A stretch of DNA of 64,000 nt. Source: Paludibacteraceae bacterium (lineage in GTDB: Bacteria; Bacteroidota; Bacteroidia; Bacteroidales; Paludibacteraceae). The stretch spans positions 62,001-126,000 of the forward strand of contig JAILLP010000018.1 of assembly GCA_024693065.1 (NCBI GenBank), written 5' to 3'. The notes beneath the pieces were generated by a model. It made no database searches. It was not told the origin of the DNA and saw nothing but the letters and a program-made list of their open reading frames with translations. A program made the position numbers and the translations under genes. This document shows, in pieces, positions 1 through 64,000 of this stretch (the stretch's first letter is position 1; each line of letters starts with the position of its first letter).

Positions 1-1894
1 CCACCGTGAAACCCCTGCCCTTGGATTTGACGGAGTAGGAGAACTTCAGTTCCTTCTTCTCGTTCGGATTCAGGTTCAGCTTCCAGGTGAGTTTACCCTC
101 TTTCTCGTCCACTTCGGCTCCACCGTTGTCTATCAGTACGACCTTGACGTCGTCCGATGTGGAGACAGGGAATTGGTCCTCCACCGTGATCTTCACCTGC
201 TTCGATTTGTTGTTCTTCACCGTGATCAGCCATTCACGCTCCACCTTGTCGGATGTTTTTATCAGTCCCTTGGAGGCGTAGGTCTTCAGGTCCTTGCGGT
301 CCACCGCCAGCTCCCTGTCCTTTCCGATGGAGAGGTTCAGCGTGTCCTCCACCTGTCTGGCGTTGATGAAGCTTTCACCCATGTAGACGTTATTGAGGTA
401 TATCTTCACGTTTCCGTCGATCAAGTCCAGCTTTTTCCAGTTCGGGATGGAGGCCACCATGTAGACGTCCTTCGAGAGTTTTGGGACGGCGAAGTAGTTG
501 TATTCCGCATCGACAAGGATATCCTTCACCATCACCTCATGGTCCGCACCATCGTCCGGAATCGTGTTCTTTCCAGGCACATTGTCCGTAACGTTGCGGA
601 TAATCATGAGCGGGATGTCCGATTCGATGCCGCTCTTGGGTTTATGCTCGATAGGGATAACGACAAGGGCGTTCGACGATCTGTTTTGGTCAATATAGTT
701 CAGGTACTTCTTGTCCATTCGGTTCTCCATCACCTTGGAGGAGTTGGTCTCCATATTGACATTCTTGATGACCGCATTTTTCCCGTCGACTGAGCTTTGG
801 GCAGTCTTATAGCCTGTATAGTCATATTTCACGGTACTATTTTTCGGCACCAGCAACTCGTAGTAACCGTTGGCGTCGGTCTGGGTCTTACGGTCTTCGC
901 CGCAGGTCACCAAGGCATCCTTCAGCGGACCTTTCTTGTCACGCACCACACCCATCACCTTCACATATGGATTGTCGTTTGAGACGGAGTGGATTTTTTT
1001 TCCGATATATTGGCCGGAAGGGATATTATAGCGTCCCAGCTCAGGTTTCTCGTTGCTCACACTCGGGTCGTTTTGCGACAGGATGAGGTCCACGTTCGGC
1101 CACATCTCCTTGCTACCTTGGCTGATGTAAGCTTTCTGTACCAGGTGCAATTTCGTGTCGTTTCTGTCGATGCGGGCTTCGTAGAAGGGCATCCAAGCTG
1201 CGTTCTTCACGAAATAGCTGATCTCCAGCTCACAGTTCGTACCATAAGGTGCGTCCAGGGTGACCAGCACGACGCTCATCGGCTCCATCTGCTTCTCGTA
1301 GAGCAGGTTGACCTTCTGCTCGTTCACTACCAGTTCGTCCTGGCACTTCCTGATCTTCTGTTGGTAGGCATATTGCATGTTGATGATCTCGTTGAGGTCT
1401 TTGCGCACATACGAAGTGATGCCTTGCAGGGTAGGGGCCGTGAAACCGTTGTCACCACCGATGTTGTTGCTCTTCAGGATCAGTTCACGTTCCTTGTCGA
1501 GCACACCGCTCTTGCCCATCAGTATGTCGATGGAGTCCCGTAGCGCGGCGGAGCGTCTCGTCAGGTCCTCCACCTCCTTGCCGATCTGCTTGCGGTCAGG
1601 AATCTCCACGTCGTACTTGATAGAGGCGAGCGTCACGCTACCCCCCCTCACGCCCACCTGTATGGAGTTTTGTTCCAGTAAGGGAGTCAGCAGAGGAATC
1701 TTCACCTCCGTCGTGCCGCTCTTAGCGTTCACGTTGGCGGTACGTTTCACCATGGCGCCTGTGGCATATACCATCACTTCCTTGATCTGTGACCGTGCCT
1801 CGGTGGCGGCGGCTACCCCGTCAAAGGCATGGAATGAGAGACATCCCAACAATAGGAAACTATAAACCTTCATGCGTTTCATCGTATGTTTCAT
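1..1894 (-). CDS. Mucoidy inhibitor MuiA-like protein (DUF4140/DUF4139), C-terminus cut by window edge
   Basis: The minus-strand frame opens at ATG 1892-1894 and stays open to the left edge, so the stop lies outside the window. About 630 residues are visible. A signal peptide (MKHTMKRMKVYSFLLLGC...) is followed by a DUF4140-like N-terminal part with a coiled-coil stretch. A DUF4139 segment comes next (around WMPFYEARID), then one carboxypeptidase-regulatory-like beta domain (VVRDKKGPLKDALV), then the rest of DUF4139 (EREWLITVKNNKS...LTWKLNLNPNEKKELKFSYSV). The last visible residues are probably close to the true end. It is a tandem paralogue of the next gene, whose start is only 4 bases upstream, so the two are likely co-transcribed. 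Family members are exported; their biochemical role is unknown despite the mucoidy name. Confidence 0.85.
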   Translation of the reverse strand, partial: MKHTMKRMKVYSFLLLGCLSFHAFDGVAAATEARSQIKEVMVYATGAMVKRTANVNAKSGTTEVKIPLLTPLLEQNSIQVGVRGGSVTLASIKYDVEIPDRKQIGKEVEDLTRRSAALRDSIDILMGKSGVLDKERELILKSNNIGGDNGFTAPTLQGITSYVRKDLNEIINMQYAYQQKIRKCQDELVVNEQKVNLLYEKQMEPMSVVLVTLDAPYGTNCELEISYFVKNAAWMPFYEARIDRNDTKLHLVQKAYISQGSKEMWPNVDLILSQNDPSVSNEKPELGRYNIPSGQYIGKKIHSVSNDNPYVKVMGVVRDKKGPLKDALVTCGEDRKTQTDANGYYELLVPKNSTVKYDYTGYKTAQSSVDGKNAVIKNVNMETNSSKVMENRMDKKYLNYIDQNRSSNALVVIPIEHKPKSGIESDIPLMIIRNVTDNVPGKNTIPDDGADHEVMVKDILVDAEYNYFAVPKLSKDVYMVASIPNWKKLDLIDGNVKIYLNNVYMGESFINARQVEDTLNLSIGKDRELAVDRKDLKTYASKGLIKTSDKVEREWLITVKNNKSKQVKITVEDQFPVSTSDDVKVVLIDNGGAEVDEKEGKLTWKLNLNPNEKKELKFSYSVKSKGRGFTV

Positions 1895-1898
1895 TATC

Positions 1899-4307
1899 TT
1901 ATAAATCATTATTGTTCGATATGATATATTGGTAGTAGTTATTCTTTATGGAGACCTCGTATTGGAGGTTGATGACCTTTTTCTCCCCTGGCGCAAGTTT
2001 CACTTCCCATGTGAGTCTGCCAGTCTTCTCGTTCACCTTCGCTTGGGAGGACTCTATGAGGTTCACCTTGACGTCCGAGTGGGTGGAGACAGGAATTTGG
2101 TCCTCGACGGTGACGTCCACCGTGAAGTCCTTGTTGTTCTTCACGATGATCTCCCATTCCCGCAGAACCTTATTAGAGGTTCTCAGCAGGCTCTTGCCCT
2201 TATTGGTCGCCTTCAGCCTGCGTTCTACGCCGATGTTCTTTTCGATGCCAACGGAGAAGTGCAGGGTGTCTTCGATCGCTACCGGGGTCCAGTAGGATTC
2301 CCCGATGTACGTGTTGTTATGGAAGAGTCTCAGCTTGCCTTTCAGCAGTTCATACTTCTTCCAATCAGGCACTTCCGCCAGCATGAAGACATTCGGGGAG
2401 AGTTTAGGGGCGGTGTAGTAGGTATATTTGGCAGGGATGGACTCCGTGCCGATCATCGCCTCATGCTCCGAGCCGTCGGAAGGGATGGAGTTCAGTGTGG
2501 TAGCCTCCGCTGTGTAATCCTTCAGTTGGGAGAAGGTGGAGAGGTATAGCCCCGATCCATATTCTTTGCTCCTCGTGGTGATCATGACGACACCGTTCGC
2601 CGCACGTGCGCCATAGATGGCGTTGGATGACGCATCATTCAAGACCTCCATCGAAACGATATCATCCGGATTGATGGATGCCAACGGATTGTCGCTGCCG
2701 GAACCACCGCTTACAGGTATGCCGTCCACAACATAGAGCGGTTCGTTACTCCCCGTAAGGGAACTTACACCTCTGATTCTGATGCTGGAAGAACTTCCCG
2801 GAGCGGCCTTCAAACGACTTTCACCTACGCTGCTGGTGGATGCGGAGAGCTCATTTTTATTGGATCTTTTATGTTTTTTCCCATAGGCCGCTTCGACTTG
2901 AACTTCTTCAAGTTCCGCCTCTTCCATCTCCAGCATGATTTCAATTGTCCTTGAGTAGTTCATGTTGTCTATTTGCACTTTTTTGGTGTTATACCCCATG
3001 GATGATATTTCCAACACATTCCCGACCATTGCCTCTATCTCAAAATAGCCGTTTTCATCGGTGATTTCAAAATTATCCGTGTTCACAACTACCACATCCG
3101 CACCTGGTAATGGACCCAATTTGTCCATCACTCTTCCTTTCACCTTGACTCCCCGGCCATAGATGTTCATGCTGTTTTCCACCATCGTGACATTCAGCAC
3201 CTGCATATTCCCCTTGTCGGCGGATAGGGTCACATCTTTATGGCTAGCGTGGGAGAATGTCAATTCGGAGTTCTCCGGCACTAAAATCTGGTAGAAACCA
3301 GACTCGTCCGTTTGGGTGGTTTGGTTATTCTTTGCGCGCACCATCACACCAGGGATGCTTCCTCTGGCGTCTCGCACGTTACCCATCACCTTTATCATGT
3401 TCTTCCCCGAGGATGTCGTGTTTGTCCGTTGTTTTGTGGAATTGGGCACAGTGTAGCGCTTGAGTTCAGGCTTCGAGTTGCTCTCGGACGGGTTGGTTCT
3501 GGTGACGGTCAGCTTCACATCGTTCCAGTCTTCCTTGGAGTTTTGGTGCACAATCACCTTTTTAGACACCTCCATCATAGGTTTGTCCTCCGCGATCTTC
3601 AACTCATAGAAAGGGTCCCATTTTGCCTCCTCCACTACGTAGCTGAGTTCGATCTCCGTTTCGGCGGGAGCATCCGCCACCAAAGAGATATAGACCACCC
3701 CTTTCGGCACCATGGAGCGTTCGTCCAATATCTTGATCTGCTGACCGATGGTCTGCGCCTCCAGCTCATACTGTTTCTGTTTCTTTGCATAATTCATTTG
3801 GAGGTCCACGATCTCGTCAAGGTCCTTACGCAGGTAGGCGGCCACACCGCTCAATTGCGCATCGTTGAAACCTTTTTTCCCTCCGATGTCATCGTTTGAG
3901 AGGAGGATGGAACGCTCATGGTCCAACACGCTGCTGAAGTATTGTATCAGGCTGATGGAGTCTTTGTACATCTTAGAGAGCTTGCCCAACGAATCGCTGG
4001 TTTGCGAGATCACCTTGCGGTTCGGCATCTCAATCTGCGCATCCACCTTGCCCAATTTGATGTCGGTGTTGGAGATTCCCACCTGCAGGGTCTTCTGGTT
4101 GAACACCGGACTGAGCATCGGCACCTTGACCACCGTCACGCCCGCCGGCACCTTCACGATCCCTTTTCGGTCCACCAACGCACCCTGTTTGTATATCGTC
4201 ACCTTATCGATGGTTGACGGAACAGTCAACGTGTCGGCGAACACACTGTTCGACAACACAATAAACAACAACGAGACTATTAACTGAATGATCGATTTCT
4301 TATGCAT
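1899..4307 (-). CDS. MuiA-like (DUF4140/DUF4139) exported protein with two regulatory-like domains and a TonB plug insert
   Basis: 802 aa with a clear signal peptide (IIQLIVSLLFIVLSNSVFA). DUF4140 covers roughly residues 30-195 and includes helical coiled-coil segments. DUF4139 begins near 200 and is interrupted at about 305 by an insert. The insert holds two CarboxypepD_reg-like domains (about 308-385 and 390-475) and a SusC-type TonB plug (about 485-580) with the hallmarks IRIRGVSSL, EPLYVVDGIP, INPDDIVSMEVLNDASSNAI and YGARAANGVVMITT. DUF4139 resumes to residue 802. There is no beta-barrel domain, so it is not a TonB receptor. It is the first gene of a two-gene run with its paralogue. A TATCTTTG box lies about 110 bases upstream. 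The domain assignment is by motif recognition; the function of the plug here is unknown. Confidence 0.88.
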   Translation of the reverse strand: MHKKSIIQLIVSLLFIVLSNSVFADTLTVPSTIDKVTIYKQGALVDRKGIVKVPAGVTVVKVPMLSPVFNQKTLQVGISNTDIKLGKVDAQIEMPNRKVISQTSDSLGKLSKMYKDSISLIQYFSSVLDHERSILLSNDDIGGKKGFNDAQLSGVAAYLRKDLDEIVDLQMNYAKKQKQYELEAQTIGQQIKILDERSMVPKGVVYISLVADAPAETEIELSYVVEEAKWDPFYELKIAEDKPMMEVSKKVIVHQNSKEDWNDVKLTVTRTNPSESNSKPELKRYTVPNSTKQRTNTTSSGKNMIKVMGNVRDARGSIPGVMVRAKNNQTTQTDESGFYQILVPENSELTFSHASHKDVTLSADKGNMQVLNVTMVENSMNIYGRGVKVKGRVMDKLGPLPGADVVVVNTDNFEITDENGYFEIEAMVGNVLEISSMGYNTKKVQIDNMNYSRTIEIMLEMEEAELEEVQVEAAYGKKHKRSNKNELSASTSSVGESRLKAAPGSSSSIRIRGVSSLTGSNEPLYVVDGIPVSGGSGSDNPLASINPDDIVSMEVLNDASSNAIYGARAANGVVMITTRSKEYGSGLYLSTFSQLKDYTAEATTLNSIPSDGSEHEAMIGTESIPAKYTYYTAPKLSPNVFMLAEVPDWKKYELLKGKLRLFHNNTYIGESYWTPVAIEDTLHFSVGIEKNIGVERRLKATNKGKSLLRTSNKVLREWEIIVKNNKDFTVDVTVEDQIPVSTHSDVKVNLIESSQAKVNEKTGRLTWEVKLAPGEKKVINLQYEVSIKNNYYQYIISNNNDL

Positions 4308-4419
4308 AATTGTACTAAGAATAATATACGATAGGCATATAAATCAGCTACTTCTATAAGTCGAAAGATTCATATAACCGAACCAATTAAGGAAAATCCA
4401 TTTTACAAAAACATCCTTC

Positions 4420-4427
4420 CAAAGATA
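4420..4427 (-). promoter_or_regulatory. Bacteroidetes -7 promoter box for the MuiA-like pair
   Basis: Read on the minus strand this is TATCTTTG, a full match to the TAnnTTTG -7 consensus. The leader to the ATG at 4307 would be about 105 nt. The interval 4308-4560 otherwise shows no gene. Confidence 0.5.
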
Positions 4428-4560
4428 GTGGAATCGTTTTTAAAAGGAAATATTTACACACGAAAAATAAGATTTCTCTCGTATAATCTTGATTTTTTCC
4501 TCCGCCGATTTATGTGAAAACATCCTACATGAAGAAAAAACGAACCTACACCAAGCTGAA

Positions 4561-5520
4561 TTATTTTCCTCCAACAAATCGTTTATAAGCCTTACAAAAC
4601 AAGGAATTGACCCTCTCCACCCTCCGGTAGGCCCTCGGCTCGGTGGCGAACTGCTTGTACGAGTTGGCGATCTGCGGATCCATGCTCCCCTCGAAGTCGA
4701 ACGCCTTCGTCTTGCCCTGCAGGAACTGCAGCGTGCGCCAGACCATCAGCGTGGAGGCGCCGGAAGCCTTGAATGCGGGATGGATGGCGGGTATCAGGTA
4801 GTAGGCGAACCGCTCGTCCCACACGAAGAAAAGGGCGCTGTGGAGGTTGCCCTCCGCATCATGGACGGTGATGATTCTCCCCTGCCCCCTCTCGATCGCT
4901 TTGCGGCAGACCGTCTCCTCCAGCAGGCGGGAGTTGATGTTGGCGCGTCCGCGGAGCCTCAACGTCTCGGTATGGAACTCGTGGAAGGCGGAGACATCCA
5001 TGTCCCAACCCACCTGCAGTCCGTTGCGCTCCGCCTTGCGGATGTGACGTTGCTTGGCGGAGGTGAACCGCTTGAAGAGGCTCTCTAGATCCGAGATGAC
5101 GGGGATGATGTACGTAACCCTTTCGGAGACGTGGTAGCCCGCCTCCTCGAAGAGCGCGTGATGCCTGAACGTCGGATCGAAATCCTGCATGTACCAATCC
5201 ACATTCAAAGCCTTCAACTGGGCGAGTATATTCTCACAAACCCTGCGTTCGAAAGCATCCTTGCCGGCCTCGTCCAACCCCTCAGGGTAGAAAAAATGGA
5301 TACCGTTGTTTTGGGAAAAGACCGGTTGCAGGATAATCTTGAGGAAGTACTTGCGCACCCACAGATAGGGCATGGCGCCACGCACCTCCCCCTCCTCCTC
5401 GACGAGCAGGACGTCCCACTCCTTGCCCACGCAGATGGCCTCCATCCACCAATATTGAGCAAAGAGCGGCACCTCGGGATGCCGCTCACACGCAAGACGA
5501 TATTTCTCTTTATTATTCAC
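4561..5520 (-). CDS. GNAT/FemAB-like acyltransferase-fold protein
   Basis: 319 aa, no signal peptide. The protein has the two-lobed layout of the FemAB/BioF2-like GNAT superfamily: an N-terminal lobe (LFAQYWWMEAICVGKEWDVLLVEEEGEVRGAMPY) and a C-terminal lobe (KQRHIRKAERNGLQV...FHTETLRLRG...HSALFFVWDERFAYYLIPA). A basic RHIRKAER segment in the middle is typical of these proteins. Its ATG (5518-5520) abuts the stop of cstA (5521-5523), so the two are almost certainly one transcript. The substrate is unknown; relatives include cell-wall amino-acyl and lipid-linked acyl transferases. No terminator is obvious downstream. Confidence 0.75.
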   Translation of the reverse strand: MNNKEKYRLACERHPEVPLFAQYWWMEAICVGKEWDVLLVEEEGEVRGAMPYLWVRKYFLKIILQPVFSQNNGIHFFYPEGLDEAGKDAFERRVCENILAQLKALNVDWYMQDFDPTFRHHALFEEAGYHVSERVTYIIPVISDLESLFKRFTSAKQRHIRKAERNGLQVGWDMDVSAFHEFHTETLRLRGRANINSRLLEETVCRKAIERGQGRIITVHDAEGNLHSALFFVWDERFAYYLIPAIHPAFKASGASTLMVWRTLQFLQGKTKAFDFEGSMDPQIANSYKQFATEPRAYRRVERVNSLFCKAYKRFVGGK

Positions 5521-6975
5521 TTACGACTCCACCTGCTTGCTACCCTTCTTGTTGTACCACAAGAAGAAAATGACACAAGAAGCCACAGCGGCGATAGCGC
5601 CCACCGTATAGCCAATCACTGGCTCCAATCCCATGCAATCCTTCGCGATGAGCAGGAAGGTGACGCTGACCGTCGTCATGAAGACGGCAGGAACGAAGGT
5701 GATCCAGAAGCATTTCTTGTGCAACACCAGATAGACCGTGATGGTCCACAACGTGAAGACGGACAAGGTCTGGTTGCTCCACCCGAAGTAGTTCCATATC
5801 ACATTGAATCCCTGTGGATTGGAGATATTGAAGGAGAGAAGTCCCATGGTTATCGCAAACATCGGCACGCAGATATAGAGACGCTTGCGGATGCTCTTCT
5901 GCTCCAGGTGGAGGAACTCCGCCACGATCAGACGAGCGGAACGCAAGGCGGTGTCACCACTCGTGATTGGGGCGGCTACGACACCCATCAGCGCCAAGAT
6001 ACCTCCGACGAGGCCCAACCAACCCTCGCTGACCGCCGTGACCACCTGCGGAGCCTGAAGCGACGTCTCAACACCTAACTCCTCCGCTCCTCCTCCGTAG
6101 AAGAAGTACATGGAGATGGTGGCCCAGATCAGGGCGACGATACCCTCCGTGATCATACCGCCATAGAAGACCGGACGGCCATACTTCTCGTTCTTGATGC
6201 AACGCGCCATCAGCGGGCTCTGGGTCGCATGGAAACCACTGATCGCACCGCAGGCGATCGTGATGAACAAGGCAGGGAAAATATCCTTCCCGTTGAACGA
6301 AAGGGTGGATACGCCCGTCTCATACAACTCAGGCAACGATGGCCATTTAATGAAGAGGTTGGCGCCCAAGGCGACCGCCATGAAGATGATGGCGAAGGCG
6401 AAGATAGGATAAATCTTACCGATGATCTTATCGATAGGCATCAAGGTGGCTATCAGATAGTAGAGGAAGATGATGCCGCACCACACATAGACCGAATTGC
6501 CGATGAAATCCTGTGTCATGTTCCCTAAGATGAGCGCTGGGCTATAGACAAAGACCGCACCGACCATCAACATCAGGAAGACCGTGAAGATCAACATCAC
6601 CTTCTTCGTGTTCTGACCCAAGTATTTACCGATCAATTCGGGCAATCCAGCCCCTCCGTTGCGGATGGACAACATGCCGCTGAGGTAATCGTGTACCGCA
6701 CCCGCGAAGATACACCCCAAGACAATCCACAGGTAGGCGGAAGGCCCGAACTTGGCGCCCATGATGGCTCCGAAGATAGGACCCGTCCCCGCGATGTTCA
6801 GGAACTGAATCATGAAAATCTTCCATGTGGGCAATGGAATATAGTCCACACCATCCTGCATGGAAAGTGCAGGAGTAACCCTACTTGGGTCCGGGGAGAA
6901 AATCCTCTCCACTAATTTTCCATAAAAGAGATAGCCGGCCACCAACGCCAGCATCGAAATAATAAACGTTACCAT
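5521..6975 (-). CDS. cstA: Carbon starvation protein CstA-family transporter
   Basis: 484 aa and almost entirely hydrophobic, with about a dozen membrane segments. The N-terminus carries the CstA hallmarks: MLALVAGYLFYGKLVERIF, FMIQFLNIAGTGPIFGAI and FAGAVHDYLSGMLSIRNGG. It is shorter than the roughly 700-aa E. coli CstA, as is usual in Bacteroidetes. CstA/BtsT proteins import pyruvate or peptides; the substrate here is inferred only from family. The gene is divergent from the mscS-like gene, and the spacer between them contains nested inverted repeats. It is followed directly by the GNAT gene. Confidence 0.93.
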   Translation of the reverse strand: MVTFIISMLALVAGYLFYGKLVERIFSPDPSRVTPALSMQDGVDYIPLPTWKIFMIQFLNIAGTGPIFGAIMGAKFGPSAYLWIVLGCIFAGAVHDYLSGMLSIRNGGAGLPELIGKYLGQNTKKVMLIFTVFLMLMVGAVFVYSPALILGNMTQDFIGNSVYVWCGIIFLYYLIATLMPIDKIIGKIYPIFAFAIIFMAVALGANLFIKWPSLPELYETGVSTLSFNGKDIFPALFITIACGAISGFHATQSPLMARCIKNEKYGRPVFYGGMITEGIVALIWATISMYFFYGGGAEELGVETSLQAPQVVTAVSEGWLGLVGGILALMGVVAAPITSGDTALRSARLIVAEFLHLEQKSIRKRLYICVPMFAITMGLLSFNISNPQGFNVIWNYFGWSNQTLSVFTLWTITVYLVLHKKCFWITFVPAVFMTTVSVTFLLIAKDCMGLEPVIGYTVGAIAAVASCVIFFLWYNKKGSKQVES

Positions 6976-7049
6976 TTGAACTATATTTTAGACGGACTCT
7001 CCAAATCACTTCTCAAGCCCATTGTTTTGTCCTTTTTATTGATAACGGT

Positions 7050-7117
7050 GAATTCCATGGCATCACCATGCATCGTAATCTCCACAAAATTACGATATTT
7101 TTATATTCATGGAATTC
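7050..7117. promoter_or_regulatory. Nested inverted repeats in the cstA / mscS-like divergent spacer
   Basis: The outer arms are GAATTCCATG at 7050-7059 and CATGGAATTC at 7108-7117, a perfect 10-bp inverted repeat. Nested inside are TCGTAAT at 7073-7079 and ATTACGA at 7089-7095, a perfect 7-bp inverted repeat. The inner pair surrounds the minus-strand box TAATTTTG (7085-7092) that probably drives cstA. The layout suits an operator or DNA-looping site; no regulator is identified. Confidence 0.45.
7085..7092 (-). promoter_or_regulatory. -7 promoter box for cstA
   Basis: Minus-strand TAATTTTG matches TAnnTTTG. The leader to the cstA ATG at 6975 would be about 100 nt. The box lies inside the inner inverted repeat. 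Confidence 0.5.
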
Positions 7118-7137
7118 TGTGGGACGATTTATTATTG

Positions 7138-7145
7138 TATTTTTG
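7138..7145 (+). promoter_or_regulatory. -7 promoter box for the MscS-like channel gene
   Basis: TATTTTTG matches TAnnTTTG. A start site near 7152 leaves a leader of about 24 nt to ATG 7176, which supports that start over the GTG at 7164. Confidence 0.5.
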
Positions 7146-7175
7146 TGAAGCTAACTAATTCCAGTGTATGATTAT

Positions 7176-9815
7176 ATGATAAACGGCAAATTGAAGAAAT
7201 TAATATTCGCTGCGCTGTTCGCCTTCCTGGCGGTTCCTGCCTCCGCAGTGCTGAAGGAGAAAGACCTCGAACAAACCTTGATGGTGCTCCTGATGGAGCT
7301 GGAAACCTACAACACGGAGCAGCAGGAGATGATGAAGCGGTACAACGTGATCAGCAAGATGCAGCACCAGAACCTCATCAACACCATGCAGAAGAGCGAG
7401 CAGACCGCCCTCATGCTCTACTCCCAGAAGCAGGACTACACCTTCGACCTCGCCTATGCCTGCCACGAGGCGACCCAGCAATACAATAATTTCTCGAAGA
7501 ATATGCTTCCCTTCCAGAAAATACAGGACATGTATAGGGTGGAAGTGAACCGATACAATAACATCATCGACATCCTGGAGATGCTTCCTCCCCGCATCAG
7601 GAAGGGACATAACGCCAACGACACTGCCTTTAAGACCCCGATCACCCACGTCCGCATGAACCAGGAGGGGGAACTGATCGACTCGGTACGTGTGCTCCCC
7701 GCCCCGATCAAGACGGATGTGAAGGCATTGGCGGACAGCGCGAAGAAGAAGAACATATTCCTGCTAAGCGAACAGGGGCAGGTGTGCAGGGACTCTTGCC
7801 TCGCTTTGGCGAATATCATCCGTGACAACCTCGTCTACCTCTACAACGAAGTCTCCAAGGACAGCGAACACTACGAGTTCGTTTCCCAAAGGCTGAAGAA
7901 GGTGAACGACTACGCCATGGACCGCTACTCCGATATCAAGAAACTCATCTTCATCAACGGTGACGTGAACTACTTCACGATCCTCAAACGATGGGACTTC
8001 TACTACAACAACGCCAAGGAAGATATCATAGAGAAGTACACGCAACCTAAGAACAAAAGCGTGAAGTCGGAATGGCGCGGACCGATCGTCATCGGACTGG
8101 CCATCTTCATCGTCTTCTACTTGATCGTGGCATTCCTGCTCAGTAACGTCATCATCCGTTTTGCACTGCCTTCCCGCTTCAAGACGAATGTGTTCATCGC
8201 CAAGAAACCGTACTACATCTTGGCGTTCTCCTTCGTGCTCTTTGTCGTCGTGCTCCTAATCCTCAGGCTCTTCACCCTGCATAACTTCTTCATGATGGCG
8301 AGCGGACTGCTGATCGAGTACGCCGGACTCGTCTCGGCGGTGCTCTTCTCGTTGCTGATACGCTCCAGCGTCAAGCAGATAAAGAGCAGCTTCATCATCT
8401 ACACGCCTATCCTCCTGATGGGCTTCATCATCATCGTGTTCCGCATCATCTTCGTGACGAACAGCGTGGTGAGCATCCTATTCCCTCCCGTCCTGCTTCT
8501 CTTCACCATTTGGCAGACCATCTCACTGAAAAGGCATAGGAAAAAAATACATACCAGCGACGGACTGTACACGCTTGTCTCCCTCGTCATCATCATCACC
8601 AGTTGCGTCGCCAGCTGGTGCGGGTACTCCCTGCTCGCCGTGCAGATATTCATCTGGTGGCTGTTCCAGTTGATGGCGATACAGACCATCACCTGCCTCT
8701 ACTACCTCATCAAGAAATACGAGTTCCGCTTCCTCACCGCGCGGGCCATCAAGAAAGACGAGAGCTTGTCCCTCCGACAGGCTAGGCAACTGGCCTACGA
8801 AATGGTGCACCCGAACAAGCACACGTTGGGCGACCATATACGCATCACCTGGCCATACGACCTCTTCATCAAGACCCTGGTGCCTATCTTCATCATCAGC
8901 TCCGTCCTGATCTGCGTCGTGCTGGCAGCGGGCATCTTCGACCTCTCGGAGACCTTCAAGATCATGTTCTACACCAACTTCATCAACGTGGAGGGTGTAT
9001 GCCAACTCTCCCTCTTCAAGATGCTGGTCATCTCCGTCACCTTCTTCGTCTGCCGCTTCATCTGTTACGGAATGAAGGCGCTATACAAGCAATACCGCGT
9101 CAAACATTTCACCTTCAACGGGGAGGCCAACATCACGCTGGCGAACAACATCATCTCCATCCTCGTGTGGGGCGGATTCTTCATCTATGTCCTTGTCTTC
9201 CTGAAGGTGCCTAAGTCCGGCATCTCCATCGTGACGGCGGGCTTGGCGACAGGTATCGGTTTCGCCATGAAGGATGTCATCGAGAACTTCATCTACGGCC
9301 TCTCGCTCATGACGGGACGTGTCAGGGTGAACGACTATATCGAGTGCGACGGCGTCAGGGGAAGGGTGGACACCATCACCTACCAAAGCACGCAGATCGT
9401 CACCTTGGACGGCTGTGTCATCGCCTTCCTCAACACGACATTGTTCAACAAGACCTTCAAGAACCTCACCCGAAACCATGGGTACGAGTTCATCAAACTC
9501 TCCGTCGGCATCAGCTACGGTTCGGACATCGAGCAAGTCAGGAAGATGTTGGTGGAGGCGTTGACCGTACTGACCAAGGCGGACGAAACCGGCATCTCAC
9601 CTATCGAGCCTAACCGTGGCATCAACGTGATCGTCGACGAGTTCGGTGACAATAGCGTGGATCTCTTCGTCACCTTCTGGGGATTGGTGGAGAGGAAACT
9701 GTTCCTCTGTGGCAAGGCAAAGGAAATTATTTATAACACACTCAATTCTAACAACATAGGTATTCCATTCCCTCAGCGGACCGTCTATATCAAGGAGATG
9801 CCTACGGACAAATAA
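7176..9815 (+). CDS. Large MscS-family mechanosensitive channel
   Basis: 879 aa from ATG 7176; an in-frame GTG at 7164 would add four residues but leaves almost no leader. A signal peptide (LKKLIFAALFAFLAVPASA) precedes a long, mostly helical periplasmic region (about residues 25-290). About ten membrane helices follow, then the MscS core. The pore-lining helix and beta domain are recognisable in VTAGLATGIGFAMKDVIENF and YIECDGVRGRVDTITYQSTQI. The C-terminal cytoplasmic alpha/beta domain ends the protein. Size and layout resemble MscK/MscM-type channels that release solutes on hypo-osmotic shock. A rhomboid gene follows after 16 bases and is probably co-transcribed. Confidence 0.9.
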   Translation: MINGKLKKLIFAALFAFLAVPASAVLKEKDLEQTLMVLLMELETYNTEQQEMMKRYNVISKMQHQNLINTMQKSEQTALMLYSQKQDYTFDLAYACHEATQQYNNFSKNMLPFQKIQDMYRVEVNRYNNIIDILEMLPPRIRKGHNANDTAFKTPITHVRMNQEGELIDSVRVLPAPIKTDVKALADSAKKKNIFLLSEQGQVCRDSCLALANIIRDNLVYLYNEVSKDSEHYEFVSQRLKKVNDYAMDRYSDIKKLIFINGDVNYFTILKRWDFYYNNAKEDIIEKYTQPKNKSVKSEWRGPIVIGLAIFIVFYLIVAFLLSNVIIRFALPSRFKTNVFIAKKPYYILAFSFVLFVVVLLILRLFTLHNFFMMASGLLIEYAGLVSAVLFSLLIRSSVKQIKSSFIIYTPILLMGFIIIVFRIIFVTNSVVSILFPPVLLLFTIWQTISLKRHRKKIHTSDGLYTLVSLVIIITSCVASWCGYSLLAVQIFIWWLFQLMAIQTITCLYYLIKKYEFRFLTARAIKKDESLSLRQARQLAYEMVHPNKHTLGDHIRITWPYDLFIKTLVPIFIISSVLICVVLAAGIFDLSETFKIMFYTNFINVEGVCQLSLFKMLVISVTFFVCRFICYGMKALYKQYRVKHFTFNGEANITLANNIISILVWGGFFIYVLVFLKVPKSGISIVTAGLATGIGFAMKDVIENFIYGLSLMTGRVRVNDYIECDGVRGRVDTITYQSTQIVTLDGCVIAFLNTTLFNKTFKNLTRNHGYEFIKLSVGISYGSDIEQVRKMLVEALTVLTKADETGISPIEPNRGINVIVDEFGDNSVDLFVTFWGLVERKLFLCGKAKEIIYNTLNSNNIGIPFPQRTVYIKEMPTDK

Positions 9816-9831
9816 ACAAAAGAAGAAGACA

Positions 9832-10386
9832 ATGAAGATAACATTTAATTCACCCATCATACTGACATTCGCCATAGCCTCGGCAATCGCCCTCGCATTG
9901 GGTATCCTCACCAACGACTGGACCACTAAGGTGTTTTTCTCCACCTATGATTCGTCCTTGCTCAACCCATTGACCTACGTGAGGTGCTTCACCCATGTGC
10001 TGGGCCACGCCTCCTTCTCCCACTACATCAACAACATGCTCTTCTTCCTGCTCTTGGGACCTATACTGGAAGAGAAATACGGCAGCGAGCGTATCATGAT
10101 CGTCATCGGGGCAACCGCCCTCGTCACGGCCATCATCAACAGCATATTCACATCCTGTGCCCTATTGGGCGCTTCGGGCGTCGTGTTCGCCTTCATCATC
10201 CTGGCCTCCATGACCTCCTTCAAAGAGAAAGAAATACCACTGACCTTCATCCTGATCATCTTCCTATACCTCGGCAGGGAGGTCTTCAATGGTATTTTCG
10301 CTTCGGACAATATCTCACAATCCGCCCACCTCATCGGAGGAGCCTGCGGCGCCATCGCCGGATTCATCTTCGCGCCGAAAAATTAG
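9832..10386 (+). CDS. Rhomboid-family intramembrane serine protease
   Basis: 184 aa with about six membrane helices, the minimal rhomboid core. The catalytic dyad is visible: Ser115 in the GASG motif (residues 113-116) and His166 in SQSAHLIGGACG. The conserved HxxxN-type segment in helix 2 is HASFSHYINN (His64, Asn67, Asn68). It should cut membrane proteins within or near the bilayer; substrates are unknown. It lies 16 bases after the channel gene, suggesting one operon. Confidence 0.9.
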   Translation: MKITFNSPIILTFAIASAIALALGILTNDWTTKVFFSTYDSSLLNPLTYVRCFTHVLGHASFSHYINNMLFFLLLGPILEEKYGSERIMIVIGATALVTAIINSIFTSCALLGASGVVFAFIILASMTSFKEKEIPLTFILIIFLYLGREVFNGIFASDNISQSAHLIGGACGAIAGFIFAPKN

Positions 10387-10393
10387 AATAATC

Positions 10394-10750
10394 ATGCACA
10401 TCGAACAGTTTCGCGAATATTGTCTTTCGTTGCCGTGCGTTACCGAGGATTTCCCTTTCAACGAGGATGTGCTGACGTTTCGCGTATGCAACAAGATATT
10501 TGCTTGTATAGCAATGAGTAGACCAAATTCAGCTGTTATGAAATGCGACCCCGAACGCGCCATCAATCTCCGCGAACAATACACCGCCATTGAGGGTGCT
10601 TTCCATTGGAACAAAAAATTTTGGAACCAAATTCATTTCAATAGCGGCGTGGACGACAAATTGATTCTTGAACTCATTCATCACGCTTACGACGAGGTGG
10701 TGAAAAAACTACCAAAAAAAGAGAGGGAATCCCTTCTGAAAACCTCTTAG
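10394..10750 (+). CDS. MmcQ/YjbR-family protein
   Basis: 118 aa from ATG 10394, 7 bases after the rhomboid stop; a longer reading starting at 10289 overlaps the rhomboid gene and is rejected. The family signatures are MHIEQFREYCLSLPCVTEDFPF, the FKVCNKIFA-like strand (TFRVCNKIFACIAM), KCDPERAINLREQY and KKFWNQIHF, with HHAYDEVVKKLPKKER near the end. The fold is a CyaY-like, putatively DNA-binding domain; the physiological role is unknown. Codon use looks more AT-rich than that of the flanking genes, which may point to a separate origin. Confidence 0.85.
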   Translation: MHIEQFREYCLSLPCVTEDFPFNEDVLTFRVCNKIFACIAMSRPNSAVMKCDPERAINLREQYTAIEGAFHWNKKFWNQIHFNSGVDDKLILELIHHAYDEVVKKLPKKERESLLKTS

Positions 10751-10999
10751 AGAACAATTCCAAGCACCTGTACATCAACGGTTTGTTCGTTATCGCCCTT
10801 TCATTCCCAAAATATGCGTACCATTTGCTGGCGTTGTTCGTCCATAGCTAGGCGGCGGTTTGAAAGCCCGTTTTGTAACCCATACAATCATCTCACTATG
10901 TTACCATGATACAAAAATCCTATCGTTTGAACTGAATGTCACAACCGTTCTATGGAGAAAATCATACCTTGCGCTCCGAAACCATAAATTTTTCGCACA

Positions 11000-13054
11000 A
11001 TGAACGACACACTTACTCGTATGAAGAAATGGAGCGTACTACTTCTGATCCTCCTCTCCTCCCACAATGCGTTGGCTGACAACCCGATTGTCCGCTACAC
11101 CTACACACCCGACCCCGCACCGGTGGTCTTCGGTGACACCTGCTACGTCTACACCGGCCACGACGAGGATGGGGCGGAATACTTCGAGATGAACGAATGG
11201 CAATGCTTCTGGACGACCGACATGGTCAACTGGACCCCTAGGGGCATCATCATGCGCTACACCGACTTCAAGTGGAGCACGGGTGAGGCGTGGGCTTCCC
11301 AATGCATCAGGAGAAACGGTAAGTACTACTTCTACGTCACCGCCGTGAACAATGCGCGGTGCATCGGCGTGGGCGTCGCGGACAACCCCGGCGGACCCTT
11401 CAAGGACCCTCTCGGCAAACCGCTCTGCGGACCGATCAACTGGGAACACATCGACCCGACCGTCTTCATCGACGATGATGGCCAGGCGTACCTCTACTTC
11501 GGTAACCCGAGCGCCTACTACGTGAAACTGAACGAGGACATGATCTCCTACTCGGGCTCCATCCAAAAGACTAATATGAGCTCCGGCTTCGGACCGAACG
11601 GATCCATCTACACGGAGGGCCCTTGGTTCTATCGCCGCAACGGACTCTACTACCTCCTCTACGCGGCATCCGGCATACCGGAGGATATCGCCTACTCCAC
11701 CAGCGACGGCCCGACAGGTCCTTGGACCTACCGCGGAAAGATCATGTCGAACGGCGAAAGCAACCTCGCCTTCACCAACCACTGTGGTGTGGTGGACTTT
11801 AAAGGTCACTCCTACTTCTTCTACCACAACCAATCCATCAGCCACAACGGATTCGACCGATCCACCTGCGTCGAGGAGTTCACCTACAACGCGGACGGCA
11901 CCTTCCCTACCATCCACGTCTCTAGCCAGGGCCCGAAGCCTATCGCCTACCTCAACCCCTACAAACGGGTGGAGGGCGAAACCATGGCCTACGAGGAGGG
12001 CTTGAAGATTCAGGAAAACAGCGCATGCTCCAACAAGATATGCCTCGGCTATATCTCCAAAAACAGCTTCACCAAGGTGGCCAACGTCAACTTCGGAGCG
12101 GGCGGCGCCACTTCCGTGACCGTCAACGCCAGCAGTAACAGCAGCAGCGGCGGAAAGGTGGAGTTCCACCTCGACAGCAAAAACGGCGACCTCATCGCCT
12201 CCGTGGAGATCTCTTCAACGGGCGGATGGGACACGTTCAAGGACTTCGAGGCGGAGGTGACAGGCGCCACGGGCGTGCATGACCTCTATGTCGTCTTCAA
12301 GGCAGATTCGGACTACCCTTGCAACGTGGACTACTGGCAATTCTTCGGCGACGGCTCTGAAGAGGAACTGGAGGAGATCGCGGAGGAGAAGCAAACGCCT
12401 TTCCATGGAACACCAGCCCCTATCCCTGGCAAGATCGAGGCGGAGGACTATGACCTCGGCGGCGAAGGAAAAGCTTACCACGACGAAAGCTCAGCGAACG
12501 AAGGCGGCGCCTACCGCAAGGATAATGTGGACATCGAAGAGACCTCCGCTTCCAACTATGTCGTGGGCTATAACATCAAGGGAGAATGGCTCGAATATAC
12601 GGTCGACGTGAAAGAGAGCGCCGAATATGAGTGGACCGCCCGCGTCTCCTCCACCTTCGAGGAGTCCGGCTTCCGCCTCTACCTTGACGACAAGGAGATC
12701 ACAGACCGCATCACCGTGCCACAAGGCGAGGAGTGGTCCGACTATACCCTCATCAAGGGCAAGACGAAGGAACTCGCGGCTGGCGAACATATCCTGAAAC
12801 TGGCGGTGGAGAGCTCCTACTTCAACATCGACTACATCGAATTCAAGGGCGGAGACGCGACGGGCATTGAAACCATCAGCCTGACGCCGAACCTCCAACC
12901 AGGCGATTACATGATCTACAACGCCACGGGCGAATTCATCGGAAGCGTCCGATTGCCAGAGGAACAATCCTTCCTCGAAAGCAACGGACCTGACCATGGC
13001 ATGTATATCCTGGTATCCAAAGAGACGGGTACCCATTACAAGATCACTAAGTAA
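11000..13054 (+). CDS. Secreted GH43-family glycoside hydrolase with two CBM6-like domains
   Basis: 684 aa; an alternative start at Met8 (11021) gives a tighter signal peptide (MKKWSVLLLILLSSHNALA). The five-bladed GH43 catalytic domain spans about residues 27-320. Its presumed triad is Asp38 (TPDPAPV), Asp152 (HIDPTVF) and Glu206 (YTEGPWF). Two CBM6-like beta-sandwiches follow (about 325-450, and 474-615 starting KIEAEDYD). A short C-terminal beta segment ending GMYILVSKETGTHYKITK resembles a weak T9SS-type tail. GH43 enzymes act on arabinan, xylan or arabinoxylan side chains; the exact activity cannot be read from sequence. It is a lone gene with a strong terminator downstream and no SusCD pair nearby. 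Confidence 0.9.
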   Translation: MNDTLTRMKKWSVLLLILLSSHNALADNPIVRYTYTPDPAPVVFGDTCYVYTGHDEDGAEYFEMNEWQCFWTTDMVNWTPRGIIMRYTDFKWSTGEAWASQCIRRNGKYYFYVTAVNNARCIGVGVADNPGGPFKDPLGKPLCGPINWEHIDPTVFIDDDGQAYLYFGNPSAYYVKLNEDMISYSGSIQKTNMSSGFGPNGSIYTEGPWFYRRNGLYYLLYAASGIPEDIAYSTSDGPTGPWTYRGKIMSNGESNLAFTNHCGVVDFKGHSYFFYHNQSISHNGFDRSTCVEEFTYNADGTFPTIHVSSQGPKPIAYLNPYKRVEGETMAYEEGLKIQENSACSNKICLGYISKNSFTKVANVNFGAGGATSVTVNASSNSSSGGKVEFHLDSKNGDLIASVEISSTGGWDTFKDFEAEVTGATGVHDLYVVFKADSDYPCNVDYWQFFGDGSEEELEEIAEEKQTPFHGTPAPIPGKIEAEDYDLGGEGKAYHDESSANEGGAYRKDNVDIEETSASNYVVGYNIKGEWLEYTVDVKESAEYEWTARVSSTFEESGFRLYLDDKEITDRITVPQGEEWSDYTLIKGKTKELAAGEHILKLAVESSYFNIDYIEFKGGDATGIETISLTPNLQPGDYMIYNATGEFIGSVRLPEEQSFLESNGPDHGMYILVSKETGTHYKITK

Positions 13055-13076
13055 ACATAAAATAAGATGATGATGA

Positions 13077-13117
13077 GAGCGGGTTGGGTTCTGGAAAGAT
13101 CCAACCCGCTCGTTTTT
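13077..13117 (+). terminator. Rho-independent terminator of the GH43 gene
   Basis: A perfect 11-bp stem, GAGCGGGTTGG (13077-13087) with CCAACCCGCTC (13101-13111), is followed by a T run at 13113-13117. Confidence 0.9.
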
Positions 13118-13168
13118 CCATAGCTCATCCAACAACAGAGGACAACAAAGACTACCACCTAATAGCAA

Positions 13169-13206
13169 GCGGGGCCGCCACATCGTGACAGCCCCGCGTT
13201 CTTTTA
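13169..13206. terminator. GC-rich hairpin between GH43 and argC
   Basis: GCGGGGC (13169-13175) pairs with GCCCCGC (13191-13197); GTTCTTTTAT follows on the plus side. It lies just past the argC stop on the minus strand, so it may end argC transcription, but the T-rich side faces the other way. Confidence 0.5.
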
Positions 13207-13220
13207 TATGTTCCGTACGA

Positions 13221-14183
13221 TTAGAAACCGCTCGGCTTCAGCTTCAGTCCGCAAGTCTCCTCCAGCCCGAACATCAGGTTGAAGTTCTGGACAGCCTGAC
13301 CGGAAGCGCCCTTCAGCAAGTTATCGATCATGGAGATGATCAACAACTTATTGCCATGCTTCTCGACGTGGACGATACCCTTGTTCGTGTTCACCACCTG
13401 CTTCAAGTCTGGGTTAGCGTCCATCACGAAGGTGAAGGCCGCATCCTTGTAGAAATCCTTGTAGAGCTTCTGGATCTCCTCGATCTCCAAGTCGCACTCC
13501 GTATAGGAGGAGACGAAGATGCCCCTCGCGAAATCACCGCGCACAGGCAAGAAATTGATATCGTGGTTGAAGCTAGGCTGCAACTGACGCATGGTGCGGT
13601 TAATCTCCAGCAGATGTTGGTGCGTGAAAGCTTTGTAGATGGAGATGTTGTTGTTTCTCCAACTGAAGTGGGACGTTGCGCCCGGCTTTACACCCGCACC
13701 CGTGGAACCCGTGATACCAGTGGTGTGCACCTCGCCCTTCAGCAATCCCTTAGCCGCCAGCGGAAGGAGACCGATTTGGATAGCCGTGGCGAAACAACCA
13801 GGGTTCGCCAGCTTATTGGCCTTCTTGATGCGCTCACGGTTCACCTCAGGCAAGCCATAGACAAAGCCGTCGCTCTCGTCGCGGTAATCCTGCGAGAGGT
13901 CGATGATCTTCACACGGGAAGGCACCTCGTGCGACTCCAGGAACTTTCTGCTATCCCCATGTCCCGAGCAGACGAACAAGGCATCCACCTTATCCAAAGG
14001 GAGCTCGTCGGTGAAGGTCATCTCCGTCTCGCCGAAAAGACCCTCATGGACGTCATAGAGTTTATTACCCGCATTACTGCTACTGTTAACGAAGACCACC
14101 TCCACCTGAGGATGGTTCAAAACGATGCGAAGCAACTCGCCTGCCGTATAGCCGGCACCGCCTATAATTCCTATTTTTACCAT
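13221..14183 (-). CDS. argC: N-acetyl-gamma-glutamyl-phosphate reductase (arginine biosynthesis)
   Basis: 320 aa from the ATG at 14183 (MVKIGIIGGAGYTAGELLR); an ATG two codons earlier is possible. The N-terminal NADP-binding Rossmann motif GGAGYTAGEL and the catalytic cysteine in LANPGCFATA are clear, as is the substrate-site segment HTTGITGSTGAG. ArgC reduces the N-acyl-glutamyl phosphate to the semialdehyde. In B. fragilis relatives the pathway uses succinylated intermediates, so the acyl group here is uncertain. argD lies about 17 kb away in this window, so the arg genes are not one cluster. Confidence 0.95.
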   Translation of the reverse strand: MVKIGIIGGAGYTAGELLRIVLNHPQVEVVFVNSSSNAGNKLYDVHEGLFGETEMTFTDELPLDKVDALFVCSGHGDSRKFLESHEVPSRVKIIDLSQDYRDESDGFVYGLPEVNRERIKKANKLANPGCFATAIQIGLLPLAAKGLLKGEVHTTGITGSTGAGVKPGATSHFSWRNNNISIYKAFTHQHLLEINRTMRQLQPSFNHDINFLPVRGDFARGIFVSSYTECDLEIEEIQKLYKDFYKDAAFTFVMDANPDLKQVVNTNKGIVHVEKHGNKLLIISMIDNLLKGASGQAVQNFNLMFGLEETCGLKLKPSGF

Positions 14184-14256
14184 AATCAATCACAAAAAAC
14201 GCTGCGCGAAGTTAGGGATATTTTTTAAGTTATCAGACCAATGGCTTTATTGTTTA

Positions 14257-14277
14257 ACTAAAATAGTGGATTTTAGT
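14257..14277. promoter_or_regulatory. Inverted repeat upstream of argC
   Basis: ACTAAAAT (14257-14264), a 5-bp centre and ATTTTAGT (14270-14277) form a perfect 8-bp inverted repeat about 75 bases upstream of the argC start and just past the stop of the next minus-strand gene. It could be an operator or a weak hairpin; there is no T run. Confidence 0.3.
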
Positions 14278-14283
14278 GCTACC

Positions 14284-15072
14284 CTACCATGGCTTGTGAG
14301 CGCTCAAGAAAGAATCTCTTTGCGCACTCGGAAAAGTTTGCGGTCCAATGGCACCTCCTCCATACTCAAAGACGACCGTCTCGCTGTAGGGTATATACGC
14401 CGGATCTTCCATATAATACTCTTTATTCTCTTCGCTCATAGGCTCGTCATACAGGATGTATGAATACAATCCCATGGCTACCCTGCGAAACCATATTACA
14501 CATGAGGCTCTGTCTTTTCTGGTAATAATTCCGATACAACCCAACTCATCAAGACGGTCCTGTATCTCTTCCAACTCATCGGTGGTAAGTCCCACCAACG
14601 CCATAATAGAATCCTTCTTATCCTCAGCATCCTTGTCCCAATGCTCCGACCATGAAACATTCTTGGAGGAAACATGGAAAATAGAGATATCACCATGCTC
14701 AAACTCCAACTGAATGGTAGCCGAATCATCCAATGCCTGATTCGTATATTGAACCAACTCCTTCATTTTCACCGCGTTCTTCTCATAATGCTCCGCCATT
14801 ATATCCGGATCACAAACAGTATTTGGAGCCTCAAACACATTGTAAACAACCACAAGGAGTATATCAATGACTCCCCATACGAAATAGACCTTCCAGCTGG
14901 TATTTGCAAAAGAAAAAGATTTTATAAAGAGAACGATTGAGGCACCAATAACAGGAAGAACTATAAAAAAGAGGAATAAGCAGATCAAATCTGCCATGAA
15001 TTTATCATAGAAATGTAACAAAATAATGATTGTCGTCGCCAGCAACGGAATAAACTTCAAAACCTGCTTCAT
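14284..15072 (-). CDS. Hypothetical membrane-anchored protein
   Basis: 262 aa, family not recognised. Three hydrophobic helices lie in the first 95 residues (LKFIPLLATTIIILLHF, ADLICLFLFFIVLPVIGASIVLF, VYFVWGVIDILLVVVYNV). A soluble domain of about 165 residues follows, with a mixed alpha/beta look (IQLEFEHGDISIFHVSSKNVSW; LVGLTTDELEEIQDRLDELGCIGI). Acidic residues are frequent. It is transcribed toward argC with a 100-base gap. Its AT-rich upstream region is followed by the 40-bp repeat array of the divergent ATPase gene, so the two may share control. Confidence 0.65.
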   Translation of the reverse strand: MKQVLKFIPLLATTIIILLHFYDKFMADLICLFLFFIVLPVIGASIVLFIKSFSFANTSWKVYFVWGVIDILLVVVYNVFEAPNTVCDPDIMAEHYEKNAVKMKELVQYTNQALDDSATIQLEFEHGDISIFHVSSKNVSWSEHWDKDAEDKKDSIMALVGLTTDELEEIQDRLDELGCIGIITRKDRASCVIWFRRVAMGLYSYILYDEPMSEENKEYYMEDPAYIPYSETVVFEYGGGAIGPQTFPSAQRDSFLSAHKPW

Positions 15073-15166
15073 GCCTAAAAAATAATTAGTTCACGACCCA
15101 AAAGTAAAAAGAATATCTCAATATGAAAATATCTTATCCCCGCTGCGGTTATCTGTAAAAACAATT

Positions 15167-15308
15167 AAAAGTTTCGGTTATAATAGGAAATTATGTCTGT
15201 TTCGGTAAAAGTTTCGGTTATAGTAGAAAATTTATTGTTTTTACGGAAAAGTTTCTGTTATGATAGAAACTTTTGTATATTTGTGGAAAAGTTTCGGTTA
15301 TGATAGAA
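15167..15308 (+). repeat. Four-copy, 40-bp-period tandem repeat at the promoter of the first DUF4143 ATPase
   Basis: A 20-nt core, AAAAGTTTCGGTTATRATAG, starts at 15167, 15207, 15247 and 15287, exactly 40 bp apart. Only three positions vary among the four cores. The 20-nt intervals are T-rich and less conserved. The third interval holds the promoter box TATATTTG (15276-15283), and the fourth core forms the presumed mRNA leader and includes the start codon ATG 15300. The core of copy 3 overlaps the expected -33 region. Confidence 0.9.
15276..15283 (+). promoter_or_regulatory. -7 promoter box within the 40-bp repeat array
   Basis: TATATTTG fits TAnnTTTG. Transcription would start near 15290, leaving a leader of only about 10-22 nt. 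Confidence 0.55.
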
Positions 15309-16595
15309 CAAATGGAAAATATTAGAGCCTACAACCCGTGGGGAGGAAACGATATCGCTCTAGGCTATAGGCGTGACTTCTATATGACAAAGATTACCCC
15401 TTACATCGGTAATTCTTTGGTGAAGGTGCTTACGGGGCAGCGAAGGACAGGCAAGAGCTACATTCTTCGTCAAATAGCCATGGAGCTTATACACAATGGG
15501 ATAGCACCTGAAAACATATTGTTCATCAACGCCGAGTTCTCCGCCTTCAACTTCTTGCAGACGCACGAAGATCTTGAGAAACTCATTCAGGAGTACCGCA
15601 AGGAATTGTCCCCCAAAGGCAAATTCTTCCTTTTCATCGACGAAGTGCAAAACATAACCGGCTGGGAAAGGAGTGTCAACTCGCTATCCCAGGACTTCAC
15701 CACCCCCTGCGAAGTATTCATCAGCGGATCCAACTCGACCATGCTCTCGGGAGAACTGGCGACGCACCTATCGGGGCGATATGTTCAGTTTGAAATACTC
15801 CCTTTCTCCTATAGGGAGTGGTGCGATGTCCACCATAAGGAGCAAGGCTTTGATAGTTACGAGGAATATCTTCATGACGGGGGACTACCCGAGCTGATAC
15901 ACCTCAACGACGACGAAGTGAGACGTCATTACATGTCCAGCCTCAAAGACACCATCCTGCTTCGCGACATTATCTCACGGTACTCCATCAGAGACCCCAA
16001 ACTGTTGGAAGACCTTTTCGTCTACACCGTGAACAATGCGACAAAGCTCACAACGCCCAACAACATCGTGAAGTTCTACAAAGGGAAGGGGAAGAAGGTG
16101 AACTACGAAACCGTAGCGTCGTACCTCGCCTATATGACGGAGACCTACATTATCCATAAAACCGAGCGATACAACATTCAAGGCAAGGAAACCATTGCGG
16201 GGAACTGCAAATACTACATCAACGACCTCTCATTCTACAATTATCTCTACAGAGGCTTTTCTTTCGGGGCTGGCTATGAACTGGAGAATCTAATCTATCT
16301 GGAGCTACGCAGAGCCGGTTACGAAGTCTATGTGGGAACCATACAGGGCACCCACACAGATGAGCAAAGCGAGGTCGATTTCGTGGCCATAAACGGAGAC
16401 AAAAAAATCTACGTGCAGGCTTCATACGAGACAAGCGATCCCAAAACGCTGGAGCGGGAATACTCCTCTTTGGAGCTCATCCAAGACCACTACCCCAAAT
16501 TCGTCGTAACCCTAGATAAGTTCCAACGTCCCAACAGAAACGGTATTGTGCATGTACTGGCACCGGAGTTCCACAAGGTGTTGGAGAGGATTTGA
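15300..16595 (+). CDS. AAA ATPase of the DUF4143 family (first copy)
   Basis: 431 aa from ATG 15300; ATG 15312 is also possible, and an upstream in-frame TTG at 15273 is unlikely because it precedes the promoter box. Walker A is GQRRTGKSY and Walker B FLFIDEVQN, followed by the sensor-like FISGSNSTML and LSGRYVQFEILPFSYREW. The C-terminal DUF4143 part resembles a PD-(D/E)xK nuclease fold. It keeps SEVDFVAI, but the expected E-x-K is replaced by Q-A-S (KIYVQAS), so nuclease activity is doubtful. The function of this widespread family is not settled. A second, divergent copy follows. Confidence 0.88.
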   Translation: MIEQMENIRAYNPWGGNDIALGYRRDFYMTKITPYIGNSLVKVLTGQRRTGKSYILRQIAMELIHNGIAPENILFINAEFSAFNFLQTHEDLEKLIQEYRKELSPKGKFFLFIDEVQNITGWERSVNSLSQDFTTPCEVFISGSNSTMLSGELATHLSGRYVQFEILPFSYREWCDVHHKEQGFDSYEEYLHDGGLPELIHLNDDEVRRHYMSSLKDTILLRDIISRYSIRDPKLLEDLFVYTVNNATKLTTPNNIVKFYKGKGKKVNYETVASYLAYMTETYIIHKTERYNIQGKETIAGNCKYYINDLSFYNYLYRGFSFGAGYELENLIYLELRRAGYEVYVGTIQGTHTDEQSEVDFVAINGDKKIYVQASYETSDPKTLEREYSSLELIQDHYPKFVVTLDKFQRPNRNGIVHVLAPEFHKVLERI

Positions 16596-16596
16596 C

Positions 16597-16713
16597 GGTC
16601 AGGAAAATGTGATGGATTCCGCACATCATGGTTAGGAAAATGTGATGATTTTAAGATTTTATGGTTAGGAAAATGTGAAAGTTTTATATATTTGCGGTTA
16701 GAAAAATGTGATA
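16597..16713 (+). repeat. Four-copy, 33-bp-period tandem repeat at the promoter of the second DUF4143 ATPase
   Basis: An 18-nt core, GGTTAGGAAAATGTGATG, starts at 16597, 16630, 16663 and 16696, exactly 33 bp apart, beginning 2 bases after the stop of the previous ATPase gene. Cores differ at one to three positions; the 15-nt intervals diverge. The third interval holds TATATTTG (16687-16694), and the fourth core forms the leader. The core of copy 3 supplies TTA at the -33 position with 20-bp spacing. Confidence 0.9.
16687..16694 (+). promoter_or_regulatory. -7 promoter box within the 33-bp repeat array
   Basis: TATATTTG, identical to the box in the first array. The predicted leader is about 20 nt and contains an ATG-TGA start-stop pair at 16706-16711. 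Confidence 0.55.
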
Positions 16714-16720
16714 AAACAAT

Positions 16721-18028
16721 ATGTATAGAACTGATATAGAGAATCTTAAAAAATGGAAAGATAATCCAGAAAGGCAACCGCTTATTTTATTAGGCGCAAG
16801 GCAAGTAGGCAAGACATGGTTACTGAAGGAATTCGGCAAACAATGTTTCAAAGACGTCTGCTATATAAACTTCGAGCAACCAGGCCAACTAGCCGACCTT
16901 TTCGAAGGCACAATCAACGTCGAACGCATCATAGATTACTTGGGCGTATATTCGGGCAAGAAGATAGAGAAGCAACGTACATTGATCATCTTCGACGAAG
17001 TGCAACAGGTGCCACGCGCCCTCACCTCACTCAAATATTTTGCCGAAGAAGCTCCCGAATACGCCATTTGCTGCGCAGGTTCATTATTGGGTGTGACGTT
17101 GCACAAGGAGACCTCTTTTCCTGTCGGCAAAGTCGATTTCATGACGCTGCAACCTCTCTCGTTCCGCGAGTTCCTGTTGGCTATTGGAGAGGAGCAGACC
17201 ATAGATTTTGTCGGCAAATACTATGCGGAAGGGCTTCCCCAGACAGTGATCGAAAAGCTCATCGACCACCTGAAGACATATTTTATCGTAGGAGGAATGC
17301 CCAAAGCGGTGGACGAATGGGCCAAGAAACGCGATTTCAACCGCATCACAAAAGTACAGGAGGATATATTGCTGGCATATCAAAATGACTTCTCCAAACA
17401 TGCTCCCACGAACATCGTGCCTAAACTGCACCACGTCTGGAATTCCATACCCAGCCAATTAGCGAAAGAGAACAAAAAGTTCGTCTACGGAGTCATACGC
17501 GATGGCGCGCGTGCCCGAGAATACGAAGATGCGCTGTTATGGCTGAAAGACAGCGGACTGATACGCCGTGTGGGGATGGTATCTGGCGGACGTTTGCCTC
17601 TCAAAGCCTACGAAGACCTCAAAAACTTCAAGATATACCATCTCGACGTCGGATTGTTGCGATGCATGTGCGAAATCGACCCAACGGTCATTTTGGGGGA
17701 TGAACATGTTTTTTCCGAGTTCCGTGGTAGTCTGACCGAGCAGTTCGTGTTGCAGGAATTCACAAGCCTCAACATCGCAAAAAACATTTACTATTGGTCG
17801 GAGGGTGCGACATCGGAGGTCGATTTCATCTTCTCCCACAACGGACGGGTGATACCATGCGAGGCAAAAGCGGGACTGAATGTGCATGCCCAAAGCCTGA
17901 GAGTGTTCATGAATAAATATAACCCGGAAATAGCATTGCGCACATCGCTTAAAAATTTCCGCCAAGATAATGCGCTGATCAACTTGCCACTCTATGAACT
18001 CTGGCTATTACCAAAGATATTAGAGTAA
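16721..18028 (+). CDS. AAA ATPase of the DUF4143 family (second copy)
   Basis: 435 aa, starting MYRTDIENLKKWKDNPERQP. Walker A is GARQVGKTW and Walker B LIIFDEVQQ; CCAGSLLGVTL and FMTLQPLSFREFL follow. The C-terminal DUF4143/PD-(D/E)xK-like part keeps both SEVDFIF and CEAKAGLN, so unlike the upstream copy the nuclease-type E-x-K is intact. Overall similarity to the first copy is low outside the motifs, so this is not a recent duplication. Its promoter sits in its own repeat array with a different unit sequence. A terminator for the opposite strand lies just downstream. No toxin or antitoxin partner is visible. Confidence 0.9.
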   Translation: MYRTDIENLKKWKDNPERQPLILLGARQVGKTWLLKEFGKQCFKDVCYINFEQPGQLADLFEGTINVERIIDYLGVYSGKKIEKQRTLIIFDEVQQVPRALTSLKYFAEEAPEYAICCAGSLLGVTLHKETSFPVGKVDFMTLQPLSFREFLLAIGEEQTIDFVGKYYAEGLPQTVIEKLIDHLKTYFIVGGMPKAVDEWAKKRDFNRITKVQEDILLAYQNDFSKHAPTNIVPKLHHVWNSIPSQLAKENKKFVYGVIRDGARAREYEDALLWLKDSGLIRRVGMVSGGRLPLKAYEDLKNFKIYHLDVGLLRCMCEIDPTVILGDEHVFSEFRGSLTEQFVLQEFTSLNIAKNIYYWSEGATSEVDFIFSHNGRVIPCEAKAGLNVHAQSLRVFMNKYNPEIALRTSLKNFRQDNALINLPLYELWLLPKILE

Positions 18029-18054
18029 CCCAACTGTTATCACAAAAGGCGCAC

Positions 18055-18085
18055 AAAAAAGCCGACAACGCAAAACATTGTCGGC
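18055..18085 (-). terminator. Terminator of the rprXY transcript
   Basis: GCCGACAA (18061-18068) pairs with TTGTCGGC (18078-18085). The A run at 18055-18060 is a U run in the minus-strand RNA, just past the rprY stop. Confidence 0.85.
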
Positions 18086-18110
18086 TCCCATCATCATTAA
18101 CTTAAAACAT

Positions 18111-18818
18111 TTATTCACCCTTTGGCTCCTCCGGGATCACAATCTTGTAGCCTTTGCCATGCACATTGATGATCTCCACTTGAGGATCTGCCTTCAACAA
18201 TTTACGTAACTTAGTGATATAGACATCCATGCTCCGCGCGTTGAAATAGTTATCGTCCACCCAGATGGTCTTCAGGGCACGGTTGCGCTCGAGGATGTCG
18301 TTCTTGTGCTCGCAGAGCAAGGCGAGCAATTCGGACTCCTTGGTGGTCAGTTTCGTGGACTCGCCATCGATGGTGAGGAGCTGCTTTTGGGAGTCGAACG
18401 TGAACTTGCCCAACTTCTGGATAGGATCCGCAGCACCCTTCTTGCCGTTCACGCGACGGAGGATCGCCTCGATACGAAGCAACAGCTCCTCCATGCTGAA
18501 AGGCTTGGTGATATAGTCGTCGGCACCGATACGGAACCCCTCGACGATATCCTCCTTGAGGGTCTTGGCGGTCAAGAAAAGAATAGGCACCTTTTCGTTC
18601 ACCTGCCTGATCTCCTGCGCCAACGTGAAGCCATCCTTCTTAGGCATCATCACGTCTAGGACACACACGTCATACTTACCCGCGAAGAATGCGTTGCCAC
18701 CCTCTTCGCCATCCAGCTTCAGGTCCACATCGTAGCCCTTAGCGTGCAAATACTCCCTCAGCAACATGCCAAGGTTCTCGTCGTCTTCGCACAACAGAAT
18801 TTTTATCTTCTCGTCCAT
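18111..18818 (-). CDS. rprY: OmpR-type response regulator (RprY-like)
   Basis: 235 aa. The receiver domain (1-120) has the acidic pocket CEDDE, phospho-acceptor Asp55 (VLDVMMPKKDG), the conserved LTAKT and Lys in ITKPFS. The winged-helix domain (about 140-230) contains TTKESELLALLC and SMDVYITKLRKLL. The text is very close to RprY of B. fragilis and P. gingivalis. It acts as a DNA-binding regulator paired with the kinase 20 bases upstream. In P. gingivalis RprY has been linked to stress and sodium-related genes; the regulon here is unknown. Confidence 0.92.
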   Translation of the reverse strand: MDEKIKILLCEDDENLGMLLREYLHAKGYDVDLKLDGEEGGNAFFAGKYDVCVLDVMMPKKDGFTLAQEIRQVNEKVPILFLTAKTLKEDIVEGFRIGADDYITKPFSMEELLLRIEAILRRVNGKKGAADPIQKLGKFTFDSQKQLLTIDGESTKLTTKESELLALLCEHKNDILERNRALKTIWVDDNYFNARSMDVYITKLRKLLKADPQVEIINVHGKGYKIVIPEEPKGE

Positions 18819-18838
18819 ATCTTATCTCGTCTTTTAAA

Positions 18839-20374
18839 TTAAATATTTTTCTTAATAGGAATCTCAATGATAAACTTCGTGCCCTTCTCGTACTCGCTCT
18901 CCACCCGTATCGTGCCGCGATGGTCGGTGACCACCTTCTTCACGTAAGCCAAGCCTAGGCCGAAGCCTTTCACGTTATGCACGCTGCCCGTCGGCACGCG
19001 GTAGAACTTATCGAAGATACGTTTCAAGTTCGATTTCTTGATACCGATACCGTTGTCCTCCACCGAGATGCAGAGCTTGCCGTGCTCGTTCCACGTCCTG
19101 ATCCTCAGCACCAGCGGTCCCTTGCTGTACTTCACCGCATTGTCCATCAGGTTGTAGATGATGTTGGTGAAATGGATCTCGTCCACCATCGTCTCGGAAT
19201 CCTCCGCATCGAGTTCCGTCTGGATGTCGCCACCCGTGTTCTGCACCTTCAGGGCGAAGTTGCCGGCGATGGTGAGGATGAGGTCGTCGATGTCCATCAG
19301 CTCCAGTTTCAGGGCGGAGCTCTCCTTCTCGAAGATAGACATCTGCAGCACCTTGTCGATTTGGCGGGTCAGACGTTTCGTCTCATCGCTGATGGTCTTG
19401 GAGAGTTGGTCCACCATGCTCTTCGACTTGGAGATGGAGTCGTCGTTCAACATCTGTGCGGCAAGCGAGATGGTGGAAACCGGCGTCTTCAGTTCGTGCG
19501 TCATGTTGTTCATGAAGTCCGTACGCATCTCGGAGAGTTGCTTCTGCCGGGAGATGATCACCAAGGAGAAGACGAACGTGAACAGCAGGATGAGCGTGAA
19601 GATAATCGAGACATAAAAAATCTGATTCGACCCTAGGTACCTCGCCTTGGAAGGGGTATAGACCTTCAGCATGTTGGAGGTCGGTGCGGGATCGTTCGGG
19701 AAGAGCAGTTGCGTGTAGCACACCATGTCCTTCGGACTCCATCCATCCTCCTCGAAACTGCCGCTGCTATAAATCTCACGGCCCTCCTTGTTCACGACGC
19801 AACAATAATACTTCAATTCGCCCAACCCGTTGTTGTCCAGTTCACGGTCGACGAGCTCGTTCAGCTTCTGGAAGTCGATACGTTCCTCAATCGGTTTCAC
19901 GTAGGTCTCGCTCAGCAGGCGGACCAGGATGTCGTCCAACAAAGCCCTGCTCTGCAAGAATCGTTCCTTAAGCTTGTTCTGGATGATACGGGAGGACTCC
20001 TCAATGGAATTCATACCATGCTTCATGGAGATGAAGACGGTAGGGCGCACCCGCACATAGGAGTTGAACGAAGAATCAGTCCGCTGACCAATCTTGCTCA
20101 TCTGCCCGCCCCCCATAGGCAACGGGGCTACTCCCGGCTTCGTGGTGATGCGGGTCTTGGAAGAAGGGACCGCCAAGTTCTTGTTCAGGTATTGGAGCGT
20201 CTCCTCCTCCTCCAGCAGGCGGGCGACCTCGTAAAGGCTACGTTTCACAGCCTCACCGAACTGCTCCTCGCGCATCTCGGCGGTGGAGCGTATGTAGTAA
20301 GACTGGAGAAATATCAATCCCAAGAATGAAATCGACATTACAATACCCAATAATATGATCGTCGTCTTCTTCAT
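18839..20374 (-). CDS. rprX: Membrane sensor histidine kinase (RprX-like)
   Basis: 511 aa from ATG 20374 (MKKTTIILLGIVMSISFLG); the frame extends six codons further but those overlap the promoter box. Two membrane helices (about 5-25 and 255-275) flank a periplasmic sensor region of about 230 residues. The H-box is NNMTHELKTPVSTI. The ATPase boxes NLMDNAVKYS, DNGIGIKKSNL and GFGLGLAYVKKV are intact. It is co-transcribed with rprY. A TATATTTG box sits only 6 bases before the ATG, so the message may be leaderless or nearly so. Confidence 0.9.
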   Translation of the reverse strand: MKKTTIILLGIVMSISFLGLIFLQSYYIRSTAEMREEQFGEAVKRSLYEVARLLEEEETLQYLNKNLAVPSSKTRITTKPGVAPLPMGGGQMSKIGQRTDSSFNSYVRVRPTVFISMKHGMNSIEESSRIIQNKLKERFLQSRALLDDILVRLLSETYVKPIEERIDFQKLNELVDRELDNNGLGELKYYCCVVNKEGREIYSSGSFEEDGWSPKDMVCYTQLLFPNDPAPTSNMLKVYTPSKARYLGSNQIFYVSIIFTLILLFTFVFSLVIISRQKQLSEMRTDFMNNMTHELKTPVSTISLAAQMLNDDSISKSKSMVDQLSKTISDETKRLTRQIDKVLQMSIFEKESSALKLELMDIDDLILTIAGNFALKVQNTGGDIQTELDAEDSETMVDEIHFTNIIYNLMDNAVKYSKGPLVLRIRTWNEHGKLCISVEDNGIGIKKSNLKRIFDKFYRVPTGSVHNVKGFGLGLAYVKKVVTDHRGTIRVESEYEKGTKFIIEIPIKKNI

Positions 20375-20379
20375 CGACG

Positions 20380-20387
20380 CAAATATA
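20380..20387 (-). promoter_or_regulatory. -7 promoter box for rprXY
   Basis: Minus-strand TATATTTG lies 5 bases before the ATG at 20374, implying little or no 5' leader. Confidence 0.5.
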
Positions 20388-20471
20388 AACAAACGATTTT
20401 AACATTTCGCGTGGCTTAACTTTATTTAATAAATAGGGGAGTAAATGGGCGGTTAAATGTGAAAAAATGAG

Positions 20472-20479
20472 TAAATTTG
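20472..20479 (+). promoter_or_regulatory. -7 promoter box for the antiporter gene
   Basis: TAAATTTG matches TAnnTTTG; the leader to ATG 20579 is about 93 nt. Confidence 0.45.
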
Positions 20480-20578
20480 CATGAGGTGAATTATAAAATT
20501 CGCTAAATTTACATAGCAGACAGAACCATAGGGTTTAGAAAACATACATAAACCCCACCATAAGAGGAAGATAGCATA

Positions 20579-22894
20579 ATGGAGAATATACCATCGATAC
20601 TGGCGGATTTAGCACTGATACTCATATCAGGAGGCGTCATGACCATTCTATTCAAATGGTTGAAGCAGCCAGTCGTATTAGGGTATATCGTGGCTGGCTT
20701 CCTTGTCAGTTCGCAGATCTCCTTGACTCCTACTATCTCGGGCACCTCCGACATAGGCACGTGGGCGGACATCGGCGTCATCTTCCTGCTCTTCTGCCTC
20801 GGTTTGGATTTCAGCTTCAAGAAACTGATCAAGGTGGGTCAGACCGCAGCCATCGGAGCCATCACCATCATCACCTTCATGATTCTGCTAGGGTTCCTTG
20901 TGGGTGTCTCCCTGGGTTGGGGCATCTTCAACAGCTTGCTCCTAGGCGGTATGATCTCCATGTCATCCACCGCCATCATCATCAAGGCATTCGACGACAT
21001 GGGGCTGCGCAACCAGTCCTACACCCGATACGTCTTCGGCATCCTCATCGTGGAGGACCTCATCGCCATCCTCCTGATGGTGCTCATCTCCACGCTGGCC
21101 GTCAGCAAGTCATTCGAGGGGGAAAGCCTCATCATGGCCATCCTGAAACTAATATTCTTCCTGGTCGTTTGGCTGATAGGCGGCATCTATTTCATACCGA
21201 TCATCCTACGGAAGGCGAAGAAGGTGCTGAACGACGAGACCTTGCTGGTCTTCTCGCTGGGCTTGTGCTTCGGCATGGTGCTCTTCGCGAAGACGGTGGG
21301 CTTCTCCTCCGCATTAGGCGCTTTCGTCATGGGCTCCATCCTGGCGGAGACATTGGATGCGGAAAGGATCGAACGGTTGGTGCGTCCCCTGAAGGACACC
21401 TTCGGCGCCATCTTCTTCGTGTCGGTCGGCATGATGGTGGACTTCGCCGTCATCACGCAGTACATCGTGCCGATCATCATCATCACCCTGGCGATCATCT
21501 TCGGACAGATCATCTTCGGCACTTGCGGTCTGCTCTTGGCGAACCAACCCCTGAAGACCGCTATCCAGTCCGGCTTCTGCCTCACGCAGATCGGCGAGTT
21601 CGCCTTCATCATCGCCATGTTGGGTATCAACCTCAAGGTCATCGACCCGTTCATCTATCCCGTGATCGTGGCGGTGTCGGTCATCACGATCTTCCTCACG
21701 CCTTACATCATGCGGCTTTCGGAGCCGGCCTACAACTTCATATCGTCCCACATGCCTGAGTCCTGGGCGAACGCCATCGAGCGTCGCTCCACCTCCGGGA
21801 AGTCCGCACACGTGCAAAACGTATGGTACAGCCTGCTGTCGCAGATCATCCGCATCATATTCGTCTACTCGATGCTGACCATCGCCATCGAACTGCTCTC
21901 CATCAAGTACTTCATACCATTCGTCACCAGCAAGATCGAAGGGTATTGGGGCGCCATCGTGGGTGCGGGCATCACCATCCTGATCATCTCCCCGCTGTTG
22001 CGCGCGATGGTGGCGAAGAAAAACCATTCGCTGGAATTCAAATATCTATGGAAGACAAGCAAATACAACCATGCGCCATTGCTGGCCACCATCCTGTTGC
22101 GTTTCTTCCTCGCCGCCACATTCGTCTACTTCATACTGCTGAAGACGGCGGAACTACTGCACATCAACATTGGATTCCTCTTCATCGCAGCATTCGTCAT
22201 TTGCGCCGCCATCATCATCGTCCTGATGCTACGGTCCAGACGTATCAAATTGTATTCCATCACATTGGAGCGTAAATTCATGCACAACCTCAACTCGAGG
22301 GAATACGAGGAGATAAAGAAATCGAGGGCGAAGGAGGTCTTCGGCAAAAAGGAGCTGGCCAAAAGACTCTCCGCACATGACCTGCATTTGGTCGACTTCG
22401 AAGTGCCTCAGTTCTCGAAGGTGATAGGATATACCCTAAGGAGGATGAATTTCCACCAGAAGCACGGTGTCTACGTGGTCTCCATCATGCGAGGCAAGCA
22501 ACGCATCAACATCCCTTCGGCGGAGGAGGTCATCTTCCCGTTCGATAAACTGCTCGTGCTCGGTAGCGATGAACAATTGAAATCATTCAGCGACGCCCTC
22601 AACACCAACAATGAGGAGTGGGTAAGGGATACGAAGAACACCGGCGTCGTCATCGAGCAGTTCCAAATCTCCGAGAAATCCACCTTGGCGGGAAAATCCA
22701 TCAGCCAATCCGGCATCAAGGAACACTCCAAGTGCATGGTCGTTGGCATAGAGCATGAGGGCGTGACCACCATGAATCCATCCCCTAACACTACCATCGA
22801 GCAAGGAGACTTCATCTGGATCGTGGGCGAGGCCCAAAAGATCCAGGAGCTGATGAAGAACTGCGAATCCATCTATGTGCTAGACCAGCAATAA
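20579..22894 (+). CDS. CPA2-family cation:proton antiporter with C-terminal RCK_C domains
   Basis: 771 aa. The first ~390 residues form a Kef-type exchanger domain of about 12 helices. Landmarks are ADIGVIFLLFCLGLDFS, MISMSSTAIIIKAFDD, GILIVEDLIAILLM and ALGAFVMGSILAETL. About four more helices follow (residues 420-560). Two TrkA-C/RCK_C-like domains end the protein (about 600-680, with FEVPQFSKVIGYTL and EVIFPFDKLLVLGSDEQL; 690-771, with AGKSISQSGI and EQGDFIWIVGEAQKI). It probably exchanges K+ or Na+ for H+ at the inner membrane. There is no nucleotide-binding RCK_N domain. It stands alone, divergent from rprXY. Confidence 0.9.
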   Translation: MENIPSILADLALILISGGVMTILFKWLKQPVVLGYIVAGFLVSSQISLTPTISGTSDIGTWADIGVIFLLFCLGLDFSFKKLIKVGQTAAIGAITIITFMILLGFLVGVSLGWGIFNSLLLGGMISMSSTAIIIKAFDDMGLRNQSYTRYVFGILIVEDLIAILLMVLISTLAVSKSFEGESLIMAILKLIFFLVVWLIGGIYFIPIILRKAKKVLNDETLLVFSLGLCFGMVLFAKTVGFSSALGAFVMGSILAETLDAERIERLVRPLKDTFGAIFFVSVGMMVDFAVITQYIVPIIIITLAIIFGQIIFGTCGLLLANQPLKTAIQSGFCLTQIGEFAFIIAMLGINLKVIDPFIYPVIVAVSVITIFLTPYIMRLSEPAYNFISSHMPESWANAIERRSTSGKSAHVQNVWYSLLSQIIRIIFVYSMLTIAIELLSIKYFIPFVTSKIEGYWGAIVGAGITILIISPLLRAMVAKKNHSLEFKYLWKTSKYNHAPLLATILLRFFLAATFVYFILLKTAELLHINIGFLFIAAFVICAAIIIVLMLRSRRIKLYSITLERKFMHNLNSREYEEIKKSRAKEVFGKKELAKRLSAHDLHLVDFEVPQFSKVIGYTLRRMNFHQKHGVYVVSIMRGKQRINIPSAEEVIFPFDKLLVLGSDEQLKSFSDALNTNNEEWVRDTKNTGVVIEQFQISEKSTLAGKSISQSGIKEHSKCMVVGIEHEGVTTMNPSPNTTIEQGDFIWIVGEAQKIQELMKNCESIYVLDQQ

Positions 22895-22992
22895 GAGCCT
22901 TTCACACCTCCCGAAATCCGTCACCATTAACCGTTAAATCTTAACTAAAAAGAGGGGGTGTGGCCCTATATATCAATTCTATAGATATTGGG

Positions 22993-23023
22993 TTGGCAAT
23001 CTCGTTTTTTATACCTAATTTTG
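22993..23023 (+). promoter_or_regulatory. Promoter of the activase/dehydratase gene
   Basis: TTG at 22993-22995, a 20-bp spacer and TAATTTTG at 23016-23023 give the full Bacteroidetes -33/-7 layout. The leader is about 20 nt. Confidence 0.6.
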
Positions 23024-23049
23024 CGGATATTTTTACGTAAGGTATTTTT

Positions 23050-26000
23050 ATGTTCAAAATAGGACTTGATATTGGCTCTACTACGGCAAAGATTGTAGTG
23101 TTGAACGAAGCGGGGGAAGTAGTATATTCTTCATATAAACGCCACTTGGCTAACGTCAAAGGTGCCATAGCCGCCTTTCTGGAGGAATTGAAAAACACAC
23201 TCACCACAGAAAAATTCACGCTCTCCATCACCGGATCCGTAGGGTTGGGTGTGTCTGAACGATATGAGATCCCCTTCGTCCAGGAGGTGATCGCCGCCAC
23301 GGAATTCACGAAACAAGTACACCCGGAAATATCCACCATCATCGACATAGGCGGTGAGGACGCTAAGATTGTGTACCTGCGTGACGGACAAGTATCCGAC
23401 TTGCGTATGAACGGTAACTGTGCCGGCGGTACGGGTGCGTTCATCGACCAAATGGCGCTTTGTTTAGGCGTGGAGGTATCCGAACTGGATGGCCTCGCCA
23501 AGAATGCGCAGCACGTCTACCCGATCGCTTCCCGTTGCGGTGTGTTCTCCAAGACGGACATACAAAACCTCGTGGCGCGCAACGCTTCCAAGGAAGACAT
23601 CGCCGCCTCCATCTTCCGCGCCGTGGCCGTACAGACCGCCAGCGCATTGTCACACGGCTGCGAGGTGCGCCCTAAGGTGCTCTTCTGCGGCGGTCCGCTC
23701 ACCTTCATCGGTTCCCTCCGGAAGGCCATCGCGGACTATTTCAGACTCGATATCAACGACGACTGCGTCATCCTTGAGAATGCAAACATCATCCCTGCAT
23801 GGGGTACCGCTCTCTTCAAAAACGAGATGACCCCGATCAACATCGAGGAACTGACAGAGATATTGAACCGTGAACCGATCAAAAAGAACACGGACAATCC
23901 TAATAAGAACAAGACGAACGTCATCCTGCCTCCGATCTTCCACGACGAGGAGGAATACATGGCTTGGAAGGCTGAAAAGGAGAAGTCGCACATCCCTGTG
24001 GTCAACCTCAACGAGTGCAAGGGAAAGACCTACTTGGGTATCGACTCCGGCTCCACCACGACGAAGATCGTCCTCATCAACGAGACGGGCGATATCCTCT
24101 ACAAATACTACACCCACAACGGGGGTAACCCGATCGGTGCGGTGCGCCGCGGATTGGAGAAGCTAAAGGCCCGTTGCATCGAAGAGAAACTGGATTTGGA
24201 GATTACGGCAGGCTGCTCCACCGGCTATGGTGAGGACCTCATCAAGGCGGCCTTCTCGCTTGACTTCGGCATGATCGAGACGATGGCACACTATGTGGCC
24301 GCCAAGAACATGTGCCCGGATGTCTCCTTCATCCTCGACATCGGTGGACAGGACATGAAGGCCATCTACGTGGAGAATGGTGCGCTGACCCGCATGGAAA
24401 TCAACGAGGCCTGCTCGTCGGGCTGCGGTTCCTTCATCGAGACATTCGCCCAGACCCTCAACTGCGAGATCACAGACTTCGTCTACCAGGCTTGCCAGAG
24501 CCAGAACCCATGCGACCTCGGTACCCGTTGCACCGTCTTCATGAACTCCAAGGTGAAACAAGTGCTGCGCGAGGGCTACTCGGTGAGCGACATCGCCGCC
24601 GGTCTCGCCTACTCGGTGGTTAAGAACTGCCTCTTCAAGGTGTTGAAAATCAAGAACTACGACGAATTGGGCAAGAACATCGTCCTCCAAGGTGGTACGA
24701 TGAAGAACGACTCCGTCGTCAAAGCGTTCGAGAACCTCACCGGCAAAAACGTATACTGCAACAACGTGCCTGAGCTGATGGGCGCCTATGGATGCGCCCT
24801 CTATGCCAAGAAGATGCACGACCAGAACAAGAAGGCGACGCCGCTCGACAACTACCTTGTCTCGGCCGACTTCGACTCAAAGGTCTTGTCCTGCAAGGGA
24901 TGCGACAACAACTGCCAGATTACCAAATACTCCTTCAAGAGCGGTGGCACCTATTACTCCGGTAATAAGTGCGAGAAGATATTCAACAACGGAGGATACA
25001 AGGTGAAGCCGGGCATCGACATGAGCGCAAGGAAGTACCACGAGCTCTTCGACCGTGCCGAGCAACCATCCAAACTGCTCACACCGCTCTTCCGCATGGG
25101 TATCCCACGCGCGCTGAACATGTACGAGGAGTTCCCGTTCTGGCATACCTTCTTCACGGAGTGTAACATACAAGTGGAGATCTCCTCCACATCCACCTAT
25201 AGGAACTACGAAAGGGGCGTGCACACCGTCATGTCCGACAACATCTGCTTCCCCGCGAAGCTGGTGCACAGCCACATCTACGAACTGCAGGAGAAGGGCG
25301 TGGACCGTATCTTCTTCCCGCGCGTCGTCTACGAGTGTGTGGAGGACAACGCCGCCCACAACAGCTTCAACTGCCCGATCATCATCGGTTACCCGGACGT
25401 GGTGCAGAGCGCCATCGACTCGGAGATACCGATCGATTCGCCGGTCATCTCCTTCAAGGATGAGAAACTCCTGCTCAAGCAATTGATCCGTTACATGAAG
25501 GGTCTGGGTGTCTCCGAAAAGGTGGTGAAAGCCGCCCACGCCAAGGCGGTGCAGGTATACAGCGAGTTCGGGCTGAACCTCCGTCGCCTCAACGAGGAGG
25601 CTTACGAGAAGGCGAAGAAGGAGAACCGTTTGGTCATCGTCCTCGCTGGACGACCTTACCACACCGACCCGCTCGTGCAACATAAGATATCAGAGATGAT
25701 TTCGCAGATGGGCGTGGACGTCATCACGGAGGAGGTCTCAAGAAAGAACAACTGCGACGAGAAGGAGGCCTTCATCATCAAGCAATGGTCCTTCGTCAAC
25801 CGTATCCTCAACTCCGCCCAATGGGCAGCAAGACAGGGAAGGAACGTCCACTACGTGGAGACCACCTCCTTCGGTTGCGGACCGGACGCCTTCTTCACGG
25901 ACGAGGTGCGCAGCTTGCTCAACCGATATGGTAAGTCATTGACTTTATTGAAGATAGACGATATCAACAACGTGGGCTCCATGAAGCTCCGCGTGCGCTC

Positions 26001-27285
26001 CCTCATCGAGAGCCTCAAGTTCGAGGCCAAGGAAACCACCGAGGTGAAGCCGTTCATCAAGCCTAAACGTTTCGAGGTGGGCGACAACGAGCGCAGGAAG
26101 ATCCTCGCGCCATTCTTCACGGAATACCTCTCCCCACTCTTCCCGGCCGCCTTCAAATGGGCTGGCTACGACATGGAATCCCTGCCGTTGAGCAATGCGG
26201 ATTCGAATGATGTGGGACTGAAATACTCCAACAACGAGGTCTGCTACCCAGCCACCCTGATCGTGGGCGACCTGATCAAGGCGTTGCAGTCGGGCAAGTA
26301 TGACCTGGACAAGGTGGCCGTGGCCGTCACCCAATTGGGACAATGCCGCGCCGCCAACTACCCTCCGCTAATCCGCAAGGCGATCGTGGACGCCGGCTTC
26401 GAGCAGGTGCCTGTCATCGGTATCGGCGGAACGGACAACATCGAGGACCAACCGGGCTTCAAGCTGAACCTCATCAAAGCGGCTCCGCTCGTCATATACG
26501 CCACCATGTACGGAGACTGGCTCTCCATCTTCTACCACGCCATCGCGGTGCGTGAGAGGAACAAGGGCGAGGCGCGCAAGCTGCGTGACCTCTACTTGGA
26601 GAAGGCGAAACCATTGGTCGAGAAGGGTGACACGAAGGGGCTGCTGAAGCTGACCGGCGAGGCCGCCCGGGCCTTCAACGAGGTGCCTATCTACGAAGAC
26701 CGTGTCTATCCGAAGGCAGGTATCACAGGCGAGATATTCCTGAAATTCAACCCATACGCGCACCGCTACGTGCCAGATTGGCTGATGGAGCATGGTGTTG
26801 AGGTCGTGCCGTCCGCTGTGCACAACTTCTTCTTCCGCGCCTTCGTCAACTACAAGTTCAACAAAGAGAACTTCGTGAAGCGTTTCAAGGTGCCGCCATT
26901 GGTCATCGACATGGCCTACAACCTCATCCGCAAGGTGATGAAGAAGATCGAGGCGGAAGCCTCCCAATTCAGGTACTACAAGCCAGAGCAGGACATCAAG
27001 ACCATCAGCGAATACGCGAAGGATGTGATCAGCCTCTCCGCCCAGTTCGGCGAGGGATGGTTGTTGCCGGCGGAGGTCATCGCCTTCATGAAGGACGGAT
27101 GCAACAACGTCGTCAGCATGCAGCCGTTCGGTTGCATCGCCAACCACATCGTGGCACGCGGTATCGAGAAGAAACTGAAGAAGGAGTATCCGCAGCTGAA
27201 CATGCTCTCCCTCGACTTCGACGGAGGCGTCAGCGAAGCGAACATCGCCAACCGTCTGTTGCTGTTCACCAGCAACATGAAATAA
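23050..27285 (+). CDS. Acyl-CoA dehydratase activase / 2-hydroxyacyl-CoA dehydratase-like fusion protein
   Basis: 1411 aa. Two BadF/BadG-type ATPase (activase) domains lie in tandem. The first (about 1-255) starts MFKIGLDIGSTTAKIVVL and contains GNCAGGTGAFIDQMA. The second (about 325-590) contains TYLGIDSGSTTTKIVLI, FILDIGGQDMKAIY and NEACSSGCGSFIET, whose cysteines would bind the activase 4Fe-4S cluster. A DUF2229 domain follows (from SCKGCDNNCQITKY), then a HgdB-like dehydratase-type domain (LAGRPYHTDPLVQHKISEM; YSNNEVCYPATLIVGDLIKAL; QPFGCIANHI). Relatives are single giant proteins in Bacteroidetes and Clostridia with unproven substrates. The gene is monocistronic in context. Confidence 0.88.
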   Translation: MFKIGLDIGSTTAKIVVLNEAGEVVYSSYKRHLANVKGAIAAFLEELKNTLTTEKFTLSITGSVGLGVSERYEIPFVQEVIAATEFTKQVHPEISTIIDIGGEDAKIVYLRDGQVSDLRMNGNCAGGTGAFIDQMALCLGVEVSELDGLAKNAQHVYPIASRCGVFSKTDIQNLVARNASKEDIAASIFRAVAVQTASALSHGCEVRPKVLFCGGPLTFIGSLRKAIADYFRLDINDDCVILENANIIPAWGTALFKNEMTPINIEELTEILNREPIKKNTDNPNKNKTNVILPPIFHDEEEYMAWKAEKEKSHIPVVNLNECKGKTYLGIDSGSTTTKIVLINETGDILYKYYTHNGGNPIGAVRRGLEKLKARCIEEKLDLEITAGCSTGYGEDLIKAAFSLDFGMIETMAHYVAAKNMCPDVSFILDIGGQDMKAIYVENGALTRMEINEACSSGCGSFIETFAQTLNCEITDFVYQACQSQNPCDLGTRCTVFMNSKVKQVLREGYSVSDIAAGLAYSVVKNCLFKVLKIKNYDELGKNIVLQGGTMKNDSVVKAFENLTGKNVYCNNVPELMGAYGCALYAKKMHDQNKKATPLDNYLVSADFDSKVLSCKGCDNNCQITKYSFKSGGTYYSGNKCEKIFNNGGYKVKPGIDMSARKYHELFDRAEQPSKLLTPLFRMGIPRALNMYEEFPFWHTFFTECNIQVEISSTSTYRNYERGVHTVMSDNICFPAKLVHSHIYELQEKGVDRIFFPRVVYECVEDNAAHNSFNCPIIIGYPDVVQSAIDSEIPIDSPVISFKDEKLLLKQLIRYMKGLGVSEKVVKAAHAKAVQVYSEFGLNLRRLNEEAYEKAKKENRLVIVLAGRPYHTDPLVQHKISEMISQMGVDVITEEVSRKNNCDEKEAFIIKQWSFVNRILNSAQWAARQGRNVHYVETTSFGCGPDAFFTDEVRSLLNRYGKSLTLLKIDDINNVGSMKLRVRSLIESLKFEAKETTEVKPFIKPKRFEVGDNERRKILAPFFTEYLSPLFPAAFKWAGYDMESLPLSNADSNDVGLKYSNNEVCYPATLIVGDLIKALQSGKYDLDKVAVAVTQLGQCRAANYPPLIRKAIVDAGFEQVPVIGIGGTDNIEDQPGFKLNLIKAAPLVIYATMYGDWLSIFYHAIAVRERNKGEARKLRDLYLEKAKPLVEKGDTKGLLKLTGEAARAFNEVPIYEDRVYPKAGITGEIFLKFNPYAHRYVPDWLMEHGVEVVPSAVHNFFFRAFVNYKFNKENFVKRFKVPPLVIDMAYNLIRKVMKKIEAEASQFRYYKPEQDIKTISEYAKDVISLSAQFGEGWLLPAEVIAFMKDGCNNVVSMQPFGCIANHIVARGIEKKLKKEYPQLNMLSLDFDGGVSEANIANRLLLFTSNMK

Positions 27286-27364
27286 AGGGAGTACTCATCT
27301 ACAGAACAATATCTCAAGCGAATTGTCCCAAGCCTGTATAACAGTGCGAAATGGATTTACTTAA

Positions 27365-28564
27365 ATGGGAAAAAGAGAGACATCGGTGCTAAGGAAGAAA
27401 CGTATGGCCCAGAATAGGATCACATCGACCAAGCATCATGCCAGGTATGCCTTGCTGACGCAATATTTCATGATGGGCTTCGTCTACGCCTCGCTCGTCT
27501 CCCGCTACCCGGCCATCAATGCGCACTACGGGATGTCCATCCGCGAACTGAGCTACATTCCCCTCAGCATGGCGATCGGCTCGCTCATCATCACCCCGAT
27601 GTGTTGCCACCTCTCCGCACGGTTCGGCAGCAAGAAGCTCACGGCGCTGAGCTACGCCTACATGCTGCTGCTTCCCCTGATGACGCTCATGCCCCATAAG
27701 TTGCTCGTCTTCCCTTTCTGCGCCCTCTACGGCATGCTCGTGACCATCACGGACGTCGCCATCAACGGCAACTCCATCTTGGTGGAGAACGCCTACAAGC
27801 GGCCTGTCGTCTCGATGTTCCATGCGCTCTACTACGTGGGGGTGTGCTGCGGCGCATTGCTTAGCATCCTCTTCATCACCTACGGGTTCCCCGTCTATGT
27901 GCACCATCTCAGCGTCGCGCTCTTCAGCGTGGCCGTCATCTTCTACATTCGCCGTTTCTTCCTGCAGGAGACCATCACCCGTACGGAACGGGTGGAGAAG
28001 CGTCCCTTCCTCATATTGCCTAAGGGCATACTGCTCCTGATCGCCTTCATCGCCCTCTGCTCGAGGGTCACGGAGGGTAGCTTCACCAACTGGAGCACCG
28101 TCTACATGAAGACCATCGTTTCGCTTCCCGAGAACCTCGCACCGTTGGGACTTACCATCTACGCCGCCTTCATGTCCATTGGACGTTCGTTCGGCGACCG
28201 ACTGCGCCAGCACTACAGTGACCCGACCATCCTCTTCTGGAGCAGCCTCCTCACCGCCATCGGTATCCTCACCATCATCTACAACGTCAGCTTCATCTGC
28301 GCCGCCGTCGGTTTCTTCATCGCCGGTCTGGGCATCTCTTGCCTTGTGCCGATCATCTATAGCTTGGCGGGGAAGCAGAAGGGCGTCAACCCGGGCATGG
28401 GTATCGCCATGGTCAATACGGTCAGCAGCACGGCCTTCCTTTTCGGCCCGTTCCTCATCGGAGCCATCGCCGACGCAACCAGTATGAGGGTCGCCTACGG
28501 ATACGTCTTCGGTCTGACACTCATCATGACCTTCCTCACCTACCGGCTGATGAATCATAAATGA
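27365..28564 (+). CDS. MFS transporter
   Basis: 399 aa with 12 predicted membrane helices; Met14 (27404) is an alternative start. Recognisable segments are LTQYFMMGFVYASLVSRYPAINAHYG, the cytoplasmic loop between helices 2 and 3 (CCHLSARFGSKKLTALSYAYML) and the matching loop in the second half (SIGRSFGDRLRQHYSD). The best general match is the fucose-permease-like/YbjJ-like MFS group; the substrate is not predictable. Its last 10 bases overlap the end of the convergent glycosyltransferase gene. Confidence 0.85.
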   Translation: MGKRETSVLRKKRMAQNRITSTKHHARYALLTQYFMMGFVYASLVSRYPAINAHYGMSIRELSYIPLSMAIGSLIITPMCCHLSARFGSKKLTALSYAYMLLLPLMTLMPHKLLVFPFCALYGMLVTITDVAINGNSILVENAYKRPVVSMFHALYYVGVCCGALLSILFITYGFPVYVHHLSVALFSVAVIFYIRRFFLQETITRTERVEKRPFLILPKGILLLIAFIALCSRVTEGSFTNWSTVYMKTIVSLPENLAPLGLTIYAAFMSIGRSFGDRLRQHYSDPTILFWSSLLTAIGILTIIYNVSFICAAVGFFIAGLGISCLVPIIYSLAGKQKGVNPGMGIAMVNTVSSTAFLFGPFLIGAIADATSMRVAYGYVFGLTLIMTFLTYRLMNHK

Positions 28565-29367
28565 GCGATTCGGTAGCGCAGGCCTGAGAGGGTGGCCCTG
28601 AGAATGGCCCATAGCCTGCGGCACTTATCCTTTTGGAAAAATAGTATATGATAGGGTTCACCTAAGTAGAAGATTTTCAGGAAGTGTAGTTTTCTAAAGT
28701 ATTGCGGGTAATCCGCCCATAGCATCCACTGTGACTTCACGATAGTGTACAGACGCTTAGGCGGGTAGGAAACGATCTCCTTGTCGCCCACCTTGATGGT
28801 CTCGCCGAAGCGCTGACGGAGCGTCGCACCGCCCACCATCACTACCTGTAGCCCAGCCTTTTGCGCCTTGAAGCAGAAATCCATGTCGATACCATCCACC
28901 AGGAACTCCTCACGGTAACCACCGATCGACAGCGCCAGCGGCACGTTGACCATGGAGCCGGAGGTGATGACGTAGTTCTTAGGTTCGAAGCATCCCGGAG
29001 CGGCGGATTCGCCAGGCGTCACAGGAGCGAACGAGACGGTCCGTTCGGCAGGCAATTGGCTCTCGATTTGATGGAGGTAATAGCTGAAATCCACGAATTG
29101 GCTGTCCTGGTCCATGGTGAGCAGGTAATCGATCCCCTCCTCTTGGCAACGCCTCAACACAGCGTTCAGGGCGCGGGAGATGCCCACGTTGTCCGCCTCG
29201 CCCAGCCATTCCACATTATCGCCCAATCCGCCCAGTTCGTGACGGTCCCGCAAAGGCGTGTTTTGCCAGATGAAGACCTTCTCGGCGACCTCACGGTAGC
29301 AAGCCACGTTCTTCCGCAACAGCTGCTCGTCAGGATAATATGCGATGACACATGCGCAGAACCTCAT
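28555..29367 (-). CDS. GT2-family glycosyltransferase (rhamnosyltransferase-like)
   Basis: 270 aa, GT-A fold. The N-terminus is MRFCACVIAYYPDEQLLRKN, and NVGISRALNAVLRRC is the nucleotide-sugar region. The metal-binding DxD-like motif is LTMDQDSQF, and SGSMVNVPLALSIGGYREEFLVDGIDMDFCFKAQKAG is the acceptor/catalytic region. The layout matches polysaccharide rhamnosyltransferases such as RfbF/RfbN-like enzymes. It probably builds surface glycan at the cytoplasmic face of the membrane. No other polysaccharide gene is adjacent; its tail overlaps the MFS gene by 10 bp. Confidence 0.85.
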   Translation of the reverse strand: MRFCACVIAYYPDEQLLRKNVACYREVAEKVFIWQNTPLRDRHELGGLGDNVEWLGEADNVGISRALNAVLRRCQEEGIDYLLTMDQDSQFVDFSYYLHQIESQLPAERTVSFAPVTPGESAAPGCFEPKNYVITSGSMVNVPLALSIGGYREEFLVDGIDMDFCFKAQKAGLQVVMVGGATLRQRFGETIKVGDKEIVSYPPKRLYTIVKSQWMLWADYPQYFRKLHFLKIFYLGEPYHILFFQKDKCRRLWAILRATLSGLRYRIAHL

Positions 29368-29403
29368 GAGGATTTCAGACGGATATTTTTTATAAAATAG
29401 TGA

Positions 29404-30264
29404 TTATGAGATATTTCTGACATCACAGACCATATGATAGGCCTCAACGGTATGGCGGAAGCGCACAACCTTCTCCTCCCACTCCTTGGAGCCCGCCTTC
29501 TCGGTCAGTTTGTCCGGATGGCAAACCTTCACAATCTCACGGTACGCCTTCCTCACTTCGTCATCCGTAGCATCCGACGCCACGCCCAAGGTAAGGTACG
29601 CCTGTTGCATGATGCTTTCGGATAGTTGGTTGAGGCGTTGGTTCTCCTTTTGCCTATCGGCGGATTCCCTCCTCCTGAACTCATATTTGTACTCCAGGGA
29701 GAGGAGGTCCCACTCCTTGATGAGAAGGAATTGCGCGATCTCACGCAACTTCACCATCTCGGCGTCGCAGATGCCCTCGGAGGCATAGGCGGTCTTGAAG
29801 AGATATTCCAAAAGCTCCAACCGTGCCTCATACGGAGTCCCCGCTCTCACGACATCCAACGCACAGTCTCTGAACGTGGGCAGTTTGCCTTTCAAATATT
29901 TCTTCAGCAAGGAGCGCAACACTTTCTTGTCCGTACTAAAAGCCGACATATAGTTGGAGCCCTTGAATCTTTTATCGAAGTATTCATGCGCCACCAAGGC
30001 TTCGGAAGCCATGATCTCATTGTCCCTCCGCATCACGATGGCGAACAATATGACAATAGCGCGTATCGCACATTCCGCCTCGTCAGGGGAATAATAACCC
30101 CATGGGAAAAGGTCATCGTCGCTTTCTCTTCTAAATGGTTTCATTTTGTGCAACGCATTTCCTTCCTTATTTGTCTTGGATGAGAAAGCTAAAGTTCCAC
30201 CAACGATAATACAAAAAAGAGCTACATAACATAGACAAACAGATACTATAGCAACTACATTCAT
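29404..30264 (-). CDS. Membrane-anchored DnaJ-domain protein (DjlA-like)
   Basis: 286 aa. An N-terminal membrane helix (VVAIVSVCLCYVALFCIIVGGTLAF) is followed by a TerB-like helical region (about 60-185; ECAIRAIVILFAIVMRRDNEIMASE). A C-terminal J domain (about 218-284; AYLTLGVASDATDDEVRKAYREIV) contains the essential HPD tripeptide in VCHPDKL. The architecture matches DjlA-type co-chaperones that stimulate DnaK at the inner membrane. It lies 12 bases after hisIE on the same strand, so it may be part of the argD-hisIE run. Confidence 0.85.
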   Translation of the reverse strand: MNVVAIVSVCLCYVALFCIIVGGTLAFSSKTNKEGNALHKMKPFRRESDDDLFPWGYYSPDEAECAIRAIVILFAIVMRRDNEIMASEALVAHEYFDKRFKGSNYMSAFSTDKKVLRSLLKKYLKGKLPTFRDCALDVVRAGTPYEARLELLEYLFKTAYASEGICDAEMVKLREIAQFLLIKEWDLLSLEYKYEFRRRESADRQKENQRLNQLSESIMQQAYLTLGVASDATDDEVRKAYREIVKVCHPDKLTEKAGSKEWEEKVVRFRHTVEAYHMVCDVRNIS

Positions 30265-30276
30265 CTCCGCAGAGAG

Positions 30277-30846
30277 TTACTCCTTGTGTCTAGCCTTCAA
30301 TTCCCTCGCCAGGTCCTCAATTCTATAGCCCTTCTCCGTGAGCAGGACGATCAGGTGGTAGATCAGGTCGGACGATTCGTAGAGGAACTGCTCGCCCGTT
30401 CCGTTCGTAGCTTCGATGATGGTCTCGACGGCCTCCTCGCCCACCTTTTGGGAGATCTTGTTCACGCCTTTCGTGAAGAGTTTGGTCGTATAGGAACCCT
30501 CCGGCATCTCACGTTTACGCTTCTCGATGAAGTCCTGGAGGTAGGAGAGGAAAGCGAGGTCTTCGATGTTCTTGTCGCCACGGAACGTATCCGCGCCCGT
30601 GGTGGAACCCTCCGGCAAAGCCTTGATGATGACGGCGGTCTTCTCCACGTTATAGACCAGAGAGTCCACCGCCAACGGCTTGAAGTACTCTCCGCCCGTG
30701 ATGGCTTCCAAGGCGGATTGGTCGGCGTTCAGCAAGTAAACCACCTTCTCCGCCTCCATCTTCGCGATCGCCTCGTCATTGACGAAGCCCACGCGAAGGA
30801 TCTGTTTGGTGCGCACATCCTGCACAACCGCTTGAATTGTATGCAT
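30277..30846 (-). CDS. hisE: HisIE-like protein: intact phosphoribosyl-ATP pyrophosphatase half, degenerate cyclohydrolase half
   Basis: 189 aa with the length and order of a HisIE fusion. Residues 1-95 align with HisI (AVVQDVRTKQILRVGFVNDEAI) but lack its active site: the WRKGETSGN and DCDxD stretches are gone. The metal-site CHTGADTC-type motif reads STTGADTFRG, so both cysteines and the histidine are replaced. Residues 96-189 are a normal HisE domain (LQDFIEKRKREMPEGSYTTKLF; KVGEEAVETIIEA; ESSDLIYHLIVLL). The protein should hydrolyse PR-ATP but not open PR-AMP. No other his gene is in the window. It follows argD by 31 bases. Confidence 0.85.
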   Translation of the reverse strand: MHTIQAVVQDVRTKQILRVGFVNDEAIAKMEAEKVVYLLNADQSALEAITGGEYFKPLAVDSLVYNVEKTAVIIKALPEGSTTGADTFRGDKNIEDLAFLSYLQDFIEKRKREMPEGSYTTKLFTKGVNKISQKVGEEAVETIIEATNGTGEQFLYESSDLIYHLIVLLTEKGYRIEDLARELKARHKE

Positions 30847-30877
30847 AGTTATATTTTTTACGTTTTACGAAAGCCCA

Positions 30878-32014
30878 TTAGGCATTGGTCAGCACGGTCT
30901 TGAGGCGCACGATGAATTCGTCGGCCTCCGCCTTCGTCAAGCAGAGAGGCGGCAGGAGACGAAGCACGTTCGTTCCGCTGCAGCCCGTGAAGACATGTTG
31001 TTCGAAGACCAGTTTGCTACGGATCTCCTTATGAGGGCAATCCAACTCGATACCGATCATCAAGCCACGTCCACGGATATCCGTGATGTGAGGCAGTTTA
31101 GCCGCCTTCAGCTGTTGCATGATGTAGTCTCCCACCTCGGCAGCGTTCGCCACGAGGTTCTCCTGCTCCATCACGTCGAGCACCGCCAAGCCAGCCGTGC
31201 AGGCCATGTGGTTACCGCCGAACGTCGTACCCAACTGTCCGTATACAGGGGTGAATTTAGGAGCGATGAGCAAACCAGCGACAGGGAAACCGTTGCCGAT
31301 GCCCTTCGCCACCGTGATGAGGTCCGGCTTAACGTCCAAGTGTTGGTGGGCGAAGAATTTGCCCGAACGGCCATATCCACATTGGATCTCGTCGCAGATC
31401 AACACAGTGTTATATTCGTCGCAAGCCTTGCGGAGGCCCTGGAGGAACTCTTTCGTCACCATGCGTATGCCGCCCACGCCTTGGATGCACTCCACGATGA
31501 CGGCGCATACGTCCCCCTTCTTGATCTCCTTCACCCAAGCGTCCAGGTCATTCAACGGGAGGTAAGTGACATGGCCGTTGTCGTTAATAGGGGCGATGAT
31601 CTTCGGGTTGTTGGTCACCTCGACCGCCAACGAAGTACGTCCGTGGAACGCCTTGTCGGAAGAGAGCACGCGGGTACGTCCGTTGTAGAAGGAAGCCAGC
31701 TTGAGGGCGTTCTCGTTCGCCTCCGCGCCGGAGTTGATCATGAAGAACTGGTAGTCCTCGTAACCGCTGGCCTTGCCCAAGCGTTCAGCCAACTGAACCT
31801 GCAGTTTGTTGATCACGGAGTTGGAATAGAAGCCAAGCGCATTCAACTGCTTCGTCATCATCTCCACGTAGTGAGGGTGGCAATGCCCGATGCTGATGAC
31901 AGCGTGACCACCGTACAAATCAAGGTACTCCTGACCCTTGTCGTCCCATACCTTACAACCTTTCCCCTTCACGATATTCACGTCGAAGAGAGGATATACA
32001 TCGAAAAGTTTCAT
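30878..32014 (-). CDS. argD: Acetylornithine-type aminotransferase (arginine biosynthesis)
   Basis: 378 aa from ATG 32014 (MKLFDVYPLFDVNIVKGKG); the frame runs 15 codons further upstream but those look non-coding. It is a class III PLP aminotransferase: NSGAEANENALKLA binds phosphate, VLICDEIQCGYGRSG carries the PLP aspartate, and ITVAKGIGNGFPVAG contains the Schiff-base lysine. It converts the N-acyl-glutamate semialdehyde made by ArgC into N-acyl-ornithine. Succinyl intermediates are known in B. fragilis, so it could act on that form. It is followed by hisIE and the DnaJ-domain gene. Confidence 0.92.
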   Translation of the reverse strand: MKLFDVYPLFDVNIVKGKGCKVWDDKGQEYLDLYGGHAVISIGHCHPHYVEMMTKQLNALGFYSNSVINKLQVQLAERLGKASGYEDYQFFMINSGAEANENALKLASFYNGRTRVLSSDKAFHGRTSLAVEVTNNPKIIAPINDNGHVTYLPLNDLDAWVKEIKKGDVCAVIVECIQGVGGIRMVTKEFLQGLRKACDEYNTVLICDEIQCGYGRSGKFFAHQHLDVKPDLITVAKGIGNGFPVAGLLIAPKFTPVYGQLGTTFGGNHMACTAGLAVLDVMEQENLVANAAEVGDYIMQQLKAAKLPHITDIRGRGLMIGIELDCPHKEIRSKLVFEQHVFTGCSGTNVLRLLPPLCLTKAEADEFIVRLKTVLTNA

Positions 32015-32398
32015 ATTGTAATTATTATTTATTTTTCTACCACCAAACGAGTCGTTCATGCGACCCCTCTGTCATCGCGAAATTACAAAATAATTCTGAT
32101 AGATGATTGAGGGGAGAGAAAATGACAAAGGGCATAGGAATTTACTATTTAATCATTTACTATTTACTTTTACTGTTTACTATAGTTTCTGGAATCGCAA
32201 ATAGATCACGGAAGGGCAAAAGAAAAGGGGCGCTTTTCACAAAACACCCCAATCGTACTTGTAATTGAGTTTAGAAGATCTTAATTGTATTTTGTAGTAT
32301 ATGCTTTATCTGTTTTTTCGGAGAGGAAACGTCTCTCCTGTTTCATAAAAAATATGTTTGAGTATTATCGTACCATTTTGATTTCCATTCATTTTACC

Positions 32399-32440
32399 GT
32401 TTTCATAATGGACGGGCGAACTGCCCGCCCCTATGAAAAC
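32399..32440. repeat. 42-bp nested palindrome (REP-like)
   Basis: The outer arms GTTTTCATA (32399-32407) and TATGAAAAC (32432-32440) and the inner arms CGGGC (32413-32417) and GCCCG (32423-32427) are perfect complements. It folds as a two-tier hairpin on either strand. It resembles a dispersed palindromic element; copy number cannot be judged from one window. Confidence 0.5.
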
Positions 32441-32536
32441 AGTCGCACATTCTGTGCTAATTAATCACCATACACATCATGATCATTAATCATGCCATAA
32501 AACACACTTTGTTCCTTTGCAGTTTTTCCACGCACG

Positions 32537-32614
32537 TCACGGTATCAATAACGTCAACCATGCCCATGACAATAAGAAAACAGCTGCATAAATAAATAGT
32601 AGTTGGATTCTCAT
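32537..32614 (-). CDS. Possible 25-aa single-helix membrane peptide
   Basis: ATG 32614 to TGA 32537 on the minus strand encodes 25 residues, almost all hydrophobic, beginning MRIQLLFIYAAVFLL and ending TLLIP: one membrane-spanning helix with a single positive charge at the N-terminus. No database family is recognised. A GCACA/TGTGC hairpin followed by a T-rich stretch lies downstream on the same strand. No clean -7 box is seen upstream. It could be chance in an AT-rich spacer. Confidence 0.28.
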   Translation of the reverse strand: MRIQLLFIYAAVFLLSWAWLTLLIP

Positions 32615-33025
32615 AAGCGTTATATTTTGATCGTTACACATCCAAACAAACAGAGCCTATAATGCCGCAAACTACATCCTTGCAAATGCAAACAAGAAAC
32701 AATCTCTGATTCGCAATTAAACCCTTACTCACATCAACACTATTCATTCGCGACTACGGTTCGAGGATTTCTCTTAATCCCCTTCCCTATGCCCTTTTTA
32801 CAAATTTAAAAAATTTATAATCCATTATGAATTATTAACGCCATATTCTTATTGACTATTATCAAAAAGCGTTCAAACGGAGCCGTCGCAGCCCGATTTT
32901 CCCACATAGTAACTCCCCATATAGACCTAAATGGAGGGGGTAAAGCGAAGGAATCGCGACAAAAAGATTTGCCATGCGACGTGAAAAAAAGCAAACAATA
33001 CGATGTCGGGTAAAAATATTTATAT

Positions 33026-33033
33026 TATATTTG
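33026..33033 (+). promoter_or_regulatory. -7 promoter box for the rhodanese-fold lipoprotein gene
   Basis: TATATTTG; the leader to ATG 33083 is about 43 nt and carries a purine-rich AGGAGGTTATAAAG just before the start, an unusually strong Shine-Dalgarno for this phylum. Confidence 0.55.
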
Positions 33034-33082
33034 CCTCGATAGGTCAGTTAATTAACAGATTATATAATAGGAGGTTATAAAG

Positions 33083-33547
33083 ATGAAGAAAATTAAGTTT
33101 TTAGCATTAGTTGGGATATGTATGCTTGGTTTCGCTTCCTGCGGAAAATCAGGCTCGGATGGGCTATGCTCCCACAGGAAGGCAGAGGCAGAACCATTCA
33201 AAAACTATTTGGAGGCACAAAGCACTCCACAAATTGTAGACTATCGTTCTGAAGAAGATTACATCAATGGGCACCTCCCTAATGCGAAGAGTTTCCCTGT
33301 TTCTGTCGTAGAGTTGGACGGAACCAACGGAGATTGTGCCTACGTGAAGAAAGTGATGGCCAAGTTTGATGTGAACAAACCTTTGTTCGTCTATGGAGGC
33401 AAGGACGCTTTCGGCACGAATGGTATGGCCGTTCCAGGACAGTTGGCATGCAAATTCTGCACAGTGACACTCTTAGTCGGAGGAATTGACGCATGGAAGA
33501 ATGCCGGTTTGCCAATCGAGACCGGAAAACCTGCTGAGGACCAATAA
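33083..33547 (+). CDS. Rhodanese-fold lipoprotein lacking the catalytic cysteine
   Basis: 154 aa. The signal peptide ends in a lipobox (LGFASC), so the mature protein is probably lipid-anchored at Cys20. A rhodanese fold follows (QIVDYRSEEDYINGHLPNAKSFPV ... LLVGGIDAWKNAGLPIE). The active-site loop, normally C-x-x-G-x-R/S, here reads VYGGKDAFGTNGMAVPGQLA with no cysteine, so sulfurtransferase activity is unlikely. It may bind rather than transfer. It is a single gene between a clear promoter and a strong terminator. A second, cysteine-containing rhodanese lipoprotein is encoded at 53.9 kb. Confidence 0.8.
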   Translation: MKKIKFLALVGICMLGFASCGKSGSDGLCSHRKAEAEPFKNYLEAQSTPQIVDYRSEEDYINGHLPNAKSFPVSVVELDGTNGDCAYVKKVMAKFDVNKPLFVYGGKDAFGTNGMAVPGQLACKFCTVTLLVGGIDAWKNAGLPIETGKPAEDQ

Positions 33548-33571
33548 AAACCGTTTCGACAACATTATAAG

Positions 33572-33607
33572 GGGGTGTTCATCCGATGAGCACTCCCTTT
33601 CTGTTTT
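33572..33607 (+). terminator. Terminator of the rhodanese-fold lipoprotein gene
   Basis: GGGGTGTTCATC and GATGAGCACTCCC form a long stem (with G-U pairs) spanning 33572-33597, followed by TTTCTGTTTT. Confidence 0.85.
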
Positions 33608-33686
33608 AATAAAGCGTTATGACACTGAATTATGATAGCGCCATCGGAAACTCTTCCAATCACATCGTTCTTTATTAAAAATTATC

Positions 33687-33694
33687 TATCTTTG
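33687..33694 (+). promoter_or_regulatory. -7 promoter box for the DUF4254-GT9 pair
   Basis: TATCTTTG; the leader to ATG 33712 is about 11-17 nt. Confidence 0.5.
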
Positions 33695-33711
33695 CGGAAA
33701 AATTTGTACAT

Positions 33712-34317
33712 ATGAGTTTCAGTCAAGAAGCAAACAAATTGTTCGACGCTGCGGTTGCAGATTACCATAAGACAGACGATGTGGATGCCGTCATGAAGAA
33801 TCCCTATCCGGCACAAACGATAGAGAACGTGTTGTACGTCAAGAATTGGATCGACACAGTGCAATGGCACCTGGAAGATATCATCCGAAACCCTGAAATC
33901 AACCCGGTGGAAGCATTGTCCATCAAGCGCAGAATCGACAAATCCAACCAGGACAGGACGGACTTGGTCGAGCGAATCGACAGTTACTTCTTGGAGAAAT
34001 ATTCGTCCGTCTCCGTGAAACCGACCGCGGTCATCAACACGGAGAGCCCGGCTTGGGCCATTGACCGCCTTTCCATCCTTTCCCTGAAGATTTACCACAT
34101 GCGCAAAGAGGTAGAGAGGAAGGATGTCTCCGCCGACCACATTTCATCGTGCCAAAAGAAACTGGATGTGCTGCTGGAACAACGGAAGGACTTGTCCTCC
34201 GCCATCGACCAACTCATCAAAGACATCGAGAACGGCGACCGCTACATGAAGGTCTACAAACAGATGAAGATGTACAACGACCCTAATTTGAACCCTATCC
34301 TATACGGAAGGAAATAA
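33712..34317 (+). CDS. DUF4254 protein
   Basis: 201 aa, all-helical and soluble. Matches to the DUF4254 family are ENVLYVKNWIDTVQWHLEDIIRNP, LSIKRRIDKSNQDRTDLVERID and SPAWAIDRLSILSLKIYHM, with heptad-like helices to the end (YKQMKMYNDPNLNPILYG). The biochemical function is unknown. It lies 5 bases before a GT9 glycosyltransferase gene, a common pairing in Bacteroidetes that suggests a role in lipopolysaccharide assembly; that role is inference from context. Confidence 0.85.
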   Translation: MSFSQEANKLFDAAVADYHKTDDVDAVMKNPYPAQTIENVLYVKNWIDTVQWHLEDIIRNPEINPVEALSIKRRIDKSNQDRTDLVERIDSYFLEKYSSVSVKPTAVINTESPAWAIDRLSILSLKIYHMRKEVERKDVSADHISSCQKKLDVLLEQRKDLSSAIDQLIKDIENGDRYMKVYKQMKMYNDPNLNPILYGRK

Positions 34318-34322
34318 GATAG

Positions 34323-35369
34323 ATGGAAGCGAGAAAGAATCTTTTGGTGATGAGGCTTTCCGCTATGGGAGACGTGGCGATGACAGTTCCTGTTATCGCC
34401 TCTTTTTTGAAGGCATACCCGAAGATGGGCGTTATCATGCTCTCCTCGCCTAGACTCTCTTCCCTGTTCGAGGGAATGGAGCGCGTGACCTTCCTGCCTG
34501 TGGATACGAAAAACACCTATAAGGGTCTCTTCGGTATGGTCAAGCTCTACAAACGCCTTAAGAAAGATTTCACCTTCGAAAAAATGATCGACCTCCACGA
34601 CGTGATCCGCAGCAAAGAACTAAGGACCATGATCAAGATGTCAGGAAAAGAAATATATGTCATAGACAAGGGAAGGAAAGAGAAGAAAAGGCTCGTCTCC
34701 TCCCAAAACAAAGAAAAAAAGCAACTAAAAACATCGGTAAGGAGATACGTCGAAACGTTTGAGGCGGCCGGATATCCTTTCGCCATGGACTTCAGCGGAC
34801 TGACATCCAAGGAGAATGCCCTTCCGGAACGTATCGCCAAAGAAATCCAAACGGACAAGGCACACCGCCTCGCCATAGCCCCCTTCGCCCAACATACGGG
34901 CAAAATCCTTCCGTTGGAGAAGACCGAGCAGATCGTCGCCCACTATGCGGAGCGGGACGACACGCAGATTCTGCTGTTCGGAGGCGGAAAAGCGGAAACG
35001 GATACCTTCAATGCTTGGACGGCCAAATACCACAACACATTCTCCATGGCGGGCAAGTTCTCGCTCCTCGAGGAGATTCAGGTCCTGAACCATTGCGATG
35101 TCCTGCTCTCCATGGATTCGTCTAATATGCACCTCGCCTCGCTCGTCGGTACGCCTGTCGTCTCTGTTTGGGGTGCGACCCACCCTTGCGCGGGCTTTTA
35201 TGGCTACGGACAAGACCCGTCTGACGCCGTGCAGCTGGACTTGCCTTGCCGCCCATGCTCCATTTACGGCAAGAAGCCTTGCGCAAGAAATGATTACGCC
35301 TGCTTGAATGGAATAGATAACAACGTGATAATAAATAAATTAGACAAGTACATCGAAAAAAAACGATGA
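34323..35369 (+). CDS. GT9-family glycosyltransferase (LPS heptosyltransferase-like)
   Basis: 348 aa with the GT-B fold. The N-terminal domain starts LLVMRLSAMGDVAMTVPVI, the typical heptosyltransferase opening. The C-terminal nucleotide-sugar domain has IAPFAQHTGKILPLEK, ILLFGGGKAE, CDVLLSMDSSNMHLASLVGTPVVSVWGATHP and the Cys-rich LPCRPCSIYGKKPCARNDYACL. It probably adds a sugar to lipopolysaccharide core at the inner membrane. It is translated with the DUF4254 gene. Confidence 0.9.
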   Translation: MEARKNLLVMRLSAMGDVAMTVPVIASFLKAYPKMGVIMLSSPRLSSLFEGMERVTFLPVDTKNTYKGLFGMVKLYKRLKKDFTFEKMIDLHDVIRSKELRTMIKMSGKEIYVIDKGRKEKKRLVSSQNKEKKQLKTSVRRYVETFEAAGYPFAMDFSGLTSKENALPERIAKEIQTDKAHRLAIAPFAQHTGKILPLEKTEQIVAHYAERDDTQILLFGGGKAETDTFNAWTAKYHNTFSMAGKFSLLEEIQVLNHCDVLLSMDSSNMHLASLVGTPVVSVWGATHPCAGFYGYGQDPSDAVQLDLPCRPCSIYGKKPCARNDYACLNGIDNNVIINKLDKYIEKKR

Positions 35370-35396
35370 GAGCAGGAAGAAAAAGTTATCAACAAT

Positions 35397-35426
35397 TTGA
35401 AATATCAGATAAAAGGTCTATCTTTG
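35397..35426 (+). promoter_or_regulatory. Promoter of rpmH
   Basis: TTG 35397-35399, a 19-bp spacer and TATCTTTG 35419-35426 give a near-consensus Bacteroidetes promoter. The leader is about 55 nt. Confidence 0.65.
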
Positions 35427-35486
35427 CAATCCGATTTTGGGAGTGAAAATTTAAAAGAATAATATAAATAATAATAATACACGGCA

Positions 35487-35645
35487 ATGAAAAGAACATT
35501 TCAACCCTCTATTAGAAAGAGAAAAAACAAGCACGGTTTCCGCTCAAGAATGGAGACCGCAAACGGACGTAGAGTATTGGCATCTCGCAGGGCTCATGGC
35601 AGAAAGAAGCTTACGGTTTCTGACGAGTACGCTGTAAAGAGATAA
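35487..35645 (+). CDS. rpmH: 50S ribosomal protein L34
   Basis: 52 aa, highly basic. It starts [20 protein letters not shown] and contains the L34 signature [23 protein letters not shown]34 is a late-assembly protein of the large ribosomal subunit that packs against 23S rRNA. The promoter upstream is strong, as expected. The gene is shorter than usual automatic cut-offs and easily missed. The usual dnaA/rnpA neighbours are absent, as is normal in Bacteroidetes; a DUF4250 gene follows. Confidence 0.97.
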
Positions 35646-35720
35646 TATTTCTCTGAAACAAAGGAAAGATATGGGGCGCATCATGGTATGCGCCTCAATT
35701 GTTTTATAGATGCGGACAAT

Positions 35721-35900
35721 ATGAACCAGCTACCAGAAGATATAAACATGCTGCTTAGCTTCGTGAACATGAAGCTGCGCGACGAATACGAAGATTTGGA
35801 CGAGCTATGCGCCACATTGGGTGTGGAGAAGGCATGGTTAATCGACCGCCTCGCAACCGGTGGTTTCGAGTACAACCAACAACAGAAAAGATTCTGGTAG
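35721..35900 (+). CDS. DUF4250 protein
   Basis: 59 aa from ATG 35721 (MNQLPEDINMLLSFVNMKLR); a start 33 bases earlier at 35688 adds residues foreign to the family. It matches DUF4250: MLLSFVNMKLRDEYEDLDELC, LGVEKAWLIDRLATGGFEYN and QQQKRFW at the end. These are small cytoplasmic helical proteins of unknown function. It lies 75 bases after rpmH and probably shares its transcript; a terminator-like structure follows. Confidence 0.88.
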   Translation: MNQLPEDINMLLSFVNMKLRDEYEDLDELCATLGVEKAWLIDRLATGGFEYNQQQKRFW

Positions 35901-35907
35901 GCGGATA

Positions 35908-35972
35908 CTGAAATCGGAACCCTTTTTCGTCGGAGGAAACGAAAAGTCGATCGCACACCTTCAGTTTTTTTT
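35908..35972 (+). terminator. Probable terminator of the rpmH-DUF4250 transcript
   Basis: The outer stem is CTGAA (35908-35912) with TTCAG (35960-35964); an inner CTTTTtCGT/ACGAAAAG stem lies between. An eight-T run follows at 35965-35972. Confidence 0.5.
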
Positions 35973-36080
35973 CGGGAAGGGACCTCTACTGCCCTCGGAT
36001 TTGCACTGCCGGGAAAAAGATTTGTTCACCTTATGAATATGATATTTTGCCACAGACGTAACTATAAGAGAAAAAAATCG

Positions 36081-36088
36081 TATTTTTG
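36081..36088 (+). promoter_or_regulatory. -7 promoter box for the PASTA-rluA pair
   Basis: TATTTTTG. Its position rules out a GTG start at 36088 and supports ATG 36109 with a leader of about 15 nt. Confidence 0.55.
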
Positions 36089-36108
36089 TGAAAAATAATA
36101 CGGTTCTT

Positions 36109-36963
36109 ATGAAAATCAATGCTAAGAAAATAATTATCAACCCGTATACAATCAGCTTTTTTGCTGCGTTGTTGATCCTATTCGTTCTTTATAAGTGTAC
36201 GTTCTCATGGCTGAAAAGCTACACCAACCATGACCAGGAGATTGTTGTCCCTGACCTCTCCGGGATGACGACACTTGAGGCCTCACAAGTCCTGCAGAAA
36301 CAATCCCTGAAACTCGAAGTGGTCGATTCCGTGTTCATGAAGGGGAAGACCCTTGGCGCTATTGTCGAGCAAACACCGAAGCCGGGAGAAAAGATAAAAG
36401 CTGACCGCACGATCTACTTGATCGTCAACTCTTCTGCCATCCGCAAAGTGGCGTTGCCAGACGTGCACGAATTCTCTCTCAGGCAAGCGGAGGCCATGAT
36501 CAACTCCGTCGGACTGAAGGTCGACAGCATCATCTATATCCCGAACGAGTACAAAGACTTGGTTCAATACGTGAAACAGAACAAACTGGAACTACAACCC
36601 GGCACACGCATTCCCGAAGGATCCAGCGTGACGCTTTACGTGGGACGTGGCTTGTCTAACGAAACCCTTGAGGTCGTCAGCTTCAGGAAACTGAACGAGG
36701 AACAGGCTATACTTAAAGCTCACTCCGCTTACCTTAACATCGGCAAGGTCATTTATGACGAACAACCGAAGGACGATGCGGACAAGGCGCTCTACTTCGT
36801 ATACAAACAGCAACCTGCCACAGGTTCCACCATTAACGTGGGTGGCTCCATAAACCTATACCTTTCCAAGGATCCTTCCACACTGGAGTCTCCTGAAGAG
36901 ATATACTACAACCCGGAAGAGCCGGATGACACAAGTGCGGACACTGATAATATCTTCAAATGA
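36109..36963 (+). CDS. PASTA-domain membrane protein
   Basis: 284 aa from ATG 36109. One N-terminal membrane helix (ISFFAALLILFVLYKCTFSWL) is followed by three PASTA domains (about 45-115 starting VVPDLSGMTTLEASQVL; 116-190 with ALPDVHEFSLRQAEAMI; 192-265 with FRKLNEEQAILKAH). The tail is acidic. PASTA domains bind peptidoglycan fragments, but here there is no kinase or transpeptidase domain. The gene overlaps the start of the pseudouridine synthase gene by 4 bases (ATGA), so the two are translationally coupled. Confidence 0.9.
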   Translation: MKINAKKIIINPYTISFFAALLILFVLYKCTFSWLKSYTNHDQEIVVPDLSGMTTLEASQVLQKQSLKLEVVDSVFMKGKTLGAIVEQTPKPGEKIKADRTIYLIVNSSAIRKVALPDVHEFSLRQAEAMINSVGLKVDSIIYIPNEYKDLVQYVKQNKLELQPGTRIPEGSSVTLYVGRGLSNETLEVVSFRKLNEEQAILKAHSAYLNIGKVIYDEQPKDDADKALYFVYKQQPATGSTINVGGSINLYLSKDPSTLESPEEIYYNPEEPDDTSADTDNIFK

Positions 36964-38042
36964 TCGACGACAGCATCATCTCTGATGACTTAGATGCGGA
37001 AGAGAGGGAGGACGGCGCTGTCCTCGGCAATGACGGACAGTTCCATGAACATTTCCGCTTCACGGTCGAGAAGGGCCATTCTCTCGTCAGAATCGACAAA
37101 TACCTCGTCAACTGCATGTCAAACGTCTCCCGCAACCGTATCCAGGATGCGGCGGACGCCAAGTGCATATTGGTCAACGGAAAGCCAGTGAAGTCCAATT
37201 ATAGGGTGAAGCCCCTGGATGTGATATCCATCATGCTCTCCTACCCGCCGTCGGAGTTCGAAATCATCCCGCAGGATATTCCACTGAACATCGTATACGA
37301 AGACCAGGATGTCATCCTCGTCAACAAACAGCCGGGCATGGTCGTGCACCCTGGCTTCGGCAACTTCCAAGGCACACTCCTCAACGCATTGGCGTGGCAC
37401 CTGAAAGACTCGCCGGACTTCAGCGTCGATGACCCCCGCCTAGGACTGGTACACCGTATCGACAAGGACACGTCCGGCCTGCTCATCATCGCCAAAAACG
37501 AAGATGCCAAAACCCATTTGGGCAAACAATTCTTCAATAAGACGACCAAACGTCTGTACAATGCGCTTGTTTGGGGCAACTTCACCGAGGACGAGGGAAC
37601 CATCACGGGCGACTTGGGCCGCGACCCGAAGGACAGGATGCTCTTCACGGTCTTCCCGGAGGGGGAAAACCCCAACGCCAAACATGCGGTCACCCACTAC
37701 CGGGTGTTGGAACGGTTCGGTTACGTAACGCTCGTGGAGTGTAGGCTGGAGACGGGCAGAACCCACCAGATACGCGTCCATATGAAGCACATCGGACACA
37801 CTCTGTTCGCCGACGAACGGTATGGGGGAATGGAGATCCTGAGAGGAAACACCACCGCAAAATACAAACAGTTCGTGAAGAATTGCCTGGAAATCTGCCC
37901 TCGACAAGCTCTGCATGCCAAAACCTTGGGGTTCGTTCACCCGCGCACGGGCGAGGAGATGTATTTCGATTCGGAATGGCCGGACGACTTCAAACAACTT
38001 ATCGAGAAGTGGAGACGATTCGCCAATGGCACTGAGGAATAA
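36960..38042 (+). CDS. RluA-family 23S rRNA pseudouridine synthase (RluD-like)
   Basis: 360 aa. A short acidic N-terminal extension precedes an S4 RNA-binding domain (about 40-105; VRIDKYLVNCMSNVSRNRIQDA). The catalytic domain has the RluA motif GLVHRIDKDTSGLLIIAKN with the nucleophilic Asp in HRIDKDTSG, plus CRLETGRTHQIRVHM. It should isomerise uridines in 23S rRNA; the RluD assignment is by layout only. The ATG overlaps the PASTA gene stop (ATGA). Confidence 0.93.
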   Translation: MIDDSIISDDLDAEEREDGAVLGNDGQFHEHFRFTVEKGHSLVRIDKYLVNCMSNVSRNRIQDAADAKCILVNGKPVKSNYRVKPLDVISIMLSYPPSEFEIIPQDIPLNIVYEDQDVILVNKQPGMVVHPGFGNFQGTLLNALAWHLKDSPDFSVDDPRLGLVHRIDKDTSGLLIIAKNEDAKTHLGKQFFNKTTKRLYNALVWGNFTEDEGTITGDLGRDPKDRMLFTVFPEGENPNAKHAVTHYRVLERFGYVTLVECRLETGRTHQIRVHMKHIGHTLFADERYGGMEILRGNTTAKYKQFVKNCLEICPRQALHAKTLGFVHPRTGEEMYFDSEWPDDFKQLIEKWRRFANGTEE

Positions 38043-38096
38043 AATAGTTTGACGTTCCATTCGCACACATACCCTATCTGATATAAAACGCAAAAA

Positions 38097-38128
38097 CCGC
38101 ATCATGGCAAGGAGAGCCAGCGATGCGG
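38097..38128 (-). terminator. Hairpin after the pseudouridine synthase gene
   Basis: CCGCATC (38097-38103) pairs with GATGCGG (38122-38128), with a small inner GGC/GCC stem. The A run lies on the left, so the U run is on the minus strand. Its orientation does not fit the preceding gene well. Confidence 0.4.
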
Positions 38129-38307
38129 TATAACAAAACAATCATAGAATTTTTTATAATATTGTTCCCTTTTAAGGATTATGAAAAGTCTATTCCTTTA
38201 GAGATGATTAATGTCGAATTATTTAACATTTAATCCAACCCTCTCATGCATATTAATACAAAAACTGTGCCAAAATACCCATTTTTACCGACTAAATTAA
38301 ATAATAT

Positions 38308-38550
38308 ATGTCATATAATCGAATATGGCATCCCGTTCCGGGTCTATTTGTTGCCCTTATTTTGCGCGTAATCAATAAAACTAAACGCCTAAGCAAATAT
38401 AGACACCAACTATTCAGAGAAAATTATCACCGTCAATACAATCACTTGCCTGGCGTTCCATCCGCCACTGAAATGGACAAGCAGGAGAAGGAAATCAACT
38501 CATTGAAGGAGGAGAACGCTTCTTTGAAAAGTAGACTTGCAAGTAAATAA
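38308..38550 (+). CDS. Small hypothetical protein with C-terminal coiled coil
   Basis: 80 aa, family not recognised. The N-terminal third has a short hydrophobic stretch (PGLFVALILRVI) followed by a very basic segment (NKTKRLSKYRHQLFRENYHRQYNH). The last 28 residues form a heptad-type coiled coil (QEKEINSLKEENASLKSRL). A strong hairpin terminator 30 bases after the stop and good codon use in the second half support it as a gene. It could be membrane-associated and oligomeric. Confidence 0.6.
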   Translation: MSYNRIWHPVPGLFVALILRVINKTKRLSKYRHQLFRENYHRQYNHLPGVPSATEMDKQEKEINSLKEENASLKSRLASK

Positions 38551-38581
38551 GGCTTAATCAATAGTCTGTAAATAAACGAAG

Positions 38582-38622
38582 GAGGGGAGTCGCTATCATA
38601 GCGGCTCCCCTCTCTTTCCCTT
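38582..38622. terminator. Terminator between the small coiled-coil gene and rubredoxin
   Basis: GAGGGGAG (38582-38589) pairs with CTCCCCTC (38605-38612), with an inner CGCTAT/ATAGCG stem. TCTTTCCCTT follows on the plus side. The two genes are convergent, so it may serve both. Confidence 0.75.
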
Positions 38623-38640
38623 AATCTTCCGATTATTAGC

Positions 38641-38802
38641 TTACTCTGCCTCCGTGAATTGGTCTTTGCCGACGGAGCACAATGGGCACTCGAAATCTTC
38701 CGGTACCTCTTCCCATGGTGTGCCTGGTTTGATACCTGCCTCAGGGCAACCTACTTCTGGGTCATATTCCCAGCCACATACTTCACATACGTACTTCTTC
38801 AT
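38641..38802 (-). CDS. Rubredoxin
   Basis: 53 aa, starting MKKYVCEVCGWEYDPEVGC. The two iron-binding motifs are intact: C-x-x-C-G (CEVCGW) and C-P-x-C (ECPLCSVGK), with four cysteines for one Fe. Rubredoxins are small cytoplasmic electron carriers, often used against oxygen or peroxide in anaerobes. The gene is 55 bases after aroA on the same strand and may be the last gene of that operon. It is short enough to be missed automatically. Confidence 0.96.
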   Translation of the reverse strand: MKKYVCEVCGWEYDPEVGCPEAGIKPGTPWEEVPEDFECPLCSVGKDQFTEAE

Positions 38803-38857
38803 TTTTCTCTCAATTAAGTTATTAAATCGATTTGTTATGTTGTGCGTTTGTTGATGT

Positions 38858-40084
38858 CTACACTTCCTTCACCCCGAAACCGACTTGCTTGAGGTGTTCC
38901 CAGAACTCGGGGTAGGACTTCGTGACCACCATGGGTTGGTCTATCAGCACGGAGCCACGCACCATCGCCATCGGTGCGAAAGCCATCGCCATGCGGTGAT
39001 CCTCGTAGGTCGCCACGACAGGTTCCTCCTGCGCCGCGCAACGCTCTCCATTCCATGCGAGCATACCTTCTTGGGGCTCTGCCAACAGATAACCGAACTT
39101 CGCGCACTCGTTCTTCAGCGCGGCGATGCGGTCCGTCTCCTTGATCTTCAGCGACTGGACACCTAAGAACTCGAAAGGAATCTCCAAGGCGCAGCAGGTC
39201 ACCACCAATGTCTGCGCCAAATCCGGCTGTCCCACAAAGTCGTAACGGAAGCGCTCCACCGGCTTGCCACTTCGTGAAAGGGTGATACCTCCCCGCTCGA
39301 ATCGGGTCGATATGCCCAATGGCTCGAAGATCTTCCTCACCGCCGAATCTCCCTGGAAGCTCACTTCCCGCAAGTATGGGAGATGGATACCACTCTGTTG
39401 GGAAAGGGCGGCCATCTCGTACCAGTAGGAAGAGGCGGACCAATCGGCCTCCACCTCATAGTCCCCGATCTTGTAGGGTTGCGGGGCCACCCGTATGGTA
39501 TTATCCTTCCACTCCGATTGGATGCCCATCTCCGCCATCATGCCTAGCGTCATGCGGATGTAGGGGACGGAGACGATATTGCCCTTGAGCTCCAGCGTGA
39601 GGCCCTCCTTCATGGAGGGGGCCACCATCAGGATGGCGGAGATGAATTGGCTGCTCACCCCTCCGTCCAAGGCGATGTGTCCGCCTTTCAGTTCTGTTCC
39701 ATGGATATGCAACGGAGGGAACCCCTCCTGCTCCTCGTAGGTTATTTCAGCCCCCAGCGCATTCAGCGCATCCACCAGGACCGCGATGGGACGGTGCTTC
39801 ATCCGCTCGCTCCCCGTGATGTGCCAATCGCCCGGCCTGGAAGCCAGGTAGGCAGTCATGAAACGCATGGAGGTGCCCGCCGCCCCCACGTCGAAGTGGT
39901 TGCCGCCGGCGGTTAGCGCACATACCAGCACGTCCGTGTCGTCGCACTTCGCCAAGTTGCGGATGGACTGGTGCGAGCGACCCACCGCCCCCATGATCAG
40001 GGCACGGTTGCTGATGCTCTTTGAAGCGGGCAGGATGACCTCCGCGAAGAGGTCCTGCTTAGGTGCGGTTATCTTGTATCTCAT
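38858..40084 (-). CDS. aroA: 3-phosphoshikimate 1-carboxyvinyltransferase (EPSP synthase)
   Basis: 408 aa, two inverse alpha/beta domains. The motifs are LPASKSISNRALIMGA, GAAGTSMRFMTAYLA, GGVSSQFISAILM, KETDRIAALKNE and TYEDHRMAMAFAPMAM. It transfers the enolpyruvyl group of PEP to shikimate-3-phosphate, the sixth step to chorismate. The start ATG overlaps the stop of the upstream aroB fusion gene (ATGA), so the two are coupled. It is somewhat shorter than the usual 425-445 aa but no motif is missing. Confidence 0.95.
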   Translation of the reverse strand: MRYKITAPKQDLFAEVILPASKSISNRALIMGAVGRSHQSIRNLAKCDDTDVLVCALTAGGNHFDVGAAGTSMRFMTAYLASRPGDWHITGSERMKHRPIAVLVDALNALGAEITYEEQEGFPPLHIHGTELKGGHIALDGGVSSQFISAILMVAPSMKEGLTLELKGNIVSVPYIRMTLGMMAEMGIQSEWKDNTIRVAPQPYKIGDYEVEADWSASSYWYEMAALSQQSGIHLPYLREVSFQGDSAVRKIFEPLGISTRFERGGITLSRSGKPVERFRYDFVGQPDLAQTLVVTCCALEIPFEFLGVQSLKIKETDRIAALKNECAKFGYLLAEPQEGMLAWNGERCAAQEEPVVATYEDHRMAMAFAPMAMVRGSVLIDQPMVVTKSYPEFWEHLKQVGFGVKEV

Positions 40085-41682
40085 ATGCCTAATGTATCCC
40101 TATAGAAATCCAATGCCTCGAAGATATCCTTCTTCTCCACGTTGGTGTTGATTCGGATGTCGCCGATACCGCCCAGCAACGTGAAGAGGATGCGTCCGTC
40201 TCCCTCATTCTTCTTGTCGTGGGTCATCAGTTCGTATAATAGATCATACTCTTTGCAGGTGATGTAGAGCGACCCGTAGTGTTCCTTTATCAACGAAACT
40301 GCCTGCAGGAAGTCCTCCTTCGGGAAGCCCACCAGTTTGTACGAGAGGTAGAGTTCCGCAAGCATACCCCAAGCGACCGCATAGCCATGCAGCTTCGTCT
40401 CATTCTGCTGGATAGCGTAGCTCTCGAAGGCGTGCCCCACCGTGTGACCGAAGTTCAGCGCCTTGCGGATGCCCTTCTCCGTCGGGTCCACCCGCACGAT
40501 GTCACGCTTCACTTGGATGGACTCCTCCACCAGGGCGGGCAGTTTGGTGTAATCGATTTTCTCCAGATCGAATTGGAGGATATGGTTCCAGACCTCACGG
40601 GAGGAGATCAGTCCGTGCTTGATCATCTCGGCGAAGCCTGAGAGGAAGTTCTCCTTGTCCAACGTGCGCAGGAAATCCACGTCGATCAGGACCGATCGGG
40701 AAGGATTGATCACCCCCACCTCGTTCTTCAGTCCGCCGAAGTTGATGCCCGTCTTGCCGCCCACAGCCGCGTCGATGGTTCCCAGCAGGGTGGTCGGCAC
40801 ATTGATGTAGTCCATGCCCCGCTTGAAGGTGGAAGCGGCGAATCCGCCCAGGTCGGTGACCATGCCCCCGCCTAGATTGATCATCAAAGACTTACGGGTA
40901 GCACCATGTTGGCTGAGGTGGCTCCATACGGAGGCCAGCGCCTCGACATCCTTGTTGTCGTCACCCGCCTTGATGCAGATCACATTCGAGGCGGGGATCC
41001 CCAAGCCGGAGAGTTTACCCAAACAGAGACGGTGCGTGTTCTCGTCCGTCAGCACAAAGACGGAATCCAAGGAGCGATTACCCAGCTCCTCCGGCAGGAT
41101 CTGTTCCAGCCTGCCCAGTTTTATCACTTGTTCATTATCCATAATCGTACCAAAAATCACTTTATCCATTTTGCTGTCCCACGGTTCGGTCGGCACAGCG
41201 GAGAGATATTGTTCAGGGAAACACACCCCGATCTTATAGGCTTGCAGTTGAGGCAACAACCGGTCGTAATATCCTTTCCCGCGCCCCAAACGGTTGCCGG
41301 AAACGTCGAATCCTACCCCCGGCACGATCGCCAGGTCGATGAGCGGATAGTCAAGGAAGGGTTCGCCGATAGGTTCCAGGATGTCGAATGCTCCCTTCCG
41401 CATGCTCTCCATGCCTTTGTAGGACCTGATCTCCAGCGTGTCGCCTATGACAACGGGCAGTAGAATATGCTTTTCAGTGTGCCATTTCTCCACGAAGGCA
41501 TGGGTATCCACCTCGTCCGGCAACGACCAGAAGAGCAGCACGTACTTCGCCGAGACGAAGCGGGGTTCCTTCTCCACACTCGCCCAAACCTGGGAGGCGC
41601 GCATCGCCTTCTCCGCATCGGACAGAGCCTTCACGCTTGCCTTGATGGACTTCCTCAATATTGCTTTCCTATCGTTCGTCAT
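40081..41682 (-). CDS. aroB: Fusion of 5-formyltetrahydrofolate cyclo-ligase and 3-dehydroquinate synthase
   Basis: 533 aa in one uninterrupted frame. Residues 1-178 are a complete 5-formyl-THF cyclo-ligase (KSIKASVKALSDAEKAMRAS; VPGVGFDVSGNRLGRGKGYYDRLL). Residues from about 180 are a complete AroB (GGGMVTDLGGFAASTFKRG; VPTTLLGTIDAAVGGKTGIN; ALNFGHTVGHAFES). At the junction (VIFGTIMDNEQVIKLGRL) the internal Met lies exactly where a free AroB would begin. AroB makes 3-dehydroquinate from DAHP using NAD and a divalent metal; the cyclo-ligase recovers 5-formyl-THF. The gene is 3 bases after the protease gene and overlaps aroA by 4. An internal start giving free AroB remains possible. Confidence 0.92.
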   Translation of the reverse strand: MTNDRKAILRKSIKASVKALSDAEKAMRASQVWASVEKEPRFVSAKYVLLFWSLPDEVDTHAFVEKWHTEKHILLPVVIGDTLEIRSYKGMESMRKGAFDILEPIGEPFLDYPLIDLAIVPGVGFDVSGNRLGRGKGYYDRLLPQLQAYKIGVCFPEQYLSAVPTEPWDSKMDKVIFGTIMDNEQVIKLGRLEQILPEELGNRSLDSVFVLTDENTHRLCLGKLSGLGIPASNVICIKAGDDNKDVEALASVWSHLSQHGATRKSLMINLGGGMVTDLGGFAASTFKRGMDYINVPTTLLGTIDAAVGGKTGINFGGLKNEVGVINPSRSVLIDVDFLRTLDKENFLSGFAEMIKHGLISSREVWNHILQFDLEKIDYTKLPALVEESIQVKRDIVRVDPTEKGIRKALNFGHTVGHAFESYAIQQNETKLHGYAVAWGMLAELYLSYKLVGFPKEDFLQAVSLIKEHYGSLYITCKEYDLLYELMTHDKKNEGDGRILFTLLGGIGDIRINTNVEKKDIFEALDFYRDTLGI

Positions 41683-41685
41683 GTA

Positions 41686-43878
41686 TTATCTCTTTACCAC
41701 ACGTAATGTTTCCGTAGAGGATTCGAAAACCAACCGTAGGAAGTACATGCCTGACGGCACATCCATGCGGAAGGAGAGCTCCTCCGACGAACTATCCACA
41801 GCAACTTTGCGCACCATCCGGCCCTCCATGTCGATCAGTTCGTAATAGAGAACCGTACGGGAGGAAGGGAAGCGGACATAGACCACATCCTCCACTGGAT
41901 TAGGGGAGACGGTGGACGCAGGGACACCCGCCGAGTGGTCTGTCACCGCAATGATATCGACAGCTCCCACCTGCACCACCGGTTCGATGTAGAGAGAGGT
42001 CGGTTGCTTGTAGTAAGGGTGCGCCTTCTCGAAGGAGTGCCAGCCCGAGTTATCCTTGAAGTACGCAGTGTTCTCACCGGTGAGTTTCTCCTCCGTGTGG
42101 CATAATGCGAATTTGTTCTTAGGAGAAGCGACCAGCTTCAGTCCCACGAAGAAGGAGGAGTCCACCTTCAAAGGATGTTTGAGCCGATAGTAGCAGTCCC
42201 GGTTCGTCCATTCTTCCACAACCGTTTCATTAAAAACAGTGGATCTTTTGGCTATGGAAGTGTTGGTGAAGGAAACGACCTCCTGGCTCATTACCTCTTC
42301 CGGCACCGAATCGCCCCGGTAAACCCTCAGCAGAACGGTATCCCCTTCGGAATAGATGCCCCTCCATGGAGCGACATACACACCATAGAGAACGGACGAC
42401 TTCCCATCCAGATGAAACCTTTCCGCATATTCAACAATGCCCTTGTTGTTATGGCCTGCGGCGAATTGTTCATGGTCAGACACTTCATGAATCACCTCGC
42501 CTTCGTTCCAGTTGGTGATGCGCGAACAAGGAATTATGTGGGCCTCACGGCCATCACACACGCGGCTACCGTTTCTTTTAGAATCCAAACACATGTTGAG
42601 GCCTCTCTCCCACACCTCGCTAAATGCCCCGAACGCATCGTAGCCAGGTTGCTCGCACGACTCTTTCGTGTCTCCGCCAGACAAGACTCCCACAAGGAGG
42701 TCGTCTGAGCCAAACAAACCGGCACCAGACGAGCCACCCTCCATGATTCCAGTTTCCCAACGGTCGACAATCCAATGCATATTGGAGTCGAAGATATCGT
42801 CCACCTTGAAGGTCCCCAGATATGGAGTGTCCTCTTCTATGGAAATCTTCTTCACGTCACAATTAGGGTGGTGGAAAGAGTATACGCCAGGGCCCAAGTC
42901 TCGTATGGCGTTCCATCCGGCGTAATAAACCCGATAGTCAATCGGAGGCATCTTCCTCAGCCGCATTAGCAAGACATCGGAAGGGGCGTCGCAGAAGATC
43001 ACATCTGCACCAGAGACACTCATCGCCAATGAGCCACTCAACTCCTCATGACAATGTGGTCGTTCGTAGTTGAAGTAGAAGATGGATCTTTGCGCCAAAG
43101 ATCTATCCACCACACCCATCTCCTCATATAGGCAATGAGCGGCGGTAATCATAAATGCCGCATCTTCGTTCGCCGAATTGTTCACCATGTTACCGGAACA
43201 GTATCCAGTGCCCGCCACGATGAATGCCACCGTGCTTCTGGCTTGTTGCTCATGGATGCCCAGACAGGAGGCGTCCACCTGACATGCTTTGGAGGAGCCT
43301 GTGGAAGGGATAAATTTCAGCCCACGGTAATCATGGTTGACATTGCCAATCCGCAACCGGCTAGTGCTATTCCTAGGTGTTATCAGTTCCACGATGACCT
43401 CGTCCCCAGGCACGGGGGTGGTAGGCAATATTCCGCATTCCGAGTTATTCTCCGCAGTGAAGGACCCCAGTATGGTGTTGCGGTCCGGCGTATAGATGAA
43501 GAGTTGGGAGGAGTCGTCCAACTGGTATTCGTCGAAGATGAGGTTCAGGGAATAAGCCCCTTCGGAGACGATATGGAGCCGCCATACGTCCCGGCCATCC
43601 TTCAGGTGGTAACGAACCCCTGAATTCTCAGGCGTATAGTCCACGTCGAAGGCGTAGGCGAAACGAATACCTCCGACGTTGTTCCCCGACAGGGAATCTT
43701 CCCTCCGTAGTTCCTCCACGTCAAACGCAGGCATACGCACAGTCTGCGAACCACGTCTCAGGCATGGTCCCGCATCCAGTTTCTCCGGCAGAGGCAGCCC
43801 GCCGTGGCTGATCTGCGCCTGCGCCTCCAGCGTCATGAATAAGGCGGCTACGTATATTATTTTTTTGAGCAAACGCAT
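41686..43878 (-). CDS. Secreted trypsin-like serine protease with T9SS sorting domain (lysyl-endopeptidase-like)
   Basis: 730 aa. A signal peptide (LKKIIYVAALFMTLEAQAQ) is followed by an N-terminal region of about 190 residues. The S1-type protease domain (about 205-435) has the triad His248 (ITAAHC), Asp301 (SDVLLMRL) and Ser384 (GGSSGAGLF). Several cysteines recall Achromobacter lysyl endopeptidase. A beta-rich region follows, and the C-terminus is a type A T9SS domain (VSPNPVEDVVYVRF ... GMYFLRLVFESS ... LRVVKR). It is probably exported by T9SS to the surface or medium. Its start overlaps the GT2 gene by 22 bp and its stop is 3 bases before the aroB fusion. Confidence 0.88.
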   Translation of the reverse strand: MRLLKKIIYVAALFMTLEAQAQISHGGLPLPEKLDAGPCLRRGSQTVRMPAFDVEELRREDSLSGNNVGGIRFAYAFDVDYTPENSGVRYHLKDGRDVWRLHIVSEGAYSLNLIFDEYQLDDSSQLFIYTPDRNTILGSFTAENNSECGILPTTPVPGDEVIVELITPRNSTSRLRIGNVNHDYRGLKFIPSTGSSKACQVDASCLGIHEQQARSTVAFIVAGTGYCSGNMVNNSANEDAAFMITAAHCLYEEMGVVDRSLAQRSIFYFNYERPHCHEELSGSLAMSVSGADVIFCDAPSDVLLMRLRKMPPIDYRVYYAGWNAIRDLGPGVYSFHHPNCDVKKISIEEDTPYLGTFKVDDIFDSNMHWIVDRWETGIMEGGSSGAGLFGSDDLLVGVLSGGDTKESCEQPGYDAFGAFSEVWERGLNMCLDSKRNGSRVCDGREAHIIPCSRITNWNEGEVIHEVSDHEQFAAGHNNKGIVEYAERFHLDGKSSVLYGVYVAPWRGIYSEGDTVLLRVYRGDSVPEEVMSQEVVSFTNTSIAKRSTVFNETVVEEWTNRDCYYRLKHPLKVDSSFFVGLKLVASPKNKFALCHTEEKLTGENTAYFKDNSGWHSFEKAHPYYKQPTSLYIEPVVQVGAVDIIAVTDHSAGVPASTVSPNPVEDVVYVRFPSSRTVLYYELIDMEGRMVRKVAVDSSSEELSFRMDVPSGMYFLRLVFESSTETLRVVKR

Positions 43879-44750
43879 AAATAAATTAGTCTATAAAGAT
43901 CATAGATGAATAAGCTGGGATGTTTGCCCAACAAGTTTTTTTCACACGATGGGCGTACCAAGGGATAAATCTTGGCGAAGAGGGACGAAAGCCCGAAACG
44001 GTCTATCCGTCTGAAGCAGCGCAATATCTTGATGCTCCCCACCAAATCTTCCGTATATTCTGCCCTTTGGTAGATGAGCCAGAGGTTGGCGACCGCATTC
44101 AGGCTCTTTTGCAGGAACACATCGGAGGTGTCGTAGTTGAGGTGCAACAAGGCATTGTCGATGTGCGAGACGGTGATTCCCATGCGCTTGAGGGAGAGTC
44201 CGAAGAGGGTATCTTCGTGGCCGTATCCCTTTAGGGACTCGTCAAAGCGGATTTGTTTGAAGAGCGTCTTCCTTATCATGAAGTTGAATGTGGAGAAGGA
44301 GTCGTTTGGCCGGGCGCTTCTCTCTTTGGCGCTTTTCTCCTCCCTCTCCTTGCCGTACTTCCAGCGGAGGATATGCTTGTCCGACGTGGGTTGCTCACCA
44401 TAGCGGTAACCTCCCATCACAACGATGTACCTCTTCATACGAATGTACCGGTCAAGGAAGGAATCATCAAGCGGGAGGACATCACAGTCCATGAAGAGCA
44501 GGTAATTGTACTGTGCCTCATCCGCCAACTTGTTGCGTATGGCGGCGCGGCCCACGTTCTGCGACAACCGCACGTAGCGAACCCCCTCCAATGCGTTAAG
44601 CATACTATTCTTCTCGTAGAAGGAGGTGGAGCAATCGTCCATCAGCAGGATTTCGAAAGCGCAGGAAGTATGCAGCACTTGGCGATGCAACTCATAGACA
44701 AGTGACGTGACATCCTGGTTGTAAACTGGTATGCAGATGGATAACTCCAT
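43857..44750 (-). CDS. GT2-family glycosyltransferase
   Basis: 297 aa, GT-A fold. It starts MELSICIPVYNQDVTSLVYEL; FEILLMDDCSTSFYE is the nucleotide region and YNYLLFMDCDVLPL carries a DxD motif. FSTFNFMIRKTLFKQIRFDESLKGYGHEDTLFGLSLKRMG is the galactosyltransferase-like C-terminal region. It likely acts in surface polysaccharide or glycoprotein synthesis; the sugar is unknown. It heads the run protease-aroB-aroA-rubredoxin and has a TATTTTTG box about 28 bases upstream. Confidence 0.88.
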   Translation of the reverse strand: MELSICIPVYNQDVTSLVYELHRQVLHTSCAFEILLMDDCSTSFYEKNSMLNALEGVRYVRLSQNVGRAAIRNKLADEAQYNYLLFMDCDVLPLDDSFLDRYIRMKRYIVVMGGYRYGEQPTSDKHILRWKYGKEREEKSAKERSARPNDSFSTFNFMIRKTLFKQIRFDESLKGYGHEDTLFGLSLKRMGITVSHIDNALLHLNYDTSDVFLQKSLNAVANLWLIYQRAEYTEDLVGSIKILRCFRRIDRFGLSSLFAKIYPLVRPSCEKNLLGKHPSLFIYDLYRLIYLCVCSKK

Positions 44751-44777
44751 ATCTTCGGGGTATTCACTTTAAACAGA

Positions 44778-44785
44778 CAAAAATA
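44778..44785 (-). promoter_or_regulatory. -7 promoter box for the GT2-protease-aroBA run
   Basis: Minus-strand TATTTTTG; the leader to ATG 44750 is about 22 nt. The divergent CYTH gene has only a weaker TAAATTCG (about 44808). Confidence 0.5.
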
Positions 44786-44841
44786 CAAAATAGTGGTGAA
44801 ATAGATTAAATTCGCGTAACGATTATAGACAAAAAAACAAA

Positions 44842-45306
44842 ATGAATATCGAGATAGAAAGAAAATATTTGTTGCGCAACGAGGATTGGAGAGGTTTGGC
44901 GGAGGGTGTCTACTACAAGCAGGCCTATCTGAACGAGCGTGGCGGCAACACTGTGCGTGTGCGTATCGAGGGAGACAAGGCCAAGCTGACTATCAAGGGC
45001 AAGGCGAAGAATATCTCGCGCGTCGAGATCGAATATGACATCCCGATGGAGGATGCCGAGGCGCTTTTCTCGCTGGCCAAAACACCTTGCGTGGAGAAGT
45101 ACCGGCATAAGATCCCTTACAAGGGAAACGTTTGGGAAGTGGATGAATTCCTAGGAGAGAACAAGGGCCTTGTCATTGCGGAGATTGAGCTCAAATCGGA
45201 GGAGCAGACCTTCGAAAAGCCCGAATGGATAGGGGAGGAGGTCACCTTGGACAAGCGCTACACCAACTCGAATCTAGCGGTGAAGCCTTACTCTTCGTGG
45301 CAATAA
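44842..45306 (+). CDS. CYTH-domain (triphosphate tunnel) protein
   Basis: 154 aa, one CYTH domain. It begins with the defining ExExK motif (MNIEIERKYLL). The alternating charged strands of the tunnel follow (TVRVRIEGDKAKLTIKGK; RVEIEYDIPMEDAEALF; VWEVDEFLGENKGLVIAEIEL). Such short bacterial CYTH proteins hydrolyse inorganic triphosphate or related phosphates with a divalent metal; they are rarely true adenylate cyclases. The gene is single, convergent with the methyltransferase gene, with a shared terminator. Confidence 0.92.
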   Translation: MNIEIERKYLLRNEDWRGLAEGVYYKQAYLNERGGNTVRVRIEGDKAKLTIKGKAKNISRVEIEYDIPMEDAEALFSLAKTPCVEKYRHKIPYKGNVWEVDEFLGENKGLVIAEIELKSEEQTFEKPEWIGEEVTLDKRYTNSNLAVKPYSSWQ

Positions 45307-45313
45307 AAGAAAA

Positions 45314-45337
45314 AGAGTGATGGAAAACCATCACTCT
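45314..45337. terminator. Bidirectional terminator between the CYTH and methyltransferase genes
   Basis: AGAGTGATGG (45314-45323), AAAA and CCATCACTCT (45328-45337) form a perfect 10-bp hairpin. An A-rich run lies on the left. It overlaps the stop codon of the minus-strand gene. Confidence 0.85.
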
Positions 45338-47025
45338 TCATCATCTCTTCTTCTTCGTCCGCCGAAGTTCCTGCCACCTCTATTGTCGTCGTCATCGTCC
45401 CGACGTCTGAAAGGACGCTTGAAGTTATCACGGTTGTCTCGTCCGCCGAAATCCCTACGTCTATTGTCATCCCTATTCCGGTCGTATCTTGGTCTGCCGC
45501 GGAAATCATCGTCGTCGCGGTCCTCACGTTTCCTGAACTCTTTTCTACCCTCACCGCCGCGGAAGTCGCCACGGTCACGGTCGTATTGGTTACGGTCAAA
45601 CGGACGTTCGGAACGTCGTTCGTTCCATTCCGCCTCACGTTGGCTTTTCCTCTCTTGGTACTCTCTCTCCTTTTCGAAGGCTTCGTGTCTGCGGCGTTGG
45701 TATTCGCTCTGTTCGTTCTCGTTGTTGGAGCTTCTGTTCCAGGTGTCCTCCTCGACCCTTACGAATGAGCCATCCTCGCGGACAGGGCTGAACTTGCGCT
45801 CCTCAGGGTTTGGGGAAGAGAATCTCCTTGGTCTATCGCCCTCCTCCTGGGGGAAGGCACGGCCCTCGTTACGGTCGCGGAGGTAGTCGTTCCTACGCCC
45901 CTTGAACATCTCGTATTTCCTGAACTCGCATTCGATGGAGCCGTTGAGCAGGTGGTATTTCACGGAAGGCCTCAGACCGATGTGGTCGGTCGTCTCGCAA
46001 GGTACGGTGATGATCCAGGCGGACATATCCGTGAAGTCGTTCTTCAGTTTGGAGCCTATTTCCTCGTAGAGCTTATCCATCTCGAAAGGCTTCAACCGCT
46101 CACCGTAAGGAGGGTTGAACATCACCATCGTCTCGTTCTGAGGTCGCTCGCAACCTTGGAACGGCTGGTGTTTCAGTTCGATGTACTTAGTCATGCCCGC
46201 GCTCTTCACATTCTCCGTCGCGATGCGCAAAGCGGCGGAAGAGATATCGGAAGCATATATTTTATGGGTGAACTCCCTCTCCTGGGACTCATCGTCGTAT
46301 AGGTTCTCCAGCATTTCCTTGTCGAAGTCAGGCCATTTCTCGAAGGCGTATCCTTTGCGGTAGATGCCAGGCGCGATGTTCAAAGCCATAAGGGCAGCCT
46401 CGATGGCGATGGTGCCCGACCCGCACATAGGATCCATAAAGTCAGTCTGACCGTCCCATCCCGCCAGTTTCAACATGCCGGCGGCCAGCACCTCGTTGAT
46501 AGGCGCCTCGGTCTGCTCCACCTTATAACCTCTCATGAAGAGCGGTTCGCCGGAGCTATCCAAGGAAAGGGTGCAAACATCCTGGTTGACATGGATGTTC
46601 AGCTGCACGTCCGGGTTTTTGATGCGGACGGAAGGCCTTTCGTTGTATTTCTCCATGAAGTGGTCAGCGATAGCATCCTTGGCTTTGTAGGCGAGGAACT
46701 TGGAGTGCCTGAAGTTTTCGGAGTGGACCACAGCGTCAATGGCGAAGGTTTTCTTCGTGTCCAAGTATTGTGACCAATCCATAGCTTTGATGATTTGGTA
46801 GACCTCATCAGCGTCAGATGCGGTGAATTGATGAATAGGCTTAAGAATGCGTAGTGCTGTGCGGCATCTGAAATTTGCCTTGTACATCATCTCCTTGTCT
46901 CCGTAGAAGCGTACACCTCTTGTGATGATCTCCACTTGCTCCGCTCCTATCTCTGTCAACTCATTTGCCAGTACCTCTTCCAATCCTTGAAAGGTCTTAG
47001 CAATCATTTCAAAATTATTTGCCAT
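45331..47025 (-). CDS. RlmL-like 23S rRNA (guanine-N2) methyltransferase with Arg/Asp/Gly-rich tail
   Basis: 564 aa from ATG 47025 (MANNFEMIAKTFQGLEEVL); the frame extends 92 codons upstream but crosses the promoter and looks non-coding. A ferredoxin-like/THUMP region (1-160) is followed by a UPF0020 methyltransferase domain. The latter has DPMCGSGTIAIEAALMA (SAM site) and the catalytic NPPYGER. From about residue 375 the protein becomes a ~190-residue disordered tail rich in R, D, E and G (RDRGDFRGGEGRKEF; RRRDDDDDNRGGRNFGG), resembling RGG-type RNA-binding tails. E. coli RlmL instead carries a second methyltransferase domain. The tail probably binds rRNA. Confidence 0.9.
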   Translation of the reverse strand: MANNFEMIAKTFQGLEEVLANELTEIGAEQVEIITRGVRFYGDKEMMYKANFRCRTALRILKPIHQFTASDADEVYQIIKAMDWSQYLDTKKTFAIDAVVHSENFRHSKFLAYKAKDAIADHFMEKYNERPSVRIKNPDVQLNIHVNQDVCTLSLDSSGEPLFMRGYKVEQTEAPINEVLAAGMLKLAGWDGQTDFMDPMCGSGTIAIEAALMALNIAPGIYRKGYAFEKWPDFDKEMLENLYDDESQEREFTHKIYASDISSAALRIATENVKSAGMTKYIELKHQPFQGCERPQNETMVMFNPPYGERLKPFEMDKLYEEIGSKLKNDFTDMSAWIITVPCETTDHIGLRPSVKYHLLNGSIECEFRKYEMFKGRRNDYLRDRNEGRAFPQEEGDRPRRFSSPNPEERKFSPVREDGSFVRVEEDTWNRSSNNENEQSEYQRRRHEAFEKEREYQERKSQREAEWNERRSERPFDRNQYDRDRGDFRGGEGRKEFRKREDRDDDDFRGRPRYDRNRDDNRRRDFGGRDNRDNFKRPFRRRDDDDDNRGGRNFGGRRRRDDEE

Positions 47026-47053
47026 CGCGAAAATTTGTATATTTGTGCCGTTG

Positions 47054-47061
47054 CAAAGATA
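47054..47061 (-). promoter_or_regulatory. -7 promoter box for the RlmL-like gene
   Basis: Minus-strand TATCTTTG; the leader to ATG 47025 is about 22 nt, which supports that start. Confidence 0.55.
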
Positions 47062-47091
47062 CGAAGAATTATAATAGTTTTCGTAAAGACA

Positions 47092-47188
47092 GAAAAAAAC
47101 CACAACTGACTCTTCACAGAGTGATTGTGGTCGCCTATTTAAAGTATAAATGTTTCCTGACAACGAAATATATAATTCATTTCGTTTT
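47092..47188 (-). ncRNA. Candidate small RNA (about 95 nt)
   Basis: On the minus strand a TACATTTG box (47202-47195) would start RNA near 47188. The RNA opens with a perfect 8-bp hairpin, AACGAAAT/ATTTCGTT (47162-47186). It ends in a two-part terminator stem, CCACAA/TTGTGG with inner ACTCT/AGAGT (47100-47130), followed by seven U (47099-47093). The only ORF inside is 13 codons. The transcript would end before the promoter of the RlmL-like gene. No known RNA family is recognised, and the terminator is left unexplained by any other gene. Confidence 0.45.
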
Positions 47189-47194
47189 GCATTG

Positions 47195-47202
47195 CAAATG
47201 TA
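47195..47202 (-). promoter_or_regulatory. -7 box for the candidate small RNA
   Basis: Minus-strand TACATTTG fits TAnnTTTG; a TTG -33 element is not obvious. Confidence 0.4.
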
Positions 47203-47310
47203 ACAACAATACGCATGTGGGAGGGGTGAACCATGTTTCATATAACGGATAATTTTGTTACAAATGCAAAAAACATGCGGTGAAATCGCCTTTTTTAGCA
47301 CATTTTTAGT

Positions 47311-47318
47311 TAGATTTG
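47311..47318 (+). promoter_or_regulatory. -7 promoter box for the rdgB-porZ-tsaE run
   Basis: TAGATTTG fits TAnnTTTG. A start near 47325 is too close to ATG 47329 and favours ATG 47341. Confidence 0.5.
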
Positions 47319-47340
47319 TATCGAAAATATGACAGAAAGA

Positions 47341-47922
47341 ATGAAACAGTTAGTCTTCGCGACAAACAACTCCCACAAGGTGGATGAGGTGAAAAATAAA
47401 TTAGGTGGAATGTTCGAGATCAAAACGCTCTCGGAAATCGGATGTACGGAAGATATTCCTGAAACATCCGACACATTGCGAGGAAATGCGGGACAGAAGT
47501 CACACTACCTATTCGATCGTTTCCACTGTGACTGCTTCGCCGACGACACAGGGTTGGAGGTGGAAGCCTTGGATGGCGCACCAGGCGTCTACTCGGCTAG
47601 ATACGCAGGACCGGCGAAAGACTCCGAGGCGAACATAGATAAATTATTGTCCGAGCTCAAGGGAAAGGAGAACCGCCGCGCCAGGTTCAGGACAGTCATC
47701 TCCCTAATCCTTGAAGGAGAAGAATACTTATTCGAAGGAATCGTCAACGGTACAATCTTGACAGAGAGACATGGCTCCCACGGGTTCGGATACGACCCCG
47801 TGTTCCAACCAGACGGATACAACTGCTCCTTCGCGGAGCTTTCCATGGAAGAGAAAAACAAAATCAGCCATCGAGGGAAAGCGACAGAACAACTCATCCG
47901 TTTTTTATGTGCAACCAAATAA
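47341..47922 (+). CDS. rdgB: XTP/dITP diphosphatase (RdgB/HAM1)
   Basis: 193 aa from ATG 47341 ([21 protein letters not shown]), the usual family start; ATG 47329 adds four residues. Motifs: [12 protein letters not shown] (substrate binding), [25 protein letters not shown] (catalytic Asp) and [13 protein letters not shown]. It hydrolyses ITP, dITP and XTP to monophosphates, cleaning the nucleotide pool. porZ starts 7 bases downstream, so the genes share a transcript. Confidence 0.95.
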
Positions 47923-47929
47923 CGATCTC

Positions 47930-50299
47930 ATGAAGAGAACCCTAATACGACTAATAATATTCATATGCGCCATTTGCTGCGCATCATCGAGCTACTCTCA
48001 ACTGCCGATGGGGAGTTGGCAGACATTCTTCAGCTATAACCATGTCGGCAACCTGACACAGTCCAAGGATAAAGTATATATCCTAAGTAGTGGTAACCTC
48101 TTCTCTGTGGATAAGGAATACGAGAGCATCGAAACATACACGAAACTGACGGGCCTCACCGACGGAAACATCTCCAAGATCGCTTACTGCCAGTCCAGGA
48201 ACACCCTTGTTATCGTGTACGAGAACTGCAACATCGACCTGCTGAACGGCTCTCACGTCACAAACATCAACGACCTGAAACGGACAGAAATGAGTAACAA
48301 GAAGGTGAACGACATCACCATCTCGGGAAAATATGCCTATCTGGCCTGCGGTTTCGGTATCGTAGTGATCGATCTGGAAAGGGAAGAAGTGGCCGACACC
48401 TATATCCTCGGAGAGGGTGGACGATACCTGAATGTCGAAAAGGTAGTTTTCCTCAACGATTCCATCTACGCACAGTCCGGAAACACAATTCGTTACGCCT
48501 ACCAGAAAGATGATAATCTGGCAGACTTCAATCATTGGAAAAATTTTTATATCTATTCGAACAAGGCTGACAATACGCAGATATCAGATTTAGACTCTCT
48601 GAATGTGGATAGCCTGATAAATGAGGGAGAACTTCTTTCCGTATCAAAGATTTCATCTTTCGGAAAATCCATGCTGTTTTGCTCCAATAATGTCCTCTAT
48701 AAGAAAGATAGCGTCCTGACCCCTATCAGACCTATCTCCTCTTCCGCACACATATCGGTTGGCGAAAGAATGGTCATCTCAGAAAACGGATCCATGGTCG
48801 TCTACAACAGCAACCTGGACACTGTCGCCGAAATATCTACCGACTCGATACTAGAAGCTATATATGACCCACAAAGCAAAGCGTACTGGGCGAGCGCCTG
48901 CCAGGAGGATGGGCAATCCCTCCTGCGGAAATATGGAGAGGATGGATCTTTCATCAACCAATATATCCCGAAGGGACCAATGTCAGGTGAAATCGCTTTC
49001 GTTAAATACCTTAACGGGAATCTCTACACCGGTAGTGGCGGACCATTTGACCGCCCTCTGGCCACGCCAGGCGTTATCCAGACTCTCATAGGAAACAGAT
49101 GGTCTATCATCACGGAACAGGGTATGGACTCCACCATCTTAAAAGACAAGAACTTCTTGGATGTGCTCGATATCGCCGTTGATCCGAAAGACCCTGACCA
49201 CTTCTTCGCATCGACATGGAAGGGCCTTTTCGAATTCCAAGGGGTTACCCTTATCAACCATTATGACGAAAGAAACACACCTATCCATGCGGATGGGGAG
49301 AATACTATTGTCGATGGACTGAAATACGACAACGACGGAAACCTCTGGATGATGAACATCTTGTCCCACATCCCTATCCATGTCCTAACCCCTAATAAAG
49401 AATGGATTTCATTGATTTACCCTAGAATCCTGAACCAAGAGGGCCTCAGGGACTTGTTCCTCGATAGCAGAGGCTACTTGTGGGTAATACTTTATCGTAA
49501 AGGTCCAGGCGTGTTCTGCGCGGACCTGAACGGAACCCCTTTGAATTCAAACGATGATAAGAGCGTGTTCCTATCCGTCTTCCAGGATAAAAGCTCCAAC
49601 GCCTTGATTCCTACCACCGTCCGCGCGATCGCAGAGGATATGGACGGAGTGATATGGATCGGAACAGACAAGGGCCCTGTGCTAATCTCCGACGCTTCTA
49701 AGGTGTTCGACTCCGATTTCAAGGTGGACCGCATCAAGATTACCCGTGAGGACAACCCTAACTATGCTGACTATTTGCTCGAGAATGAACAAATTAACGC
49801 AATAGCTATAGATGGTAGCAACAGGAAATGGATCGGAACAAACTCGACCGGACTCTATTTGCTATCCCCAGACGGAAAGGAAACAATCCATCACTTCACA
49901 ACGGAGAATAGCCCGTTCACATCGAACACCATCATGGATCTATCGATAGATAACGAAACAGGTGGCATCTTCATCGCCACATCCACGGGTCTCTTCCTCT
50001 ACCAAAGCGATGCGACGAAAGGCTCGGAATCCTACAAGAAAGTGTATGTCTACCCTAACCCTGTCAGAGAGACATACACCGGACCTATCAGCATTATGGG
50101 TCTGCTGGAAAATTCCCAAGTTCGTATCTCCGACTCGGAAGGCAGAATCATCCATGAGGGTAACTCCAACGGCGGAACCTATGTATGGGACGGAAAAGAC
50201 TTGAACGGCAGGAAAGTGAACACAGGTATCTACTTCATCTATGCCGCCTTGTCTGATGGTAGCTCCAAGATGGTCACCAAAATAGCGATTATTAGATAG
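47930..50299 (+). CDS. porZ: PorZ-like type IX secretion system component
   Basis: 789 aa from ATG 47930 (MKRTLIRLIIFICAICCASS), close to the 776 aa of P. gingivalis PorZ. A signal peptide is followed by two seven-bladed beta-propeller regions (about 30-330 and 350-690). They contain repeated blade motifs such as WKGLFEFQGVTLINHYDERN, DNDGNLWMMNI, DMDGVIWIGTDKGPVLI and GSNRKWIGTNSTGLYLL. A C-terminal T9SS-type domain follows (VYVYPNPVRETYTGPISI ... KVNTGIYFIYAAL ... MVTKIAIIR). In P. gingivalis PorZ sits on the surface with the PorU sortase and delivers anionic LPS. The product supports an active T9SS in this organism. Confidence 0.88.
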   Translation: MKRTLIRLIIFICAICCASSSYSQLPMGSWQTFFSYNHVGNLTQSKDKVYILSSGNLFSVDKEYESIETYTKLTGLTDGNISKIAYCQSRNTLVIVYENCNIDLLNGSHVTNINDLKRTEMSNKKVNDITISGKYAYLACGFGIVVIDLEREEVADTYILGEGGRYLNVEKVVFLNDSIYAQSGNTIRYAYQKDDNLADFNHWKNFYIYSNKADNTQISDLDSLNVDSLINEGELLSVSKISSFGKSMLFCSNNVLYKKDSVLTPIRPISSSAHISVGERMVISENGSMVVYNSNLDTVAEISTDSILEAIYDPQSKAYWASACQEDGQSLLRKYGEDGSFINQYIPKGPMSGEIAFVKYLNGNLYTGSGGPFDRPLATPGVIQTLIGNRWSIITEQGMDSTILKDKNFLDVLDIAVDPKDPDHFFASTWKGLFEFQGVTLINHYDERNTPIHADGENTIVDGLKYDNDGNLWMMNILSHIPIHVLTPNKEWISLIYPRILNQEGLRDLFLDSRGYLWVILYRKGPGVFCADLNGTPLNSNDDKSVFLSVFQDKSSNALIPTTVRAIAEDMDGVIWIGTDKGPVLISDASKVFDSDFKVDRIKITREDNPNYADYLLENEQINAIAIDGSNRKWIGTNSTGLYLLSPDGKETIHHFTTENSPFTSNTIMDLSIDNETGGIFIATSTGLFLYQSDATKGSESYKKVYVYPNPVRETYTGPISIMGLLENSQVRISDSEGRIIHEGNSNGGTYVWDGKDLNGRKVNTGIYFIYAALSDGSSKMVTKIAIIR

Positions 50300-50317
50300 T
50301 GCATATTGGATAGCGCA

Positions 50318-50734
50318 ATGGTAATAAATGACTTATCTTCTATAAGGGAAACCGCAAAAGAGTTTGTCTCCCAAATGGGTGACCACCGGGTTTTCCTTTT
50401 CTACGGCTCGATGGGGGCTGGTAAAACCACCTTCATCCGCGCCATCTGCGAAGAATTGGGTGTCGAGGATGTCATCAATAGCCCCACATTCGCAATCGTA
50501 AACGAATATACAGACAAAAAGGGTGACCCTATATATCATTTCGATTTTTACCGAATCAACAAAGTGGAGGAGGCCTACGACTTCGGCTACGAGGATTATT
50601 TCTACAGCGGCAACGTCTGCTTCGTGGAGTGGCCGGAGATGATCGAGGAACTCTTGCCGCCTGATGCGGTCAGGGTCTCCATCCAGGAAATGCCGGACGG
50701 CTCAAGGAACGTCAACATTACCCAACAGGCATGA
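50318..50734 (+). CDS. tsaE: tRNA threonylcarbamoyladenosine biosynthesis ATPase TsaE
   Basis: 138 aa from ATG 50318; a TTG at 50306 is less likely. Walker A is FLFYGSMGAGKTTFIRAI; NSPTFAIVNEY, YHFDFYRI and CFVEWPEMIEELLPPD are TsaE hallmarks. TsaE powers the TsaB-TsaD complex that makes t6A37 in ANN-decoding tRNAs. It overlaps the following glycosyltransferase gene by 4 bases (ATGA). Confidence 0.95.
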   Translation: MVINDLSSIRETAKEFVSQMGDHRVFLFYGSMGAGKTTFIRAICEELGVEDVINSPTFAIVNEYTDKKGDPIYHFDFYRINKVEEAYDFGYEDYFYSGNVCFVEWPEMIEELLPPDAVRVSIQEMPDGSRNVNITQQA

Positions 50735-51855
50735 AAATAGGTTTCGACGCTAAACGGGCTTTCTGTAACACCCGCGGGTTGGGCAACTATAGCCGTGACA
50801 CCATCCGGCTCCTGACCGAACAGTTCCCGGAGAATGATTATATACTCTTCACTCCGAAGATTAAGGAGTCCATCCGTTGGAACTATAACGAACAATGCGC
50901 CTCAACGGTCTTGCCCCAAGGCATCCATGCGAAAAGTATCTTTTCTTCCCTCTGGCGCACCCGAGGGATCTGCAAGGACATCGAACGCCTGGACCTGGAC
51001 ATCTACCACGGACTGAGCCACGAATTGCCTTACGGAATAGAAAAAACACGCACGAAGACGGTCGTCACCATGCATGACTTGATCTTCTTGAAGAACCCGG
51101 AATTGTTCCCTCTTTTCGACCGATACTCTTTCCGAAAAAAATATATCCATGGTTGCAAAACAGCGGATAGGGTCATCGCTATCAGCGAGGAGACGAAGCG
51201 CGACCTGATGGAGCTCCTGCACGAGGAGGAGTCCCGGATCGACGTGGTCTACCAAGGCTGTAACCCTGTGTTCCATCAACCTGTGGAGGAGGCGGAGCTT
51301 GAGACGGTTCGACAAAAATATGCGCTCCCCAACGAGTTCATGCTGATCATCTGCGCCATCGAGCGGAGAAAGAACCATGAACTGATCCTTAAGGCCATGC
51401 GCCACCCACAGCTGGACCTCCCGCTCGTCATCGTGGGAAGGCCTTCCGAATACAAAAAACATTTGGAGGAACTCATCCGTGAGTATGGTCTCGAAAATAG
51501 GGTGATCTTCTTGGACGCGATGCCTACGACCGCCTTGCCTGCGCTCTATAAGCTTGCCTCCGTGTTCGTCTACCCTTCCCTGTTCGAAGGGTTTGGCATA
51601 CCGATCCTGGAGTCCCTCACCATGGGTACGCCCGTCGTGACCAGCGAGGGAAGCTGCTTCCGTGAGACGGGTGGGGACGCCGCCAAGTATGTCGACTGCA
51701 ACAACCCGGACCAGCTGGCGGAGACTCTCATCGACGTGCTCCAACATCAGGAGGTGCGTGACGGGATGATCGCCGCAGGCCTTGCGCACGCCCAGAAATT
51801 CACGGATAGAGCGGTCGCCCATAACTTAATGTCAGTCTATAAAAAAATTTCATGA
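50731..51855 (+). CDS. GT4-family glycosyltransferase
   Basis: 374 aa, GT-B fold. The N-terminal part is MKIGFDAKRAFCNTRGLGNYSR, with TVVTMHDLIFLKNPELF and ADRVIAISEETKRDL between the domains. The C-terminal part has ICAIERRKNHELILKAM, LPLVIVGRPSEYKKHL and the E-x7-E nucleotide-sugar motif SLFEGFGIPILESLTMGTPVV. It resembles mannosyltransferase-type enzymes; the substrate is unknown. It is coupled to tsaE by an ATGA overlap and followed one base later by the helicase gene. Confidence 0.9.
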   Translation: MKIGFDAKRAFCNTRGLGNYSRDTIRLLTEQFPENDYILFTPKIKESIRWNYNEQCASTVLPQGIHAKSIFSSLWRTRGICKDIERLDLDIYHGLSHELPYGIEKTRTKTVVTMHDLIFLKNPELFPLFDRYSFRKKYIHGCKTADRVIAISEETKRDLMELLHEEESRIDVVYQGCNPVFHQPVEEAELETVRQKYALPNEFMLIICAIERRKNHELILKAMRHPQLDLPLVIVGRPSEYKKHLEELIREYGLENRVIFLDAMPTTALPALYKLASVFVYPSLFEGFGIPILESLTMGTPVVTSEGSCFRETGGDAAKYVDCNNPDQLAETLIDVLQHQEVRDGMIAAGLAHAQKFTDRAVAHNLMSVYKKIS

Positions 51856-51856
51856 T

Positions 51857-53176
51857 ATGTCGGACATCATCACCAACACCCTACAGACCATCGGTATCAA
51901 TGAGTTGAACGAAATGCAACAGACCTCCCTCCGCGCCAATGAGTCGGGTAGGGACGTCGTGCTCCTCTCCCCTACGGGTTCGGGCAAGACGTTGGCCTTC
52001 CTCCTTCCGTTGCTCAAGCAGATGAAGCAGGGCACCGACACGACCCAAGCCTTGGTCATCGCCCCGTCGCGCGAATTGGCGCTTCAGATCGAGGAGGTCT
52101 TCCGCTCCTTCAAGAGCGACTTCCACATCACTTGCTGCTACGGCGGCCACCCATTCGAGGTGGAGAAGAACGCTTTGGCCAACCACCCTGAACTGGTGGT
52201 CGGCACACCGGGGCGCCTCTTGGACCATATCAACCAAAAGAGTTTTAGCCCCGAAACCATCAAATTCCTGGTGCTGGATGAATTCGACAAGTCCCTTGAA
52301 CTAGGCTTCCAAGGCGAAATGGAGGCGGTCATCTCCCAGCTGACGGGCGTGAAGAAACGCATGATGCTCTCCGCCACGAAGTCGGAGGAGATTCCTCCCT
52401 TCACGAAGATACACCACCCGATGGTGCTCGATTTCCTAGGCAACACGGAGACCCTCCGCTCGCTAAAGGTCCATCTGGTGCAATCCCCTATCAAAGACAA
52501 ACTGGAGACCCTTTTGAAACTGGTCTGCACCATAGGCAATCAACCTACCCTGATCTTCTGCAACTATAGGGAATCGGTGGAACGTATCGCTAATTTCCTG
52601 AAAAAGAATAAATTGGATTGTAAGATGTTCCATGGCGGCATGGAGCAGGTGGATCGGGAGAAGTCTCTGTTCCAATTCAGGAACGGAACCTCCTACTTGC
52701 TGGTCTCCACCGACCTAGCCTCCAGGGGCTTGGACATCCCTGAGATACAGAACGTGGTGCACTACCACCTCCCCATCAACAAGGAATCCTACACGCACCG
52801 TAACGGAAGGACGGCCAGGATGTATGCGGACGGTAACGCCTACATCATCCTCCACGGGGAGGAACACCTGCCGGACTTCCTCGAAGGGGAGGAACTGAAC
52901 CCATTCGAGCTGCCGGAAGTGTGCAAGGCGCCACAACCCTCCGAATGGGCCTCCGTCTACATCGGCAAAGGGAAGCGGGACAAACTCAGCAAAGGAGACA
53001 TCGCCGGCTTCCTCATGAAGAAGGGCGAACTTGGGAAAGATGATTTAGGTAGGATAGAGGTGAAGGAACAATTCTCCTTCGCCACGGTGCGTCGCACAAA
53101 GATACAGGCCCTCCTGCAAAAGGTGCGTGGCGAGAAAATCAAGGGGATGAAAACACTATTCGAGGAGGCTATATAG
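51857..53176 (+). CDS. DEAD-box-type RNA helicase
   Basis: 439 aa. Motif I is SPTGSGKTLAF and motif Ia PSRELALQ; GTPGRLLDHI follows. Motif II reads DEFD instead of DEAD, motif III is SAT, and the C-terminal RecA domain has SRGLDIPEIQNVVHYHLP and HRNGRTARM. A C-terminal extension (FLMKKGELGKDDLGRIEVKEQFSFATVRRTKIQALLQ) resembles a DbpA-like RNA-binding domain. It probably remodels RNA, perhaps during ribosome assembly. The DEFD variant keeps the catalytic D-E pair. Confidence 0.92.
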   Translation: MSDIITNTLQTIGINELNEMQQTSLRANESGRDVVLLSPTGSGKTLAFLLPLLKQMKQGTDTTQALVIAPSRELALQIEEVFRSFKSDFHITCCYGGHPFEVEKNALANHPELVVGTPGRLLDHINQKSFSPETIKFLVLDEFDKSLELGFQGEMEAVISQLTGVKKRMMLSATKSEEIPPFTKIHHPMVLDFLGNTETLRSLKVHLVQSPIKDKLETLLKLVCTIGNQPTLIFCNYRESVERIANFLKKNKLDCKMFHGGMEQVDREKSLFQFRNGTSYLLVSTDLASRGLDIPEIQNVVHYHLPINKESYTHRNGRTARMYADGNAYIILHGEEHLPDFLEGEELNPFELPEVCKAPQPSEWASVYIGKGKRDKLSKGDIAGFLMKKGELGKDDLGRIEVKEQFSFATVRRTKIQALLQKVRGEKIKGMKTLFEEAI

Positions 53177-53243
53177 GGGCGAAGAATCTTTCGCGCTTAC
53201 CATCACCTTTGGCATTCACGGAAAGTCCAATCCAGGGTGCCCA

Positions 53244-53870
53244 TCATTTATTCTTTTCCGAGAAATCGAGTATATTCTTAATCAACAATAGAAACTCATC
53301 CTTTTCTCCCCTACACTCCCATGAGGAGAACTTCTGTTCTTTGAAAGCCGCGAGAAGGGAATCCTCCTCACCGACAGTCCCATGAACCTCCTTTTTGCGG
53401 CACTCCATCAGATCGCCCTTCTTGTCAAAATAGTAATGATACTGATACTTGGCACGATCCGATTCAGGGTCCATGTCATAACCAGACAGGCTGTCACATA
53501 CTGCATTAATCCATACCAACTTGCCCTTTTCAAACACACATTCTATATCTGAAGAACTAGGATGCCCCCAATAGCAGTGTTGATGGGAAATCTTCTTGAT
53601 AGTTAAGTCGAGAGACGGATGGTGGCCACTTTTGATGGATAGGAGATATATATTCTCTTCAGACGCTAACTCATCCTCTGAGTAATCGGAATAGTCTAAA
53701 TCGAAAAACTTATTAGTAAGATCACATTCTGAATCCATGACAAACTTCAGGCCCGTATAATATTTGTCAACCGCATCACTGGAGAGCGAGGAATTCCCTT
53801 CCGACAGGTTTCGGGCGATCATAGGGGAGATAAAAATCCCTAACACTCCTATGTACAATAGTTTTCTCAT
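53244..53870 (-). CDS. Hypothetical exported protein
   Basis: 208 aa, family not recognised. The N-terminal hydrophobic segment (LLYIGVLGIFISPMIA) looks like a signal peptide or anchor. The mature part has acidic stretches (FFDLDYSDYSEDELASEEN), then beta-type segments (DIECVFEKGKLVWINAVC; YQYHYYFDKKGDLMECRKKE). It is probably periplasmic. It is the most AT-rich gene in its neighbourhood and may be lineage-specific. It is convergent with the helicase gene. Confidence 0.65.
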   Translation of the reverse strand: MRKLLYIGVLGIFISPMIARNLSEGNSSLSSDAVDKYYTGLKFVMDSECDLTNKFFDLDYSDYSEDELASEENIYLLSIKSGHHPSLDLTIKKISHQHCYWGHPSSSDIECVFEKGKLVWINAVCDSLSGYDMDPESDRAKYQYHYYFDKKGDLMECRKKEVHGTVGEEDSLLAAFKEQKFSSWECRGEKDEFLLLIKNILDFSEKNK

Positions 53871-53921
53871 GGATAAATACTGGCGTATTATTTAACGTTC
53901 GATATCACATACAACGGCATA

Positions 53922-54293
53922 TCACTTCTCCACCTCGTACTCCTTCTCCCAGGCCAATATACCGCCCTCCATGTTATATACATCCTTGAACCCGTTCTTC
54001 ACCATTAGGTTCATGGCGTTGAGGCTTCTCTTCCCGGAGCGGCAATAGACCAGCACCGTCTTCCTCTTCTTGACAGCCTTGGCGATGTTCTTCTCGAAGT
54101 CGGGACTGCGGAAATCGACGTTCCGAGCACCCTTGATATGACCGGCGGCGAACTCCTGCGGTGTGCGCACATCCACCACCTGAAGGTTCGGGTCCTTGGT
54201 GATCATCTCGTGGAACTCCTGTGGCGAGATGTTCTTTTGGGCGCAAGCCATCATGGACAAAAGAAGCCCTAATATCAAAAACAATCTTTTCAT
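53922..54293 (-). CDS. Rhodanese-domain lipoprotein with intact active site
   Basis: 123 aa from ATG 54293 (MKRLFLILGLLLSMMACAQ); the lipobox SMMAC predicts a lipid-anchored Cys. A single rhodanese domain follows (QVVDVRTPQEFAAGHIKGARNVDF). The active-site loop VYCRSGKRS contains the catalytic Cys, and GGILAWEKEY closes the domain. It may move sulfane sulfur or act in thiol chemistry in the periplasm or outer membrane. It lies between a hypothetical gene and purN on the same strand. Compare the cysteine-less paralogue at 33.1 kb. Confidence 0.88.
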   Translation of the reverse strand: MKRLFLILGLLLSMMACAQKNISPQEFHEMITKDPNLQVVDVRTPQEFAAGHIKGARNVDFRSPDFEKNIAKAVKKRKTVLVYCRSGKRSLNAMNLMVKNGFKDVYNMEGGILAWEKEYEVEK

Positions 54294-54350
54294 AACTATT
54301 AGAATCAAGGTGCATCCAAAGGATTCACCGATTTAATATATATATAACAA

Positions 54351-54917
54351 TCATTCGCCGATCACCTGCGCGATCACCTGCGGGAAGTATTGGTACTCCA
54401 GCTCGTGCACGTTATGCGCCACGTCATCCGGCGTGTCGGTAGGGAGCACCTTGCACTTCGCTTGGAAGATCACTTGACCCTCGTCCAGATTCTCGTTCAC
54501 GTAGTGGATGGAGATGCCGCTCTCCTTCTCGCCGGCGGCGACCACCGCCTCGTGCACGTGCGAACCGTACATACCCTTTCCGCCGAACTTAGGCAAAAGG
54601 GCAGGATGGATATTGATGATCCGGTTAGGGAACGCCTCAATGATAGCGGAAGGCACTTGCAACAGAAAGCCCGCCAAGATGACGTAGTCTACCTTTGCCT
54701 CCTGCAACCAACCTAAAACGATGCCGTCCTTCAATTCGTCTTTTGTGAAGAGTCTAAAAGGGACGTTCAAACGTTCCGCGCGAACCTTCACATAGGCATC
54801 TTTCTTATTACATAATATAAAAGGGAAGGATACATTTTTGTTGCCCGAAAAGTAGCTGATGATGTTTTCCGCATTTGATCCGGAGCCCGAGGCGAAAATG
54901 GCTAATTTTTTTTCCAT
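54351..54917 (-). CDS. purN: Phosphoribosylglycinamide formyltransferase
   Basis: 188 aa. Motifs: LAIFASGSGSNAENI (phosphate loop), ILAGFLLQVPSAIIEAFPNRIINIHPALLPKFGGKGMYG (catalytic Asn and His) and VNENLDEGQVIFQ with the catalytic Asp. It uses 10-formyl-THF to formylate GAR in purine synthesis. The gene is divergent from acpP; the spacer holds overlapping promoter-like boxes. Confidence 0.95.
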   Translation of the reverse strand: MEKKLAIFASGSGSNAENIISYFSGNKNVSFPFILCNKKDAYVKVRAERLNVPFRLFTKDELKDGIVLGWLQEAKVDYVILAGFLLQVPSAIIEAFPNRIINIHPALLPKFGGKGMYGSHVHEAVVAAGEKESGISIHYVNENLDEGQVIFQAKCKVLPTDTPDDVAHNVHELEYQYFPQVIAQVIGE

Positions 54918-55041
54918 TTGATTACAGATTTCGTTTTAGACATAAAAAAAGATACACATTTGGGGGTAATTGTGCAATATTTTGGATTTTTTGTAAGACA
55001 TTACACGTTTTATCTCGCCAAAAATGTGTTTCTTTGCACCG

Positions 55042-55049
55042 CAAATTTA
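55042..55049 (-). promoter_or_regulatory. -7 promoter box for purN
   Basis: Minus-strand TAAATTTG fits TAnnTTTG, with a leader of about 118 nt. On the opposite strand, TTTCTTTG (55029-55036, one mismatch) may serve acpP, so the two promoters overlap. Confidence 0.4.
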
Positions 55050-55081
55050 ACACATAAATTATTAACTAAAAAATTAAGATT

Positions 55082-55318
55082 ATGTCAGAAGTAGCACAGA
55101 AAGTTAAATCGATTATTGTAGAGAAATTAGGCGTTGAGTTGGAAGAGGTAACCGATGAGGCAAGTTTCACTAACGATTTGGGTGCAGATTCATTGGATAC
55201 TGTGGAGTTGATCATGGAATTCGAGAAGGAATTCGGAATCCAGATCTCTGACGACCAAACGGAGAAGATCTCAACAGTAGGCGAGGCAATCAAGTTGATT
55301 GAGTCAGAAATGAAATAA
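55082..55318 (+). CDS. acpP: Acyl carrier protein
   Basis: 78 aa, strongly acidic. The phosphopantetheine serine lies in [15 protein letters not shown], the universal ACP motif. It carries growing acyl chains in type II fatty-acid synthesis in the cytoplasm. fabF starts 19 bases downstream, the classic acpP-fabF pair. Confidence 0.98.
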
Positions 55319-55337
55319 GATCATAGTTTACAACACT

Positions 55338-56588
55338 ATGAATTTCAGAAGAGTTGTAGTAACGGGAGTGGGCGCGATTACGCCAATAGGGAACGATGTT
55401 CCGACTTATTGGGGCGCATTACTGAAAGGTGTGAGCGGGGCCGCTCCCATTACGCTCTTTGACGCGACGAACTTCAAGACGACCTTCGCCTGTGAGGTGA
55501 AGGGTTTTGATCCGTTAGATTACTTCGACAAGAAGGAGGCGCGTAAGCTCGACAGGCACGTCCAGTTTGCCATCGCGGCGGCGAAAGAGTGCATGGACGA
55601 TGCGAATTTTGACCTGGAGAAGTTGGATACCGACAGGGGAGGAGTCATCTTCTCAACGGGTATCGGAGGTATCACCTCATTGGAGCAAGGCTTTGAAGAA
55701 TTCCAATCCTGTGGCAAATTCAATCCGTTTTACATAACGAGGATGATCGCCGACATGGCGGCCGGACATATTTCGATGTTGTATAAGTTCCGCGGTCCGA
55801 ATTTCGGTATCGTATCAGCTTGTGCGTCATCGACACATGCATTGAGCGCCGCTTGCGACATGATTCGTTTGGGCAGGGCGGATGTGATGATCACAGGTGG
55901 AGTCGAAACAGCCATCACGCGTAGCGGCATCGGCGGATTCTGCGCGATGCACGCGCTCTCAACGAGGAATGAGAACCCTCAGACAGCCTCCCGGCCTTTC
56001 AGCGCATCGAGGGACGGCTTCGTGATGGGCGAAGGCGCCGGATGCCTGGTGTTCGAGGAATATGAGCATGCCGTCAACAGAGGAGCGAAAATATATGCGG
56101 AAGTTGTGGGCGTAGGCGCATCCGCGGATGCCTACCACATGACGGCGACACACCCGGAAGGAGCGGGTGCGGTCTTGGTCATGGAGGCCGCCCTGAAGGA
56201 TGCGGGTATGCGTCCGGAAGAGATCGACTACATCAACATGCACGGAACATCCACGCCATTGGGCGACCCTTCGGAGGTGAAGGCCATCCTAAGCGTGTTC
56301 AAGGAACATTCCTACAAGATGAGCCTGAGCTCCACCAAGTCAATGACGGGACATCTCCTCGGCGGAACAGGCGCAGTAGAGGCTATCGCCTCCATCCTAG
56401 CCATCAAGGAGGGTATAATCCCGCCAACCATCAACCACCAAGAGGGTGACGATGACCCTGAAATAGATTACAAACTGGACTTCACCTTCAACAAGGCGAA
56501 GAAACGTGAGATTAAGACCGCCATGTCCAACACCTTCGGGTTCGGCGGCCATAATGCGACTATCATATTTAAAAAATTTGAAGGTTAA
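55338..56588 (+). CDS. fabF: 3-oxoacyl-[acyl-carrier-protein] synthase II
   Basis: 416 aa, thiolase fold. The catalytic Cys is in IVSACASSTHAL and the two histidines in NMHGTSTPLGD and STKSMTGHLLGG. The glycine-rich end NTFGFGGHNATIIF is also canonical. It elongates acyl-ACP with malonyl-ACP. It belongs to the run acpP-fabF-rnc-acyl-CoA ligase; rnc follows after 19 bases. Confidence 0.97.
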   Translation: MNFRRVVVTGVGAITPIGNDVPTYWGALLKGVSGAAPITLFDATNFKTTFACEVKGFDPLDYFDKKEARKLDRHVQFAIAAAKECMDDANFDLEKLDTDRGGVIFSTGIGGITSLEQGFEEFQSCGKFNPFYITRMIADMAAGHISMLYKFRGPNFGIVSACASSTHALSAACDMIRLGRADVMITGGVETAITRSGIGGFCAMHALSTRNENPQTASRPFSASRDGFVMGEGAGCLVFEEYEHAVNRGAKIYAEVVGVGASADAYHMTATHPEGAGAVLVMEAALKDAGMRPEEIDYINMHGTSTPLGDPSEVKAILSVFKEHSYKMSLSSTKSMTGHLLGGTGAVEAIASILAIKEGIIPPTINHQEGDDDPEIDYKLDFTFNKAKKREIKTAMSNTFGFGGHNATIIFKKFEG

Positions 56589-56607
56589 ATTTCTCATAAA
56601 AGAGGCT

Positions 56608-57390
56608 ATGAACCGGGCAAGACTTCTTTGGACATTCTCCAAAGAGGATTATTTGGTTATCCAAAAGCAACTCGGCTTCACCCCCCGCAATGTGGATTAC
56701 TATAATCTTGCGCTCTCCCATAAGTCTGTTATGGTCAGAGCGAAAAAAGATAGCCAATCGAATGAACGTCTCGAATATCTAGGAGATGCGGTCATCGAGG
56801 CCATCGTATCGGACATCCTCTACAAACAGTACAAAAATGCGGACGAGGGTGTCTTGACCAATATGCGAGTCAAATTGGTGCAGCGTGAAACCCTGAATAA
56901 AGTGGCTAAGGAGATGGGGCTTGAGAAAATCATCAAGACCTCCACCATGAACAAAACACATAACTTCAATGTCTATGGTAACGCTTTCGAGGCCCTAGTA
57001 GGTGCCATTTACCTAGACAGAGGGTTCGACTTCACTTATTATTATCTGAAGGATATCGTCCTCAAAAAATTCATGGACATGTCCAAGGTGATAAACGACG
57101 ACCACGACTACAAGTCCAAGCTCATCGAATGGTGTCAGAAGAACCGTGTGCACATCACTTATTCTGTGATTAACGAATCGAAGGACAAAGACCACAACAT
57201 CATGTTCAAGTCTGAGGTTCGCCTCAACAACGTACATGGCGGATTTGGCACCGGCTACTCCAAAAAGGAGTCACAGCAGATGGCTTCGCAGGCTGCCTTG
57301 AAAAGACTCAAAAAAGACAAGAATTTTTTCCGTAAGGAGAAAAAAAACGATAGTAACGTTCAAAGCCAAGACTCGTCTTGCGCTGAATAA
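56608..57390 (+). CDS. rnc: Ribonuclease III
   Basis: 260 aa from ATG 56608 (MNRARLLWTFSKEDYLVIQ); a GTG at 56506 inside fabF is rejected. The RNase III signature NERLEYLGDAVIEAIVS carries the metal-binding acidic residues, and NAFEALVGAIYLDRG completes the nuclease domain. The C-terminal dsRNA-binding domain ends KKESQQMASQAALKRLKKD. It processes rRNA precursors and double-stranded RNA. fabF-rnc adjacency is common in bacteria. Confidence 0.95.
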   Translation: MNRARLLWTFSKEDYLVIQKQLGFTPRNVDYYNLALSHKSVMVRAKKDSQSNERLEYLGDAVIEAIVSDILYKQYKNADEGVLTNMRVKLVQRETLNKVAKEMGLEKIIKTSTMNKTHNFNVYGNAFEALVGAIYLDRGFDFTYYYLKDIVLKKFMDMSKVINDDHDYKSKLIEWCQKNRVHITYSVINESKDKDHNIMFKSEVRLNNVHGGFGTGYSKKESQQMASQAALKRLKKDKNFFRKEKKNDSNVQSQDSSCAE

Positions 57391-57400
57391 AGTGTATAGG

Positions 57401-59215
57401 ATGGAAAAGCTTATCCATTTCGGAAGTATCGCGTTCGAGAAGGCCAAGGCTTGCGCCAACCGAACCGTCTTCAAATACAAGGATGATGCCACAGGACAAT
57501 GGAAGAACATCAGTTGGTCTGGGTTTGCGGACCAGGTACGCTCCGTCGCCAAGTCCCTCATCGAATTGGGCATCGAGGAGGAGGACCGTATCGCCATCTT
57601 CTCCCAAAACATGGTGGAAATCATTGCGGTAGACTTGGCATGCCAAGCCATCAGGGCCACAACTGTGCCCATGTATGCCACCGCATCCGCCTCTCAAATC
57701 GATTATATCATCAACGATGCTAAAATCAGCACCATCTTCGTGGGGGAACAATTCCAATACGACAGGGCGGTGGAGGTCTTGCGTCACTCGCAATACCTGA
57801 AACGGATCGTCGCCATCGACCCTTCCGTCCAACTCAACGGTGTGGATGCCGCCATCTCCTTCGAGGATTTCAAGAAACATGGACTGGAGTCGCAGAATGC
57901 GGACCATATACTGGAGGAACGGCAGAACCGGCTTTCCCCAAACGACCTCACCACCCTGATATATACGTCAGGAACGACAGGAGAACCTAAAGGAGTAATC
58001 CTTCGCCAATCTAACTACCAACAGGCGATGAAAATCCATGACATCCGCCTCAAAAACGTGTCAGACAAAGACGTGTCGCTCTGTTTCCTCCCTCTTAGCC
58101 ATATCTTCGAGAGAGCATGGACATACTTCTGCATGCATCGGAACATGGTCGTGGCGATCAACAAGAACCCTAAGGAAATCCAAACCGTCATCAAGGAGGT
58201 TCAACCAACCATGATGTGCGCCGTTCCTCGCTTCTGGGAGAAGGTCTACATGGGTGTGAACGACAAAATCGAAGGCTTCCCTTCCCCACTCCGCAAGTGG
58301 ATGCTCCATGCGGTCAAGATTGGTGAACGCCGCAATCTGGGATACAGACGTTACAACAAACCTATCCCTACGATCCTCAACATTCGGTACTGGTTCTACA
58401 GAAACACGTTGTTCAAACTACTGAAGAAGGTGATCGGTCTGGGCAAAGGTCGATTCTTCCCGACAGCTGGTGCCGCCCTTTCCGATGATGTGAACATATT
58501 CCTCCATAGCGTAGGCATCAATATATGCGTGGGCTACGGGCTGACGGAATCGACCGCCACCGTCTCCTGCTATAACCCGTTCAACGTGGACTACGACATA
58601 CATTCCGTTGGCGACATCATGCCTGAAGTGGAGGTGAAGATCGGCGAAAACGACGAAATCCTCCTTCGAGGAAAAACCATCACGGAAGGATACTACAACA
58701 AACCAGAAGCGAACGAAAGCGGTTTCGTGGACGGGTGGTTCAAGACGGGAGACGCCGGATACCTGACGGAACAGGGCAGACTGGTGATCCGCGAAAGAAT
58801 CAAGGAACTCTACAAAACTTCCAACGGAAAATATGTGGCGCCTCAACAAGTGGAGAGCAAACTCATCGTGGACAAATACATCGAACAAGCGGCCATCATA
58901 GCCGACCAGCGGAAATATGTATCCGCCCTCATCGTCCCTGCCTTCTCCGCCCTCGAAGCATTTGCGGATGCGTCGAAGATAAAATATGGGTCACGGAAAG
59001 AATTGCTGGAGAACCCTAAGATACTCGCCTTCTACGAAGCCCGTATCCAACAGGCACAGAAGGACTTGGCAGTGTACGAACAGGTGAAGAAATTCACATT
59101 GCTCACCGACGCCTTCACGCCAGACAACGGAGAATTGACCTTGACCCTGAAACTGAAAAGGAAAGTCATCTCCGAGCATTATGCGAAAGAGATAGAAAAC
59201 ATGTATAACAATTAA
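57401..59215 (+). CDS. Long-chain acyl-CoA ligase / AMP-dependent synthetase
   Basis: 604 aa from ATG 57401 (MEKLIHFGSIAFEKAKACAN); a GTG 9 bases earlier is possible. ANL-superfamily motifs: TLIYTSGTTGEPKGV (P-loop), GYGLTESTATVSCYN, WFKTGDAGYLTEQGRLVIRERIKELYKTSNGKYVAP (hinge and adenylate binding). It belongs to the eukaryote-like FadD15/long-chain group common in Bacteroidetes. It activates fatty acids to acyl-CoA, perhaps recycling exogenous chains. It follows rnc by 10 bases. Confidence 0.93.
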   Translation: MEKLIHFGSIAFEKAKACANRTVFKYKDDATGQWKNISWSGFADQVRSVAKSLIELGIEEEDRIAIFSQNMVEIIAVDLACQAIRATTVPMYATASASQIDYIINDAKISTIFVGEQFQYDRAVEVLRHSQYLKRIVAIDPSVQLNGVDAAISFEDFKKHGLESQNADHILEERQNRLSPNDLTTLIYTSGTTGEPKGVILRQSNYQQAMKIHDIRLKNVSDKDVSLCFLPLSHIFERAWTYFCMHRNMVVAINKNPKEIQTVIKEVQPTMMCAVPRFWEKVYMGVNDKIEGFPSPLRKWMLHAVKIGERRNLGYRRYNKPIPTILNIRYWFYRNTLFKLLKKVIGLGKGRFFPTAGAALSDDVNIFLHSVGINICVGYGLTESTATVSCYNPFNVDYDIHSVGDIMPEVEVKIGENDEILLRGKTITEGYYNKPEANESGFVDGWFKTGDAGYLTEQGRLVIRERIKELYKTSNGKYVAPQQVESKLIVDKYIEQAAIIADQRKYVSALIVPAFSALEAFADASKIKYGSRKELLENPKILAFYEARIQQAQKDLAVYEQVKKFTLLTDAFTPDNGELTLTLKLKRKVISEHYAKEIENMYNN

Positions 59216-59226
59216 TGCAGTAGTAT

Positions 59227-60117
59227 ATGAGCAAGTATAGTTATAATCAATTCGATGACAACAAGTCTGTAGTGTTGTCCAAGATTAAAAGTATATTTTC
59301 TATCCCTCTCATTATTGGAGTGGTGATTTTGATTATCATAGCCAATAGTTGTACGACCATCGATTCGGGTTCAGTGGGATTGAAATTCTACAAGTGGTCG
59401 AGCGACTCCGACAAACGTGGTGGTGTGATAGGCACCTGTAAGGGATGGGTTTGGTACAATCCTATCACACAAGACGTGTTCGAGTATCCGATCTACGTGC
59501 AGCGCAAGACCTACGAAGCGTTTTCCGTGAACGCCAAGGATGCGAGTACGTTCACCATGGATCCGACCATCGCCTATCGCCTGGATGGGGACAGGGCGGA
59601 GCAGGTGTTCGTCAAGTATAGAAAATCACTTGCCGACATTGAAGACGGTTATATCCGCACCTGTATCTATGAGGCATATCGTACCTGCGCCAACCGCTAC
59701 ACATCAGACTCCCTGATGGCCAACCGTGGTGGTTTCGAGCTGGAAGTGCGCGAGAAACTTGAGAAATCACTCTCGAACGAGGGTTTCATCGTCGAGGAGT
59801 TCACTTCCCAAATCACTCCTCCCAATTCGTTGGCAGAGGCCATCAACGCCAAGAACGAAGCGGTACAGAACGCCTTGAAGGCGGCTAATAAGGTGAAGGA
59901 GGCCGAGGCGAATGCCAAGATCGAGATCGCCAGGGCTCAAGGTGAGGCAAATGCCTTGAAAATCAAAGGAGATGGTGAGGCTTATTATAACAAAGTGGTG
60001 GCCATGTCCCTCAATGAGTTGCTGGTGCGCCAATACGCTATCGAGAAGTGGGATGGTAAACTACCTACTTACACGTCAGGTGACAAGGGAGCCATTCCGT
60101 TTATTAACATGAAATGA
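59227..60117 (+). CDS. SPFH/prohibitin-family membrane protein
   Basis: 296 aa. One N-terminal membrane helix (IFSIPLIIGVVILIIIANSC) precedes an SPFH domain (about 45-210; GSVGLKFYKWSSDSDKRGG; YVQRKTYEAFSVNAKDASTF). A helical, Ala/Glu-rich coiled coil follows (NEAVQNALKAANKVKEAEANAKIEIARAQGEA). Prohibitin-like proteins form large membrane rings that scaffold proteases or lipid microdomains. It is 11 bases after the ligase gene and ends at a strong terminator. Confidence 0.9.
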   Translation: MSKYSYNQFDDNKSVVLSKIKSIFSIPLIIGVVILIIIANSCTTIDSGSVGLKFYKWSSDSDKRGGVIGTCKGWVWYNPITQDVFEYPIYVQRKTYEAFSVNAKDASTFTMDPTIAYRLDGDRAEQVFVKYRKSLADIEDGYIRTCIYEAYRTCANRYTSDSLMANRGGFELEVREKLEKSLSNEGFIVEEFTSQITPPNSLAEAINAKNEAVQNALKAANKVKEAEANAKIEIARAQGEANALKIKGDGEAYYNKVVAMSLNELLVRQYAIEKWDGKLPTYTSGDKGAIPFINMK

Positions 60118-60124
60118 TTTTAGA

Positions 60125-60163
60125 GCTCATGATGGTCGGGTGAGCATCATGGGCTTTCTTTTT
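60125..60163 (+). terminator. Terminator after the prohibitin-like gene
   Basis: GCTCATGATG (60125-60134) pairs with CATCATGGGC (60145-60154), followed by TTTCTTTTT. Confidence 0.85.
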
Positions 60164-60182
60164 CACATATAATTTTATAACA

Positions 60183-61296
60183 ATGATTACAATAGACCAA
60201 CTGAAGAGTGTGTTGGAACGCGAGGACGCGTTGAGGAGGTATCTTTGACATCGATGAGAAGATAGTTCAAATCGAGGAAGAGGAGTTGCGTACGCAGGCC
60301 CCGGGATTTTGGGATGACCAAAAGGCCGCCGAGGCGCAGATGAAAAAAATCAAGGACATCAAGAAGTGGGTGGACGGCTATAACGATGTGAAGGCCGCCG
60401 TCGAGGAGCTGAAGCTCTCGTTCGACTTCTACAAGGAGGAGGCCGTGACGGAAGAGGAGGTGGATGCCGCCTACGCCCATGCAATCGACCTGACGGAGAA
60501 ACTGGAGTTGCAGAACATGCTCCGCAAGGAGGAGGATAAAATGGGCGCCGTACTGAAGATCGTGGCGGGTGCCGGTGGCACGGAGGCGCAAGACTGGGGC
60601 GACATGCTCATGAGGATGTACCTCCGCTGGTGCGAAGCAAAAGGATACAAGACGGAGATCGCCAACCTGCTCGAAGGAGACGAGGCGGGCATCAAATCCG
60701 TCACCATCAAGGTGGAGGGAGACTTCGCCTATGGCTACTTAAAGAGCGAGAACGGCGTGCATCGCTTGGTGCGCGTCTCCCCGTTCAATGCACAGGGAAA
60801 GCGTATGACCTCGTTCACCTCCGTGTTCGTCGTTCCGTTAGTGGACGACTCCATCGAAATCTATGTCAATCCGGCGAACCTCTCATGGGACACCTTCCGC
60901 TCCAGCGGTGCGGGTGGTCAGAACGTGAACAAGGTCGAGTCGGGTGTGCGTCTGCACTATAAGTTCCACAACGTGCTGACCGACCAAGACGATGAGATCG
61001 TCATCGAGAACACCGAGACCCGCGACCAGCCTAAGAACAAGGAAAACGCACTGCGTCTGTTGCGTTCCCAATTGTACGAAATAGAGCTCGAGAAACGTCG
61101 GGCGGAGTCCGCTAAAATCGAGGCCGGCAAGAAGAAGATCGAATGGGGCTCGCAAATCAGGAGCTACGTGTTCGACGATAGAAGGGTGAAGGACCACAGA
61201 ACAGACTACCAGACATCCAACGTGCAGGCGGTGATGGACGGAGATCTGGACGGCTTCATCAAAGCATATCTGATGGAATTCGGTGGAGGCGAGTAA
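60183..61296 (+). CDS. prfB: Peptide chain release factor 2, expressed by programmed +1 frameshift
   Basis: About 370 aa across two frames. The zero frame starts at ATG 60183 (MITIDQLKSVLEREDALRRYL) and meets an in-frame TGA at 60246. The classic slip site CTT-TGA-C is present, with AGGAGG a few bases upstream as the Shine-Dalgarno stimulator. After the +1 slip, reading resumes with DIDEKIVQIEEEELRTQ and runs to 61296. The catalytic GGQ is in SGAGGQNVNKVESG; the stop-codon-recognition region precedes it (RLVRVSPFNAQGKRMTSF). RF2 ends translation at UGA and UAA, so the slip is an autoregulatory sensor of RF2 level. Confidence 0.96.
60243..60249 (+). promoter_or_regulatory. Programmed +1 ribosomal frameshift site of prfB
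   Basis: CTT TGA C at 60243-60249, preceded by AGGAGG at 60234-60239. The T at 60246 is skipped so that GAC (60247-60249) is read next. Confidence 0.95.
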
Positions 61297-61363
61297 TCTC
61301 TTCCTCCACCACTTTACACCTCGAAGACAGATAAGACATTCAATTAATGAGAGACTATAAATC

Positions 61364-61969
61364 ATGAGAGCGAACCCTATTTTAATCATTATCGCATTGA
61401 TCTTTACCACATGGATGACCTCATGCGAGAAACCTACCATGCCAGGAATTTCCGAGGACGAGATAAGTACGGAGGATATCCTTGGAGGTTGGGGAAACCC
61501 CGAAATCCTCTGCTACATCTCCCACACGGAGTCTCCCATCACAGAGATTCTGAAGAACAAAATGCAGGAAAACCTCGAAAAAAAAGCCCAAGGATCCGCC
61601 CTGTATTTCACCAAAGACACAGCCTATTTCATCGAACGACATGAAACCGGCTATTACTACGTGAAGGCGATCAGTGCTTACCAACTTCATACGAACCCCA
61701 TGCGCATAGAGATGCAGAACGACCATCTGATGTTCAACTCATATGCGCCTAAACTGTACATCAAGAAGGCGGATGAGAAAATATGCCTTTATCTCCTGAA
61801 AGACGAAACGATGGCGATGATAGAGCATGACGCATCGGTCTCCCCCTACATAAGCGTGATTCGTAGCAATGTTGACGATGCACAGTTTGAATTCTATTAC
61901 CAACAAAACAAATTGGATATTTATCAAGACATCGAAGGGGGACGGTATGTCCACTCGGACTGGAATTGA
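61364..61969 (+). CDS. Hypothetical lipoprotein
   Basis: 201 aa, family not recognised. The signal peptide ends in the lipobox TWMTSC, predicting a lipid-anchored Cys. The mature domain is mixed alpha/beta (EDILGGWGNPEILCYISHTES; ALYFTKDTAYFIERHETGYYY; MRIEMQNDHLMFNSYAPKLY). It looks like the lipocalin-like or DUF-type small exported proteins of Bacteroidales, but no specific match is claimed. It lies between prfB and ddl. Confidence 0.7.
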   Translation: MRANPILIIIALIFTTWMTSCEKPTMPGISEDEISTEDILGGWGNPEILCYISHTESPITEILKNKMQENLEKKAQGSALYFTKDTAYFIERHETGYYYVKAISAYQLHTNPMRIEMQNDHLMFNSYAPKLYIKKADEKICLYLLKDETMAMIEHDASVSPYISVIRSNVDDAQFEFYYQQNKLDIYQDIEGGRYVHSDWN

Positions 61970-62009
61970 TGGCTAAAAGAGTAATAAACATTCACAATAG
62001 ATTATACCA

Positions 62010-62990
62010 ATGAAGAAAAAAATAGCAATCGTGGCTGGGGGTGACCAGTCTGAATTAGAGGTCTCCCTTAGGAGTGCGGCAGGTCTTTATTTGTTTATCG
62101 ACAAAGAAAAATATGACTTGTTCATCGTGACCATCGTAGGAACCGATTGGAAGGTAGAATATGATGGAAAGAAATACGACATTGACAAGAACGACTTCTC
62201 CTTCACGGACAGCCAGGGGAAGAAAACCCGTTTCGATTTCGCCTACATCACTATTCACGGTGTGCCAGGAGAGGACGGCAAACTGCAAGGATACTTCGAT
62301 TTGCTTCGTATACCATACTCCTGCTGTGGCGTGCTGGCGGCAGCGCTCACATTCAATAAATTCTTCTGCAATAAATTCCTGAACGAGTTCAACGTGCCAA
62401 GCGCCAAGTCTATCCTCCTCAACAAGGGAGACAAGGTGGACGCCAAGGCCATTGAAGAGGAACTGGGCATGCCTATCTTCGTGAAACCTAACGGAGGCGG
62501 AAGCAGTTACGGAACCTCCAAGGTAAAGAGCCAAGAGGGAATCCAAGCGGCGGTGAATGCGGCCCTCGTCGAGAGCGACCAGGTCATCATCGAGTCCTTC
62601 ATGCAGGGAACGGAAATCACTTGCGGAATCTATAAGACCAAGGAGAAAACCGTTGTCTTCCCTATCACCGAGGTAGTCAGCAAGAACGAGTTCTTCGACA
62701 CGGACGCCAAATACAACGGCGCGGTGGAGGAGATCACGCCAGCCAGGCTCTCCCAAGTGGTGACGGACCGTGTGCAACGCCTCACCTCCATGATCTATGA
62801 CTACATAGGGGCGAAAGGTATCATCCGCGTCGACTACATCATCACCGAAGGGGATAAAATCAACCTCTTGGAGGTCAACACCACCCCTGGCATGACCGCC
62901 ACCAGCTTCATTCCGCAGCAGGTGCGCGCCGCCGGATTGGACATCAAGGATGTGATGACGGATATCATCGAAAATGAACTGACAAAATAG
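62010..62990 (+). CDS. ddl: D-alanine--D-alanine ligase
   Basis: 326 aa, ATP-grasp. The N-terminal domain is KKKIAIVAGGDQSELEVSL. The central part has GVLAAALTFNKFFCNKFL and FVKPNGGGSSYGTSKV. The C-terminal catalytic segment is GAKGIIRVDYIITEGDKINLLEVNTTPGMT with the metal-binding Asp/Glu/Asn. It makes the D-Ala-D-Ala dipeptide of peptidoglycan. mrp follows 10 bases later. Confidence 0.95.
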   Translation: MKKKIAIVAGGDQSELEVSLRSAAGLYLFIDKEKYDLFIVTIVGTDWKVEYDGKKYDIDKNDFSFTDSQGKKTRFDFAYITIHGVPGEDGKLQGYFDLLRIPYSCCGVLAAALTFNKFFCNKFLNEFNVPSAKSILLNKGDKVDAKAIEEELGMPIFVKPNGGGSSYGTSKVKSQEGIQAAVNAALVESDQVIIESFMQGTEITCGIYKTKEKTVVFPITEVVSKNEFFDTDAKYNGAVEEITPARLSQVVTDRVQRLTSMIYDYIGAKGIIRVDYIITEGDKINLLEVNTTPGMTATSFIPQQVRAAGLDIKDVMTDIIENELTK

Positions 62991-63000
62991 ACTGAGCGAT

Positions 63001-64000
63001 ATGGCCCTTTATCCGCAACTGATTTTAGACGCATTGAAACACGTGCGATACCCCGGGAATGGAATGGATATCGTCACGGCCGGCATGGTGGATGATAACA
63101 TTCGCATCGAGGGGAACAAGGTATCCTTCTCCCTTCTGCTGGACAAACCCAACGACCCCTTCGCCAAGTCACTGGTGAAGGCTTCCGAACAGGCCATACT
63201 CACCTACGTGGGCAAGGAGGTGGATATCGTGGGGAACATCGGCATAAACTATAAGACGCAGTTGCCACCACAACCCGAGAAGTTGCTTCCTCAGGTGAAG
63301 AATATCATCGCAGTATCGTCCGGCAAGGGAGGCGTGGGCAAATCCACCGTCTCGTCCAACCTTGCCGTAGCCCTGGCGAACCAAGGCTACAAGGTGGGAT
63401 TGTTGGACGCTGACATCTTTGGCCCCTCCGTTCCGAAAATGTTCGGGTTGGAGGATGCGAGACCCTATCTGGAACCCGTGGAGGGAAGAGAGCTTATCCG
63501 TCCGGAGGAGAAATACGGCGTGAAAATGCTCTCCATCGGCTTCTTCGTCGACCCGAAAAATGCAGTGCTCTGGAGAGGTGGCATGGCGAGCAATGCGCTG
63601 AAGCAGCTCATCTCCGACGCCAACTGGGGCGATTTGGACTTCTTCATCGTGGACCTACCCCCAGGCACCAGCGACATCCACCTCACCATGGTGCAGACCG
63701 TCGCGATCACAGGCGCGATCGTTGTCAGCACGCCTCAGGAGGTGGCTTTGGCGGATGCCCGCAAGGGAATCAGCATGTTCATGGGAGAAAAGGTGAATGT
63801 GCCTATCTTAGGACTAGTGGAGAACATGGCATGGTTCACCCCAGCGGAACTGCCGAACAACAAATACTACCTCTTCGGGAAGGAAGGCTGCAAACGTTTG
63901 GCAGAGGAGTTGAACATTCCGCTACTGGGACAAATCCCTATCGTGCAGAGCATCTGCGAGGGAGGCGACAACGGAGAACCTGTCGCTTGCAACCCGGACT
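63001..64000 (+). CDS. mrp: Mrp/ApbC-family P-loop ATPase (cut by window end)
   Basis: 333 residues visible, open at the right edge. An N-terminal DUF59/MIP18-like domain (1-85; PQLILDALKHVRYPGNGMDIV) is followed by the deviant Walker A IAVSSGKGGVGKSTVSSNLA. GLLDADIFGPSVPKMFG, DFFIVDLPPGTSDIHLTM and VVSTPQEVALADARKGI are all standard. Family members carry and transfer Fe-S clusters. The family C-x-x-C pair would lie in the region reading ENMAWFTPAELPNNKYYLF, where no cysteines are visible. The start is ATG 63001. Confidence 0.94.
   Translation, partial: MALYPQLILDALKHVRYPGNGMDIVTAGMVDDNIRIEGNKVSFSLLLDKPNDPFAKSLVKASEQAILTYVGKEVDIVGNIGINYKTQLPPQPEKLLPQVKNIIAVSSGKGGVGKSTVSSNLAVALANQGYKVGLLDADIFGPSVPKMFGLEDARPYLEPVEGRELIRPEEKYGVKMLSIGFFVDPKNAVLWRGGMASNALKQLISDANWGDLDFFIVDLPPGTSDIHLTMVQTVAITGAIVVSTPQEVALADARKGISMFMGEKVNVPILGLVENMAWFTPAELPNNKYYLFGKEGCKRLAEELNIPLLGQIPIVQSICEGGDNGEPVACNPD

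Follow-up and report, generated by a model that had tools for sequence, protein, structure and literature searches.

Gene-specific repeat arrays upstream of AAA_14-DUF4143 (PDC-S01) ATPase genes as candidate operators

Introduction

Two adjacent genes in a Paludibacteraceae genome, here called gene 1 and gene 2, encode ATPases of the DUF4143 type, and in front of each lies a tandem array of short repeats that differs from the array of its neighbor. This locus raises the question of what such arrays are for, and why each paralogue should have one of its own. We approached it by comparing the arrays in the window (the whole stretch of 64,000 nucleotides that was analyzed) with the upstream regions of family genes from the same genome, the same genus and class, and more distant relatives. 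The gene pair is flanked by an argC-like and a response-regulator-like gene, and the names of these two flanking genes were read from their translations. The features referred to below are as follows.

15167..15306, + strand: gene 1 array, four cores of the type AAAAGTTTC(G/T)GTTAT.(A/G)TAG (sequence and TRF)
15276..15283, + strand: TATATTTG box in the last interval of the gene 1 array (sequence)
15300..16595, + strand: gene 1, AAA_14-DUF4143 ATPase, PDC-S01 (ATG at 15300 or 15312)
16597..16614, + strand: core copy 1 of gene 2, GGTCAGGAAAATGTGATG (sequence; 1 mismatch to the 16-nt core)
16630..16647, + strand: core copy 2, GGTTAGGAAAATGTGATG (sequence and TRF; the sole exact 18-mer)
16663..16680, + strand: core copy 3, GGTTAGGAAAATGTGAAA (sequence and TRF)
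16687..16694, + strand: TATATTTG, putative promoter box between cores 3 and 4 (sequence)
16696..16713, + strand: core copy 4, GGTTAGAAAAATGTGATA (sequence; at the presumed transcription start and leader)
16721..18028, + strand: gene 2, AAA_14-DUF4143 ATPase of 435 aa, PDC-S01 (Pfam, PADLOC, AlphaFold2 model)
16772..17176, + strand: AAA_14 domain, gene 2 residues 18-152 (Pfam; Walker A and B invariant in 56 sequences)
17417..17641, + strand: predicted winged helix, residues ~233-307 (AlphaFold2 secondary structure; Foldseek likeness to Orc1/Cdc6)
17705..18025, + strand: predicted PD-(D/E)XK nuclease part, residues ~329-435 (AlphaFold2 model; E366, D368, E381 and K383 invariant)

Results

Two adjacent arrays of different sequence and period

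The array in front of gene 2 consists of four cores at an exact step of 33 bp (16597-16713), as a preliminary description of this DNA had stated; TRF recovers it at 16628-16714 with period 33 and score 111. Two details of that description needed correction. The array does adjoin the gene 1 stop codon (16593-16595), but a single base rather than two separates the stop from core copy 1; and while the four sites are there, the proposed 18-nt core is exact only in copy 2, with copies 1, 3 and 4 deviating at 1, 2 and 2 positions. A 16-nt core, GGTTAGGAAAATGTGA, matches all four copies with at most one mismatch. In agreement with what had been described, the last interval holds TATATTTG, which by its match to the consensus we take to be a Bacteroidota-type -7 promoter box, and the last core falls in the presumed leader, ending 7 bases before the ATG of gene 2. 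The repeats thus overlap or flank the gene's own putative promoter box, and three of the four copies lie upstream of it.

The gene 1 array has the different sequence and period that had been claimed for it, with cores starting at 15167, 15207, 15247 and 15287, an exact 40-bp step (TRF: 15166-15308, period 40, score 152). The two arrays are alike in design: each has TATATTTG between its third and fourth cores, and its final core falls within the presumed leader or over the start codon. Upstream of gene 1, a frame at 14284-15072 encodes a predicted protein of 262 aa that is present at the locus in genome G005 and absent in G009, so the segment around gene 1 is itself variable.

In the 64-kb window, TRF reported no further array scoring above 58 besides these two. 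Outside the gene 2 array, GGTTAGGAAAATGTGA occurred nowhere in the 3.48-Mb genome with up to one mismatch; there were no sites with two mismatches and 25 with three, and a reversed control pattern gave 25 in total. Chance as an explanation is rejected by the shuffles, the matched controls and this whole-genome scan. The gene 2 array also departs from two familiar kinds of element. CRISPR arrays are defined by identical repeats with unique spacers of ~25-50 nt, whereas the gene 2 array has 15-nt spacers, imperfect cores and an internal promoter box; and a CRP/FNR palindrome would read TGTGA-N6-TCACA, where the gene 2 array has four direct repeats.

The encoded proteins

Both proteins scored above the Pfam cut-offs for AAA_14 and DUF4143 (27 and 28.1 bits), with 111.2 and 45.0 bits for gene 1, which was submitted to the tools as the longer frame starting at TTG 15273, and 96.2 and 108.4 bits for gene 2. 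The PADLOC models for PDC-S01, a family that we take to be of the COG1373 type, matched both nearly over their full length (E 4.9e-136 for gene 1 and 2.6e-173 for gene 2). Among 56 sequences, all from the gene 2 clade, residues G25, R27, Q28, G30, K31 and T32, D92 and E93, and E366, D368, E381 and K383 are invariant, and we read these Walker and PD-(D/E)XK residues as putative catalytic residues. An AlphaFold2 model of the gene 2 protein built with these 56 sequences (mean pLDDT 92.4, pTM 0.92) suggests an AAA+ part, a winged helix and a PD-(D/E)XK nuclease part. Its best Foldseek matches were the archaeal ATPases 2qen and 2fna, then 2qby (Orc1/Cdc6 on origin DNA), with 2v1u (Orc1 with DNA) in fifth place; since the TM-scores by query length are modest (0.44, 0.44, 0.29 and 0.30, respectively), the likeness concerns domains rather than the whole protein. 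A sequence search of the PDB gave a single match, at E 0.28.

The available text of PMC12988326 presents PDC-S01 as an ATPase fused to PD-(D/E)XK and a phage-defence candidate, ranks it as the fourth most common defence in prokaryotes, and states that most such candidates still await experimental validation. The AAA_14-DUF4143 family is also treated as a defence candidate in the available text of PMC13356809.

Upstream repeats are enriched across the family

It had been proposed that such arrays are a trait of this ATPase family, a view that a lack of enrichment over genes of similar AT content would have undermined. The source genome has 14 DUF4143 genes. At 11 of these, TRF detects an array within 350 bp upstream, and on visual comparison the cores differ. 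TRF reports none at L016, L018 and L019, but two or three copies can be made out by eye at the latter two. Across the genus and class sample, TRF arrays (score at least 50, period 18-60) precede 82 of 169 distinct family genes and 19 of 366 matched controls (gap at least 60 bp, AT at least 0.6), and 31 of all 983 control genes. When only periods of 30-34 are counted, the comparison becomes 65/169 against 6/366. For these counts, 148 of 1131 controls were removed for sharing a 30-mer with a family locus, some control arrays being family arrays seen from the neighboring gene.

A score against dinucleotide shuffles gave the same picture, with direct repeats (z at least 4) at 169 of 301 family genes and 11 of 250 controls, in a gene set that is enriched for the gene 2 clade, because 80 of its loci were fetched by similarity to gene 2, and with controls drawn from genus and class loci only. 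The enrichment therefore bears out the proposed family trait by both measures. Inverted repeats were found at 110/301 family genes and 22/250 controls, and repeats of either type at 217/301 and 31/250. Because the inverted score has this sizeable background in controls, perhaps from terminators, we gave direct repeats more weight. Neither type was found at 84 of the 301 family genes, and some clusters have almost none; Archaea are represented by one uncertain MAG contig (L215). Relatedness fails to explain the enrichment, since repeats of either type occur in at least half of the members of most clusters, whether these are drawn at 70% (152/207), 50% (63/81) or 40% identity (23/29).

Among the 169 direct-repeat genes, the spacing is 32 bp in 50 and 33 bp in 87 (together 137), followed by 40 bp (14), 21-23 bp (10), 42-44 bp (5) and other values (3). 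Repeat type varies with protein length: direct repeats precede 120/194 genes for proteins of at least 412 aa, 20/29 for 396-411 aa and 29/78 below 396 aa, and the corresponding counts for inverted repeats are 42/194, 20/29 and 48/78. Direct-repeat arrays are a common design in the family, as had been suggested, but many shorter proteins have inverted repeats; many of their long palindromes are located close to the promoter and vary between genes by eye. Such long promoter palindromes were seen at L083, L086, L089, L134, L151, L159 and others (~385-390 aa), several with a GGAATTnAATTCC-like center. The palindromes of these ~385-390-aa proteins are a putative second operator design within the family.

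We also asked whether repeats co-vary with the proteins, a test that had been suggested. For 100 of 116 representatives, the spacing class is that of the nearest relative (the best of 500 shuffles reached 91), and core similarity rises with protein similarity; among the 21 representatives with spacings outside 31-34, however, the nearest relative agrees in only 8, which is not convincing. The two neighboring arrays had been called convergent, which is probably the wrong word: we infer that a design inherited within the family fits better.

Finally, among 13 previously unused plasmid and phage-contig records, at least two copies were seen by eye in 10 (L379-L387 and L390), from Glaesserella, Fusobacterium, Collinsella, Parabacteroides, Segatella, Bacteroides, Acinetobacter and three contigs deposited as unverified phage; TRF found arrays in 6 of the 13, and L388, L389 and L391 showed none by eye. 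A DNA-level search gave 0 matches in phages and one short match in plasmids.

A bipartite core with a shared 3' half and a gene-specific 5' half

In the gene 2 clade, each site combines a gene-specific 5' half with a 3' half, AAA(A/G)TGT(G/A)A, that recurs in several phyla. The idea of a private repeat for every gene thus applies mainly to the 5' half and does not extend to the 3' half. Across 77 genes (45 clusters) with at least two sites, the 3' half is near-constant, with six positions at 1.8 bits or more, a constancy that is partly by construction because sites were picked by resemblance to this half. The 5' half (~9 nt) has a within-array identity of 0.67-0.82 at positions -9 to -1 and only 0.1-0.8 bits between genes. 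It reads GGTTAGG in the gene 2 array, GGTCAAG in Clostridia relatives at 59% identity, and TCGCCCGA, TTCCCTCAT or TCGTCCGA at other loci.

A scan of 11 genomes of the genus for two half-sites at the correct spacing gave 69 pairs, and the reversed pattern gave 1. Among 80 named relatives, at least two half-sites were found in 31 upstream regions and in 0 of 766 control stretches (AT at least 0.55), the pattern having been chosen after viewing these same 80 upstream regions; TRF alone reports an array in 20 of the 80. The genus genomes, which had partly been seen earlier, and the 13 unseen records, which were scored by eye, are less biased tests. In the named relatives, same-strand spacing is 32 or 33 in 34 of 40 cases, and there are 3 inverted pairs at gap 6. 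Sites were also found at two Mycoplasma loci (L237 and L243). The orientation of the array varies, being opposite to the gene in L052, L053, L244, L277 and L385, which fits a DNA operator better than an RNA element.

The similarity of the 5' halves is 0.27 between proteins of 20-30% identity and climbs to 0.96 between those of 90-100%, although such a joint rise of core and protein similarity would also be expected from common descent alone. At the level of single residues, covariation with the 5' half did not exceed the permutation null (top r 0.22; null 95%, 0.22).

Promoter phase and conservation of the cores

Many arrays hold a fixed position relative to a promoter box. Among 26 anchored arrays in Bacteroidota, a TAnnTTTG box lies within the final 90 bp in 16 and has a site upstream of it in 15; in 11 of these 15 the box starts at +6 from the constant half; the gene 2 box, at +17, is an exception. 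Among 51 loci of named relatives, TATAAT occurs in 24, near a site in 21, and at -7 in 14 of those 21, many of which are not independent, as they come from related Lachnospiraceae whose 5' half is itself TATAATA.

The cores are also better conserved than the spacers between them. In relatives at 70-98% identity, agreement in the 5' half is 0.70 and in the spacer 0.47; of 319 site pairs, 251 favor the 5' half and 65 the spacer, and 7 of 8 clusters likewise favor the half. One Clostridia cluster of 18 members accounts for 233 of the 319 pairs. An earlier core-over-spacer count of 302/319 was biased by picking sites on their 3' half, a bias from which the 5' half alone is free. In the Clostridia cluster, where the 5' half often reads TATAATA, the promoter itself may account for both the conserved 5' half and the -7 phase.

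Locus history and arrays without genes

In genomes G005 and G009, gene 2 is missing and three of its cores persist after gene 1. Units are therefore gained or lost, and an array can survive without the gene it preceded. In G008, a stretch of ~145 bp separates the aligned parts of the argC-like and regulator genes, and the family gene is absent. The fetched stretches of G010, G002, G003, G004 and G006 contain the regulator without argC or a family gene, and are therefore little informative.

Of the 69 half-site pairs in the genus, 41 are upstream of a family gene, 10 are downstream of one, and 18 are near no listed one. Among these 18, two precede a gene cut by the contig end (L335), one adjoins a DUF4143 remnant with a stop (G009:C23), and the remaining pairs are without an intact family gene. 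Arrays with the core TCGTCCCGAAAAGTGT, for which no intact family gene was found adjoining, lie at L355 1501-1575 (G000:C7:121039-121113), between what we take to be UPF0102-like and hemW-like genes, and at G001:C28:15239, G005:C40:3400 and G009:C23:16954, the last beside the short stop-containing DUF4143 remnant.

A possible same-core site within 700 bp downstream was found for 16 of 164 genes, several of them single weak matches, against 12 of 820 with shuffled cores. At L004, the gene is followed by another array (G000:C7, ~71260-71342) that has the core of the first and a duplicate of flanking sequence, and a TTGCGTAAATACGC-like element recurs around it. This downstream array probably arose by tandem duplication, after which the second gene was lost; homing of the gene into its own array, which such downstream sites had suggested, is not favored, as the downstream copy carries the duplicated flank. 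Elsewhere, half-site pairs on the opposite strand (G000:C19:45624-45665 and 47265-47339) flank the L018 gene, which has other repeats itself, and the core of these pairs is also found upstream of another family gene (G001:C15).

Discussion

A proposed operator and its alternatives

The comparisons show the gene 2 array itself, frequent arrays upstream of family genes, a core in two parts, cores often in phase with promoter boxes, and better conservation of cores than of spacers. On balance, we consider it probable, by somewhat more than an even chance, that the array is an operator bound by the gene's own ATPase-nuclease, that binding represses the gene, and that the private 5' half prevents cross-regulation; the binder, the repressive effect and the purpose of the private half are what we infer here. 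The encoded AAA+/winged-helix/PD-(D/E)XK protein would use its AAA+ part and winged helix to contact the repeated core. Since the step between most copies is 32-33 bp, or about three turns of the helix, these contacts would probably be cooperative and follow a single face of the DNA. The cores cover or adjoin the -10/-7 box and the presumed start of transcription, so that occupied cores would exclude RNA polymerase and hold the protein at a low level, and with a 5' half-site of its own for each paralogue, the 14 copies in the cell could avoid regulating one another. Against such autoregulation stand the lack of residue-level covariation, the family genes with neither type of repeat (84/301), and the gene-less arrays, which autoregulation does not need.

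The main rival holds that the protein does bind the array, but that regulation is secondary: the array would be a docking or self-recognition site that keeps the nuclease inactive, or that marks mobile DNA with the same unit as self or target. The invariant Walker and PD-(D/E)XK residues, the arrays that persist without genes or flank some genes on both sides, and the relatives on plasmids and unverified phage contigs would all fit such a role, as would the classing of PDC-S01 as a phage-defence candidate in the available text of PMC12988326. Nevertheless, cores hold a fixed phase to promoter boxes at a good part of the loci, the gene 2 core is absent from the rest of its genome, and the two-sided arrays at L004 resemble tandem duplication and loss, so that we regard this role as unlikely. 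Much less probable still is that a different host regulator, of CRP/FNR type, uses the sites to control these genes. The constant half does include the TGTGA half-site, and some loci have palindromes resembling TGTGA-N6-TCACA; yet the 5' half differs among paralogues of one genome, two half-sites occurred in none of the 766 control stretches of the same loci, and sites are present in the Mycoplasma loci, where we know of no CRP.

We give an equally small chance to a function of the repeat as RNA, be it a leader hairpin, a small RNA or a crRNA-like element. While the last gene 2 core lies in the presumed leader and the long palindromes of the shorter proteins could form hairpins, the other three gene 2 copies are placed upstream of the promoter box, array orientation relative to the gene varies, and Rfam gave no match within 15000-18200. 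A neutral minisatellite formed by slippage is the least probable of all: tandem arrays do precede some control genes (19/366), but here the cores are kept while the spacers diverge, lags concentrate at 32-33, 40 and 21-23, and the motif is common to several phyla.

Autorepression through a private operator could also be part of a larger, more speculative scheme, which we rate as doubtful, if a little less so than a pure docking role. In it, PDC-S01 would be a one-gene defence in which a private address keeps the nuclease bound at the promoter of its gene. If the array-bound state were lost or titrated, for instance through invading DNA or a phage protein that acts on the ATPase, the gene would be derepressed and active nuclease set free; the private half would let about a dozen guards coexist in a cell without setting one another off.

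If the operator reading is right, each array predicts the recognition sequence of its protein, which offers a concrete handle on what PDC-S01 proteins may bind, and the code linking protein and half-site could be worked out from the many natural pairs. In many members of this common bacterial family, the largely private promoter arrays suggest self-recognition and self-control gene by gene.

Comparison with known systems

Autoregulatory repeat operators are known as a kind: iterons of plasmid Rep proteins, restriction C-protein boxes and toxin-antitoxin operators all place direct or inverted repeats over their own promoter. The family arrays resemble these in that a gene is preceded by repeats over its promoter, and differ from them in having separate sites for each paralogue, a half shared across phyla, a 32-33 bp spacing, and a single-gene ATPase-nuclease. 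Archaeal Orc1/Cdc6 initiators bind short repeated sites, and the predicted AAA+ part with winged helix recalls them, with the DNA-bound structures 2qby and 2v1u among the top five Foldseek matches; Orc1/Cdc6 sites, however, mark replication origins, whereas the PDC-S01 paralogues have private sites at their own promoters, and a nuclease part. In Bacteroidota, the available text on the BrickBuilt MITE minisatellite of Porphyromonas gingivalis (PMC4596501) describes 23-nt tandem repeats, but these form a single multicopy repeat family within a transposable element that has terminal inverted repeats, unlike arrays specific to each gene, and the word "ATPase" is absent from its available main text. 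The closest match for the proteins themselves is PDC-S01: both products fit its models nearly full length, with the ATPase-PD-(D/E)XK fusion given in the available text of PMC12988326, whose main text, as far as available, contains none of the terms "promoter", "operator", "autoregul" and "tandem". In the open-access literature, no description of PDC-S01 promoter arrays appeared among the matches listed. The protein family is known as a defence candidate; arrays that give every paralogue of so common an ATPase-nuclease an address of its own would be a new form of the known repeat operators.
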